Program-made: the position numbers and the translations under genes
From: an uncultured Eubacteriales bacterium
GTDB taxonomy: Bacteria > Bacillota > Clostridia > Lachnospirales > Bianqueaceae
Reading direction: 5' to 3'
Assembly (NCBI GenBank): GCA_902796435.1
Contig: CADBPG010000127.1
Span: forward strand, 1-36,847
DNA length: 36,847 nucleotides
Part shown: positions 1 through 36,847 of the stretch, piece after piece
How positions within the stretch are numbered: the first letter of the stretch is position 1
How the letters are laid out: every line of letters begins with the position of its first letter
Notes under the pieces: generated by a model
The model's input: the letters and a program-made list of their open reading frames with translations, nothing else
Databases searched by the model: none
What the model was told of the DNA's origin: nothing

Positions 1-1502
<1,502 letters not shown>

Positions 1503-1514
1503 AAGGAGCTTGCC

Positions 1515-1931
1515 ATGGCGGAAACGTTTGAACTGAAGATCATTACCCCGGAGCGTGTCATGTACACGCATCCGGTCACCCGGGTGATCTTCCGGACGAC
1601 GGAGGGTGAGATGGCTGTCCTGAAGGGCCATATCCCGCTGACCGGCGTGATCGAGTCCTGCGTGTTCCACGCGACGACGCAGGATGAGAGCGGCGCGGAA
1701 AAGGACCTGAAGATGGCGGTCCACGAAGGCTTCGTCGAAGTCATGCCGGACAGTGTCACGCTGCTGACGGAAGCGGCGGAATGGCCGGAGGAGATCGATC
1801 CGGAACGTGCCCAGCGCGCGAAAGAGCGTGCCGAGGGGCGTCTGGAATCGGACGCGCCGGATATCGATCATCGCCGTGCCGAACTGGCCCTGCGCAGGTC
1901 CCTGGTCCGTCTGGAAACGATCCGGAAATAA
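1515..1931 (+). CDS. atpC: ATP synthase F1 epsilon subunit
   Basis: Epsilon is the small rotor subunit that couples gamma to the c-ring and can inhibit ATP hydrolysis. The 138-residue product shows the expected N-terminal beta-sandwich (ELKIITPERVMYTHPVTRV, then GEMAVLKGHIPLTG) and a C-terminal helical hairpin rich in Arg and Glu from about residue 88. AAGGAG at 1503-1508 precedes the ATG by 6 bases. It is the last gene of the atp operon and is followed directly by a terminator hairpin. Confidence 0.96.
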   Translation: MAETFELKIITPERVMYTHPVTRVIFRTTEGEMAVLKGHIPLTGVIESCVFHATTQDESGAEKDLKMAVHEGFVEVMPDSVTLLTEAAEWPEEIDPERAQRAKERAEGRLESDAPDIDHRRAELALRRSLVRLETIRK

Positions 1932-1938
1932 TACTGTA

Positions 1939-1969
1939 CCGCGGCTTTTTACAAGGCCGCGGGACTTTT
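1939..1969 (+). terminator. Rho-independent terminator of the atp operon
   Basis: A perfect 7-bp GC-only stem (CCGCGGC at 1939-1945, GCCGCGG at 1956-1962) has a 10-base loop and a short ACTTTTC tail. The T-run is only four bases, so termination may be partial and allow some readthrough into hprK, which has no clear promoter of its own. Confidence 0.7.
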
Positions 1970-2005
1970 CATTCCTAAAAGGGCATAAGAAAGGAGGAGA
2001 TCGGT

Positions 2006-2962
2006 CTGTATTCTATTTCCATCAAAGATCTGAGCGAACGGTTCGATCTGGAGAACCTGACGCCGGATCTGGATCTTACGGGCAAGATGATCGTCAGCCG
2101 TGAGATCAACCGACCGGCGCTGCAGCTGGCCGGCTACTATGAACACTTTGATTCTGATCGAGTGCAGTTGATCGGACAGGTCGAGCACTCATATCTTATG
2201 TCTCTGTCATTGACGAAGCGCCGCCGTGTCTGGAAGAGCCTTCTGATGACGCACCCGCCCTGCCTGATCATCTGCCGGGGCCTGACGCCCTTCCAGGAGC
2301 TCAATACGCTGAAGATCGCCACAGAATGTGACGTTCCGATCTTCCGTACACAGGCAACGACCACGGACTTCATGGCGGAGCTGATGCGCTACCTGAACTA
2401 CGAACTGGCGCCCCGCATCACCATGCACGGCGTTCTGGTCGATATCTACGGTGAAGGTGTGCTGATCCTGGGCGAAAGCGGGATCGGCAAGAGCGAAGCC
2501 GCACTGGAACTGATCCGCCGCGGACATCGTCTCGTAGCGGACGATGTGGTGGAGATCAAGCGCATCTCCGACGTGGAGCTTCTGGGCTATGGCCCGGAGG
2601 TGATCCGTCATTTCATCGAGCTGCGTGGTATCGGTATCATGGATGCCCGGCAGTTGTACGGTGTCGAGGCCATCAAGACCGAACAGACCATCGATATGGT
2701 CATCAATCTGGAGGTCTGGAATCCGGGCAAGCAGTATGACCGGCTGGGGTTGAACGAGCGTACCATGAGTATCCTGGGCAACCCTGTGGTCTGCTACAAT
2801 ATCCCGATCCGGCCGGGCCGCAATCTGGCAGTCATCGCGGAGACCGCCGCGATCAACCACCGCCAGAAGAAAATGGGTTACAATGCAGCTGAGGCCCTCA
2901 ATAGTCGGGTCATGGGCAATATTGCACGCCGCAGGCGTGAAAAGGACAATTCTGATCAATAA
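2006..2962 (+). CDS. hprK: HPr kinase/phosphorylase (probable CTG start)
   Basis: HprK phosphorylates and dephosphorylates the regulatory Ser of HPr and Crh, and so controls CcpA-dependent catabolite repression. With this start the product is 318 residues. The P-loop GESGIGKS is at 156-163, followed by HRLVADDVVEI and the family signature ELRGIGIMDARQLYG. The first ATG (2087) would delete about 27 residues (YSISIKDLSERFDLENL onward) that match the conserved N-terminal domain. No ATG, GTG or TTG is available upstream in frame, whereas CTG 2006 lies 8 bases after AAGGAGG (1991-1997). The start is an inference; the identity is secure. It leads the cluster with glucokinase and the HPr paralogue. 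Confidence 0.93.
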   Translation: MYSISIKDLSERFDLENLTPDLDLTGKMIVSREINRPALQLAGYYEHFDSDRVQLIGQVEHSYLMSLSLTKRRRVWKSLLMTHPPCLIICRGLTPFQELNTLKIATECDVPIFRTQATTTDFMAELMRYLNYELAPRITMHGVLVDIYGEGVLILGESGIGKSEAALELIRRGHRLVADDVVEIKRISDVELLGYGPEVIRHFIELRGIGIMDARQLYGVEAIKTEQTIDMVINLEVWNPGKQYDRLGLNERTMSILGNPVVCYNIPIRPGRNLAVIAETAAINHRQKKMGYNAAEALNSRVMGNIARRRREKDNSDQ

Positions 2963-2980
2963 TTAGGAGGAGTAACGATT

Positions 2981-3937
2981 ATGATCTATGCAGGTATCGA
3001 TCTGGGCGGCACCACGATCAAAGGTGCCCTGGTCAGCGAGGACGGAAAGATCCTGATCCAGAAAGCGATCCCCACCGGCGGCGAGCGTCCGCACGTAGAA
3101 GTCGTGACGGACATGGCCAACCTGATCCTGGAACTGATGAGCACCTATGGCTGTGATCCGGAAGAAGTCGAGGCAGTGGGCGTCGGTTCTCCCGGTTCCA
3201 TCGATCCGGAAAACGGTATCGTTGTAGAAGCCAACAATTTCGCGGATTTCCGTGATGTCCATGTGCGTGACATCATGGCCGCTATTCTGGACAAGCCGAT
3301 CTACGTCGACAATGACGCGAACGTCGCAGCGCTGGGCGAGAGTATGTTTGGCGCCGGCGAGGGCCAGAAGAATTGCGTCCTCTGCACCCTGGGCACAGGC
3401 CTGGGCGGCGGTGTCGTCATCGACGGCAAGATCTTCTCCGGCGCGTATCATGGCGGCACGGAGCTGGGCCATACGGTCATCGTGGCGGACGGTGAGCAGT
3501 GCACCTGCGGCCGTAAGGGCTGCTGGGAAGCCTACAGTTCCGCAACGGCGATCATCCGTGAAGCACGTAAAGCGGCTGAGGCTGATCCGGAGTCCAAGAT
3601 CAATGAAGTATGCGGCGGCGACTTAAGCAAGCTGAACGCCAAGATGGTCTTCGACGCGGCCGATATGGGCGATGCTTCCGCGATCCGCGTCAAGGATGAC
3701 TATATCAAATACCTTGGACTAGGCCTGACCAACATGATCAACATCTTCCAGCCGGAAGTCATGATGATCGGCGGCGGTGTCTGCGCACAGGGTGAGAAAC
3801 TCCTCAGCCCGCTGCGCAAGATCCTGGACCGTGAAGTCTTCGCGGGTCAGTTCTACAAGATCAAGTTCAGAACAGCGACTCTGGGCAACGATGCCGGTGT
3901 CATCGGCGCAGCCATGCTGGGTAAGATCAACGAGTGA
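2981..3937 (+). CDS. glk: ROK-family glucokinase
   Basis: This 318-residue protein probably phosphorylates glucose to glucose-6-phosphate with ATP in the cytoplasm. The N-terminal ATP-binding motif GIDLGGTTIKGAL, the ELGH motif, and the ROK zinc motif CTCGRKGC (Cys at about 174, 176 and 181) followed by WEAYSS are all present, pointing to the Firmicute GlcK type rather than a NagC-like repressor, since there is no N-terminal HTH. GGAGGAG lies just upstream of the ATG. It sits 18 bases after hprK, and its stop overlaps the murB start. A fructokinase or other ROK hexokinase role cannot be fully excluded. Confidence 0.92.
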   Translation: MIYAGIDLGGTTIKGALVSEDGKILIQKAIPTGGERPHVEVVTDMANLILELMSTYGCDPEEVEAVGVGSPGSIDPENGIVVEANNFADFRDVHVRDIMAAILDKPIYVDNDANVAALGESMFGAGEGQKNCVLCTLGTGLGGGVVIDGKIFSGAYHGGTELGHTVIVADGEQCTCGRKGCWEAYSSATAIIREARKAAEADPESKINEVCGGDLSKLNAKMVFDAADMGDASAIRVKDDYIKYLGLGLTNMINIFQPEVMMIGGGVCAQGEKLLSPLRKILDREVFAGQFYKIKFRTATLGNDAGVIGAAMLGKINE

Positions 3938-4860
3938 TGGATCTTCTGATACAGCAACTGCAAGAGGTCCTGCCTAAGGAGCGGATCCTTACGGCAGAAC
4001 CCCTTGCGGCACATACGACCTTTCGCATCGGCGGACCGGCGGATTATTTCTGTGAGATCGAAAGCGCGGAAGAACTGCAGGAAGCGGTCCGGATCGCTAT
4101 TGACTCCGATACGCCCTGGTTCATCCTGGGGCGCGGCAGCAATCTGCTGGTCTCGGACGAGGGCTACCGTGGCCTGATCCTGCATCTCGGCCGTGGCTGG
4201 GAGCAGGTACGTGTCGATGACGACATGATCACGGCACAGAGCGGCGTCAGCCTGAGCGCTTTGGGGCGGATCGCCCTGGAGCACAGCCTGGATGGCTTCA
4301 GCTTCGCGGCGGGGATCCCCGGATCTCTGGGCGGCGCGGTCTACATGAATGCCGGCGCCTATGGCGGCGAGATGAAGGACATCCTGGTCTCGGCCCTGGT
4401 CATGGAACCGGATGGTAATTGTTTCGTCCTCTCCAATGAGGAGATGGAACTGGGCTACCGGGAAAGCATCTTCCAGCATCGGGACTGGATCATCCTGGAG
4501 GCGACGCTGCGCCTCAGAAAGGGTGACCCGGAAAAGATCGATGCGGAGATGAAGGACCTGATGCAGCGCCGGGTATCGAAGCAGCCGCTGGAGTTCCCCA
4601 GTGCAGGCAGCGTCTTCAAGCGGCCCCAGGGCTATTTTGCCGGCGGTCTGATCGAAGAGGCGGGCCTGAAGGGGCATCAGATCGGCGGTGCACAGATCTC
4701 GGAAAAGCATGCCGGCTTCATCATCAATGCGGGCGGCGCCACCGCGCAGGATGTGGTGGACCTAGTTCGGTATACCCAGGATGTGGTCTGGCGCATGTCC
4801 GGTGTACGTCTGGAACCGGAGCTGAAGATCCTGAAGGACGAGTGCCTGATCCGACTGTAA
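3937..4860 (+). CDS. murB: UDP-N-acetylenolpyruvoylglucosamine reductase
   Basis: MurB is the FAD/NADPH enzyme that reduces UDP-GlcNAc-enolpyruvate to UDP-MurNAc, the second committed step of peptidoglycan precursor synthesis. The 307-residue product shows the FAD-binding motifs GRGSNLLVSDEGYRG and AGIPGSLGGAVYMNAGAYG, the YRES motif, the catalytic Ser in SAGSVFK (about residue 225) and the C-terminal Glu region RLEPELKIL. I chose ATG 3937 because it overlaps the upstream TGA (TGATG), a typical coupled start; GTG 3934 would add one residue. Placement between hprK and whiA is a common Firmicute arrangement. Confidence 0.97.
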   Translation: MDLLIQQLQEVLPKERILTAEPLAAHTTFRIGGPADYFCEIESAEELQEAVRIAIDSDTPWFILGRGSNLLVSDEGYRGLILHLGRGWEQVRVDDDMITAQSGVSLSALGRIALEHSLDGFSFAAGIPGSLGGAVYMNAGAYGGEMKDILVSALVMEPDGNCFVLSNEEMELGYRESIFQHRDWIILEATLRLRKGDPEKIDAEMKDLMQRRVSKQPLEFPSAGSVFKRPQGYFAGGLIEEAGLKGHQIGGAQISEKHAGFIINAGGATAQDVVDLVRYTQDVVWRMSGVRLEPELKILKDECLIRL

Positions 4861-4903
4861 TTTTCTGCCTGCACACTGTGCGAAGGTATATTAAAGGAGA
4901 CCT

Positions 4904-5839
4904 ATGTCTTTTTCCGGAGATGTAAAACGGGAACTGTCAGAACATGTGGGATCGGCCAGACATTGTCTGATCGCCGAACTGGCGGCCCTCATCTGCGCCT
5001 GCGGCCAGATGTCCGCGGATCCTCCCTGTCTGGAGGTGCACACAGAAAATGAAGTCCCGTATAAAAAAACCTTTACTTTACTGCAAAAGGCGTTTACTAT
5101 AAAGTCATTGCAGGAACACCACCAGGAGGGCGGCGGCTGGAGCCTGAAGATCACCGAACCTGCGGAGATCCTCACGGTCCTTTCGGCCTGCGGCCTGGTG
5201 CAGAGAACAGCGGATGGCTGGCGGCTGGAGGGCGCGCCAGAGGAGCGGATCACAGAACGGGTCTGCTGCCGGAAAGCCTATATCCGCGGCGCTTTTCTGG
5301 GCAGTGGCTCCATCAACGATCCGAACAAGAACTACCATCTGGAATTCGTGCTGGAGCAAAAGGAAAAGGCTGAAAAAGTCAGGGAACTGCTGCAGTCTTT
5401 CGGTGTCGAGGCCCATGTCCTCAGCCGCAGACGGTTCTCAAAAGAGATCTATGTCACATATCTGAAGGATGGCTCGCAGATCGCGGACGTGCTGAACATC
5501 ATGGGCAGCCATGCCAGTCTGCTGCGGTTCGAGGATATCCGGGTCGTCAAGGATGTGCGCAACAAGATCAACCGGCAGGTCAACTGTGAGGCGGCCAATC
5601 TCGACCGTGTCATCAGTGCGGCTGTACGGCAGACGGAGGATATCCAGTTGATCGATGAAATGATCGGTCTGGATACCTTGCCCAAGGGCCTGAGAGAGGC
5701 AGCGGAGGCACGTCTGGCCGCGCCGGATGCCAGTTTGTCAGAGATCAGCATCCGGCTGGGCATCGGGAAATCGGGGGTCAACCACCGGTTCCGGAAACTG
5801 CTGGAGATCGCGGAAAGCCTTAAGAAAAACCAGGAATAG
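4904..5839 (+). CDS. whiA: WhiA, DNA-binding protein with LAGLIDADG-like and HTH domains
   Basis: WhiA is a conserved Gram-positive regulator linked to cell division and, in actinobacteria, sporulation. It binds DNA but is not a nuclease. The 311-residue protein has the family start MSFSGDVKRELSEH, a degenerate LAGLIDADG-like core (RGAFLGSGSINDPNKNYHLE), and the C-terminal helix-turn-helix near residues 260-305 (ASLSEISIRLGIGKSGVNHR). AAAGGAGA precedes the ATG. In many Firmicutes rapZ and yvcK lie directly upstream; here murB occupies that place and neither gene is in the window. Confidence 0.95.
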   Translation: MSFSGDVKRELSEHVGSARHCLIAELAALICACGQMSADPPCLEVHTENEVPYKKTFTLLQKAFTIKSLQEHHQEGGGWSLKITEPAEILTVLSACGLVQRTADGWRLEGAPEERITERVCCRKAYIRGAFLGSGSINDPNKNYHLEFVLEQKEKAEKVRELLQSFGVEAHVLSRRRFSKEIYVTYLKDGSQIADVLNIMGSHASLLRFEDIRVVKDVRNKINRQVNCEAANLDRVISAAVRQTEDIQLIDEMIGLDTLPKGLREAAEARLAAPDASLSEISIRLGIGKSGVNHRFRKLLEIAESLKKNQE

Positions 5840-5858
5840 GATCATTGGAGGTACGATC

Positions 5859-6107
5859 ATGATCGAAAAGAATGTGAAAGTCAAACTGCAGGAAGGTATG
5901 GAAGCTGCTGCACTGTTGGTGCAGACGGCCTGCCAGTATAAGAGCAACATCCAGATCCTGGCAGATGAGAAGACCGTAAACGCCAAAAGTATCATGGGCG
6001 TTATGATGCTCAGCATGGTCGAGGACGAGACCGTCACCATCGTGTGCACGGGCGAGGACGAAGCAGAGGCCATGGAGGGCGTGATCGCGGTGCTTTCCAG
6101 TAAATGA
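5859..6107 (+). CDS. Crh-like HPr paralogue lacking the active-site histidine
   Basis: This 82-residue HPr-fold protein keeps the regulatory serine motif NAKSIMGVM (Ser44, equivalent to HPr Ser46) and the LLVQTA helix. The PTS phosphorylation loop (GIHARPA in HPr) is replaced by QEGMEAAA, and the whole protein contains no histidine. It therefore cannot accept phosphate from enzyme I, but could still be a substrate of HprK. That is the logic of Crh, a CcpA co-regulator in Bacillus, where the His is replaced by Gln. Its place in the hprK cluster supports this. GGAGG (5847-5851) lies 7 bases before the ATG. Crh orthology is inference; independent loss of His15 is equally possible. Confidence 0.85.
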   Translation: MIEKNVKVKLQEGMEAAALLVQTACQYKSNIQILADEKTVNAKSIMGVMMLSMVEDETVTIVCTGEDEAEAMEGVIAVLSSK

Positions 6108-6125
6108 ATCACGGAGGATGACGAT

Positions 6126-7409
6126 ATGAACATCGCACAATGGAAAACACGCCTGGAGAGCCAGGCTGGAGCAGAGCTGCTGACACGCCTGTATGGTGCG
6201 GAAGCAGTGGCGGCGCAGACAGAACGGTATGAGACCCTGCTGGACCAGTTCGCGGCGGATTTCGGTGATCAGGAAGTTTCCATGTTCACTTCTCCCGGCC
6301 GTTCCGAGATCGGCGGCAACCATACCGACCATAACAATGGACGGGTCCTGGCGGCCAGCATCAATCTGGACTGTGTCGGCGTAGCGGCGAAAACGGAAGA
6401 GCCGGTCCTGGAGTTCGTCAGTGTGACCTACGACCAGCGCATCCGGATCGATCTGAACGACATCGAATACAATGCCGCTGAAGGCGGCACCCTGGCTCTG
6501 GTCAAGGGTATGCTGAAGGGCTTCCGTGAGATGGGCCACGAGATCGGTGGATTCAAGGCCTATATCACCAGCAACGTCATCAGTGCTGCCGGTATCAGTT
6601 CCTCCGCCTCCTTCGAGATGCTGATCTGCTCCATGCTGAATGCTTTCTACAACGGCGGTGCCATGGACGTCACCTCCTATGCACATATCGGCCGCTATGC
6701 GGAGAACCACTACTGGCTGAAGGCTTCCGGTCTGCTGGACCAGATGGCCTGCGCAGTCGGCGGTCTGATCACCATCGATTTCAAAGACCCGCAGCATCCG
6801 GTGGTCGAGCCTGTCGCTTTTGATTTCGCAAAGCAGAATTATGATCTGATGATCGTCAATACCGGTAAGGGCCATGCGGACCTTTCCGCGGAGTACTCCT
6901 CTGTTCCGGCCGAGATGAAGGCTGTGGCACAGTTCTTCGGCAAGGAAGTCCTGCGCGAGGTCGATCCGAAGGATCTGGCCGACAATCTGGCGGCGGTACG
7001 TGCCAAGACCGGCGACCGGGCTGTCATGCGTGCGCTGCACTTCTTCTACGAGAACGAGCGCGTCCTGGACGAGGTCGAAGCCCTGAAGAGCAACGATTTC
7101 CAGAAGTTCCTGACTCTGATTACCGAGTCTGGCAACTCCTCCTGGAAGTGGCTGCAGAACTGCTATTACGGCGCGGAAGAGCAGGGCATCACAGTGGCTC
7201 TGGCCTACACGGAACTGTTCCTGAAGGAAAAGGGTGTGGGTGCCTGCCGTGTCCATGGCGGCGGCTTTGCCGGTGTCATCATGGCCATGATCCCCTCCGA
7301 ACTGGGCGCGGAATATACCGCCTATATGGAAGGCCTTCTGGGCAAGGGCAACGTCTATCGGATGAGCATCCGCCCGGTCGGCGCAGTCTGCCTGGACAGC
7401 ATGCTGTAA
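6126..7409 (+). CDS. galK: Galactokinase
   Basis: GalK phosphorylates alpha-galactose at C1 with ATP, the first committed step of the Leloir pathway. The 427-residue product has all three GHMP-kinase motifs: the galactokinase signature GRSEIGGNHTDHNNG from residue 58, the phosphate loop AAGISSSASFE, and the C-terminal HGGGFAGVIMAM. An ACGGAGG SD lies upstream of the ATG. It follows the Crh-like gene by 18 bases and ends the cluster at a terminator. galT and galE are not in the window. Location next to glucokinase and the Ser-HPr machinery suggests central sugar entry. Confidence 0.95.
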   Translation: MNIAQWKTRLESQAGAELLTRLYGAEAVAAQTERYETLLDQFAADFGDQEVSMFTSPGRSEIGGNHTDHNNGRVLAASINLDCVGVAAKTEEPVLEFVSVTYDQRIRIDLNDIEYNAAEGGTLALVKGMLKGFREMGHEIGGFKAYITSNVISAAGISSSASFEMLICSMLNAFYNGGAMDVTSYAHIGRYAENHYWLKASGLLDQMACAVGGLITIDFKDPQHPVVEPVAFDFAKQNYDLMIVNTGKGHADLSAEYSSVPAEMKAVAQFFGKEVLREVDPKDLADNLAAVRAKTGDRAVMRALHFFYENERVLDEVEALKSNDFQKFLTLITESGNSSWKWLQNCYYGAEEQGITVALAYTELFLKEKGVGACRVHGGGFAGVIMAMIPSELGAEYTAYMEGLLGKGNVYRMSIRPVGAVCLDSML

Positions 7410-7432
7410 CCCCTTTCTATCCTATAAAAAAC

Positions 7433-7480
7433 AAGGATCGTCCCTCGATAAAAAAGTCGTGGACGGTCCTTTTCTTTTTG
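7433..7480 (+). terminator. Rho-independent terminator after galK
   Basis: An 11-bp stem (AAGGATCGTCC at 7433-7443, GGACGGTCCTT at 7461-7471) contains one G-U pair and is followed by TTTCTTTTT. It separates the hprK-galK cluster from the microcompartment operon. Confidence 0.88.
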
Positions 7481-7489
7481 GAAATGTGG

Positions 7490-7518
7490 TTTACACTCCT
7501 TTGTTTTTGTGGTAAAAT
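7490..7518 (+). promoter_or_regulatory. Sigma-A type promoter of rhaB
   Basis: TTTACA at 7490-7495 and TAAAAT at 7513-7518 are separated by 17 bases, each one mismatch from consensus. The predicted transcript starts near 7525, leaving a leader of about 50 bases. The A-rich stretch right after the -10 resembles the one at the second promoter of the locus. Confidence 0.78.
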
Positions 7519-7523
7519 CGAGG

Positions 7524-7542
7524 AAAACAACCAGAAACAACA
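7524..7542 (+). promoter_or_regulatory. Candidate DeoR-family operator at the rhaB promoter
   Basis: AAAACAACCAGAAACAACA begins 6 bases after the -10 box, over the expected start of transcription. A closely similar stretch (AAAACACAGAAAAAACA) lies at the same distance after the -10 of the aldolase promoter. Both promoters flank the rhaB-deoR pair, so a shared repressor site is plausible. This is inference from similarity only. Confidence 0.4.
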
Positions 7543-7574
7543 TAAATACATGAAATAGAAAGGAAAGTATCATC

Positions 7575-8990
7575 ATGAGCGCTTATCTGGCATTTGATTA
7601 CGGAGCATCTTCCGGGCGGTTGATGCTCTGCACGTATGACGAGGCCGCAAAGACTATCGACATGCAGGAGATCCATCGTTTCCCGAACGATCCTGTCTGG
7701 ATGGCCGGCCATTTCTACTGGGATTTCCCACGCCTGTTCCATGAAATGAAACAGGGCCTGAAGAAGGTGGCGCAGATGGATGTCAACGTCGATGGTATCG
7801 GTATCGATACCTGGGGTGTCGACTATGGCTTCCTGGATGCGGACGGACGTCTGCTCTCCAACCCCTTCTGCTATCGGGATCCGAAGAACGACCAGGGCAT
7901 GCGAGAGATGGACCAGGTTCATGATTTTGCTGAGTTCTACAAGATCGCCGGCCTGCAGAAGATGGACTTCAATACCGCCTACCAGCTGTATTACGACGTC
8001 AAGCACCGTCCCTATGTGTTCGATGCGGCCGCCACTTTCCTGTTCATGCCGGACCTGTTCGCCTACATGCTGACGGGCGAGAAGGTCTGTGAATATACCA
8101 TTGCCTCCACCTCCCAGCTGCTGGATGCCAAGGGCCGCTGTTGGTCCGAAGAGATCATGGACATGGTCGGTGTTCCGAAGCGTCTGTTCCCGGAACTGGT
8201 CATGCCCGGCACCGTCATCGGCCAACTGAGCCCGCAGGTGCAGGAGGAGACCGGCATGGGTCCGGTACCGGTCATCGCTGTCGGCAGCCATGACACCGCA
8301 TCCGCGGTCTGCGGCGCGCCGATCGCCTCTGAAAACAGTATCTTCATGAGCAGCGGCACCTGGTCGCTGATCGGTATGGAGATCCCGGAACCCATCATCA
8401 ACGAAACGTCCCTGGCCTACAACTTCACCAATGAGGGCGGCGTGGAGCACACGATCCGCTTCCTGAAGAACATCACCGGTCTGTGGATCATCCAGAACCT
8501 GAAGAAGAAGTGGAACCAGACCATGCCGGAGATCGGCTATCCGGAGATCATCCAGGCGGCCAAGGAAGCAGAGCGTACCCACTTCATGATCGATCCGGAC
8601 GATCCGCGCTTCTCAGCCCCCATGGACATGGTCAAGGCCGTGCAGAGCTACTGCGAGGAGCATGGACAGGGCAAGCCTGAGACCATCGGCGAGATCGCCA
8701 TCGCGGCCTACAACGGCCTGGGCGAAAAGTACCGCCAGAACGTGGAAGCGATCGAGACCATGACGGGCAAGACCGTCGACGTCATCAACATGGTCGGCGG
8801 CGGCACCCAGGACAAGTTCCTCTGCCAGATGACAGCCTCCCGCACCGGCAAAAAGGTGCTGGCCGGCCCCATCGAGGCGGCAGTTGTTGGTTCCGTACTG
8901 ATGCAAATGAAAGCGACCGGGCAGCTGGCATCTCTGGCTGAAGGCCGGGAGATCGTCAAACGGTCCTTCCCCATCGAGATCTTTGAATAA
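7575..8990 (+). CDS. rhaB: Rhamnulokinase
   Basis: RhaB is a FGGY-family kinase that converts L-rhamnulose to L-rhamnulose-1-phosphate in the cytoplasm, the step just before aldol cleavage. The 471-residue product carries the rhamnulokinase-type N-terminus FDYGASSGRLML, the GIGIDTWGVDYGFLD segment, the catalytic Asp in GSHDTASAV (about residue 240), and C-terminal VGGGTQDKFLCQM. No encapsulation-type tail is visible, so the kinase probably acts outside the compartment. AAAGGAAAG precedes the ATG. No rhamnose isomerase, mutarotase or transporter is in the window. A broader rhamnulo/fuculokinase activity is possible. Confidence 0.93.
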   Translation: MSAYLAFDYGASSGRLMLCTYDEAAKTIDMQEIHRFPNDPVWMAGHFYWDFPRLFHEMKQGLKKVAQMDVNVDGIGIDTWGVDYGFLDADGRLLSNPFCYRDPKNDQGMREMDQVHDFAEFYKIAGLQKMDFNTAYQLYYDVKHRPYVFDAAATFLFMPDLFAYMLTGEKVCEYTIASTSQLLDAKGRCWSEEIMDMVGVPKRLFPELVMPGTVIGQLSPQVQEETGMGPVPVIAVGSHDTASAVCGAPIASENSIFMSSGTWSLIGMEIPEPIINETSLAYNFTNEGGVEHTIRFLKNITGLWIIQNLKKKWNQTMPEIGYPEIIQAAKEAERTHFMIDPDDPRFSAPMDMVKAVQSYCEEHGQGKPETIGEIAIAAYNGLGEKYRQNVEAIETMTGKTVDVINMVGGGTQDKFLCQMTASRTGKKVLAGPIEAAVVGSVLMQMKATGQLASLAEGREIVKRSFPIEIFE

Positions 8991-9005
8991 GAAGAGGATA
9001 CGATC

Positions 9006-9767
9006 ATGTTGGCTATAGACCGCAGAAATGACATCATGGAGCAGATCCGCCAGGAAGGCTCCGTCCGCGTGACTGATTTAAGCGCAAAGTACGATGTCAC
9101 GGAAGAAACCATCCGCAGGGATCTGGAAAAGCTGGAAAACGAAGGCCGCGTGACCCGTACATATGGAGGAGCGGTCCTCAATAAAGGTACTAAAGAAGAC
9201 CTTTCCATCAATATTCGGGAAACCTTCAACCAGGAGGGCAAGAACCGCATCGCCCGCAAGATCTGTGAACTGATCCACGATGGGGATTCGCTCATGCTGG
9301 ACGCAAGCACGTCCACCATGTTCGTCGCCCGCCATCTGAAGGATAAACGGGGCATCACGGTGATCACCAATTCACTGCGTGTCCCGGTGGAACTGGCCTC
9401 AGTCTCTGATGCCGAGATCATCGTAGCCGGCGGCACCTTCCGTCCCAACTCCCTGTCCATGATCGGGAGCCGCACCACGGACATGCTGGACGGATATTTC
9501 GTCGATAAGGCGATCCTGGGCTGCAAGAGTTTCGACCCGTCCACAGGCACCTACGAGCCCCACGAGATGGAGGCGGAGATCAAGAAGCGTATGCGCCGCA
9601 ACGCCCAGATGGTGATCCTGGCAGCCGACTACACCAAGTTCAATCAGAAGTCCTTTATCCGGACCATCGAGAGCAAGGAGATCAACATTGTAGTGACGGA
9701 TCGAAAGCTCCCGGAGGAGACAGAATTGCTGTTGGAAAAGCAAAATATTTCTTTATATTATGCGTGA
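9006..9767 (+). CDS. DeoR/GlpR-family transcriptional regulator
   Basis: This 253-residue protein has the N-terminal DeoR winged helix (residues about 6-57, including VTDLSAKYDVTEETIRRDLEKL and GRVTRTYGGAV) and a C-terminal sugar-phosphate sensor domain of the DeoRC type (ISIDEKAILGCKSFD-like region and AADYTKFNQ). Such regulators usually repress a sugar-use operon until a phosphorylated sugar binds. It lies 15 bases after rhaB and just upstream of the aldolase promoter, so it most likely controls both promoters of this locus in response to rhamnulose- or fuculose-1-phosphate or DHAP. The ligand is inference. Confidence 0.92.
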   Translation: MLAIDRRNDIMEQIRQEGSVRVTDLSAKYDVTEETIRRDLEKLENEGRVTRTYGGAVLNKGTKEDLSINIRETFNQEGKNRIARKICELIHDGDSLMLDASTSTMFVARHLKDKRGITVITNSLRVPVELASVSDAEIIVAGGTFRPNSLSMIGSRTTDMLDGYFVDKAILGCKSFDPSTGTYEPHEMEAEIKKRMRRNAQMVILAADYTKFNQKSFIRTIESKEINIVVTDRKLPEETELLLEKQNISLYYA

Positions 9768-9774
9768 GCTTGTA

Positions 9775-9803
9775 TTGACTTTTCTGCGCTGCAGTTGTAA
9801 AAT
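9775..9803 (+). promoter_or_regulatory. Second promoter of the locus, upstream of the aldolase and shell genes
   Basis: TTGACT (9775-9780) and TAAAAT (9798-9803) are spaced by exactly 17 bases, starting 7 bases after the deoR stop. This internal promoter would drive the aldolase, dehydrogenases and shell genes separately from rhaB-deoR. Confidence 0.8.
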
Positions 9804-9807
9804 GAAC

Positions 9808-9844
9808 AAAAACACAGAAAAAACAAAGCAAACATCCTGTGTTT
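9808..9844 (+). promoter_or_regulatory. Candidate operator with inverted repeat at the aldolase promoter
   Basis: AAACACAG (9810-9817) and CTGTGTTT (9837-9844) form a perfect 8-base inverted repeat spaced by 19 bases, centred downstream of the -10 box. The left arm lies inside the A-rich motif shared with the rhaB promoter. It could be the DeoR-family binding site. A leader RNA hairpin is the alternative. Confidence 0.5.
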
Positions 9845-9881
9845 CTAACAACCTATGAACACTATTTAGGAGGAATCATCA

Positions 9882-10697
9882 ATGACTGGCGAGTATGAAA
9901 TCAAAAAACAGATTCTCGACGTCGGCCGCCGCATCTACAACCGTGGCATGGTTGCCGCCAATGACGGTAACATCAGCGTCAAGCTGAACGACAACGAATT
10001 CCTGTGCACGCCGACCGGCGTATCCAAGGGCTTCATGACCATGGATATGATCTGCAAGGTCGATGCTGATGGCAATGTGATCCATGCCAACGGTCCTTAC
10101 AAACCGTCTTCTGAGATCAAAATGCACATGCGTGTTTACAAACTGCGTCCTGACGTAAAGAGCGTTGTACACGCACATCCCATGTATGCGACGAGCTACG
10201 CCATCGCCGGTATTCCGCTGACCGCTCCGATCATGCCGGAAGCTGTCATCGCCCTGGGCTGCGTACCGATCGCACCGTATGGCACACCTTCCACCATGGA
10301 GATCCCGGATGCTGTTGAGCCTTTCCTGCAGCATTATGACGCGGTTCTGCTGGAGAACCACGGCGCCCTCAGCTATTCTGATTCTCTGATGGCTGCCTAC
10401 TACAAGATGGAATCTCTGGAATTCTACGCGAAGCTCATGTTCCTGTCCACGCAGCTGGGCGGTCCGAAGAAGCTGAACGACCAGCAGGTGCAGGCACTGT
10501 ATGAGCTGCGCCGCAAGATGGGCCTGACCGGCAAACATCCGGCAGACCTGTGCCAGAAGATCAACGGCGTCGGCTGTGGCTGCCACAGCTGTGACAGTGG
10601 CTGCGCTTCCGGTTCCTGCTCCACGCAGGCCCCCGCAGCTGACAATGACCTGGTCGCGGAAGTGACCCGTCGTATCCTTCAGGAATTAGGCAAATAA
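9882..10697 (+). CDS. Class II aldolase (rhamnulose/fuculose-1-phosphate) with C-terminal encapsulation peptide
   Basis: This zinc aldolase of the FucA/AraD fold should split rhamnulose- or fuculose-1-phosphate into DHAP and L-lactaldehyde. The core shows the catalytic acid in SSEIKMH, the zinc ligands in VVHAHPMYAT and the third His in LLENHGAL. The 271-residue protein is about 50 longer than the FucA core. The extra C-terminus holds a Cys cluster (CGCHSCDSGCASGSC, residues 232-246), a short linker and the amphipathic helix NDLVAEVTRRILQELGK (255-271), a typical cargo signal for a microcompartment. TAGGAGGAA precedes the ATG. Rhamnulokinase upstream favours rhamnulose-1-phosphate; both substrates give the same products. 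Confidence 0.93.
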   Translation: MTGEYEIKKQILDVGRRIYNRGMVAANDGNISVKLNDNEFLCTPTGVSKGFMTMDMICKVDADGNVIHANGPYKPSSEIKMHMRVYKLRPDVKSVVHAHPMYATSYAIAGIPLTAPIMPEAVIALGCVPIAPYGTPSTMEIPDAVEPFLQHYDAVLLENHGALSYSDSLMAAYYKMESLEFYAKLMFLSTQLGGPKKLNDQQVQALYELRRKMGLTGKHPADLCQKINGVGCGCHSCDSGCASGSCSTQAPAADNDLVAEVTRRILQELGK

Positions 10698-10732
10698 GAA
10701 CCCCCAATCGGGCATAAAGGCAGGTGACTTCT

Positions 10733-11710
10733 TTGGCAGGTACCACGCTTTATACCCGTTCCGGTGATTCCGGACAGACCACGCTGGGTGCCGGCCGCAG
10801 AGTCCCCAAGACCAACGGGACCCTGGAAGTGCTGGGCAACATCGACGAGCTGATCAGTCAGATCGCGGTCACCCGCAGCAGCCTGCCCCAGGAAGAAACC
10901 GATCTCACAGGCACGCTGAAGGCACTGCAGAACGACCTGTTGCTTTTAAAGGAAGACATCTCCTCCATGCATCAGGCCCGGCAGATCGGCCAGAAACAGG
11001 TCGAACAGCTGGAAGCGTGGATCGACAGGCTGGCACCCTTCGCAGCGTCGAAGGAGGAGGAGCGGGCGGCTTCGGCCACCGGTTCCGCAGCACAGCTGGA
11101 TCTGTGCCGCAGCCTGGCCCGGCGGGTAGAGCGGTCCTTGATGAAAGCAGGATTGCCTGCGGCCGGCCACCAGAAATACGTCAACCGTCTTTCGGACTAT
11201 TTCTACGCAGCTGCCCGTTATATGGACAGCCGGCAAAGAAACAGAGCCCTGGAAGCGATGCCCCAGCTGGACCGTCCCTTCCCGCTGAAGCTTGCCAAGC
11301 TGCTTTTAGAAGCAGTGGAGCGGGTGGCGGAGGAACGGGGCCTGAAACTGGTGATCGCGGCCTGCGATGCCGCAGGAAGGCCTATCGCAGTCCACGTCAT
11401 GGACGATGCCTTCATCGCCAGCTATGACATTGCGGTCAACAAGGCCTGGACGGCAGTCTCCTTGAAAATGCCGACCAAGGATCTGGCGGAGCTTTGCAAA
11501 CCGGGCGGCAGCCTCTACGGGCTGCAGAACACCAACGGTGGCAAGGTCGTCATCTTCGGCGGCGGCGTCCCGCTGACCGACAGGTCCGGACGCATCATCG
11601 GAGGCGCGGCTGTCAGCGGTTCCACAGCAGAGATCGACACCGAGATGGGTGATATTTGCAAAACCATATTTGATCAATTGTATGAAGCGCTCGGCGCTTC
11701 ATGGACATAA
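10733..11710 (+). CDS. pduO: PduO-like two-domain protein (cobalamin adenosyltransferase plus GlcG/HbpS domain)
   Basis: The N-terminal half (residues about 1-170) is a PduO-type ATP:cob(I)alamin adenosyltransferase fold, with the ATP loop TRSGDSGQT, NIDELI, the RSLARRVER helix and the YVNRLSDYFYAAARY helix. The usual F-x-L-P-G-G segment before the Arg helix is not recognisable (ASATGSAAQ instead), so the cobalamin-side pocket may be altered. The C-terminal part (about 185-325) is the GlcG/HbpS domain of full-length PduO (AVHVMDDAFIASYDIAVNKA, then GGGVPL). I prefer TTG 10733 because AGGTGA (10722-10727) is well placed for it; GTG 10724 lies within that SD. No B12-dependent dehydratase is nearby. 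No encapsulation peptide is obvious. Confidence 0.88.
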   Translation: MAGTTLYTRSGDSGQTTLGAGRRVPKTNGTLEVLGNIDELISQIAVTRSSLPQEETDLTGTLKALQNDLLLLKEDISSMHQARQIGQKQVEQLEAWIDRLAPFAASKEEERAASATGSAAQLDLCRSLARRVERSLMKAGLPAAGHQKYVNRLSDYFYAAARYMDSRQRNRALEAMPQLDRPFPLKLAKLLLEAVERVAEERGLKLVIAACDAAGRPIAVHVMDDAFIASYDIAVNKAWTAVSLKMPTKDLAELCKPGGSLYGLQNTNGGKVVIFGGGVPLTDRSGRIIGGAAVSGSTAEIDTEMGDICKTIFDQLYEALGASWT

Positions 11711-11727
11711 GGAAGGAGGCATCATCT

Positions 11728-13134
11728 TTGGCAATCACGGAAAAAGAGTTGCAAGAACTGGTCCGTGCCGTATTGGCCGAGATGCAGGGCTTACGTCCTT
11801 CACAGCAAGAGGAGACCGGTGTGTTCGACACGATGGAAGAAGCCATCGCCGCAGCGGCACGCGCGCAGCAGGAGATCCGCCGGATGCCTCTGGAGTTTCG
11901 TGAAAAGATCATTTCCAATATCCGCAAGAGCACCATGGAGAATCTCCGCACCTACGCGGAATTCGGTGTCACCGAAACGGGTATGGGCAATGTAGGCCAT
12001 AAGATCCTGAAGCATCAGCTGGTGGCAGAAAAAACACCGGGTACCGAGGACCTGACGACCATCGCCTGGTCCGGCGACCGGGGACTGACACTGGTAGAGC
12101 AGGGACCCTTCGGCGTCATCGGCGCCATCACCCCCTGCACCAACCCCAGTGAAACGGTCATCTGCAACACCATCGGCATGATCGCGGCCGGCAACACTGT
12201 AGTCTTCAATCCGCATCCCGCAGCGATCGGTGTATCCTGCTACGCGGTCAGCAAGATCAACGAAGCATCCATTGCGGCCGGTGGCCCGGCGAACATCGCC
12301 ACCACGGTCAAGAAGCCTACGCTGGAAACCGCGGACGTCATGTTCAAGAGCCCGACGATCCCGCTTCTGGTCGCCACCGGCGGCCCGGGCGTAGTCACCG
12401 CAGTTCTTTCCACCGGTAAACGTGGTATCGGCGCCGGAGCAGGCAATCCGCCCGTCGTCGTCGATGAAACTGCCGATATCGAGAACGCGGCGATCAGCAT
12501 CATCAATGGCTGCACACTGGACAACAACCTCCCCTGCATCGCGGAGAAAGAGGTCGTCGTCGTAGACAGCGTCGCGGACCATCTGATCGATGCCATGGAA
12601 CGCAACGGTGCCTACAAGCTCACGGATCCGGCCAAGATCCAGCAGCTGGCGGAAATGGTCGTGATCCCCAACAAGAAGGGCAAGATGCAGGTCTCGCGTG
12701 ACTGGGTCGGACGCGATGCGTACAAGTTCTTGAACGCCATCGGGATCGACGCAGACCCCAGTGTCAAGTGCATCATCTTCGAGGCACCGGAGGACCACAT
12801 CCTGGTCCAGACCGAACTCATGATGCCGATCCTGGGCATCGTCCGTGCGAAGAACGCGGAAGAGGCCATGGACATGGGTGTGCGCCTGGAGCATGGCAAC
12901 CGCCATTCCGCCCACATGCATTCCAAGAACGTGGACCGGCTGACACGCTTCGGCCAGATGGTCGATACCGCGATCTTTGTCAAGAACGGGCCGTCCTACG
13001 CGGCACTGGGCTTCGGTGGCGAAGGTTTCCCGACCTTCACCATCGCCAGCCGTACCGGCGAGGGCTTAACGTCCGCCAAGACCTTTACGAAATCCAGACG
13101 CTGCGTCATGACCGACGCGCTCTGCATTCGATAG
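11728..13134 (+). CDS. pduP: CoA-acylating aldehyde dehydrogenase, PduP/EutE type
   Basis: This enzyme should oxidise L-lactaldehyde (or propionaldehyde) to the acyl-CoA with NAD+ and CoA inside the compartment. The 468-residue product has the catalytic Cys in DNNLPCIAEKEV (about residue 270) and the PduP-like FGVIGAITPCTNPSET segment. Its first 22 residues, MAITEKELQELVRAVLAEMQGL, form an amphipathic encapsulation-like helix followed by a linker. I chose TTG 11728 because AAGGAGG (11713-11719) lies 8 bases upstream. ATG 11701 lies within the pduO end and has no SD. The only aldehyde made by this locus is lactaldehyde, so lactyl-CoA is the likely product. Confidence 0.94.
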   Translation: MAITEKELQELVRAVLAEMQGLRPSQQEETGVFDTMEEAIAAAARAQQEIRRMPLEFREKIISNIRKSTMENLRTYAEFGVTETGMGNVGHKILKHQLVAEKTPGTEDLTTIAWSGDRGLTLVEQGPFGVIGAITPCTNPSETVICNTIGMIAAGNTVVFNPHPAAIGVSCYAVSKINEASIAAGGPANIATTVKKPTLETADVMFKSPTIPLLVATGGPGVVTAVLSTGKRGIGAGAGNPPVVVDETADIENAAISIINGCTLDNNLPCIAEKEVVVVDSVADHLIDAMERNGAYKLTDPAKIQQLAEMVVIPNKKGKMQVSRDWVGRDAYKFLNAIGIDADPSVKCIIFEAPEDHILVQTELMMPILGIVRAKNAEEAMDMGVRLEHGNRHSAHMHSKNVDRLTRFGQMVDTAIFVKNGPSYAALGFGGEGFPTFTIASRTGEGLTSAKTFTKSRRCVMTDALCIR

Positions 13135-13161
13135 AATCTCGAGAAGGGAGAGAAGTAACCT

Positions 13162-14397
13162 ATGGATATCAACCAGGAAAGTGTTGAGAAGATCGTAGCC
13201 CGCGTCCTCGCGGAAATGGGCCGCACTGGAAAGACCGGATCCCTGACTCCCTCGTATCAGGAACCGGCTCAGCACTTTGACATTCCCAAACGCGCGAAAG
13301 TCGCCATGCTGACCGCTCTGCGCCGCATCGAGGTCAAGGAATTCGACATTCCGGAGATCGGTGACGACGAGATGCTGGTCCATGTAGAAGGCGCCGGCGT
13401 TTGCGGAACCGACGTACACGAGTATAAGAACGATCCGTTCGGTCTGATCCCGGTAGTTCTGGGACATGAGGGTACCGGCCAGATCGTCAAGATGGGCAAG
13501 AACGTCACACAGGATACGACGGGCAAGCCGCTCCATGTGGGCGACCGCATCGTCACCTGCACCATTCCCTGCAAAAAGTGCGACAACTGCCTGAACATGA
13601 GCGACCGTGACAACCTGTGCGAGAATTCCGGCATCTATGGTCTGATGCCTGAAGACGACCACTATCACTTCAATGGATGGTTCGGTGAGTACATCATCAT
13701 CCGTCCGGGTTCCACCTTCTTCAAGGTCAACGATATGAGCTTGAAGATGCGCATGCTGATCGAGCCTGCGGCCGTCGTGGTCCACGCTGTCGAGCGTGCC
13801 AAGAAGACCGGCCTCATCTCCTTCAACAGCAACGTGCTGATCCAGGGCGTCGGCCCCATCGGTATGATGCTGCTGGCGGTCGTCCGTACCATGGGTGTGG
13901 AGAACATCACCGTCGTCGATGGCGATGAGAAGCGTCTGCAGACAGCGAAGCGCTTCGGTGCGAAGTACACGGTCAACTTCAAGAATTACAAGGATCTGGA
14001 CGAGCAGATCCGCCGCATCAAGGAGATCACCGGCGGCCGTGGAGCGGACTTCGCTTTCCAGTGCACCGGCGTACCTTCCGCAGCGGCCAATGTATGGAAA
14101 TTCGTCAAGCGCGGCGGCGGTCTGTGCGAGGTCGGCTTCTTCGTCGACAACGGCAGCTGCTCCATCAACCCGCACTTTGACATCTGCAACAAGGAGATCA
14201 CCCTGGTCGGTTCCTGGACCTACAACGTTCGCGAGTATCCGACCACGATCGAATTCCTGAAGCGTGCTGTCGGTATCGGCCTGCCGATCGAAGATATGGT
14301 CACCCATCAGTTCGGTCTGGATGAAATGAACGATGCGATGGATACGAATATGAAGCAGCTGGGACTGAAGGTTGCTTACGTCAACAAGAACTTCTGA
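13162..14397 (+). CDS. Zinc-dependent alcohol dehydrogenase with N-terminal encapsulation peptide
   Basis: A medium-chain zinc alcohol dehydrogenase of 411 residues. Catalytic-zinc residues are in GVCGTDVHE (Cys81) and LGHEGTG (His102, Glu103). The structural-zinc cysteines are in CKKCDNCLNMSDRDNLC. The Rossmann motif GVGPIG is followed by VVDGDEKR, whose Asp suggests NAD(H). Residues 1-22 (MDINQESVEKIVARVLAEMG) are an amphipathic helix like that of the aldehyde dehydrogenase. It probably reduces L-lactaldehyde to 1,2-propanediol, returning NAD+ to the aldehyde dehydrogenase. The substrate is inferred from context. It lies 27 bases after the aldehyde dehydrogenase gene. Confidence 0.9.
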   Translation: MDINQESVEKIVARVLAEMGRTGKTGSLTPSYQEPAQHFDIPKRAKVAMLTALRRIEVKEFDIPEIGDDEMLVHVEGAGVCGTDVHEYKNDPFGLIPVVLGHEGTGQIVKMGKNVTQDTTGKPLHVGDRIVTCTIPCKKCDNCLNMSDRDNLCENSGIYGLMPEDDHYHFNGWFGEYIIIRPGSTFFKVNDMSLKMRMLIEPAAVVVHAVERAKKTGLISFNSNVLIQGVGPIGMMLLAVVRTMGVENITVVDGDEKRLQTAKRFGAKYTVNFKNYKDLDEQIRRIKEITGGRGADFAFQCTGVPSAAANVWKFVKRGGGLCEVGFFVDNGSCSINPHFDICNKEITLVGSWTYNVREYPTTIEFLKRAVGIGLPIEDMVTHQFGLDEMNDAMDTNMKQLGLKVAYVNKNF

Positions 14398-14425
14398 GAG
14401 TTCGTAATGTAAGGAGCGAAATACG

Positions 14426-14773
14426 ATGGATGCGGTAGGAATGCTCGAGGTCTTCGGATTTGCCTGTGCCATGGTTGCGGCCGATGCCGGCTGCAAGGCG
14501 GGCAATGTCTACATCGAAGCCATCGACAAAAACAAGCCGGCCAATGCGGAATCCCTTCCGGTACCGCTGTTGGTCTGCGTCAAGTTCCGCGGCTCGGTCG
14601 CCGATGTGGAGGCCGCCATGGAAGCGGCAGAAAAGGCTGCATTAGCGATGACCGGGATCTACTCCAAGCACATCATCGCGAAGCCGGACGAAGGCGCTGA
14701 GGCCATGCTGAAACTCAGCTGCATCGGTACACCGGTCCCGCCAGGACAGGCGCCCACGAAGGACCGCTTCTGA
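14426..14773 (+). CDS. BMC-H shell protein, extended form
   Basis: A 115-residue single BMC-domain protein that should form flat hexamers in the shell. It starts MDAVGMLEVFGFACAMVAADAGCKAGNV, the BMC beta-alpha core. It has a longer loop (DKNKPANAESLPVP) before the second strand and a Pro-rich C-terminal tail (TPVPPGQAPTKDRF) that the other three hexamer proteins lack. The loop and tail suggest a specialised shell position or a role in binding cargo. AAGGAGCG lies upstream of the ATG. It is the first of four consecutive BMC-H genes. Confidence 0.93.
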   Translation: MDAVGMLEVFGFACAMVAADAGCKAGNVYIEAIDKNKPANAESLPVPLLVCVKFRGSVADVEAAMEAAEKAALAMTGIYSKHIIAKPDEGAEAMLKLSCIGTPVPPGQAPTKDRF

Positions 14774-14806
14774 TAAGATTTTAAGACAACCAAAGGAGAA
14801 GACGAC

Positions 14807-15082
14807 ATGCAGGAAGCATTAGGAATGATCGAGACCCGGGGTCTCGTAGCTGCTATCGAGGCGGCGGATGCAATGGTCAAGGCGGCGGACGTCGTACTGA
14901 TCGGTACCGAAAAGATCGGATCCGGACTGGTCTCCGTCATGGTCCGCGGTGATGTGGCGGCCGTTAAGTCCGCGACTGAAGTCGGCGCACAGAATGCCTC
15001 CCGTCTGGGTGAGCTCGTAGCCGTTCATGTCATCCCCAGACCGCACAAGGACGTTGAGTTTATTCTCCCGTCTCTGGACTGA
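14807..15082 (+). CDS. pduA: BMC-H shell protein, PduA type (copy 1)
   Basis: A 91-residue canonical BMC-H protein ([42 protein letters not shown]) that forms the hexameric shell tiles whose central pore admits small metabolites. It is about 83 percent identical by eye to the gene product at 15480-15752 (15 differences in 90 aligned positions), so the two arose by duplication. AAAGGAGAA precedes the ATG. Confidence 0.95.
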
Positions 15083-15126
15083 TCACTTGACAAAAAACCA
15101 TAAGCGCAGTACAAAGGAAGAGGCAT

Positions 15127-15417
15127 ATGCAGGCAATCGGCTTATTTGAGATCAAGGGTAATGTCCCGGCTGTAGTCGCGGTGGACGCGATGACCAAGGC
15201 AGCCAATGTACATTTTCTGACCTGGGAGCAGAAACTCGGAGGATGGCTCGTCACGATCGTCATCCAGGGTGAGGTTTCCGCGGTACAGGCAGCGATCGAT
15301 GCAGCCAACCGGACGGCGATCAGCAAGGTTGCAGCGTCCGCTGTCATTGCCAACCCGCACCCCGAAGTCATGCGCCAGATCGAAACCAGCCAAAAAAGGC
15401 AAGGGTATGATTCTTAA
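15127..15417 (+). CDS. BMC-H shell protein, divergent hexamer
   Basis: A 96-residue single BMC-domain protein (MQAIGLFEIKGNVPAVVAVDAMTKAANVHFLTWEQKLGG in segments, then VIANPHPEVM) clearly different from its two PduA-like neighbours, between which it is inserted. The HFLTWEQKLGG strand is typical of a second BMC-H class found alongside PduA-type proteins in catabolic loci. It probably contributes a hexamer with a different pore or edge surface. AAAGGAAGAGG lies upstream of the ATG. Confidence 0.92.
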   Translation: MQAIGLFEIKGNVPAVVAVDAMTKAANVHFLTWEQKLGGWLVTIVIQGEVSAVQAAIDAANRTAISKVAASAVIANPHPEVMRQIETSQKRQGYDS

Positions 15418-15479
15418 GTTTTTCCAAAGTCTTTCAAAAGACAACAACATAATATGAAAACCATAAAGGAGGATTCATC

Positions 15480-15752
15480 ATGGAAGCATTAGGTATGATT
15501 GAGACAAGAGGACTGGTAGCAGCGATCGAAGCCGCCGATGCAATGGTCAAGGCCGCTAACGTTGTTCTGATCGGTACCGAGAAGATCGGTTCCGGCCTCG
15601 TATCCGTCATGATCCGTGGCGATGTCGGAGCTGTCAAGGCTGCGACCGAAGCCGGCAGCAATGCGGCTCAGAACCTGGGCGAGATCATCGCGGTACACGT
15701 CATTCCGAGACCGCATGCAGACGTCGAAAAGATTCTGCCGACCTTAGACTGA
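15480..15752 (+). CDS. pduA: BMC-H shell protein, PduA type (copy 2)
   Basis: A 90-residue PduA-type hexamer protein and paralogue of the product at 14807-15082. Differences cluster in the second helix region ([12 protein letters not shown] against [12 protein letters not shown]) and near the C-terminus, whereas the first 45 residues are almost the same. The DNA of that conserved half differs at many third codon positions. AAAGGAGGA lies 6 bases before the ATG, a very strong site that fits a major shell component. The gene is followed by two large hairpins. Confidence 0.95.
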
Positions 15753-15775
15753 TCCGATCGAAGGTCATACCATGG

Positions 15776-15846
15776 TTTCCAGTCACGATGACTGGGAATC
15801 AGGGAAGGCCCCCATCCGGCACATGTGATGGAGGTCTTCCCTGATT
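15776..15846 (+). other. Tandem RNA hairpins between the shell genes and pduL
   Basis: Two adjacent inverted repeats lie in this 120-base gap. The first (15776-15798) is a 10-bp stem with a 3-base loop. The second (15797-15846) has 20-base arms, AATCAGGGAAGGCCCCCATC against GATGGAGGTCTTCCCTGATT, with one G-U pair, one mismatch and a 10-base loop. No T-run follows either, so they do not look like rho-independent terminators. They may protect or define the 3' end of the upstream shell-protein messages and lower expression of pduL and later genes. They share two bases and could partly exclude each other. Confidence 0.7.
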
Positions 15847-15872
15847 CGATTTGAAAGAAAGAGGGTATTCCG

Positions 15873-16523
15873 ATGGAAAACGAAAGAATGATCAATGAGA
15901 TCGTTTCCCTGATCGTGGATAAATTAAAGGGACAGGAAGTGCTCCCTGCTTCTGACAAACGTGTCAAGGTCGGTGTTTCGGCCCGCCACGTCCACCTGAG
16001 CCGCGAGGATATGGACATCCTCTTCGGTAAGGGTTCTGAACTGACCCCGCAGAAGGATCTGATGGGCGGCCAGTTCGCGGCAAAAGAGACCGTGACCATC
16101 ATCGGTCTGAAGCTGCGTGCCATCGAAAACGTCCGCGTCCTAGGCCCGCTGCGCAAGCAGACGCAGGTCGAAGTCTCCGCGACGGACTGCATCCGCCTGG
16201 GTGTCAAAGCTCCGGTGCGCCTGTCCGGCGACCTGAAGGGCTCCGCGCCGATCACCATCATTGGTCCGAAGGGCGCTGTTACGATCCAAGAGGGCTGCAT
16301 CGTAGCCCTGCGCCACATCCACATGTCTCCGGCAGACGCCGCGGCCTACGGTGTCAAGGACAAGCAGGTCGTCCGCGTGCAGATGGGCGGTGCCCGCGGT
16401 GGCTATCTGGACAATGTTCCGGTCCGTGTGGACCCGAGCTTTACAACGGAAATGCATATCGATACCGATGAGGCCAATGCCCTGGGCATCCACAACGGTA
16501 TGGAACTTACCATCATCGTATAA
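15873..16523 (+). CDS. pduL: PduL phosphate acyltransferase with N-terminal encapsulation peptide
   Basis: PduL exchanges CoA for phosphate on an acyl-CoA inside the compartment, recycling CoA for the aldehyde dehydrogenase and yielding an acyl phosphate for ATP synthesis by a kinase. The 216-residue product shows both zinc-binding beta-barrel signatures: SARHVHLS (His39, His41) and LRHIHMS (His148, His150), plus TEMHIDTDEAN near the end. Residues 1-20 (ENERMINEIVSLIVDKLKG) form an amphipathic cargo helix. In this locus the substrate should be lactyl-CoA. GAGGG lies upstream of the ATG; the gene follows the tandem hairpins. Confidence 0.96.
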   Translation: MENERMINEIVSLIVDKLKGQEVLPASDKRVKVGVSARHVHLSREDMDILFGKGSELTPQKDLMGGQFAAKETVTIIGLKLRAIENVRVLGPLRKQTQVEVSATDCIRLGVKAPVRLSGDLKGSAPITIIGPKGAVTIQEGCIVALRHIHMSPADAAAYGVKDKQVVRVQMGGARGGYLDNVPVRVDPSFTTEMHIDTDEANALGIHNGMELTIIV

Positions 16524-16534
16524 GGAGAATCACT

Positions 16535-16807
16535 ATGCTGCTTGCAAAAGTCATTGGTACCGTGGTCGCTACCCGCAAGAATGAGAATCTGGTGGGCAGC
16601 AAGTTCCTGATCGTGGAGACGCTGGAAGAAATGAAGGACGGCGGTCGTCGCCTTGTGGCCGTGGATCAGGCCGGCGCCGGCATCGGCGAACTGGTCCTGG
16701 TGGCCCTGGGCAGCGCGGCACGTCAGGAGCCTTCCTCAGAAAACTCCTCCATCGACGCCGCCATCGTCGGCATCGTGGACAATCCGGACGAGATCTATAT
16801 CAGATAA
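16535..16807 (+). CDS. eutN: BMC-P pentameric vertex protein (EutN/CcmL family)
   Basis: A 90-residue EutN/CcmL family protein. Pentamers of this family cap the twelve vertices of the polyhedral shell. The N-terminus MLLAKVIGTVVATRKNENLVG, the central LIVETL and VAVDQAGAGIGELVLV segment, and the C-terminal DAAIVGIVD are the family landmarks. AAGGAGAA lies just upstream, 11 bases after pduL. It is the only vertex protein seen, so shell closure should depend on it. Confidence 0.95.
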   Translation: MLLAKVIGTVVATRKNENLVGSKFLIVETLEEMKDGGRRLVAVDQAGAGIGELVLVALGSAARQEPSSENSSIDAAIVGIVDNPDEIYIR

Positions 16808-16819
16808 CAGGTGTGGAAT

Positions 16820-17383
16820 ATGGACATGAAAAATGAACTGCGTGCCCTGGGCATGCTGGAACTGAAGTCGATCGCCAAAGGCTTCTACTGCGCGGATACC
16901 GTTGTGAAGACGGCCGAGGTAGAGCTGGTCAAGGCGACACCCATCTGCCCGGGTAAATTCATCATCCTGATCCAGGGCGGGATCGCCGCTGTCGCGGCAG
17001 CTCTGGAAGCCGGCCGCAACATGTGCGGTGATTATGTCGTGGACAGCTTCCTTCTGGGCAACCCCCACGAGCATGTCTTTGGCGCTCTGGCCGATACCTA
17101 CACCTTCGAGAAGACCCAGGCCATGGGTGTGGTCGAGACCTGGGCGGTCCCGGCAGCACTGGTCGCTGCGGATCAAGGCGCCAAGGCAGCCCAGTCCGAT
17201 GTGGTCAAGGTCGGTCTGGCGCAACAGCTGGGCGGCAAAGCCTACGTGGTCTTCACCGGCGAAGTCGCCGCTGTACAGGCCTCCGTCGAGGCCGCAGTAA
17301 ATGACCTGCGTGTCAGCGCCAAGCTGATCGACACCACGGTCATCCCGAACCCGGATCTCAAGCTTTGGGAAGCGTTGGTATAA
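16820..17383 (+). CDS. pduT: BMC-T shell protein, PduT-like with Fe-S cysteine
   Basis: A 187-residue tandem-BMC protein whose two domains (ALGMLELKSIAKGF and MGVVETWAVPAALVAADQG) make pseudohexameric trimers. The loop KATPICPGKF matches the PduT loop (ICPGKF), whose Cys binds a [4Fe-4S] cluster at the trimer axis; here it is Cys43. This suggests an electron-conducting or cluster-delivering pore. I chose ATG 16820 because AGGTG (16809-16813) lies 6 bases upstream; GTG 16811 would lie inside that SD. It is the last gene of the operon. No PduS-type electron-transfer partner is in the window. Confidence 0.93.
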   Translation: MDMKNELRALGMLELKSIAKGFYCADTVVKTAEVELVKATPICPGKFIILIQGGIAAVAAALEAGRNMCGDYVVDSFLLGNPHEHVFGALADTYTFEKTQAMGVVETWAVPAALVAADQGAKAAQSDVVKVGLAQQLGGKAYVVFTGEVAAVQASVEAAVNDLRVSAKLIDTTVIPNPDLKLWEALV

Positions 17384-17401
17384 ACTGTTGTTTTAAGGTA
17401 A

Positions 17402-17435
17402 AAGGCCTGTGAAAGTTCACAGGCCTTCATTTTTG
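17402..17435 (+). terminator. Strong rho-independent terminator of the microcompartment operon
   Basis: A perfect 12-bp stem (AAGGCCTGTGAA at 17402-17413, TTCACAGGCCTT at 17416-17427) with a minimal loop is followed by CATTTTTGTTTT. It marks the end of the locus. Confidence 0.93.
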
Positions 17436-17449
17436 TTTTGCACGGATAG

Positions 17450-17482
17450 TTGTGGATCCTGCAGATTTCGGCTATAATCTGC
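17450..17482 (+). promoter_or_regulatory. Promoter of the SdpI-family gene with overlapping inverted repeat
   Basis: A perfect -10 box TATAAT (17473-17478) has a weak -35 TTGTGG (17450-17455) 17 bases upstream. A perfect 7-base inverted repeat, GCAGATT (17461-17467) and AATCTGC (17476-17482), overlaps the -10 and is a candidate repressor site. Confidence 0.6.
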
Positions 17483-17509
17483 GTATCAAACAACTGACAG
17501 GAGGCGGCT

Positions 17510-17890
17510 ATGGGATTCTGGATCTATATGTTTTTTATGGTATTGACGATCCCGGCGATCATGATCATCTTCGGCAGGATCTTCATGAAAAAAGCGCCGG
17601 AGAAGATAAACTGGGTGTTCGGCTATAGAACGAGACGGTCTATGATGAATAAGGATACCTGGGCCTTTGCCCATAAGTACATCGGCCGGTTGTGGTGGAT
17701 CTGCGGTCTCGTGCTGCTGCCGCTTTCCGTGATCCCCATGCTCCTCCTTTTGGGGAAAGATAAAGATATGGTAGGCGGTGTCGGTGCGGCCATCACCATA
17801 GTACAGATGATCCCTTTGGTGGGGACGATCTTCCCGACGGAGCGTGCGCTGAAGAAGAACTTTGACGATAATGGCTGGCCCAGATCATAG
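17510..17890 (+). CDS. SdpI/YhfL-family membrane protein
   Basis: A 126-residue membrane protein with hydrophobic segments at about residues 3-23, 62-82 and 89-108. Between the first and second lies the SdpI-family signature INWVFGYRTRRSMMNKDTW, followed by FAHKY. In Bacillus, SdpI gives immunity to the SdpC toxin and helps signal its presence; most homologues are uncharacterised. CAGGAGG lies upstream of the ATG. No SdpC-like toxin or ArsR-type SdpR repressor is nearby, so an immunity role is unproven here. The methyltransferase gene follows after 11 bases. Confidence 0.85.
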   Translation: MGFWIYMFFMVLTIPAIMIIFGRIFMKKAPEKINWVFGYRTRRSMMNKDTWAFAHKYIGRLWWICGLVLLPLSVIPMLLLLGKDKDMVGGVGAAITIVQMIPLVGTIFPTERALKKNFDDNGWPRS

Positions 17891-17901
17891 AAAGAGATCC
17901 A

Positions 17902-18561
17902 ATGAAAGAATACTATAAAGCATACGATGACAGATACCGGACGATCCATGACAAAGGTCTGCAGTGGTCCAGTACTGCATGTACACCCATCGTGACAGAG
18001 ATCCTGGAACGGTACGGGATCCGGCCGGAGCAGAAGATCCTGGAGATCGGCTGCGGGGAAGGGCGGGACGCGCGAGTCGCCCTGGAGCAGGGATATGATC
18101 TGCTGGCGACGGATGTTTCCCAGGAAGCGGTCGATTACTGCAGGAAGATGATGCCCGCATACCGGGAGCGGTTCCGGATCCTGGACTGCCTGACCGATGC
18201 ACTTGAGGATCGTTTCGATTGCATCTACGCGGTCGCTGTGATCCACATGCTGGTGCTGGACGAGGACAGAAACGGTTTCTACCGGTTCATTCGGGAGCAT
18301 CTGCGGCCGGACGGCGTGGCGCTGATCTGCACCATGGGCGATGGAACCTTCGAGATGCAAAGTGACATAACAGAGGCGTTCACGCCAAAAGAAAGAGAGC
18401 ACGAAAGCGGAAAAGTGCTGGTCGCCGGCACGTCCTGCCGCATGGTTTCCTTCCCGACATTCGAGGAAGAGATCGAAAGGAACGGCCTGCGGATCCTGGA
18501 AAAAGGCATGACCCATGCGCTTCCGGATTTCGATCGATTGATGTACGCCGTCGTAAAGTAA
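17902..18561 (+). CDS. Class I SAM-dependent methyltransferase
   Basis: A 219-residue cytoplasmic protein with the SAM-binding motif ILEIGCGEGRDA (first Gly about residue 50), acidic motif II in LLATDVS, and the DCIYAVAVIHML region expected of a class I methyltransferase. The HDKGLQWSS N-terminus and overall pattern resemble small-molecule or tellurite-resistance-like methyltransferases more than RNA or DNA enzymes, but the substrate cannot be assigned. It sits 11 bases after the SdpI-family gene, so the two are co-transcribed from the promoter at 17450. Confidence 0.85.
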   Translation: MKEYYKAYDDRYRTIHDKGLQWSSTACTPIVTEILERYGIRPEQKILEIGCGEGRDARVALEQGYDLLATDVSQEAVDYCRKMMPAYRERFRILDCLTDALEDRFDCIYAVAVIHMLVLDEDRNGFYRFIREHLRPDGVALICTMGDGTFEMQSDITEAFTPKEREHESGKVLVAGTSCRMVSFPTFEEEIERNGLRILEKGMTHALPDFDRLMYAVVK

Positions 18562-18627
18562 AGCTTGTATTGCAGGTACAACGCGGCTCTGCCATGACGA
18601 GGACGAGCCATTTAACATGATAAACAA

Positions 18628-18691
18628 AACCCCTGTACAACCACCGGAATGCGTACTCTTAGCAGACGGTGGATATACAGGGGTTATTTTA
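18628..18691. terminator. Bidirectional terminator between convergent genes
   Basis: AACCCCTGTA-CAA-CCACCG (18628-18646) pairs with CGGTGG-ATA-TACAGGGGTT (18667-18685), a 16-bp stem with a 3x3 internal loop. ATTTTA follows on the plus strand and TTTTGTTTA on the minus strand, so it can serve both the methyltransferase and the MutS-like genes. Confidence 0.85.
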
Positions 18692-20212
18692 TAGAATACC
18701 GACCTCGCGTTCCAATACCTGTTTCGCGTAGCTGGTGAAGCCGGGCTGGCCGCGCAGGATCTTGTAGCTGGTGCGGACGTCGGCGCCTTCGCCTTCGACA
18801 CGGACGATCAGGCTGGAGACCTTGCTGCCGTTCAAAGCCGCGTTGATGGCATCGCAGCTGGAGGCCAGGTCGTAGATGTGGGTGACCCAGACACCGTGGT
18901 AACCTTTCAGCTTGCAGACACTCAGAATCTCGCGGGAGAGGTAGAGGTTCTCCATCGGAGAAGTACCAGTGATCGGCTCGTTGAAAAGCATCAGGCTGTT
19001 GGGGGTCATGTCGGTCATGCCGGCGCGCAGGGTCTTCAGTTCCTGGCCCAGTTTGCCGTGCTGGAGTTCGGTGTTCTCCTCGTGGGAGAAGACGGTCACG
19101 ATCCCGGTCACCGGGCTGATGGAGGCAGAGGTCGCAGGTACGGGCCAGCCCAACTGGAACAGGACCTGCAGGGTGCCCACGGTGCGCAGGAAGGTGGTCT
19201 TGCCGCCCTGGTTCATACCGGTCAGGATGAAAAGCTCGCCGCCGGGGGCAAAATCGATATCATTGGCGATGGCCTTTTTGGTGTGCAGCAGCAGGACCGG
19301 ATCGATCATGTCCTTCGCGGTGAAAGCCTTTTCCTCCATGGGGCGGATGTCGGCGAAGATCAGCGGGATGCGGAAGCTGTCCATCTGGCGCCAGTAGTTC
19401 AGGCCGGCCAGGTAGAAGTTCAGATCACGGTACAGGTCGTCCAGGTCCTCGATCATGTCGCGCATGGTGGAGAGAAACTGGCGGTAATGGATGTGCATCG
19501 CGTCGTGGAGCAATTCCTCGACAGGGGAGCGCATCTCCTTGACCGGACCCAAGTCCCAGAGCTTGTCGGCGTGACGGCCTTCGCGGCTGCCAAAGGGCAA
19601 AAGCTTGCGGGCATATTTATCCTTGTGGATGCCGGTGACGGCACACTGGATGACGTGCATCTCCTCATCCATGGTAAAGCGCAGAGAATAGCTGGCGATG
19701 GAATCCAGACCACTGGTCACCGCGGCCCAGTCCTCATCGAAGGTCTTGAAATAGTGGCGGTCCAGCTTTTCCTGGACGACCTCGTAGAGGCGGTTCAGAC
19801 CGCGGGAGGTCAGCTTGCCGGCTTCGATCTGCTTATGCAGGGCACCTGCCAGATCGGACAAGGTGTCGTGCGCGTGCTTGAAAAGCTTGAATTCCTGCAG
19901 ACTGTCGGCATCGAAACCACTGCCGGACGGTGCGCGGCAGACCGACTGGATCTCCTGGATGCACAGGCAGACGGCCCGGACTTTGAGCACGATCTCGGGG
20001 AAACTGCGGAATTCGCTGATGATCTCCTTGCGGTAGACCAGATCCTCCGGATCCGCGGTCAGGAAGTGCTTCCAGTTCAGCTCCTGGGCGTGGGCCAGGT
20101 CGAAGAGTTCTTCCATGTACTCCTGCAGGAGCAGGTCCGTCAGTGCCTGATCGGAGATGGCAAAGGAAACAGCCTGCGCAGTATCCTCATGCGCGTGTGT
20201 CAGAAATCCCAT
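18689..20212 (-). CDS. MutS-like ATPase, lever/clamp and ATPase domains only (downstream copy)
   Basis: A 507-residue MutS-family ATPase without the N-terminal mismatch-recognition domain and without a C-terminal Smr nuclease domain. The ATPase core has Walker A GMNQGGKT (332-339), Walker B LMLFNEPITGTSP and the VTHIYDLA switch segment. The helical N-terminal half looks like MutS lever or clamp regions. I chose ATG 20212, 8 bases after AAGGAGG; GTG 20221 would overlap that SD. It overlaps the end of the upstream paralogue by 26 bases, so both are expressed together and may form a heterodimer. A role in mismatch repair is unproven. Confidence 0.88.
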   Translation of the reverse strand: MGFLTHAHEDTAQAVSFAISDQALTDLLLQEYMEELFDLAHAQELNWKHFLTADPEDLVYRKEIISEFRSFPEIVLKVRAVCLCIQEIQSVCRAPSGSGFDADSLQEFKLFKHAHDTLSDLAGALHKQIEAGKLTSRGLNRLYEVVQEKLDRHYFKTFDEDWAAVTSGLDSIASYSLRFTMDEEMHVIQCAVTGIHKDKYARKLLPFGSREGRHADKLWDLGPVKEMRSPVEELLHDAMHIHYRQFLSTMRDMIEDLDDLYRDLNFYLAGLNYWRQMDSFRIPLIFADIRPMEEKAFTAKDMIDPVLLLHTKKAIANDIDFAPGGELFILTGMNQGGKTTFLRTVGTLQVLFQLGWPVPATSASISPVTGIVTVFSHEENTELQHGKLGQELKTLRAGMTDMTPNSLMLFNEPITGTSPMENLYLSREILSVCKLKGYHGVWVTHIYDLASSCDAINAALNGSKVSSLIVRVEGEGADVRTSYKILRGQPGFTSYAKQVLEREVGIL

Positions 20213-21809
20213 GACCGGCACCTCCTTCGTACATATTTTCCTCCTGTTCCTTGCGGCAATAGGCGGAAGCTTCCTGCATCAGCTGCGGATCATCCAGAAG
20301 ATCCTCCAGAGTGATCTGGAAGCTCTTCGCGGTCTCCATGGCATAACTGTTGCCCAGAGGCGCGGAAACCTTCAGCCGGTAGGTGTGCTCCATGCCCTCG
20401 CCCTCGTGGAAGGTGGAGACAGTGATCAGACTGATGAAGCGGCGGGCATCCTCCTCGGACAGCCGGGCTTTCAGCAGATAGTAGATATCGTAAAGATGGG
20501 TGACCACGATGTGGGTGATGGACCCGTTCAGGAAACGCTGCATCAGGTCACCACAGATGGAGACGGCTTCGATGGGGTTGGTGCTGGTCATCGGCTCGTT
20601 GATGAGGACCAGATCCTGCGCCGTTGCCTGCTGCATGATGAAGGACAGACGCTGGATCTCCACGCCCATACGGGAGACCGTCATGGAAGAATCTTCCCCA
20701 GAGGAGAAGAGGGTATACAGTTTGTGGAAGGGGCGGAACCGGAAGGACTGGGCCGGTACCGGCAGACCTAACTGGGCCAGGACCAGGGACTGGCCGATGG
20801 TCTTCAGATAGGAAGTCTTACCGGAATGGTTGGCGCCGGTGATCAGTGTGGAAGAAGCGCTGGGCAGAGTGACGTTCTTGCCCTCGATGCCGCCTAAGTG
20901 CAGCGCCAGGTCCGGATACATCAATGCTTCGGATTCCAGGTTTTCGCCCTTGGGGTCCGCCAGGCACAGTGTGTAGCCGGCCGCGGTGAAGGCATCCCGT
21001 AATTGCTGGCCGATCACCAGGAAATGCAGGCTGTCCTCCAGATCCAGAAGCTCATCTGTACGCAACGGGCGGACAGATTGCAGGAGTTTGTTTACTTTAC
21101 CGATCTCGGAGTGATAATGCTTCTCGTAATGCTGGAGCAGATACTCCTCGAAATGGGTGCCGTAGCTGGCACGGGTATATTTCATGGCCGGGAACAGGGA
21201 GGTGGAGGAGGCGCCAGGCGCTGTTTGCGCCAGCAACGGCTCCGACTCGGCGACATCGGTATCGTCCCGGATCACACCGATCTCGGTGGCATCGCCGGTC
21301 TCCTTCGTATTGATACCGACGTAGAAATGGCGGGATAAGGGCAGGGTGCGGGGCACCTGCTCCACGACGGCCTGGATCTGCGCGAAGGCGGGATCCTTGC
21401 GGATCTCCTCAAGCAGGGTTTTAAGTGCCTGAAGACGCTTGGAGATAAGATTGCCTGCCACCATCGTCTCCAGAGCGGAGACCAGCTGCAGGAAGACCTT
21501 GAGCACGCGGTAGCTGTAGAGGACCTCGTGCAAAGTGTCCGCAGAGCGGCGCTGTTTATCCAGCTCATCACGCAGACTGCAGACTTCTGTATAAGCGGCT
21601 GTGCAGGCGGCGGTGTCCGTCAGGTCATGGAAGAGCTGATAGCGGGCATCCAGCTCCGCGGGGTCGCTTTCAAAATAGCTAAGAGCCCAGGCAAGCGCCT
21701 CGTCCTCGGACAGATCCTGTGCGCACAGGCACAGCACCTTCACGATGTCCAGATCGAGAAAAGCCTGTTTGAGCTCGGTATTTTCGTTATGGGATACAAC
21801 CAGATTCAT
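20187..21809 (-). CDS. MutS-like ATPase, lever/clamp and ATPase domains only (upstream copy)
   Basis: A 540-residue MutS-family ATPase and distant paralogue of its downstream neighbour. It has Walker A GANHSGKT (325-332), Walker B LVLINEPMTSTNP and VVTHLYDIYYLL. The N-terminal half is helical and lacks the Phe-x-Glu mismatch-recognition domain of true MutS. The start is ATG 21809, with AAGGAG a suitable distance upstream; an in-frame earlier start at 21839 has no SD. It is transcribed from a promoter at 21850-21878, divergent from pepT. Its function is unknown; DNA junction or recombination control is a family-based possibility. Confidence 0.88.
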   Translation of the reverse strand: MNLVVSHNENTELKQAFLDLDIVKVLCLCAQDLSEDEALAWALSYFESDPAELDARYQLFHDLTDTAACTAAYTEVCSLRDELDKQRRSADTLHEVLYSYRVLKVFLQLVSALETMVAGNLISKRLQALKTLLEEIRKDPAFAQIQAVVEQVPRTLPLSRHFYVGINTKETGDATEIGVIRDDTDVAESEPLLAQTAPGASSTSLFPAMKYTRASYGTHFEEYLLQHYEKHYHSEIGKVNKLLQSVRPLRTDELLDLEDSLHFLVIGQQLRDAFTAAGYTLCLADPKGENLESEALMYPDLALHLGGIEGKNVTLPSASSTLITGANHSGKTSYLKTIGQSLVLAQLGLPVPAQSFRFRPFHKLYTLFSSGEDSSMTVSRMGVEIQRLSFIMQQATAQDLVLINEPMTSTNPIEAVSICGDLMQRFLNGSITHIVVTHLYDIYYLLKARLSEEDARRFISLITVSTFHEGEGMEHTYRLKVSAPLGNSYAMETAKSFQITLEDLLDDPQLMQEASAYCRKEQEENMYEGGAGHGISDTRA

Positions 21810-21849
21810 AGGGGACGATCTCCTTGGTTTCAATAACAAATACTATGTT

Positions 21850-21878
21850 ATTATACATCGAAGGCCGCAGAAAGACAA
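21850..21878 (-). promoter_or_regulatory. Promoter of the MutS-like pair
   Basis: Read on the minus strand, TTGTCT (21878-21873) and a perfect TATAAT (21855-21850) are spaced by 17 bases. The 14 bases CTTCGATGTATAAT, ending in this -10, recur exactly at the GH2 promoter. Confidence 0.72.
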
Positions 21879-21888
21879 GGAAAATCAG

Positions 21889-21918
21889 TTGACAAGACCG
21901 CGGCTCGTAAAGTATAAT
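21889..21918 (+). promoter_or_regulatory. Promoter of pepT
   Basis: Perfect -35 TTGACA (21889-21894) and perfect -10 TATAAT (21913-21918) are 18 bases apart. It is divergent from the MutS-like promoter, with the two -35 boxes only 10 bases apart. Confidence 0.85.
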
Positions 21919-21993
21919 CGTATCGCTGAATTGTCCGCGGAAGACGCACAAAACAGGGTCAGTGGAGCGGGCATGGGCAGAAAGGATCTGCAA

Positions 21994-23220
21994 ATGGATA
22001 TCACAAAGCGTTTTATGCAATATGTGCAGTATAATACACAGTCGGCCGAGCGGGGCGAAAGCTTCCCCAGCACCGAGTCCCAGGTGGCCTTCGGTAAGAT
22101 CCTGGTGGAGGATCTGCGCGCCATCGGCGTACAGGATGTGCAGCAGGATGGCTATGGGTACGTCACCGGCACCATCCCGGCCACGACGGACCGCAAGCTG
22201 CCTGTGGTGGGCTTCCTGGCCCACATGGACACGGCACCGGACTTTACGGCCGTAGGGGTCAAACCCCGACTGCTGGACCCGTACGAAGGCGGCGACATCG
22301 TCCTGAACGAGGCGGAGCAGATCGTCACCCGGGTGGAGGATTTCCCCAGTCTGGCAGACAAGGCCGGCAAGCGGCTGATCGTCACAGACGGTACCACCTT
22401 GCTCGGTGGTGATGACAAGGCCGGCATCTGCATCATTTTCGCCATGGCGGAGCACTTGATCAACCATCCGGAGATCCCCCACGGCAAGATCCGCATCGCC
22501 TTCACCCCGGACGAGGAGATCGGTTCCGGTGTGGACCACTTCGATGTAGAGGCTTTTGGCGCCGACTATGCCTACACCATCGATGGCGGCGGTCTGGGCG
22601 GTATTGAATATGAAACCTTCAACGCGGCCTCCGCAAAGGTCGAGGTACAAGGCAAGAGCAGCCATCCCGGTTCCGGCAAGGGGCATATGAAGCATGCCGC
22701 CGAGATCGCCATGGATTTCCACAACATGCTGCCCGCGCAGGAAAAAGCCCAGTATACGGAGGGGTATGAGGGCTTCATCCACCTGCTGTACATCGGCGGC
22801 AGCGTGGAGCATACAGAAATGTATTATATCGTCCGCGACCATGACCGGGCCCTGTTCGAGGAAAAGAAAGCGCTGATGCAGAAGGCGGCGAACTTCATCA
22901 ACGAAAAGTACGGTGCGGATACCCTGGCACTGACCGTAACGGATTCCTACTATAACATGCGGGAGAAGATCGAGCCCCACAAGGAGATCGTGGAGCAGGT
23001 CTGCACGGTCATGCGGGAGATGGGTATCGAGCCGCAGATCGAAGCGGTCCGCGGTGGTACGGACGGGTCCCGTCTGTCCTTCATGGGCTTGCCCTGTCCG
23101 AACCTGTTCACCGGGTCTTACGAGTTCCACGGACGGTATGAATACGTCTGTGTCGATGAAATGGAAGCCTGCGCAGAGTTGTTGGTGCGTCTGGTCACAT
23201 ATATTGGCAAGGAGCAATAA
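21994..23220 (+). CDS. pepT: Peptidase T (tripeptidase)
   Basis: PepT is a cytoplasmic di-zinc aminotripeptidase of the M20B family that releases the N-terminal residue from tripeptides. The 408-residue length equals the usual family size. Metal-ligand motifs are LAHMDTAP (His77), LLGGDDKAG, TPDEEIGSG and YTIDGGGLG, with VRGGTDGSRLS near the C-terminus. I chose ATG 21994, with AAAGGA 7 bases upstream; earlier in-frame starts lie within the promoter region. The stop overlaps the start of the YitT-family gene. Confidence 0.96.
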   Translation: MDITKRFMQYVQYNTQSAERGESFPSTESQVAFGKILVEDLRAIGVQDVQQDGYGYVTGTIPATTDRKLPVVGFLAHMDTAPDFTAVGVKPRLLDPYEGGDIVLNEAEQIVTRVEDFPSLADKAGKRLIVTDGTTLLGGDDKAGICIIFAMAEHLINHPEIPHGKIRIAFTPDEEIGSGVDHFDVEAFGADYAYTIDGGGLGGIEYETFNAASAKVEVQGKSSHPGSGKGHMKHAAEIAMDFHNMLPAQEKAQYTEGYEGFIHLLYIGGSVEHTEMYYIVRDHDRALFEEKKALMQKAANFINEKYGADTLALTVTDSYYNMREKIEPHKEIVEQVCTVMREMGIEPQIEAVRGGTDGSRLSFMGLPCPNLFTGSYEFHGRYEYVCVDEMEACAELLVRLVTYIGKEQ

Positions 23221-24098
23221 TGAAAAAGATCAAGGTCAATCGTTATGTGAAGCGGTACGCGTACATCATCGGCGGCACCGCGATCTATGCCCTGGGCGTC
23301 AACCTGTTCGTCACCCCGATGGGTTACTTCTCCAGCGGTATCGTGGGTACCTCCCAGCTGATCCGTGCGGCGCTGTCGCAGTACACGAACGTCAAGCTGC
23401 CCGCGGGCGTAGATATCGCCGGTATCCTGAACATGCTGTTCAACATCCCGTTGTTCATCCTGGCCTACACCAGCATCTCCCGGAAGGTCTTCTTCCGCAC
23501 CCTGGTCAGCCTGGCGGTGCAGACGCTCATTTTCTCCTTTGTGCCTGTCCCGAAGACCCCGGTCATCGATAACGCGTTGACGGCCTGTCTGATCGGCGGC
23601 ATCATTACCGGCGCGGGCATCGGCCTGGTGCTGCAGGCCAGCGGTACCGGAGGCGGCCTGGATATCCTGGGCTTCTACCTCACGATGAAGTTCAAGGATT
23701 TCTCGCTGGGCAAGGTCTCCATCGCCTACAACGCGGTCCTGTACGTTTTCTGCGCGATCCTCTTCAACGTGGAGACGGCCATCTACTCCATCATCTATAT
23801 GGTCATCTTCTCTCTGATCATCGACCGGACCCACCTGCAGAACATCAAGAGCCAGGTCACGGTCCTGGGCACCACAGAGAAGCTGCCGCGGATCGTGACG
23901 AACCAGCTGGGCCGCGGCGTCACCATGTGGGACGGCATCAGTGCCTATACCGACAACCACAAGGTCATCTTCACGACGGTCGTGTCCAAGTTCGAGGTAG
24001 GTGAGATCCGCCGCATCATCGACGAGATCGACCCGACGGCCTTCATGATCGTCAACGAAGGCGTGCATATCAAAGGAAAGTACAACAGTCATCTCTAA
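23220..24098 (+). CDS. YitT-family membrane protein with DUF2179 domain
   Basis: A 292-residue membrane protein with about five hydrophobic helices in residues 12-205 (AYIIGGTAIYALGVNLFVTP, GILNMLFNIPLFILAY and others) and a cytoplasmic C-terminal DUF2179 domain (LGRGVTMWDGISAYT, then VVSKFEVGEIRRIIDEIDP). Proteins of this family are widespread in Firmicutes, often in several copies, with no firmly established function. Its ATG shares a base with the pepT stop (TAATG), so translation is coupled. A link to peptide metabolism is suggested only by this arrangement. Confidence 0.9.
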   Translation: MKKIKVNRYVKRYAYIIGGTAIYALGVNLFVTPMGYFSSGIVGTSQLIRAALSQYTNVKLPAGVDIAGILNMLFNIPLFILAYTSISRKVFFRTLVSLAVQTLIFSFVPVPKTPVIDNALTACLIGGIITGAGIGLVLQASGTGGGLDILGFYLTMKFKDFSLGKVSIAYNAVLYVFCAILFNVETAIYSIIYMVIFSLIIDRTHLQNIKSQVTVLGTTEKLPRIVTNQLGRGVTMWDGISAYTDNHKVIFTTVVSKFEVGEIRRIIDEIDPTAFMIVNEGVHIKGKYNSHL

Positions 24099-24143
24099 AA
24101 CATGTGCCATCGCACAATTGCAAACACATGATTCCGGAGGCAC

Positions 24144-24179
24144 ATGAAAAACCGACTTCGTCGATTTCGAAGGTATTGA
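24144..24179 (+). CDS. Possible Arg-rich leader peptide (MKNRLRRFRRY)
   Basis: An 11-codon open frame between the YitT-family gene and the FAD oxidoreductase encodes five arginines and ends 6 bases before the oxidoreductase ATG. GGAGG at 24136-24140 precedes its ATG by only 3 bases, which is short for a good start. CTTCG and CGAAG repeats within it could form a small hairpin. It might be a translated leader coupling or attenuating the next gene, but chance is a real alternative. Confidence 0.25.
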   Translation: MKNRLRRFRRY

Positions 24180-24185
24180 AGAGTT

Positions 24186-26024
24186 ATGAAGCAGTATTCT
24201 TTTGAAGCGATCATCATAGGGAGCGGGGCTGCCGGTTATGCGGCAGCCGACCGCCTTTTTCAATTGGGTGTAAAAAATATCGCCCTGATTACCGAGGACC
24301 GGCTGGCCGGTACCAGCCGCAACACGGGCTCCGACAAGCAGACCTACTATAAGCTGACTTTGACCGGTGACCAGCCGGATTCCGTTCGGCAGATGGCGGA
24401 GACCTACTTTGCGGGGGGTGCGATCGATGGGGATACGGCCCTGTGTGAGGCGGCTCTGTCGGCCCGAGGCTTCCTGCATCTGGTGGAGCTGGGTGTGCCT
24501 TTCCCGGCCAATGCCTACGGTGAATATGTGGGTTACAAGACCGACCATGACCCGGCCAAGCGTGCCACGTCCGCTGGTCCTCTGACATCCAAACTTATGA
24601 CAGAAGCTCTGGAACGCCGGGTGCTGTCTTTGAGCATTCCTGTTTTTGACCACTGCACATTGGAACGGGTCCTGGCAGCAGAGGGACAGGCAGAAGGAGT
24701 GCTGTGCTATTCTACAGAGCTGCACGATTATGTGCTGTTCCAGTCCCAGTACATCGTTTACGCCACAGGAGGGCCGGCTGGCCTCTATGCCCGCAGTGTC
24801 TATCCGGGCTCCCAGCATGGAGCGACAGGCCTGGCGTTGGAGGCTGGTGCCATGGGCAAGAACCTGACCGAGTGGCAGTACGGGCTGGCATCCATCGGTT
24901 TCCGCTGGAACGTGTCCGGTACCTATCAGCAGGTCCTGCCCCGGTATATTTCCACCGCGCAGGATGGCAGTGATCCGCGGGAATTCTTGAGAGATGCCCT
25001 GTCGGATGAGGAGATCTTCGACCGCACCTTCTTGAAGGGGTATCAGTGGCCCTTTGACCCGCGGAAGACAGAAGGCTCCTCCCGGATCGACATCCTGGTC
25101 TACCAGGAGACGGAGATCAAAGGCCGTCGGGTCTTTCTGGATTACCGGGAGAACCCCACGGGCCTGCAGGCAGATCTGTCCAACATCGGCGCGGAAGCCC
25201 ATGAATATCTGGAAAAGTCCGGCGTTCTGTCCGGCACACCCTTCGAACGACTGGCTAAGATGAACCCCAAAGCCATCGACCTGTACTTAAGCCACGGGAT
25301 CGATCTGGAGCATGAGATGCTGGAGATCGCAGTCTGCGCGCAGCACAATAATGGCGGTCTGGCGGGTGATGCCTGGTGGCAGAGCAACGTCAAAGGTTTG
25401 TACCCGGTGGGTGAGGCCAATGGCAGCCACGGGATCTACCGGCCGGGCGGCAGCGCCTTGAATGCCGGCCAGGTGGGGGCCTTGCGGGCAGCAACTTACA
25501 TCGCGAAGCAGGACCGTTCGCCCAAAGCCTTGTCTGCAGAAGCTCTGCGGCAGGCCGAAGAGCGGATGACGCAGCTGGAAGGCCTCCAGACCGGGGCCTC
25601 GAATACTGCCGAGATCCGCCGCACATTGTCCACGCGGATGAGCCTGAACGCGGCCCATATGCGGTCGGAGCAGGAGTTGTGGAAGATCGCTGAGGCGGCC
25701 AGACACGAGCTGGATGGTTTCTGGCAGACCTGCACGGTCGCTGAGGCCTTCGCGGAGGAAGACCGGCTGCAGGCCTTGATCGACTATGATCTGTTGATCG
25801 CCCAGTATGTGTACACCACCGCCATGGCCGATGCCATCCGGGATGGTGTCTACAGCCGGGGCTCCTATCTTGTGGAGCAGGGCATGGACGACGGCAGCCA
25901 TAACGACAAGATCCAGGAAGCGGCCCTGGAAAACGGCCAGGTCCGGACCTGGTTCCGCCCCGTGCGGCCGATTCCGGACAGTGAACAATGGTTCGAGACG
26001 GTGTACAATCAGACACAGGTGTAA
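24186..26024 (+). CDS. FAD-dependent oxidoreductase of the fumarate reductase/aspartate oxidase superfamily
   Basis: A 612-residue cytoplasmic flavoprotein. It has the FAD dinucleotide motif GSGAAG at residues 12-17, a TSRNTGSDKQ segment where this superfamily binds covalent or bound FAD, the central AQHNNGGLAGD motif (His387) replacing the HYTMGG of fumarate reductases, and VGEANGSHGIYRPGGSALN. No signal peptide, Fe-S subunit, heme subunit or nadA/nadC neighbour is present, so it is neither a clear respiratory fumarate reductase nor a clear NadB. The substrate is unknown. The SD is weak (GAAGAG), and it may depend on readthrough from upstream. Confidence 0.82.
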   Translation: MKQYSFEAIIIGSGAAGYAAADRLFQLGVKNIALITEDRLAGTSRNTGSDKQTYYKLTLTGDQPDSVRQMAETYFAGGAIDGDTALCEAALSARGFLHLVELGVPFPANAYGEYVGYKTDHDPAKRATSAGPLTSKLMTEALERRVLSLSIPVFDHCTLERVLAAEGQAEGVLCYSTELHDYVLFQSQYIVYATGGPAGLYARSVYPGSQHGATGLALEAGAMGKNLTEWQYGLASIGFRWNVSGTYQQVLPRYISTAQDGSDPREFLRDALSDEEIFDRTFLKGYQWPFDPRKTEGSSRIDILVYQETEIKGRRVFLDYRENPTGLQADLSNIGAEAHEYLEKSGVLSGTPFERLAKMNPKAIDLYLSHGIDLEHEMLEIAVCAQHNNGGLAGDAWWQSNVKGLYPVGEANGSHGIYRPGGSALNAGQVGALRAATYIAKQDRSPKALSAEALRQAEERMTQLEGLQTGASNTAEIRRTLSTRMSLNAAHMRSEQELWKIAEAARHELDGFWQTCTVAEAFAEEDRLQALIDYDLLIAQYVYTTAMADAIRDGVYSRGSYLVEQGMDDGSHNDKIQEAALENGQVRTWFRPVRPIPDSEQWFETVYNQTQV

Positions 26025-26034
26025 TAAAGTAATC

Positions 26035-26062
26035 AAAAAAAGACCTCGAGGGGTCTTTTTTT
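26035..26062. terminator. Bidirectional terminator between the FAD oxidoreductase and larE
   Basis: AAAAAAAGACC (26035-26045) and GGTCTTTTTTT (26052-26062) form an 11-bp stem with T-runs on both strands, a compact terminator for the two convergent genes. It touches the larE stop codon. Confidence 0.9.
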
Positions 26063-26867
26063 ATTTCTGCAAGGCGCGGTTCATGTTGCCCATCTTGTAT
26101 CCGCCAAGATCCAGCGACACGTACAGGAAGCCGATCTCCTTTAAGCGGGCGTCGATCTGGGGCGCCAGGGCGGCGGCCTCCAGGATCTTGTCCGGCGGCA
26201 GCTCGATGCGGGCCAGCCGGTCGTGGATGCGGACGCGGAACTGGGTGTAGCCCAGCTCCATCAGGTAGTTCTCGGCCTGTTCCACCATGGAAAGCTTCTC
26301 CTCGGTGATGGTCTCGCCGTAGACGAAGCGGGAGGCCAGACATGCGAAGGAGGGCTTGGACCAGGTGGGCAGATCCAGTTCCTTGGACAGGTGACGGATC
26401 TCCTCTTTATAGAGTTTGGCTTCGCGTAAGGGGCTGACGACGCCGAGCTCTTCCACCGCCATCAGACCGGGGCGGTAGTCCCCCAGGTCGTCCATGTTGG
26501 AACCCTCCGCCAGATATTCGATGCCTTCTGCTTTGGCGATCTCGCCCATGCGGGTGAAGAGGGCCTTTTTGCAGAGATAGCAGCGGTTTGGCGGGTTGTC
26601 GCGGAATCCTTCGATCTCGTCGGGCGTGACGGGCACCACGATGTGGTGGATCCCTTCCTTCTGGCAGAATTCGATGGCTTCCTTCCGCTCACGGGCGGGG
26701 AACCAGCAGGCCACCGCGGTGACGGCCAGGGCCTTGTCGCCCAGAACGTCATGAGCGGCCTTCAGCATGAGGGTGGAGTCCACGCCGGAGGAGAATCCCA
26801 CGGCCAGGGAACCCAGACCGCGAATATAGTCTTTCAGATGTTGATACTTTTGATGCAGAGTGTCCAT
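26061..26867 (-). CDS. larE: LarE-type ATP-dependent sacrificial sulfur transferase
   Basis: LarE belongs to the PP-loop ATPases. In Lactiplantibacillus it adenylates a nicotinic-acid-derived carboxylate and donates its own cysteine sulfur in making the nickel-pincer cofactor of lactate racemase. The 268-residue protein has the PP-loop FSSGVDSTLML, NRCYLCKKALF, GSNMDDLGDYRPG and PSFACLASR; the last Cys falls at residue 176, the same number as the sacrificial Cys of the well-studied LarE. larA, larB and larC are not in the window, so the final product is uncertain. It lies 6 bases after mnmA and forms an operon with it. Confidence 0.9.
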   Translation of the reverse strand: MDTLHQKYQHLKDYIRGLGSLAVGFSSGVDSTLMLKAAHDVLGDKALAVTAVACWFPARERKEAIEFCQKEGIHHIVVPVTPDEIEGFRDNPPNRCYLCKKALFTRMGEIAKAEGIEYLAEGSNMDDLGDYRPGLMAVEELGVVSPLREAKLYKEEIRHLSKELDLPTWSKPSFACLASRFVYGETITEEKLSMVEQAENYLMELGYTQFRVRIHDRLARIELPPDKILEAAALAPQIDARLKEIGFLYVSLDLGGYKMGNMNRALQK

Positions 26868-26873
26868 GATGCT

Positions 26874-27956
26874 TTATACTTCTTTTTTGCAGATCGTACC
26901 ACCGCCGATGACCTCGTCCCCATCGTAGAGCACGACGGCCTGGCCCAAGGTGATGGCGCGCTGCGGGGTATCGAAGACCAGACGCAGCCGGCCTTCTGGC
27001 GTTTCAGTGACTGTGGCGGGCTTAGGGACCGCCTGATAGCGGATCGATGCGGTAAGCCGCATGGACCCCGGCAGATGGTCAAATGGGATCAGGTTCACGG
27101 AATCCGCCTCGAGGGTGGTGGTGAACAGGTCCTCGTTCGAACCCAGACGGACAGTGTTGCTCTCGGGGTCGACCTCCGTAACATATACAGGTTCGCCGAA
27201 GGCCAGGCCCAGCCCCTTGCGCTGCCCGATCGTGTAGCGGATGATGCCCTTGTGCTCCCCCGCCACCATGCCGTCCGGCCCGATGAAGGGGCCCGGCGGA
27301 TAGGTCTTGCCGGTGTAGCGTTCGATGAATTCCGCGTAGGTGCCGTTGACCACGAAGCAGATGTCCTGGCTGTCGTGTTTCCGGGCGTTGATGAAGCCGT
27401 GCTCCTGGGCGATGGCGCGCACCTGGTCCTTGGTGAATCCTCCCAGTGGAAAATACGTATGCGCCAGCTGCTCCTGCGTTAATGAATACAGGACGTAGCT
27501 CTGGTCCTTGGAGGCATCCACGGCCTTGTACAGGTGGAAGCGGCCGGCCTCATCCTGGCGGATGCGGGCATAATGCCCGGTGACCACGTAGTCGTATTCC
27601 ATCTCCAGCATGCGGTGGTACAGTTTTTCGAATTTCATGTACCGGTTGCAGGCGATGCAGGGGTTGGGCGTGCGGCCATGCTCATAGTCATCGATGAAGC
27701 GGCCGATCACCTCCTCCTTGAAGGCATCGGTGAAATTGAACACGTAGTAGGGCATGCCCAGAGAAAAGGCGATGTTGCGCGCATCGTTGATATCATCCAG
27801 AGAACAACAGGTATTGGATCGGCTCAGGCCTACATCCTCGTTATCATAGAGTTTCATCGTGGCACCGATACATTCGAACCCTTTTTCCTTCATAAGATAG
27901 GCGGCGACGCTGGAATCCACGCCGCCGCTCATGGCAATGAGAGCTTTTTTATTCAT
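26874..27956 (-). CDS. mnmA: tRNA-specific 2-thiouridylase
   Basis: MnmA installs the 2-thio group on U34 of tRNA-Lys, -Glu and -Gln, using persulfide sulfur and ATP. The 360-residue product has the PP-loop AMSGGVDSSVAA, the first catalytic Cys in NPCIACNRYMKF, and the second in HDSQDICFV. I chose ATG 27956 (MNKKALIAM), where the family normally begins; a TTG 12 codons upstream coincides with the -35 box. No SD is visible before the ATG, and the -10 box ends only 6 bases from it, so the message may be leaderless. It pairs with another sulfur-transferring PP-loop enzyme, LarE. Confidence 0.96.
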   Translation of the reverse strand: MNKKALIAMSGGVDSSVAAYLMKEKGFECIGATMKLYDNEDVGLSRSNTCCSLDDINDARNIAFSLGMPYYVFNFTDAFKEEVIGRFIDDYEHGRTPNPCIACNRYMKFEKLYHRMLEMEYDYVVTGHYARIRQDEAGRFHLYKAVDASKDQSYVLYSLTQEQLAHTYFPLGGFTKDQVRAIAQEHGFINARKHDSQDICFVVNGTYAEFIERYTGKTYPPGPFIGPDGMVAGEHKGIIRYTIGQRKGLGLAFGEPVYVTEVDPESNTVRLGSNEDLFTTTLEADSVNLIPFDHLPGSMRLTASIRYQAVPKPATVTETPEGRLRLVFDTPQRAITLGQAVVLYDGDEVIGGGTICKKEV

Positions 27957-27962
27957 ATCTGC

Positions 27963-27992
27963 ATGATAGACTAAAGGAGCCGGTTTTGTCAA
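27963..27992 (-). promoter_or_regulatory. Promoter of mnmA, predicted to give a leaderless message
   Basis: Read on the minus strand, a perfect TTGACA (27992-27987) and TATCAT (27968-27963) are 18 bases apart. The -10 ends 6 bases before the mnmA ATG, so transcription should begin at or next to the start codon. Confidence 0.65.
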
Positions 27993-27995
27993 GTT

Positions 27996-30617
27996 TCAAT
28001 GAAAGAAACCCGAAAGGACCTCTTTGTCCAGTTCCTGTGCCGGTTGGAAATCATCACCGCTCATGTAACTCAAAAGGGAAGCCAGCAGAGCCCGCGCCTC
28101 CGGATACTGGGTACGCTCCAGCAGCCCCAGGGATGAGAACATCAGACGGCCGGCGCCGACTTTTGCCTCGAACAGGCAGGTCATGGGCCGCAGATAAGCG
28201 TAGGAATCCATCAAGGTGATGATGGAAGACAGGGTGTCCGGAACCGGTACGCCCAGACCATGCGCCATGGGCCACCACTGATAGTTGGTGTGGGCCTCGG
28301 TCGGGAAGGTGGAAAGTGCCGGATGGTCCTTGTCGATTAGGAATCCCATGCCGCCCTCCTGGTCCTTGAAGGTGCCCACAGACCAGAAGTCGGTCGTGAA
28401 CTGGCCGCGGACCGCGTGGGGCAGGACATCCTTTTCCGCCGACGGGCTCAGAAGGACACGGCCGCCCTGTTCCAGAGCTGCCAATGCTTCCTCTAAAGTG
28501 GCCGCGATCGTCACGCCCTCCGGAGCCGTAATGGGTTGATCCTCGTAGATCCAGAGCGGACAGGTAGCCTCATAGGATCCGAAGATGACGCGCAGGTCAT
28601 AACGGCCGCTCTTGCCCGGCTGCAGGGACAGGGTGCCCAGAGAGGTCAGTCCGCCGGTGGGGCAGACCACTGTGTCCAGCGTACCGGTCTCTAGAATCCG
28701 GCCATCCAGCGACAGGCTGTAGTATGCCTGGCCGGCTAGATCCTTCTTGCCATAGTTGGCCAGCGTCAGTGGCACAGTGATGGTCTCGTCAGTCGTGAAG
28801 GTGTAGCGCGGCACCTCTTCCAGAATGACCACGTCATTGAAGAAGCTGTGGAACCGGGCAGGGTCCGCGAAGGAGAAGGGCTTGGACTCCAGGTGGCTGT
28901 TCAGCATACCTACCAGCGCCGTGCCCTGGCCGGTGAAGTCCTGCAGGCCTAGCAGGGAGATCCCACTCATGCCCGGTGTCCTGAGGACTGCTTCGATCTC
29001 GGCCCGGTAGCCCAGCAGGGAAAGCTCGCCTGTGGCTTCCACGTAGGATTTCCAGACGGGCAGCAGGCCCTTTTCCTCTACCTTTTCTTTAATGATCTCC
29101 AGGTTGACGGGACGGCGCACACCCTGGAACTGGGCCAGTTCGTCAAAGTCCGGCAGGACCTCGAACTGGCCGACTTCAAAGCTGAAGACGGGCTTGTCAT
29201 AGACCTTGCGCAGCTCGGCCATCGTTTCGTTGTAGTTGTGGGTGCCGGAGGGGTACTCGTGGTTGATGAAACCCTCCATGTTGGCGAAGGTGCCGCGCAG
29301 ATCCATCTTGAAAAATTTCTGGGAAGCGTAGAAATCACTTTCGGAGTCGCAGCCGATCTGCCCGTAGTGCACGTTGGAACCATCGGCGTAGAGACGGGTA
29401 CCATCCTGGGCCTGCAGCAGATGCAGTAATTCATGCATGATCTCATGGCCTTCTGGTCCGGCCCACAATTCGTTGCCGAAGGTCAGCATGACGAAGGAGG
29501 GGTGGTTGGCCAGCGCCCGGACGATCCCCTGGGCCTCGGCAAAGTAATAGTCGCGGCTGAAGGGGCTTTCAAAGGCATTGCGCGGGTTCCAGTGAGACAG
29601 TTCCGGCTGCATCAGCATGCCCAGCTGGTCCGCCGCGGTAAAGGCGGCCTCCGGCGGACAGTGGGAGTGGAAGCGCATGCAGTTGATACCATAGGATTTA
29701 TAGGTCTTGAGCACATCGACCCATTCCGGCACGGTCATAGGCGCGTGGCCGGTCTCGGGGAACTCGCAGCAGTTCGCCTCGCTGCGGATGAAGATGACAC
29801 GCCCGTTCAGGGTGAAGCGGCCATCCTTGTTTCCGCAGAAGGTGCGCAGACCAAAGGAAGCAGCACGGAAAGAATCCCCCAGGGTGGCCTCCATGGTGTA
29901 GAGGTTGCCCTCATATTCGTCCCAGAGCAGGGCGTCCGGACGCACGGGCAGATCCTTGAAGCAAAACGTCTGGCGGCCGGAGATAAGCTCCTGCGCGCCG
30001 CACGTCGGCGCCTGAGCCAGGGCCGGGCAGACCAGGGTCAGTTCTTTGCTGCAGGCCTGCAGTGCATTTACATCGATATATACGTCCAGTGTTTTTGCAG
30101 TATCTGTCACATGGGGGTAGACGCGGATGCCTTCGATGAAGCAGTCCGCCTCTGTGCGCAGCCGCAGGAAACCCAAAAGACCGTTCCAGTTGGTCTGGGT
30201 CTCGTCTGTGGCGGCGGAGGAGTAGACGATATTGTCATGGGGCATGCCCGGATAGGAATTATCACAGGTCAGCCGGATCTCGGAGCCTTCTTTCAGCAGA
30301 CCAGTCACCTCGAAAACGGTGGGGGTGCTGATGGTCTGCGGATCCTGCGGCGCAACTGCAGTTCCATCGATGGCAAGGGACAGGGCGCGGGAGCGCTCGA
30401 CCTCGATGAACAGGCGGCCTTCCGGCACCGGAAGGTCCCAGGTGCGGATGCAGGCGGCCGGCCCCTCATAGGTGCAGACACGGGTCAGACGCGTGGCGAT
30501 GCGTTCTGCGTCCGGATGGCCGATACTGTTTTCATCCAAGGTGCCGGGGAACTGTGCCTGATGCACAGAACCATCGGACAATGTTACGGTCCAGAGACCG
30601 GAAAGATCATTGAGCAT
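27996..30617 (-). CDS. Glycoside hydrolase family 2 protein, cytoplasmic
   Basis: An 873-residue GH2-type retaining glycosidase. The order is an N-terminal jelly-roll sugar-binding domain (residues about 1-160), an immunoglobulin-like domain, then the TIM barrel starting at FGLRTFCGNKDGRFTLNG. The probable acid/base Glu is in LTFGNELW (Glu383), and the likely nucleophile is in FSFEVGQFEV (Glu481). A C-terminal region of about 280 residues has Ig-like and further beta domains. No signal peptide is seen, so it would act on imported oligosaccharides. Beta-galactosidase, glucuronidase or another activity cannot be separated here. AGGAGGTAA precedes the ATG. Confidence 0.85.
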   Translation of the reverse strand: MLNDLSGLWTVTLSDGSVHQAQFPGTLDENSIGHPDAERIATRLTRVCTYEGPAACIRTWDLPVPEGRLFIEVERSRALSLAIDGTAVAPQDPQTISTPTVFEVTGLLKEGSEIRLTCDNSYPGMPHDNIVYSSAATDETQTNWNGLLGFLRLRTEADCFIEGIRVYPHVTDTAKTLDVYIDVNALQACSKELTLVCPALAQAPTCGAQELISGRQTFCFKDLPVRPDALLWDEYEGNLYTMEATLGDSFRAASFGLRTFCGNKDGRFTLNGRVIFIRSEANCCEFPETGHAPMTVPEWVDVLKTYKSYGINCMRFHSHCPPEAAFTAADQLGMLMQPELSHWNPRNAFESPFSRDYYFAEAQGIVRALANHPSFVMLTFGNELWAGPEGHEIMHELLHLLQAQDGTRLYADGSNVHYGQIGCDSESDFYASQKFFKMDLRGTFANMEGFINHEYPSGTHNYNETMAELRKVYDKPVFSFEVGQFEVLPDFDELAQFQGVRRPVNLEIIKEKVEEKGLLPVWKSYVEATGELSLLGYRAEIEAVLRTPGMSGISLLGLQDFTGQGTALVGMLNSHLESKPFSFADPARFHSFFNDVVILEEVPRYTFTTDETITVPLTLANYGKKDLAGQAYYSLSLDGRILETGTLDTVVCPTGGLTSLGTLSLQPGKSGRYDLRVIFGSYEATCPLWIYEDQPITAPEGVTIAATLEEALAALEQGGRVLLSPSAEKDVLPHAVRGQFTTDFWSVGTFKDQEGGMGFLIDKDHPALSTFPTEAHTNYQWWPMAHGLGVPVPDTLSSIITLMDSYAYLRPMTCLFEAKVGAGRLMFSSLGLLERTQYPEARALLASLLSYMSGDDFQPAQELDKEVLSGFFH

Positions 30618-30647
30618 AGGTTACCTCCTGAAAGTCGATCTACCCTG

Positions 30648-30676
30648 ATTATACATCGAAGCGGGGCGACTGTGGA
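30648..30676 (-). promoter_or_regulatory. Promoter of the GH2 gene
   Basis: Read on the minus strand, TCCACA (30676-30671) and a perfect TATAAT (30653-30648) are 17 bases apart, about 30 bases before the GH2 ATG. The -10 region shares 14 identical bases with the MutS-like promoter. Confidence 0.65.
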
Positions 30677-30707
30677 TATACAGATTTAGAAAAAGATGGA
30701 CAATCTT

Positions 30708-30740
30708 GCAAAAAAAGGAACCTTCCGTAGAAGGTTCCTT
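30708..30740 (-). terminator. Rho-independent terminator of the penicillin-binding protein gene
   Basis: AAGGAACCTTC (30715-30725) and GAAGGTTCCTT (30730-30740) form an 11-bp stem with a 4-base loop. On the minus strand it is followed by a run of seven or eight Ts. It lies just after the pbp stop. Confidence 0.93.
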
Positions 30741-30747
30741 GGGATGA

Positions 30748-33450
30748 TCATTCATCATCGTCGCTGCCGCCCTCATCTGCGGCATCACTGGATCCAGAAT
30801 TCTCCGACGTTTCGGAAGAACTGGATTTCTTCTTCTTTTTCTTCTTTGCGGCTTCTTCTTCCGCTTTCTTTTTCTGTTCCGCCTTGTACCACTCTTCGGT
30901 GTGGACGTTGCAGGTCGCGCCGGAAGAACTGAAATTGGAAGGAGCTTCGTAGCGCCAGTCGGCGATCTTGCCGGTCTGCGACCGGTCGATGGCCTTCAAC
31001 TGTTCTTCGGTACGCTGGATGAAGACACCGCTGCGGGTGCTCGGGCAATACTTGGTGGGCGCCATGCCGGTCTCGGAACACACGGTACCGCCCACGTGGA
31101 CCTTGCAGTACTCCGTCGGTACATTGTTGATATCGAAGTATTCAGTATATACGCAATGGCGCGGATCGGCACTGCAGAGGTTGGTGGCCAGCTGGCCGGA
31201 TTCGGTACAGACCAGCTTGGTGGTGATCCCGTCCGGAATGCTGAACTGTTTGCGCTCCAGGCCTTCGTGCAGTTCAGACATGATCGTGTCGAACAGCATG
31301 ATATGATAGAAACCGGTCACGCGGGCGACGGAATCGTCCACATTTTGATAGGTGTAATAATCGTAACCGGTCCAGATGCCCAGAGTGTAATAGGGGGTAT
31401 AACCGACGAACCACAGGTCGTGCTCATCAGAAGTCGTACCGGTCTTGCCGGCGATGCCCATGCTGGTATCGAAGTCCGCGTAAGTACCGGTACCGCCGTT
31501 GGCGCCGCTGACACAGTCTTCCATCATGCTGGTCAGCAGGTACGCGGTGGTCTCCTTGATGACACGGTGTGTCTCAGGCTGCTTATCGATGACGATGTTG
31601 CCTTCGGAGTCCTCGACACGGGTGTAGAAGATGGGCTCGTGGTAGACACCGCCGTTGGCGATGGTAGCGTAGGCGGCCGTCAGCTCCAGGTTGGTGACAC
31701 TGCCGGAACCCAGGCACAGAGACGGAACGACGTCGGTGTTGCCGTTTTCGTCCGGTTCTTCACGCAGGGTGGTGAAACCATAGCTCTTGACATATTCGAA
31801 GTTGTTCTCGACACCATAATCGATCATGCACTTGACGGCGATGATGTTCTGGGAGTTGGCCGTGGCCTCACGCAGCGTGCACAGACCCTTGTAGGAATCG
31901 CCCCACCAGTTGTGGACCGTCCAGTCACCATAGGTGAAGGGCACGTCGTCGTAGACGGAGGCCGGTGTGCAATGGCCGGAGTCGATGGCACCGGTGAAGG
32001 AAGCGATGACCTTGAAGGTGGAACCCGGCTGACGGGCTGTATCGGTAGCGCGGTTCAAAGAACGGCTCTGCGTCTTCTCACCACGGCCGCCGACGATGGC
32101 CAGGACCACACCGGTCTTCTGATCCATCAGCACGGCAGTGGACTGCGGTTCCTCGTAAACATCCTGACTTTCGACGTAGTCCTTGCCGGCTTCCATGCCG
32201 GATTTCAGATGCTGGGACTTGAAGTCATCGATGGCCCACTGCATCTCGTCCTCACTGGCGTACAGACCGACGAAGTACAGGTTCTGGGCCAGGGACATAT
32301 CGTTCGGGTCCTTCTCATCGAAGATGGTCAGGTAGTAGGTGAGCTGGTACCAGTGGGCAGATTCGAAGTTAGTGTCGTCCGCGTAGATGCGGTCCAGGAC
32401 CTCCTGCTTGGCCTCATCCTGTGCCAGGTAGACCTTCAGGCCTCCGTAGTACAGCAGATGGGAAGCTTCGGAATAGGTGTAGCCATACTGCTCGGACAGA
32501 TCATTGATGACCTGGTTGATGGCCGCGTCCATATAATAAGAATAGACTTCGTTGTTCTGCTTTTTCTTATACTTTTTGTTGTTCTTCTGGATCCGCTCGA
32601 AGACATCGTCCTCCAGCGCTTCCTGGTATTCCTCGTCCGTGATGTAGCCCTGGTCGTGCATACGCATGAGGACCAGCTCCTGACGCTCACGGCTCATGTT
32701 GTCGTAATTTTCGATGGGGTCGTACCGGGAGGGCGCGTTGATGACGCCTGCCAGAAGGGCTGCTTCAGAAATGGTCAGATCCGCCGCGCTCTTGTTGAAA
32801 TAGCGCTGGGCGGCAGCCTCCGGACCATAGGTGGAGTTACCATAGTTGACGTAGTTGACGTAGGTTTCCAGGATCAGCTCCTTGCAGCGCTCCTTGCCGT
32901 ATTTCTCGGTCAGCTCGTGCTCGAGGTTCAAAGCCAGGTACCATTCCTGGAATTTACGGGTCAGGGTCTGCTCGGAGGTGAGGACCATGTTCTTGATCAG
33001 CTGCTGGGTGATGGTACTACCACCTTCATTGCCGCCCTTCAGCTGCTGGACACCGGCACGCAGGATGGCCTGGATGTCGATACCATTGTGCTGATAGAAA
33101 CGGTCGTCTTCGACGGCGACGACAGCATGCATCAGATGCGGGGAGATGTGGGCCGCGTCAACATAGACACGGTTGATCTCGGTACGCAGCTGCACCAGTT
33201 CCTTTCCTTCGCTGTTGTATATGTACGAGGTACTGGTGTTGATGTCAAAATTGGACATGGACATGGCCGGAGCCCGGTTGATGATGCCCATGAACGCACC
33301 CAGGATCATACCGGCGGCGGAGAATCCTACCACGAGGATGCCGATGCAGGCGATCCGCAGGGCGTACAGCCAGACGCGGGAGTATAATTTTTCCGCATGA
33401 TGGAAGCGGCCCAGCCGTTTGGTGCGGTTGTAAGCTTTACTGAAATCCAT
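30748..33450 (-). CDS. Class A penicillin-binding protein (PBP1A type)
   Basis: A bifunctional peptidoglycan synthase of 900 residues anchored by one N-terminal membrane helix (about residues 33-60). The glycosyltransferase domain has the catalytic Glu in EDDRFYQHNGID (Glu114) and GGSTITQQLIKN. The transpeptidase domain has the SxxK motif in QPGSTFKV (Ser477), SxN in TANSQN and KTG in GKTGTT. The C-terminus ends in a low-complexity tail: a Lys/Glu stretch with seven Lys in a row, then Ser and acidic residues. I chose ATG 33450 (MDFSKAYN), with AAAGGA upstream; TTG 33465 lies within that SD. It is divergent from yigZ. Confidence 0.96.
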   Translation of the reverse strand: MDFSKAYNRTKRLGRFHHAEKLYSRVWLYALRIACIGILVVGFSAAGMILGAFMGIINRAPAMSMSNFDINTSTSYIYNSEGKELVQLRTEINRVYVDAAHISPHLMHAVVAVEDDRFYQHNGIDIQAILRAGVQQLKGGNEGGSTITQQLIKNMVLTSEQTLTRKFQEWYLALNLEHELTEKYGKERCKELILETYVNYVNYGNSTYGPEAAAQRYFNKSAADLTISEAALLAGVINAPSRYDPIENYDNMSRERQELVLMRMHDQGYITDEEYQEALEDDVFERIQKNNKKYKKKQNNEVYSYYMDAAINQVINDLSEQYGYTYSEASHLLYYGGLKVYLAQDEAKQEVLDRIYADDTNFESAHWYQLTYYLTIFDEKDPNDMSLAQNLYFVGLYASEDEMQWAIDDFKSQHLKSGMEAGKDYVESQDVYEEPQSTAVLMDQKTGVVLAIVGGRGEKTQSRSLNRATDTARQPGSTFKVIASFTGAIDSGHCTPASVYDDVPFTYGDWTVHNWWGDSYKGLCTLREATANSQNIIAVKCMIDYGVENNFEYVKSYGFTTLREEPDENGNTDVVPSLCLGSGSVTNLELTAAYATIANGGVYHEPIFYTRVEDSEGNIVIDKQPETHRVIKETTAYLLTSMMEDCVSGANGGTGTYADFDTSMGIAGKTGTTSDEHDLWFVGYTPYYTLGIWTGYDYYTYQNVDDSVARVTGFYHIMLFDTIMSELHEGLERKQFSIPDGITTKLVCTESGQLATNLCSADPRHCVYTEYFDINNVPTEYCKVHVGGTVCSETGMAPTKYCPSTRSGVFIQRTEEQLKAIDRSQTGKIADWRYEAPSNFSSSGATCNVHTEEWYKAEQKKKAEEEAAKKKKKKKSSSSETSENSGSSDAADEGGSDDDE

Positions 33451-33507
33451 GTTTTTTCCTTTCAAAACCCGATGGACGGTATTTTCATAAACAAAAGTAC
33501 ATCATAC

Positions 33508-33536
33508 ATTATATCAAAAAAATATACAATTGTGAA
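33508..33536 (-). promoter_or_regulatory. Promoter of the class A PBP gene, overlapping the yigZ promoter
   Basis: Read on the minus strand, TTCACA (33536-33531) and a perfect TATAAT (33513-33508) are 17 bases apart. Its spacer covers the -35 of the divergent yigZ promoter. Confidence 0.75.
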
Positions 33537-33551
33537 GTCTTGTGTTATAAT
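33523..33551 (+). promoter_or_regulatory. Promoter of yigZ, overlapping the PBP promoter
   Basis: TATACA (33523-33528) and a perfect TATAAT (33546-33551) are 17 bases apart. The -35 falls inside the spacer of the opposite promoter, and the opposite -35 falls inside this spacer. Confidence 0.65.
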
Positions 33552-33585
33552 ATAAAAATGAAATTAGTATTAAGGAAGTGTCATC

Positions 33586-34260
33586 ATGCGGTTCAAAACG
33601 GTATTTCAGGCGGCTTCGAACGAGTTTGTCGAGAAAAAATCCCGCTTTATCGGGATGGCTTTTCCTGTGGAAACAGAAGAGGAGATCCTGTCCATCCTGG
33701 AACGATTGCGCAAAGAATACTGGAACGCGACCCACAATGGCGTCTACGCCTACAGTATCGGCATACGTAAGGAAGTGCGCCGTTTTTCCGATGACGGCGA
33801 GCCGGTCCATACGGCGGGCATGCCCCTTCTGAACCTGCTGCAGGGTGAGGATCTGCACAATACAATGCTGGTGGTGGTCCGGTATTTCGGGGGAACCCTG
33901 CTGGGCACCGGCGGCCTGGTCCGCGCCTACGGTCATGCTGGACGCATCGCCCTGGACCAGGCGGGCATCATCGAAAAGTGCTCCTACCTGCGGGCGTCCC
34001 TGCGCATGGAATACACCGCCCTGGGCAAGATGCAGTACGGTCTGATGCAGGATGGATACGCTATTGAAGATACGATCTATACGGACCAGGTCGAAATGAA
34101 GGTGCTGGTCCCGCTGGAGGAACAGGACCAGTTCACCAAGCGGGTCACCGCCCTCAGCGAGGGGCGGATCGCCCCGGTCTACGAGACAGAGGTGCTGGCC
34201 GCGGAATACGAAGGGCAGTGGCACTTTTACGATATACCTGCTTCCGAGGAGGATAACTAA
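33586..34260 (+). CDS. yigZ: YigZ/IMPACT family protein (UPF0029)
   Basis: A 224-residue cytoplasmic protein with the N-terminal UPF0029/IMPACT domain (KKSRFIGMAFPV, ATHNGVYAYSIG, RFSDDGEPVHTAGMPLL, VVRYFGGTLLGTGGLVRAYG) and a C-terminal DUF1949 domain (about residues 145-210). The eukaryotic relative IMPACT regulates the Gcn2 kinase; the bacterial role is not established. The usual EPSGTAG motif reads EPVHTAG here. AAGGAAG lies upstream of the ATG. The stop codon directly abuts the lipoprotein TTG start. Confidence 0.93.
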   Translation: MRFKTVFQAASNEFVEKKSRFIGMAFPVETEEEILSILERLRKEYWNATHNGVYAYSIGIRKEVRRFSDDGEPVHTAGMPLLNLLQGEDLHNTMLVVVRYFGGTLLGTGGLVRAYGHAGRIALDQAGIIEKCSYLRASLRMEYTALGKMQYGLMQDGYAIEDTIYTDQVEMKVLVPLEEQDQFTKRVTALSEGRIAPVYETEVLAAEYEGQWHFYDIPASEEDN

Positions 34261-35541
34261 TTGAAACATATACAAAGAATCAGCTGCGTGCTGATCCTGG
34301 CTTTGCTGCTCACGGGCTGCGGTGCCAGAAATCCGGTGGGCCAGTTCTTCAGCCAGACGCCCACTTCTGAAGCCGGAGCGGACTCTGATTCCGGTTCCGG
34401 GCATGAGGGGGAAAACAAAGAGCGTGACGGCGGACTGGCCCCGGCCCCCGAGCCTAAGGCTGAAGTCTGGGCAGAGGAGGATGAGTTCGAAGAAGAGCCT
34501 GCCCAAACCGTGGACGTGGACATCCCCTATCTCTCGAACCGGTTCCTGCTGGGGCAGCTTTCTGAAGAAGAAATGGAGGACTTCAAGGTCCTGTACCTGG
34601 CCACCACCCGGTTTGAGGAGCAGTGCAAATACCCCTATCCCATCACGACACAGCAGAACGATATGCTGGCCCAGCTTCTGGTCTACGAATGCCCGGAGCT
34701 GATGCAGTATAACCGGGAAGCCACCTATACTTATTATACCAATGGCGATGGCCTGGTCACCTCCCGGACCATCGAATATACCATGGACCAGGCCTCTTAT
34801 GAGGACAAACGCGGCCAGGTGGAAGCGGTGCTGGCGGAGATGGAAGCTTCCATGGAGGGCCTGTCGCCCTATGAAAAGGAACTGTACATCTACCGGTATG
34901 TGATCGCCAACAACACCTATGACCGCACAACGGAGAATTGTGAGAATTCCTACGGTCTGCTGATCGAGAACCGGGCCAAGTGCGATGGCATCGCGCTGAC
35001 CTTCAAGTGGCTGATGGACCGGGCAGGTGTCCCGAACTATATCCTGACAGGCGACCTGTTGGATGGTTCCGACGGCCATGCCTGGAACGTGGTGCAGATC
35101 GATGGGAACTGGTACGACCTGGACATCACCCACGATGACATCGATGCGCCGGAATACCCGGAACTGTACATTTATGGACTGGTCAACGTGGACCAGTATA
35201 TGATCCGGGGGCAGTACAATATCCGCAAAGCCTACGAGTCGTTAAATCTGCCGGGATGCGAAACGATGGAGGGCTCCTATCATTTCCGGAACTGGACCTA
35301 CGTCCTGCCGGATGAATCAGTCCAGGAATTGTTCGATGATCTGATGTATCAGGTCTGGACCAGCGGGTCGGAGGGCTCCTTCGCGTTCCAGATCCAGGAA
35401 ACCTCCATGTACCGGGATTTCCTGGACAACACGCAGAGCTACATCGACTACGCGGCCAACTATTATGCCTTTTCTTTTGACCTGGTCTGGTACTATATGG
35501 ACGAGAGTCAGGCCATCTGGTTCTACGTCATCTTCCGGTAA
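34261..35541 (+). CDS. Transglutaminase-like lipoprotein
   Basis: A 426-residue protein beginning at TTG, which directly follows the yigZ stop and sits behind GAGGAGG. Its N-terminus is a lipoprotein signal with lipobox LLTGC (Cys20), so it should be anchored to the outer face of the membrane. An acidic, Ser-rich spacer follows to about residue 80. A transglutaminase-core domain has the catalytic triad Cys241 (AKCDGIA), His273 (GHAWNVV) and Asp288 (WYDLDITHD). Such domains in Gram-positives act in peptide or cell-wall cross-linking or proteolysis; the substrate is unknown. Co-transcription with yigZ is likely. Confidence 0.9.
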   Translation: MKHIQRISCVLILALLLTGCGARNPVGQFFSQTPTSEAGADSDSGSGHEGENKERDGGLAPAPEPKAEVWAEEDEFEEEPAQTVDVDIPYLSNRFLLGQLSEEEMEDFKVLYLATTRFEEQCKYPYPITTQQNDMLAQLLVYECPELMQYNREATYTYYTNGDGLVTSRTIEYTMDQASYEDKRGQVEAVLAEMEASMEGLSPYEKELYIYRYVIANNTYDRTTENCENSYGLLIENRAKCDGIALTFKWLMDRAGVPNYILTGDLLDGSDGHAWNVVQIDGNWYDLDITHDDIDAPEYPELYIYGLVNVDQYMIRGQYNIRKAYESLNLPGCETMEGSYHFRNWTYVLPDESVQELFDDLMYQVWTSGSEGSFAFQIQETSMYRDFLDNTQSYIDYAANYYAFSFDLVWYYMDESQAIWFYVIFR

Positions 35542-35546
35542 AAGTC

Positions 35547-35575
35547 TTGCAATCCCACGGAAGGTCTCGTATAAT
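35547..35575 (+). promoter_or_regulatory. Promoter of pyrBI
   Basis: TTGCAA (35547-35552) and a perfect TATAAT (35570-35575) are 17 bases apart. The leader to pyrB is only about 25 bases, too short for a PyrR-type attenuator or a pyrBI-type leader peptide. Confidence 0.78.
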
Positions 35576-35607
35576 CAATGTAAAGAAAGAACACAAAGGA
35601 GAGCATC

Positions 35608-36540
35608 ATGCGCCATTTTTTGAACCCACTCGATTTCTCTGTCGATGAATTAGACCAGGTGCTGGACCTGGCGGAGCACATCCGTCAGGATCCGGCCCGG
35701 TTCCGTGACGTCTGCAAAGGCAAAAAGATCGCGACGTTATTCTATGAGCCCAGTACCCGCACCCGTCTCAGTTTCGAAGCAGCGATGCTGAATCTCGGTG
35801 GCAGCGTATTGGGCTTTTCTTCAGCTGATTCCAGCTCTGCCGCCAAGGGAGAGAGCGTGGCGGACACCATCCGCATCATCTCCGGCTACGCGGACATCGC
35901 CGCTATCCGGCATCCCAAGGAAGGTGCGCCTCTGGTAGCGGCGCAGAAGTCCTGGATCCCGGTCATCAACGCGGGCGATGGCGGCCATCAGCATCCGACC
36001 CAGACCTTGACCGACCTGTTCACGATCCGCACCCTGAAGGGCCGTCTGTCCGACATGACCATCGGCCTGTGCGGCGACCTGAAGTTCGGCCGCACGGTCC
36101 ATTCTTTGATCTACGCCCTGTCCCGGTACACGGGCATCCGCTTCGTGCTGATCTCTCCGGAGCAGCTGAAGATCCCGGATTCTGTCCGCAATCTGGGTCT
36201 GAAGACCAAGAACATCCCGTACAAGGAAGTGGAGCGGCTGGAGGACGTGATCGGTGAACTGGACATCCTCTACATGACCCGCATCCAGAAGGAACGTTTC
36301 TTCAGTGAGGACGAGTACATCCGCCTGAAGGACAGCTACATCCTGGACGCAGAAAAGATGAAGCTGGCCGGGCCGGACTGCCTGGTCATGCACCCGCTGC
36401 CCCGCGTCAACGAGATCGCGACCGAGGTCGATGATGATCCGCGGGCGGTGTATTTCAAACAGGCACATTTCGGCGTATATGCCCGCATGGCATTGATCAT
36501 GACCCTGCTGGGCCTGAAGGAGGAAGATGCGATATGTTAA
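35608..36540 (+). CDS. pyrB: Aspartate carbamoyltransferase, catalytic subunit
   Basis: PyrB joins carbamoyl phosphate and aspartate, the committed step of de novo pyrimidine synthesis in the cytoplasm. The 310-residue product has the carbamoyl-phosphate motif [21 protein letters not shown], and the aspartate-side [18 protein letters not shown] precedes the ATG. The pyrI reading frame begins before its stop, so this is the holoenzyme type that forms catalytic trimers bound to regulatory dimers. Confidence 0.97.
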
Positions 36541-36847
36541 ATGTAGGCGCACTGGAAAACGGCGTCGTACTGGATCATATCCAGGCTGGACGCGCCATGT
36601 CCATCTATCATGACCTGGGGCTGCACAAGCTGGATTCCTGCGTGGCGATCATCAAAAACGCCCGCAGCAACAAGATGGGCCGCAAGGACATCATCAAGAT
36701 CGAGGGCGGGATCGACCTGGTGGATCTGGACATCCTGGGCTTCATCGATCACAACATCACCGTCAACATCATCAAGGACGGGGTCATCGTGGAGAAGCGG
36801 GATCTGACGCTGCCCAAGCGGTTGACGAACATCATCAAGTGTAAGAA
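36534..36847 (+). CDS. pyrI: Aspartate carbamoyltransferase regulatory subunit, cut by the window end
   Basis: The first 104 codons of PyrI, the nucleotide-binding regulatory chain that gives allosteric control by CTP and ATP. Segments [23 protein letters not shown] and [15 protein letters not shown] match the N-terminal allosteric domain. The last visible residues, NIIKCK, reach the first cysteine of the C-terminal zinc domain. The ATG overlaps the last codons of pyrB and sits behind AGGAGGAAG, so translation is coupled. The remainder lies outside the window. Confidence 0.95.

Follow-up and report, generated by a model that had tools for sequence, protein, structure and literature searches.

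The window analyzed here, a stretch of 36,847 nucleotides, belongs to a 2.67-Mb draft genome that is 98% complete and carries a microcompartment operon at around 9.9-17.4 kb, with an aldolase gene first and the gene of a PduT-like trimer last (Table 1). Between these ends, the enzyme genes are followed by 4 genes of BMC-domain shell proteins and then by pduL and the vertex gene. The layout can be compared to the fucose/rhamnose microcompartment operon of C. phytofermentans, which we take to be of the GRM5 type. According to the passages of PMC3557285 on that operon, which make no mention of a hairpin, it has the same order of aldolase, PduP, alcohol dehydrogenase, BMC genes, PduL, and vertex. 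Unlike the C. phytofermentans operon as described there, the window operon encodes PduO, and none of its genes (9882-17383) matched diol dehydratase although this PduO-type adenosyltransferase is present. Elsewhere in the window, two divergent promoter-like sites lie at 21850-21918, one of them a perfect 12/12 consensus with a spacer of 18 nt, and a perfect 11-pair hairpin (beginning AAGGAACCTTC) without a T-run on the plus strand lies at 30715-30740, adjoining ORFs that have no Pfam match at the cut-off used.

Table 1. Features of the microcompartment operon and of the junction between its shell genes and pduL, in window coordinates.
Feature	Position	Strand	Ribosome-site match (bases)	Structure or predicted role
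Class II aldolase, PduO-type adenosyltransferase, PduP/EutE-like aldehyde dehydrogenase, and zinc alcohol dehydrogenase genes (upstream operon genes)	9882-14397	+		
Three further BMC-domain shell genes (14426-14773, 14807-15082, 15127-15417)	14426-15417	+		
BMC-H shell hexamer gene, EutM/PduA-type (fourth BMC-domain gene)	15480-15752	+	7	Predicted 3' end of a stabilized mRNA segment
Hairpin H1	15776-15798	+		10 pairs including one G-T; arms 15776-15785 and 15789-15798; loop CGA (3 nt); -11.6 kcal/mol
Hairpin H2	15796-15847	+		20 pairs, one mismatch; arms 15796-15816 and 15827-15847; loop of 10 nt; -35.1 kcal/mol
A/G-rich linker outside the stems, with the weak Shine-Dalgarno-like match of pduL (AGAGGG)	15848-15872	+	4	Predicted cleavage zone
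pduL, phosphate propanoyltransferase	15873-16523	+		
Vertex protein gene, EutN/CcmL family	16535-16807	+		
Tandem-BMC trimer gene, PduT-like	16811-17383	+		
Operon-end terminator-like hairpin	17402-17427	+		T-rich tail

The gap from the stop of the EutM/PduA-type gene (15752) to the start of pduL (15873) is occupied by the two hairpins H1 and H2. At 120 nt, it is the widest of the gaps that we measured, followed by one of 114 nt at the DeoR/aldolase genes, in agreement with the first-pass annotation that had singled it out as the widest gap inside the operon. The same annotation had described a 10-bp and a near-perfect 20-bp stem at 15776-15846; both stems were recovered, and so was the start of the element, while its correct end is 15847. 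Since H1 and H2 overlap at 15796-15798, they can never both form at full length simultaneously. The gap as a whole folds at -52 kcal/mol (z -4.5), a value equaled by none of 200 shuffles, and the remaining operon gaps that are long enough for folding reached a z of -1.24 or weaker. By stem score, H2 (45.5) is the top of 8 hairpins above threshold on the plus strand of the window, where the operon-end terminator is the runner-up (28), and it exceeds the best score obtained over 30 dinucleotide shuffles of the entire window (37.5). The bases directly 3' of H2 (GATTTGAAAG) contain no T-run, just as had been noted at first, so that the U-tract directly after the stem-loop by which intrinsic terminators are defined is missing, and H2 is not among the matches listed by a terminator scan.

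Both hairpins are kept in all 4 genomes of the genus that were compared. Two of the relatives, G001 and G002, resemble the window closely in sequence; in the latter, the contig stops partway through the gap but still includes both hairpins. This assembly break, between the hairpins and codon 35 of pduL (contigs C400/C379), may perhaps reflect that a strong hairpin hampers sequencing or assembly. The gap of the third relative (G003) is largely different in sequence and was missed by DNA search, yet it forms a short and a long hairpin with a fold of -49.4 kcal/mol. When the 4 H2 sequences are aligned, 95.1% of cells are paired as compared to 33-60% in slid controls, and 3 of 21 pairs have changed on both sides, which is reached by 9 of 500 shuffles; all 3 two-sided changes derive from G003, and the alignment comprises 4 sequences only. 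Covariation was counted for H2 alone because the MAFFT alignment places H1 of G003 one base off. Taken together, this is modest evidence, consistent with a stem of H2 that is maintained in the genus, while the loops of the hairpins vary.

Lying directly upstream of pduL, the hairpins could also control pduL translation or form a ligand- or protein-binding leader of this gene. We nevertheless consider such a role quite improbable: In the fold of the gap, neither stem covers the AGAGGG ribosome site, the loops show no conservation, and no Rfam family was found at or above its gathering score in the whole window. Below threshold, Rfam returned mostly models of eukaryotic microRNAs and snoRNAs, and these matches were discarded. 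REP-like and MITE-like repeats are typically long palindromes between genes, so that a dispersed repeat of either kind may have landed at the junction. Searching the window genome for a second copy of the gap returned only the gap itself and its own inverted arms, and the gaps of G003 and of L049 are likewise single-copy in their genomes. With these searches in 3 genomes, a dispersed repeat is largely refuted, and we give it almost no credence.

The position of hairpins differs in the other genera of the family. In 5 operons from two genera (g3 and g4), only 28-42 nt precede pduL and a strong hairpin was found there in none of the 5 (for L008, L010, and L011, where the EutM2 query matched another EutM copy, the shell/pduL gap was measured separately, at 28-41 nt). 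Genus g4 instead has a hairpin between pduL and the vertex gene in 3 of 3 operons (L007, L008, and L009), in one of them solely at a lower threshold, and genus g3 has one at neither junction (2 of 2). Consequently, the hairpin element is not ancestral at one spot in the family. This variable position would suit a functionless remnant of a former terminator, left where two transcription units fused, but a dead stem is expected to decay, while G003 retains it with two-sided changes, and hairpins of unrelated sequence are repeatedly present at one and the same junction (see below). We therefore regard a remnant as improbable.

How often hairpins occur at this junction was assessed in a main set of 80 named loci with PduL relatives, mostly from Lachnospiraceae, with genes called by a simple script that had been checked on the window. 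Overlapping genes were left out, and excluding the window's family (L026-L029) and L094 left 75 loci, of which 20 had no parsable junction (owing to the edge of a contig, an unrecognized start, a spurious ORF in between, an overlap, or a gap above 450) and 55 did. L094, which shares its contig with L013 and is part of neither set, has a gap of 16 nt without a hairpin. A strong hairpin is present at 22 of the 55 junctions between shell gene and pduL, in 21 cases a T-less one, compared to 2/121 of the remaining junctions that follow a BMC-H gene and 3/186 junctions elsewhere (5/307 in total; Fisher, shell/pduL versus the two control classes, 7e-16). The difference persists with a minimum gap length of 50 nt, where strong hairpins are found at 22/46 shell/pduL junctions versus 5/100 controls and fold z values below -2.5 at 37/44 versus 22/100 (13/57 and 9/43 in the two control classes). 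The junction between pduL and the vertex gene appears as a second, weaker hot spot in the main set, with strong hairpins at 9/51 versus 5/307 controls (Fisher, 1.4e-5) and, with the same minimum gap length, a fold z below -2.5 at 18/35. Because the hairpin finder disallows bulges, some structures will have been missed.

With one locus per 90% PduL cluster, hairpins are seen at 11/29 junctions versus 3/181 controls. When loci are merged at 75% PduL identity, hairpins remain at 2/4 junctions versus 1/30 controls (p 0.03), so that deep independence is only weakly tested by these 4 junctions. A second set gave 9/22 shell/pduL junctions versus 4/74 controls; these 22 junctions come from 56 loci that were read, after removal of L007-L011 and of duplicates, and include a single genus with similar hairpins (L163, L164, and L167). 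By blast among 24 hairpins of 23 loci, only L054, L056, L061, and L087 are linked. Cultured bacteria whose loci bear a hairpin include Blautia massiliensis (L071), Anaerobium acetethylicum (L049), and Murimonas intestini (L030). Given that the hairpins are mostly unrelated in sequence, they probably arose many times at the shell/pduL junction, or else diverge very fast while staying in place. We conclude that the double hairpin exists, exceeds chance expectation, is conserved within its genus, and has counterparts at this junction in other bacteria, with a placement that is probably convergent.

Elements of comparable design have been studied in cellulolytic Clostridia. The nearest such system is the cellulosome operon (cip-cel) of Ruminiclostridium (Clostridium) cellulolyticum, where intergenic stem-loops trigger cleavage and stabilize fragment ends, thus setting subunit ratios, as laid out in the relevant passages of PMC10311766, whose authors hypothesize that RNase Y is the nuclease. 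These SRPS stem-loops are stable, intergenic, and mostly without U-run (28 of the 33 at processing sites of C. cellulolyticum, according to the sections of PMC4423207 on these sites; see also PMC10311766). Like them, H1 and H2 follow the gene for a part of which a large protein complex needs many copies, and like SL1 and SL2 of IR1 in cip-cel they share one gap. More specifically, a stable intergenic stem-loop lies 3' of a gene whose excess we take from the Salmonella copy numbers in PMC7181861, H2 has no U-run, and the structure is conserved among relatives in 4/4 genus genomes, though g3 and g4 do not carry it at this position. Long stems with little or no U-rich tract, broken by an unpaired position and placed after an abundantly needed component, are also described for the Type IV internal stem-loops in ABC importer operons of cellulolytic Clostridia in the part of PMC9045158 that deals with them. 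Differences are that the window operon encodes a microcompartment and that H1 and H2 abut without a linker, whereas IR1 is cut in the linker between its stem-loops. Furthermore, H1 and H2 are described here from the sequence, whereas the cip-cel elements were characterized by measured cleavage sites, half-lives, and reporter assays, and Type IV stem-loops terminate transcription in reporters (PMC9045158).

By analogy to the Clostridium SRPS stem-loops, stabilization together with processing fits best, and we think it probable that the double hairpin is a processing and stabilizing RNA element that sets subunit stoichiometry within a polycistronic message. The whole operon would first be transcribed as one message, through the hairpins, and an endoribonuclease would then cut close to them, with the A/G-rich linker immediately after H2 as the likeliest site. 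On the upstream side, a fragment whose last gene encodes the EutM-type hexamer would be left with a highly stable hairpin at its 3' end that keeps 3' exonucleases out, while the downstream fragment (pduL, vertex, and trimer) would have an unprotected 5' end and decay more quickly. As a predicted outcome, many hexamers but few PduL, vertices, and trimers would be made from one operon. A gene for RNase III was found in the genome, and H2 offers a stem of 20 pairs. The first-pass annotation had placed the hairpins where stoichiometry should drop and had listed stabilization, RNase III cutting, and partial attenuation as explanations. Its view of the placement is well supported by the hexamer gene upstream and pduL, vertex, and trimer genes downstream, by the genus-conserved structure, and by the unrelated hairpins that recur at the junction, whereas the three explanations are not separable by sequence.

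The main rival is partial intrinsic termination, which would yield an equal dosage outcome: A long GC-rich stem would halt some polymerases without a U-run, and fewer transcripts would reach pduL. In R. cellulolyticum, all 16 tested stem-loops downstream of substrate-binding-protein genes, thus likewise placed after an abundant gene, caused some premature termination, with efficiencies of 20.7-96.1%, and those of Type IV hardly have U-rich tracts (PMC9045158). At our locus, the tail of H2 (GATTTGAA) has 3 T in 8 positions, whereas the operon's own end hairpin carries the T-rich tail that H2 lacks, and T-less hairpins prevail at 21 of the 22 hairpin-bearing junctions of the main set. We therefore view partial termination as a serious but rather unlikely alternative to processing and stabilization. 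Rho-dependent termination was rejected as a candidate since the 98% complete genome contains no Rho match over the curated cut-off; the search returned two weak matches only, one of which is the ATP-synthase-type ORF found where the window begins.

Microcompartments have a very unequal demand for their parts, with thousands of hexamer subunits compared to tens for PduL and 60 for the vertex: In Salmonella, the copies per Pdu compartment are 5212 for PduJ, 1841 for PduA, 289 for PduT, 60 for PduN, and 33 for PduL (PMC7181861, copy-number data). In the window, the ribosome-site match of pduL is also weaker than that of the preceding shell gene (4 versus 7 bases). A stabler upstream fragment would be in line with the fold-induction by fucose in C. 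phytofermentans, where the last PduA-like gene reaches 73.7, PduL 49.4, the PduN-like gene 37.2, and the following genes 31.7 and 25.6 (PMC3557285, Table 1), but this is suggestive only since the values are inductions and not abundances and fall gradually. In Acetobacterium woodii, the transcript of the last pdu gene exceeds that of the first according to the expression data in PMC7593272, which counts against a dosage model. So do the 33 of the 55 shell/pduL junctions of the main set that lack a hairpin at the threshold used and the 5 of 5 other operons of the window's family that have none before pduL. A natural comparison for such a model is available within this family, since the hairpin of g4 lies one gene later than that of the window's own genus (g1), so that relatively more PduL would be expected in g4.

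Hairpins in carboxysome operons are a topic of older literature. The class of mechanism proposed here is already known, while its recurrent placement in microcompartment operons did not come up in the literature searched. Among open-licence articles, surveyed by title and the opening of the abstract, none describes such hairpins in microcompartment operons, and the word microcompartment is absent from PMC4423207, PMC8219983, and PMC9045158. The second of these presents SLOFE, which predicts SRPS operons in Clostridium and beyond from the same kind of feature, the free energy of intergenic stem-loops; the main text of that paper is also free of the terms propanediol and ethanolamine.

In these Clostridia, the genes for hexamers, PduL, and vertices sit in one operon despite the unequal demand for their products, and the recurring, mostly unrelated junction hairpins of many gut bacteria suggest a general route by which one operon could deliver unequal parts. 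More tentatively, intergenic stabilizing hairpins may belong generally to microcompartment operons of this class, having evolved there again and again, with their position defining the high-dose genes. If so, the shift by one gene between g1 (hairpin before pduL) and g4 (after pduL) would mean that PduL dosage is tuned by hairpin position while gene order stays the same, and junction hairpins could possibly serve as a part for synthetic compartments with controlled shell composition.

Follow-up and report, generated by a model that had tools for sequence, protein, structure and literature searches.

A tandem pair of short MutS-like ATPases in a family of rumen and gut Clostridia: candidate subunits of a heterodimeric clamp

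Background

MutS proteins tend to form dimers, the bacterial ones typically homodimers, and heterodimeric MutS is treated as a eukaryotic feature (PMC12292046). Bacillus subtilis MutS2 splits collided ribosomes (PMC10897456), and KamC (NF052383, 508 model positions) is named as a lysine 5,6-aminomutase reactivase ATPase. In 2010, Weinberg et al. (PMC2864571) listed mutS among the genes that follow the fluoride riboswitch; beyond that one-line mention, the literature searched contained nothing on the MutS pairs described below. In Enterobacter cloacae FRM, the island operon ppaC-uspA-eno-gpmA-crcB has been shown to confer fluoride resistance (PMC5533749), and the MutS genes lie outside this operon. 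Here we analyze a 36,847-nucleotide stretch of DNA (the window) from an uncultured rumen bacterium of the Clostridia, which encodes two short MutS-like ATPases in tandem.

The gene pair and its products

Both genes lie on the minus strand. Gene A, the first of the pair (20187..21809), codes for a short MutS-like ATPase of 540 aa that starts at an ATG at 21809, with a Shine-Dalgarno sequence (AAGGAG, 21820..21825) 10 nt upstream. Gene B, the second (18689..20212), codes for a similar protein of 507 aa from an ATG at 20212, and its Shine-Dalgarno sequence (AAGGAGG, 20221..20227), 8 nt upstream of that ATG, is located within the 3' coding end of A. The two reading frames and their 26-nt overlap (20187..20212), as given in a preliminary description of this DNA, are borne out, and overlap or near-contact is preserved in the family with varying length, other genomes having overlaps of 23, 17 or 4 nt or a 3-nt gap. 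Sequence identity between A and B is 24% over 476 aa and each contains the MutS_V domain, in agreement with their initial designation as divergent MutS-like paralogues. Their low dN/dS values (~0.13 for A and ~0.08 for B by NG86, against one relative of the same genus) indicate that both are real genes constrained by purifying selection; no support was found for the long opposite-strand ORFs over the pair (e.g. 18878-20314).

In Pfam searches MutS_V is the only domain above cut-off in A (65.6 bits) and B (57.9 bits; cut-off 30.2), and this match, together with an intact GxNxxGKT, places both in the MutS superfamily. Neither protein has a match to MutS_I, MutS_II or Smr, and both end shortly past domain V, so that the earlier observation of a missing mismatch domain and Smr nuclease holds. 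Thus, they lack the domain I and connector II that define MutS1, for which there is no Pfam match and which precede the start of the structural superposition at about residue 260 of E. coli MutS, as well as the Smr domain of MutS2; the MutS2 model TIGR01069 recovers them with 65.1 and 65.7 bits against a cut-off of 400. Pfam does not recognize domains III and IV, which have diverged too far.

Single-chain AlphaFold2 models, computed from alignments of 16 (A) and 17 (B) sequences, have mean pLDDT values of 76.1 for A and 77.5 for B, with pLDDT below 50 around parts of the ATPase domain of A. Both superpose over nearly their full length on MutS, MSH2 and MutS2 (residues ~260 to 800 of E. coli MutS). 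In structural alignments with VIA-align, A matches E. coli MutS 261-800 with Z 23.7 (363 residues, rmsd 4.8) and has MutS2 as its top match (Z 24.4), and B matches E. coli MutS with Z 29.4 (392 residues, rmsd 4.1), its top match being MSH2 of MutSbeta (Z 33.0), with MutS2 at Z 30.8. With the domain limits of PMC12292046, A and B are predicted to comprise MutS domains III-IV-V without I and II. At the clamp position both models have a two-stranded hairpin and an adjoining low-confidence stretch, and hence the clamp, as read from the DSSP strings, looks reduced in both.

Family alignments of 15 orthologues each of A and B locate the ATPase motifs. On the minus strand, the Walker A motif of A, TGANHSGKTSYL, lies at 20805..20840 and its Walker B, Asn404-Glu405, at 20595..20600; the Walker A motif of B, TGMNQGGKTTFL, lies at 19187..19222 and its Walker B, Asn411-Glu412, at 18977..18982. 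The loops quoted in the preliminary description, GANHSGKT in A and GMNQGGKT in B, are confirmed. The orthologues are 35-84% (A) and 43-90% (B) identical to the window copies. TG[AP]NHSGKTSYL and SRMG are kept across the family in A, and TG[IM]NQGGKTT[FY]L and HGKLGQE in B. A feature missed earlier is that Walker B reads NE in both proteins, as opposed to DE in canonical MutS and in MutS1, MutS2 and KamC. The STF signature of the latter three is also gone from both.

A clade of short MutS-like proteins with repeated pairing

The preliminary description had proposed a phylogeny against groups MutS1-MutS8. With MutS1, MutS2 and KamC as references, the comparison places the pair outside all three, in a clade of short MutS-like proteins (100/99 and 100/100 in two trees); KamC and MutS2 group together (100/98). 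Nearly all members of this clade have a Walker B NE and have lost the STF signature, and NE is present in all compared members except two single-gene proteins, L113 and L117, which keep DE. In L113 (7365-11946) two genes follow, one DUF2201 VWA-like and one that was recognized by eye as coding for a MoxR-like AAA ATPase.

The clade holds both single genes, which occur in several families of the order, and tandem pairs, which are found in three sub-branches: the window's family; family f22, whose members have genomes of 3-6 Mb; and families f2 and f6. In f22 the first genes form the sister group of the second genes (100/98), so that the duplication there was local. Constraining all first genes to a single clade fails the AU test (p=0.0006), which rules out a single ancient duplication behind all pairs, and pairing therefore arose repeatedly. 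Given that the wider clade has single genes, pairing is a derived and repeated state that is not universal in the clade. The trees do not unite the A and B proteins of the window's family, whose placement is provisional because long branches meet there; uniting them by constraint is borderline (p=0.048). As regards gene context in f22, the pair of L104 (7097-11072) is preceded on the same strand by a regulator with HTH and B12-binding domains, L103 and L110 have ORF sizes arranged as in L104, and the pairs of L105 (7837-12489), L106 (7149-12027) and L107 (6835-11425) lie beside a gene that appears by eye to code for a TMEM165/GDT1-like cation transporter.

Co-inheritance and gene neighborhoods in the family

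Among 58 relatives searched, 19 genomes belong to the window's family. A is present in all 19; B is present in 18 and is missing only from a genome whose contig stops next to A. In each of the 17 family genomes that are assessable, which span five genera, the two genes are adjacent and in the order A-B; in the other two the pair is split or cut by contig ends. Named matches are rumen and gut Clostridia MAGs. Hence, both paralogues always occur together in the assessable family genomes, as in an MSH4-MSH5-type pair, and the check for constant adjacency suggested in the preliminary description comes out positive in the family. Frequent occurrence of each gene alone, which would have spoken against the proposal, does not apply to the family orthologues, although single genes do exist in the wider clade.

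The flanks are genus-dependent. One type has TsaD and an LTA-synthase-like gene upstream (both assigned by eye) and AlaX downstream; another combines a ClpC-like gene with an unknown protein, and others have a GH123 protein or, as judged by eye, a lipoprotein. No operon partner is conserved across the family, no consistent neighbor hints at a substrate, and recombination and repair genes are not conserved next to the pair. The pair is therefore a unit of its own, to which operon context gives no clue. Four loci from two genera (L044:9782-15009, L036, L039 and L047) have, close to A but on the other strand, a gene encoding an unknown protein of ~220 aa, which in three of the four adjoins a ClpC/ClpB-like ATPase gene.

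The window also contains, at 7575-17383, a fucose/rhamnose-type bacterial microcompartment locus that codes for an FGGY kinase, a DeoR regulator, a class II aldolase, ALDH, ADH, PduL, BMC shell proteins and a PduO-like (cobalamin) adenosyltransferase with an HbpS domain; a tie between this locus and the pair is ruled out by the change of neighbors between genera. A defense system was likewise discarded, PADLOC having given only weak, ATPase-level matches (best mad8, E 0.0004).

The window's genome also encodes a full MutS1 (an open frame of 893 aa) and a full MutS2 (835). It has, in addition, a third short protein with MutS_V, of 530 aa and with the canonical DE (L055:7934-9526, C144). This protein has a very long tree branch, and its gene adjoins a glycerol-1-phosphate-dehydrogenase-like gene and is located upstream of a DinG/Rad3-like helicase.

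Related plasmid pairs in fluoride islands

A tblastn search of plasmids with B yielded 47-49 records, most with two matching places, which are adjacent genes in every record inspected. The hosts include Klebsiella, Citrobacter, Enterobacter, Salmonella and E. coli and, among others, Burkholderia, Caballeronia, Rhodococcus, Mycobacterium and Alicyclobacillus. In the tree, each of the two plasmid genes groups with its counterpart in the f2/f6 pairs. Pairs from Enterobacteria, Burkholderia and Rhodococcus are situated in an island whose other genes include crcB or DUF190 and a spare enolase, to which a varying mix of pyrophosphatase, phosphoglycerate mutase, universal stress proteins (USPs) and antiporters is added. 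Exceptions are Tsukamurella, with a pair lacking visible fluoride genes, and Rubrobacter, where the neighbors are only a USP, an antiporter and a P-type ATPase.

Rfam searches detected 21 fluoride riboswitches over six such plasmid loci, and at least three plasmid pairs stand directly behind one. In M. branderi (L144, 10205-13353) 33 nt separate the end of the riboswitch from the first MutS gene; in Burkholderia (L147, 7082-10377) it lies ~149 nt upstream of that gene, and in Alicyclobacillus (L149, 7130-10353) ~116 nt upstream. In Caballeronia (L146) it is upstream of an unannotated pair, and in E. coli RefSeq annotates it upstream of an antiporter-USP-MutS-MutS unit. Riboswitch-linked tandem genes stand at L143:11192-16341 and L157:5027-10176 as well as at L144, L147 and L149, on plasmids from unrelated bacteria. 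The VTH motif has become VTF in all seven first subunits from plasmids and is kept in all eight second subunits. With the switch histidine gone from the first subunits, one of the pair's ATP sites is changed, and such a one-sided loss is what would be expected of an obligate asymmetric heterodimer.

There is no such signal at the window's pair. RF01734 matched neither the window nor any of five sampled family loci; a riboswitch scored above cut-off in only one of the 19 family genomes, on a contig other than that of the pair, and the window's own genome has a sub-threshold match, again on another contig. CrcB was not found in the 19 family genomes, with the control positive in 10 of 14. Orthology of A with the first and B with the second plasmid gene gave AU p values of 0.24 and 0.285, which neither favor nor reject it. 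Fluoride regulation of the window's pair was thus not found in riboswitch and CrcB searches of the window and family genomes, and in light of these results we assign the fluoride link to the sister branch; for the window's pair it could serve as a lead.

A candidate heterodimeric clamp and its alternatives

With slightly better than even confidence, we propose that A and B pair up as the subunits of an ATP-gated, heterodimeric MutS-fold clamp. Such a clamp would consist of the core, reduced clamp and ATPase domains only, and translational coupling in the two-gene unit would supply equal amounts of A and B. A would bind B, and ATP binding at composite sites would close the clamp; hydrolysis might be slow, given that the Walker B Asp is replaced by Asn in both, and the cargo could be a bulky nucleic acid or ribonucleoprotein as opposed to a mismatch. 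The two genes are probably the products of a duplication, a process that gave rise to pairs repeatedly in the clade. This proposal is favored by the strict adjacency amid changing flanks, the kept overlap and the Shine-Dalgarno sequence of B inside A; by the distinct invariant Walker A and signature motifs of the two proteins, the latter SRMG in A and HGKLG in B; by the VTF/VTH asymmetry of the related plasmid pairs and the recurrence of tandem pairs in three sub-branches; and by the superposition of both models on MutS domains III-V and the tendency of MutS proteins to dimerize (PMC12292046).

However, co-inheritance also fits two homodimers acting in one pathway, and single-gene members in several families of the order imply that the fold needs no partner. 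We therefore give some, clearly lesser, weight to separate homodimers, or to one purely regulatory subunit, with adjacency merely reflecting a tandem duplication kept in an operon; the strict co-retention of A and B despite their divergence and the one-sided motif changes in related pairs speak against this. If the subunits do pair, they could embrace branched DNA such as Holliday junctions and D-loops and regulate recombination in the manner of MSH4-MSH5. The restriction to domains III-V, as in MutS2, where the absence of I-II opens a wide DNA channel (PMC12292046), is compatible with such a role, as is the best superposition of B on MSH2 chains. We nevertheless regard it as unlikely, because no sequence affinity to recombination MutS proteins was shown in trees with MutS1, MutS2 and KamC as references, domains III and IV are below Pfam detection, and conserved recombination or repair neighbors are wanting.

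Remodeling of ribosomes or other RNPs, as by MutS2, appears doubtful: MutS2 is among the closest structural matches of both models and has a published action on ribosomes, but A and B are without KOW and Smr, the parts which recruit MutS2 to collided ribosomes (PMC10897456), and the genome already has a full MutS2. Similarly improbable is a role in reactivating enzymes or as a stress chaperone, for which KamC and the fluoride-induced pairs would be the models. KamC is the top NCBIfam match of both proteins, and related pairs accompany spare copies of the fluoride-inhibited enzymes enolase and pyrophosphatase behind fluoride riboswitches. Yet the KamC scores (92.6 and 69.3 bits) are well under the required 300 or more, ordinary MutS2 proteins score higher (about 220-250 bits), and KamC itself, with its DE and STF, falls with MutS2; membership among KamC or B12-enzyme reactivases can accordingly be rejected. 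Lysine 5,6-aminomutase is unmatched in the window's genome, as it also is in the control genomes, so that this negative does not establish its absence, and the riboswitch searches around the family pairs were negative. More speculatively, and with low probability, the window's pair and those of the fluoride islands could together make up a single, ancient family of obligate bacterial MutS heterodimers whose ATPase is one-sided and which protect or rescue a cellular machine stalled by blocked phosphoryl-transfer chemistry; the D-to-N change in the Walker B of both subunits might then leave the clamp less trapped by metal-fluoride ADP complexes.

Comparison with known systems

The closest counterparts of the window's pair are the tandem MutS proteins linked to the fluoride riboswitch, for example WP_008786682 and WP_008786683 from the E. 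coli plasmid p027_SK3a and WP_046499031 and WP_046499035 from a Klebsiella plasmid. These too are two short MutS_V proteins (~510 aa) encoded in tandem, with a Walker B NE and a position in the same clade; their genes overlap by 4 nt. They are ~25% identical to the window's pair, and fluoride islands and riboswitches are present only on the plasmid side. In the plasmid cases examined, the mutS genes behind the riboswitch, of the kind noted in 2010 (PMC2864571), are pairs of this clade and not mismatch-repair MutS. The MutS2 core shares the predicted fold and the domain set III-V with A and B, but MutS2 is a homodimer of another clade with KOW/Smr, DE and STF, whereas the window's pair has none of these and combines NE with two unlike subunits. 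KamC is similar in length and gives the best NCBIfam score, but differs in its DE and STF and in its grouping with MutS2. Eukaryotic MSH4-MSH5 resembles the pair as two unlike MutS paralogues without the mismatch domain, an analogy of architecture only, and a link to recombination is not seen for A and B. With respect to the ATPase site, the engineered D693N variant of E. coli MutS (PDB 3k0s) carries the same D-to-N change, at a position that we infer, from the DE alignment column, to match the Walker B Asn of A and B. If unlike subunits have paired repeatedly in a widespread bacterial clade, these proteins could offer simple, soluble models for the evolution of heterodimers and asymmetric ATP sites.
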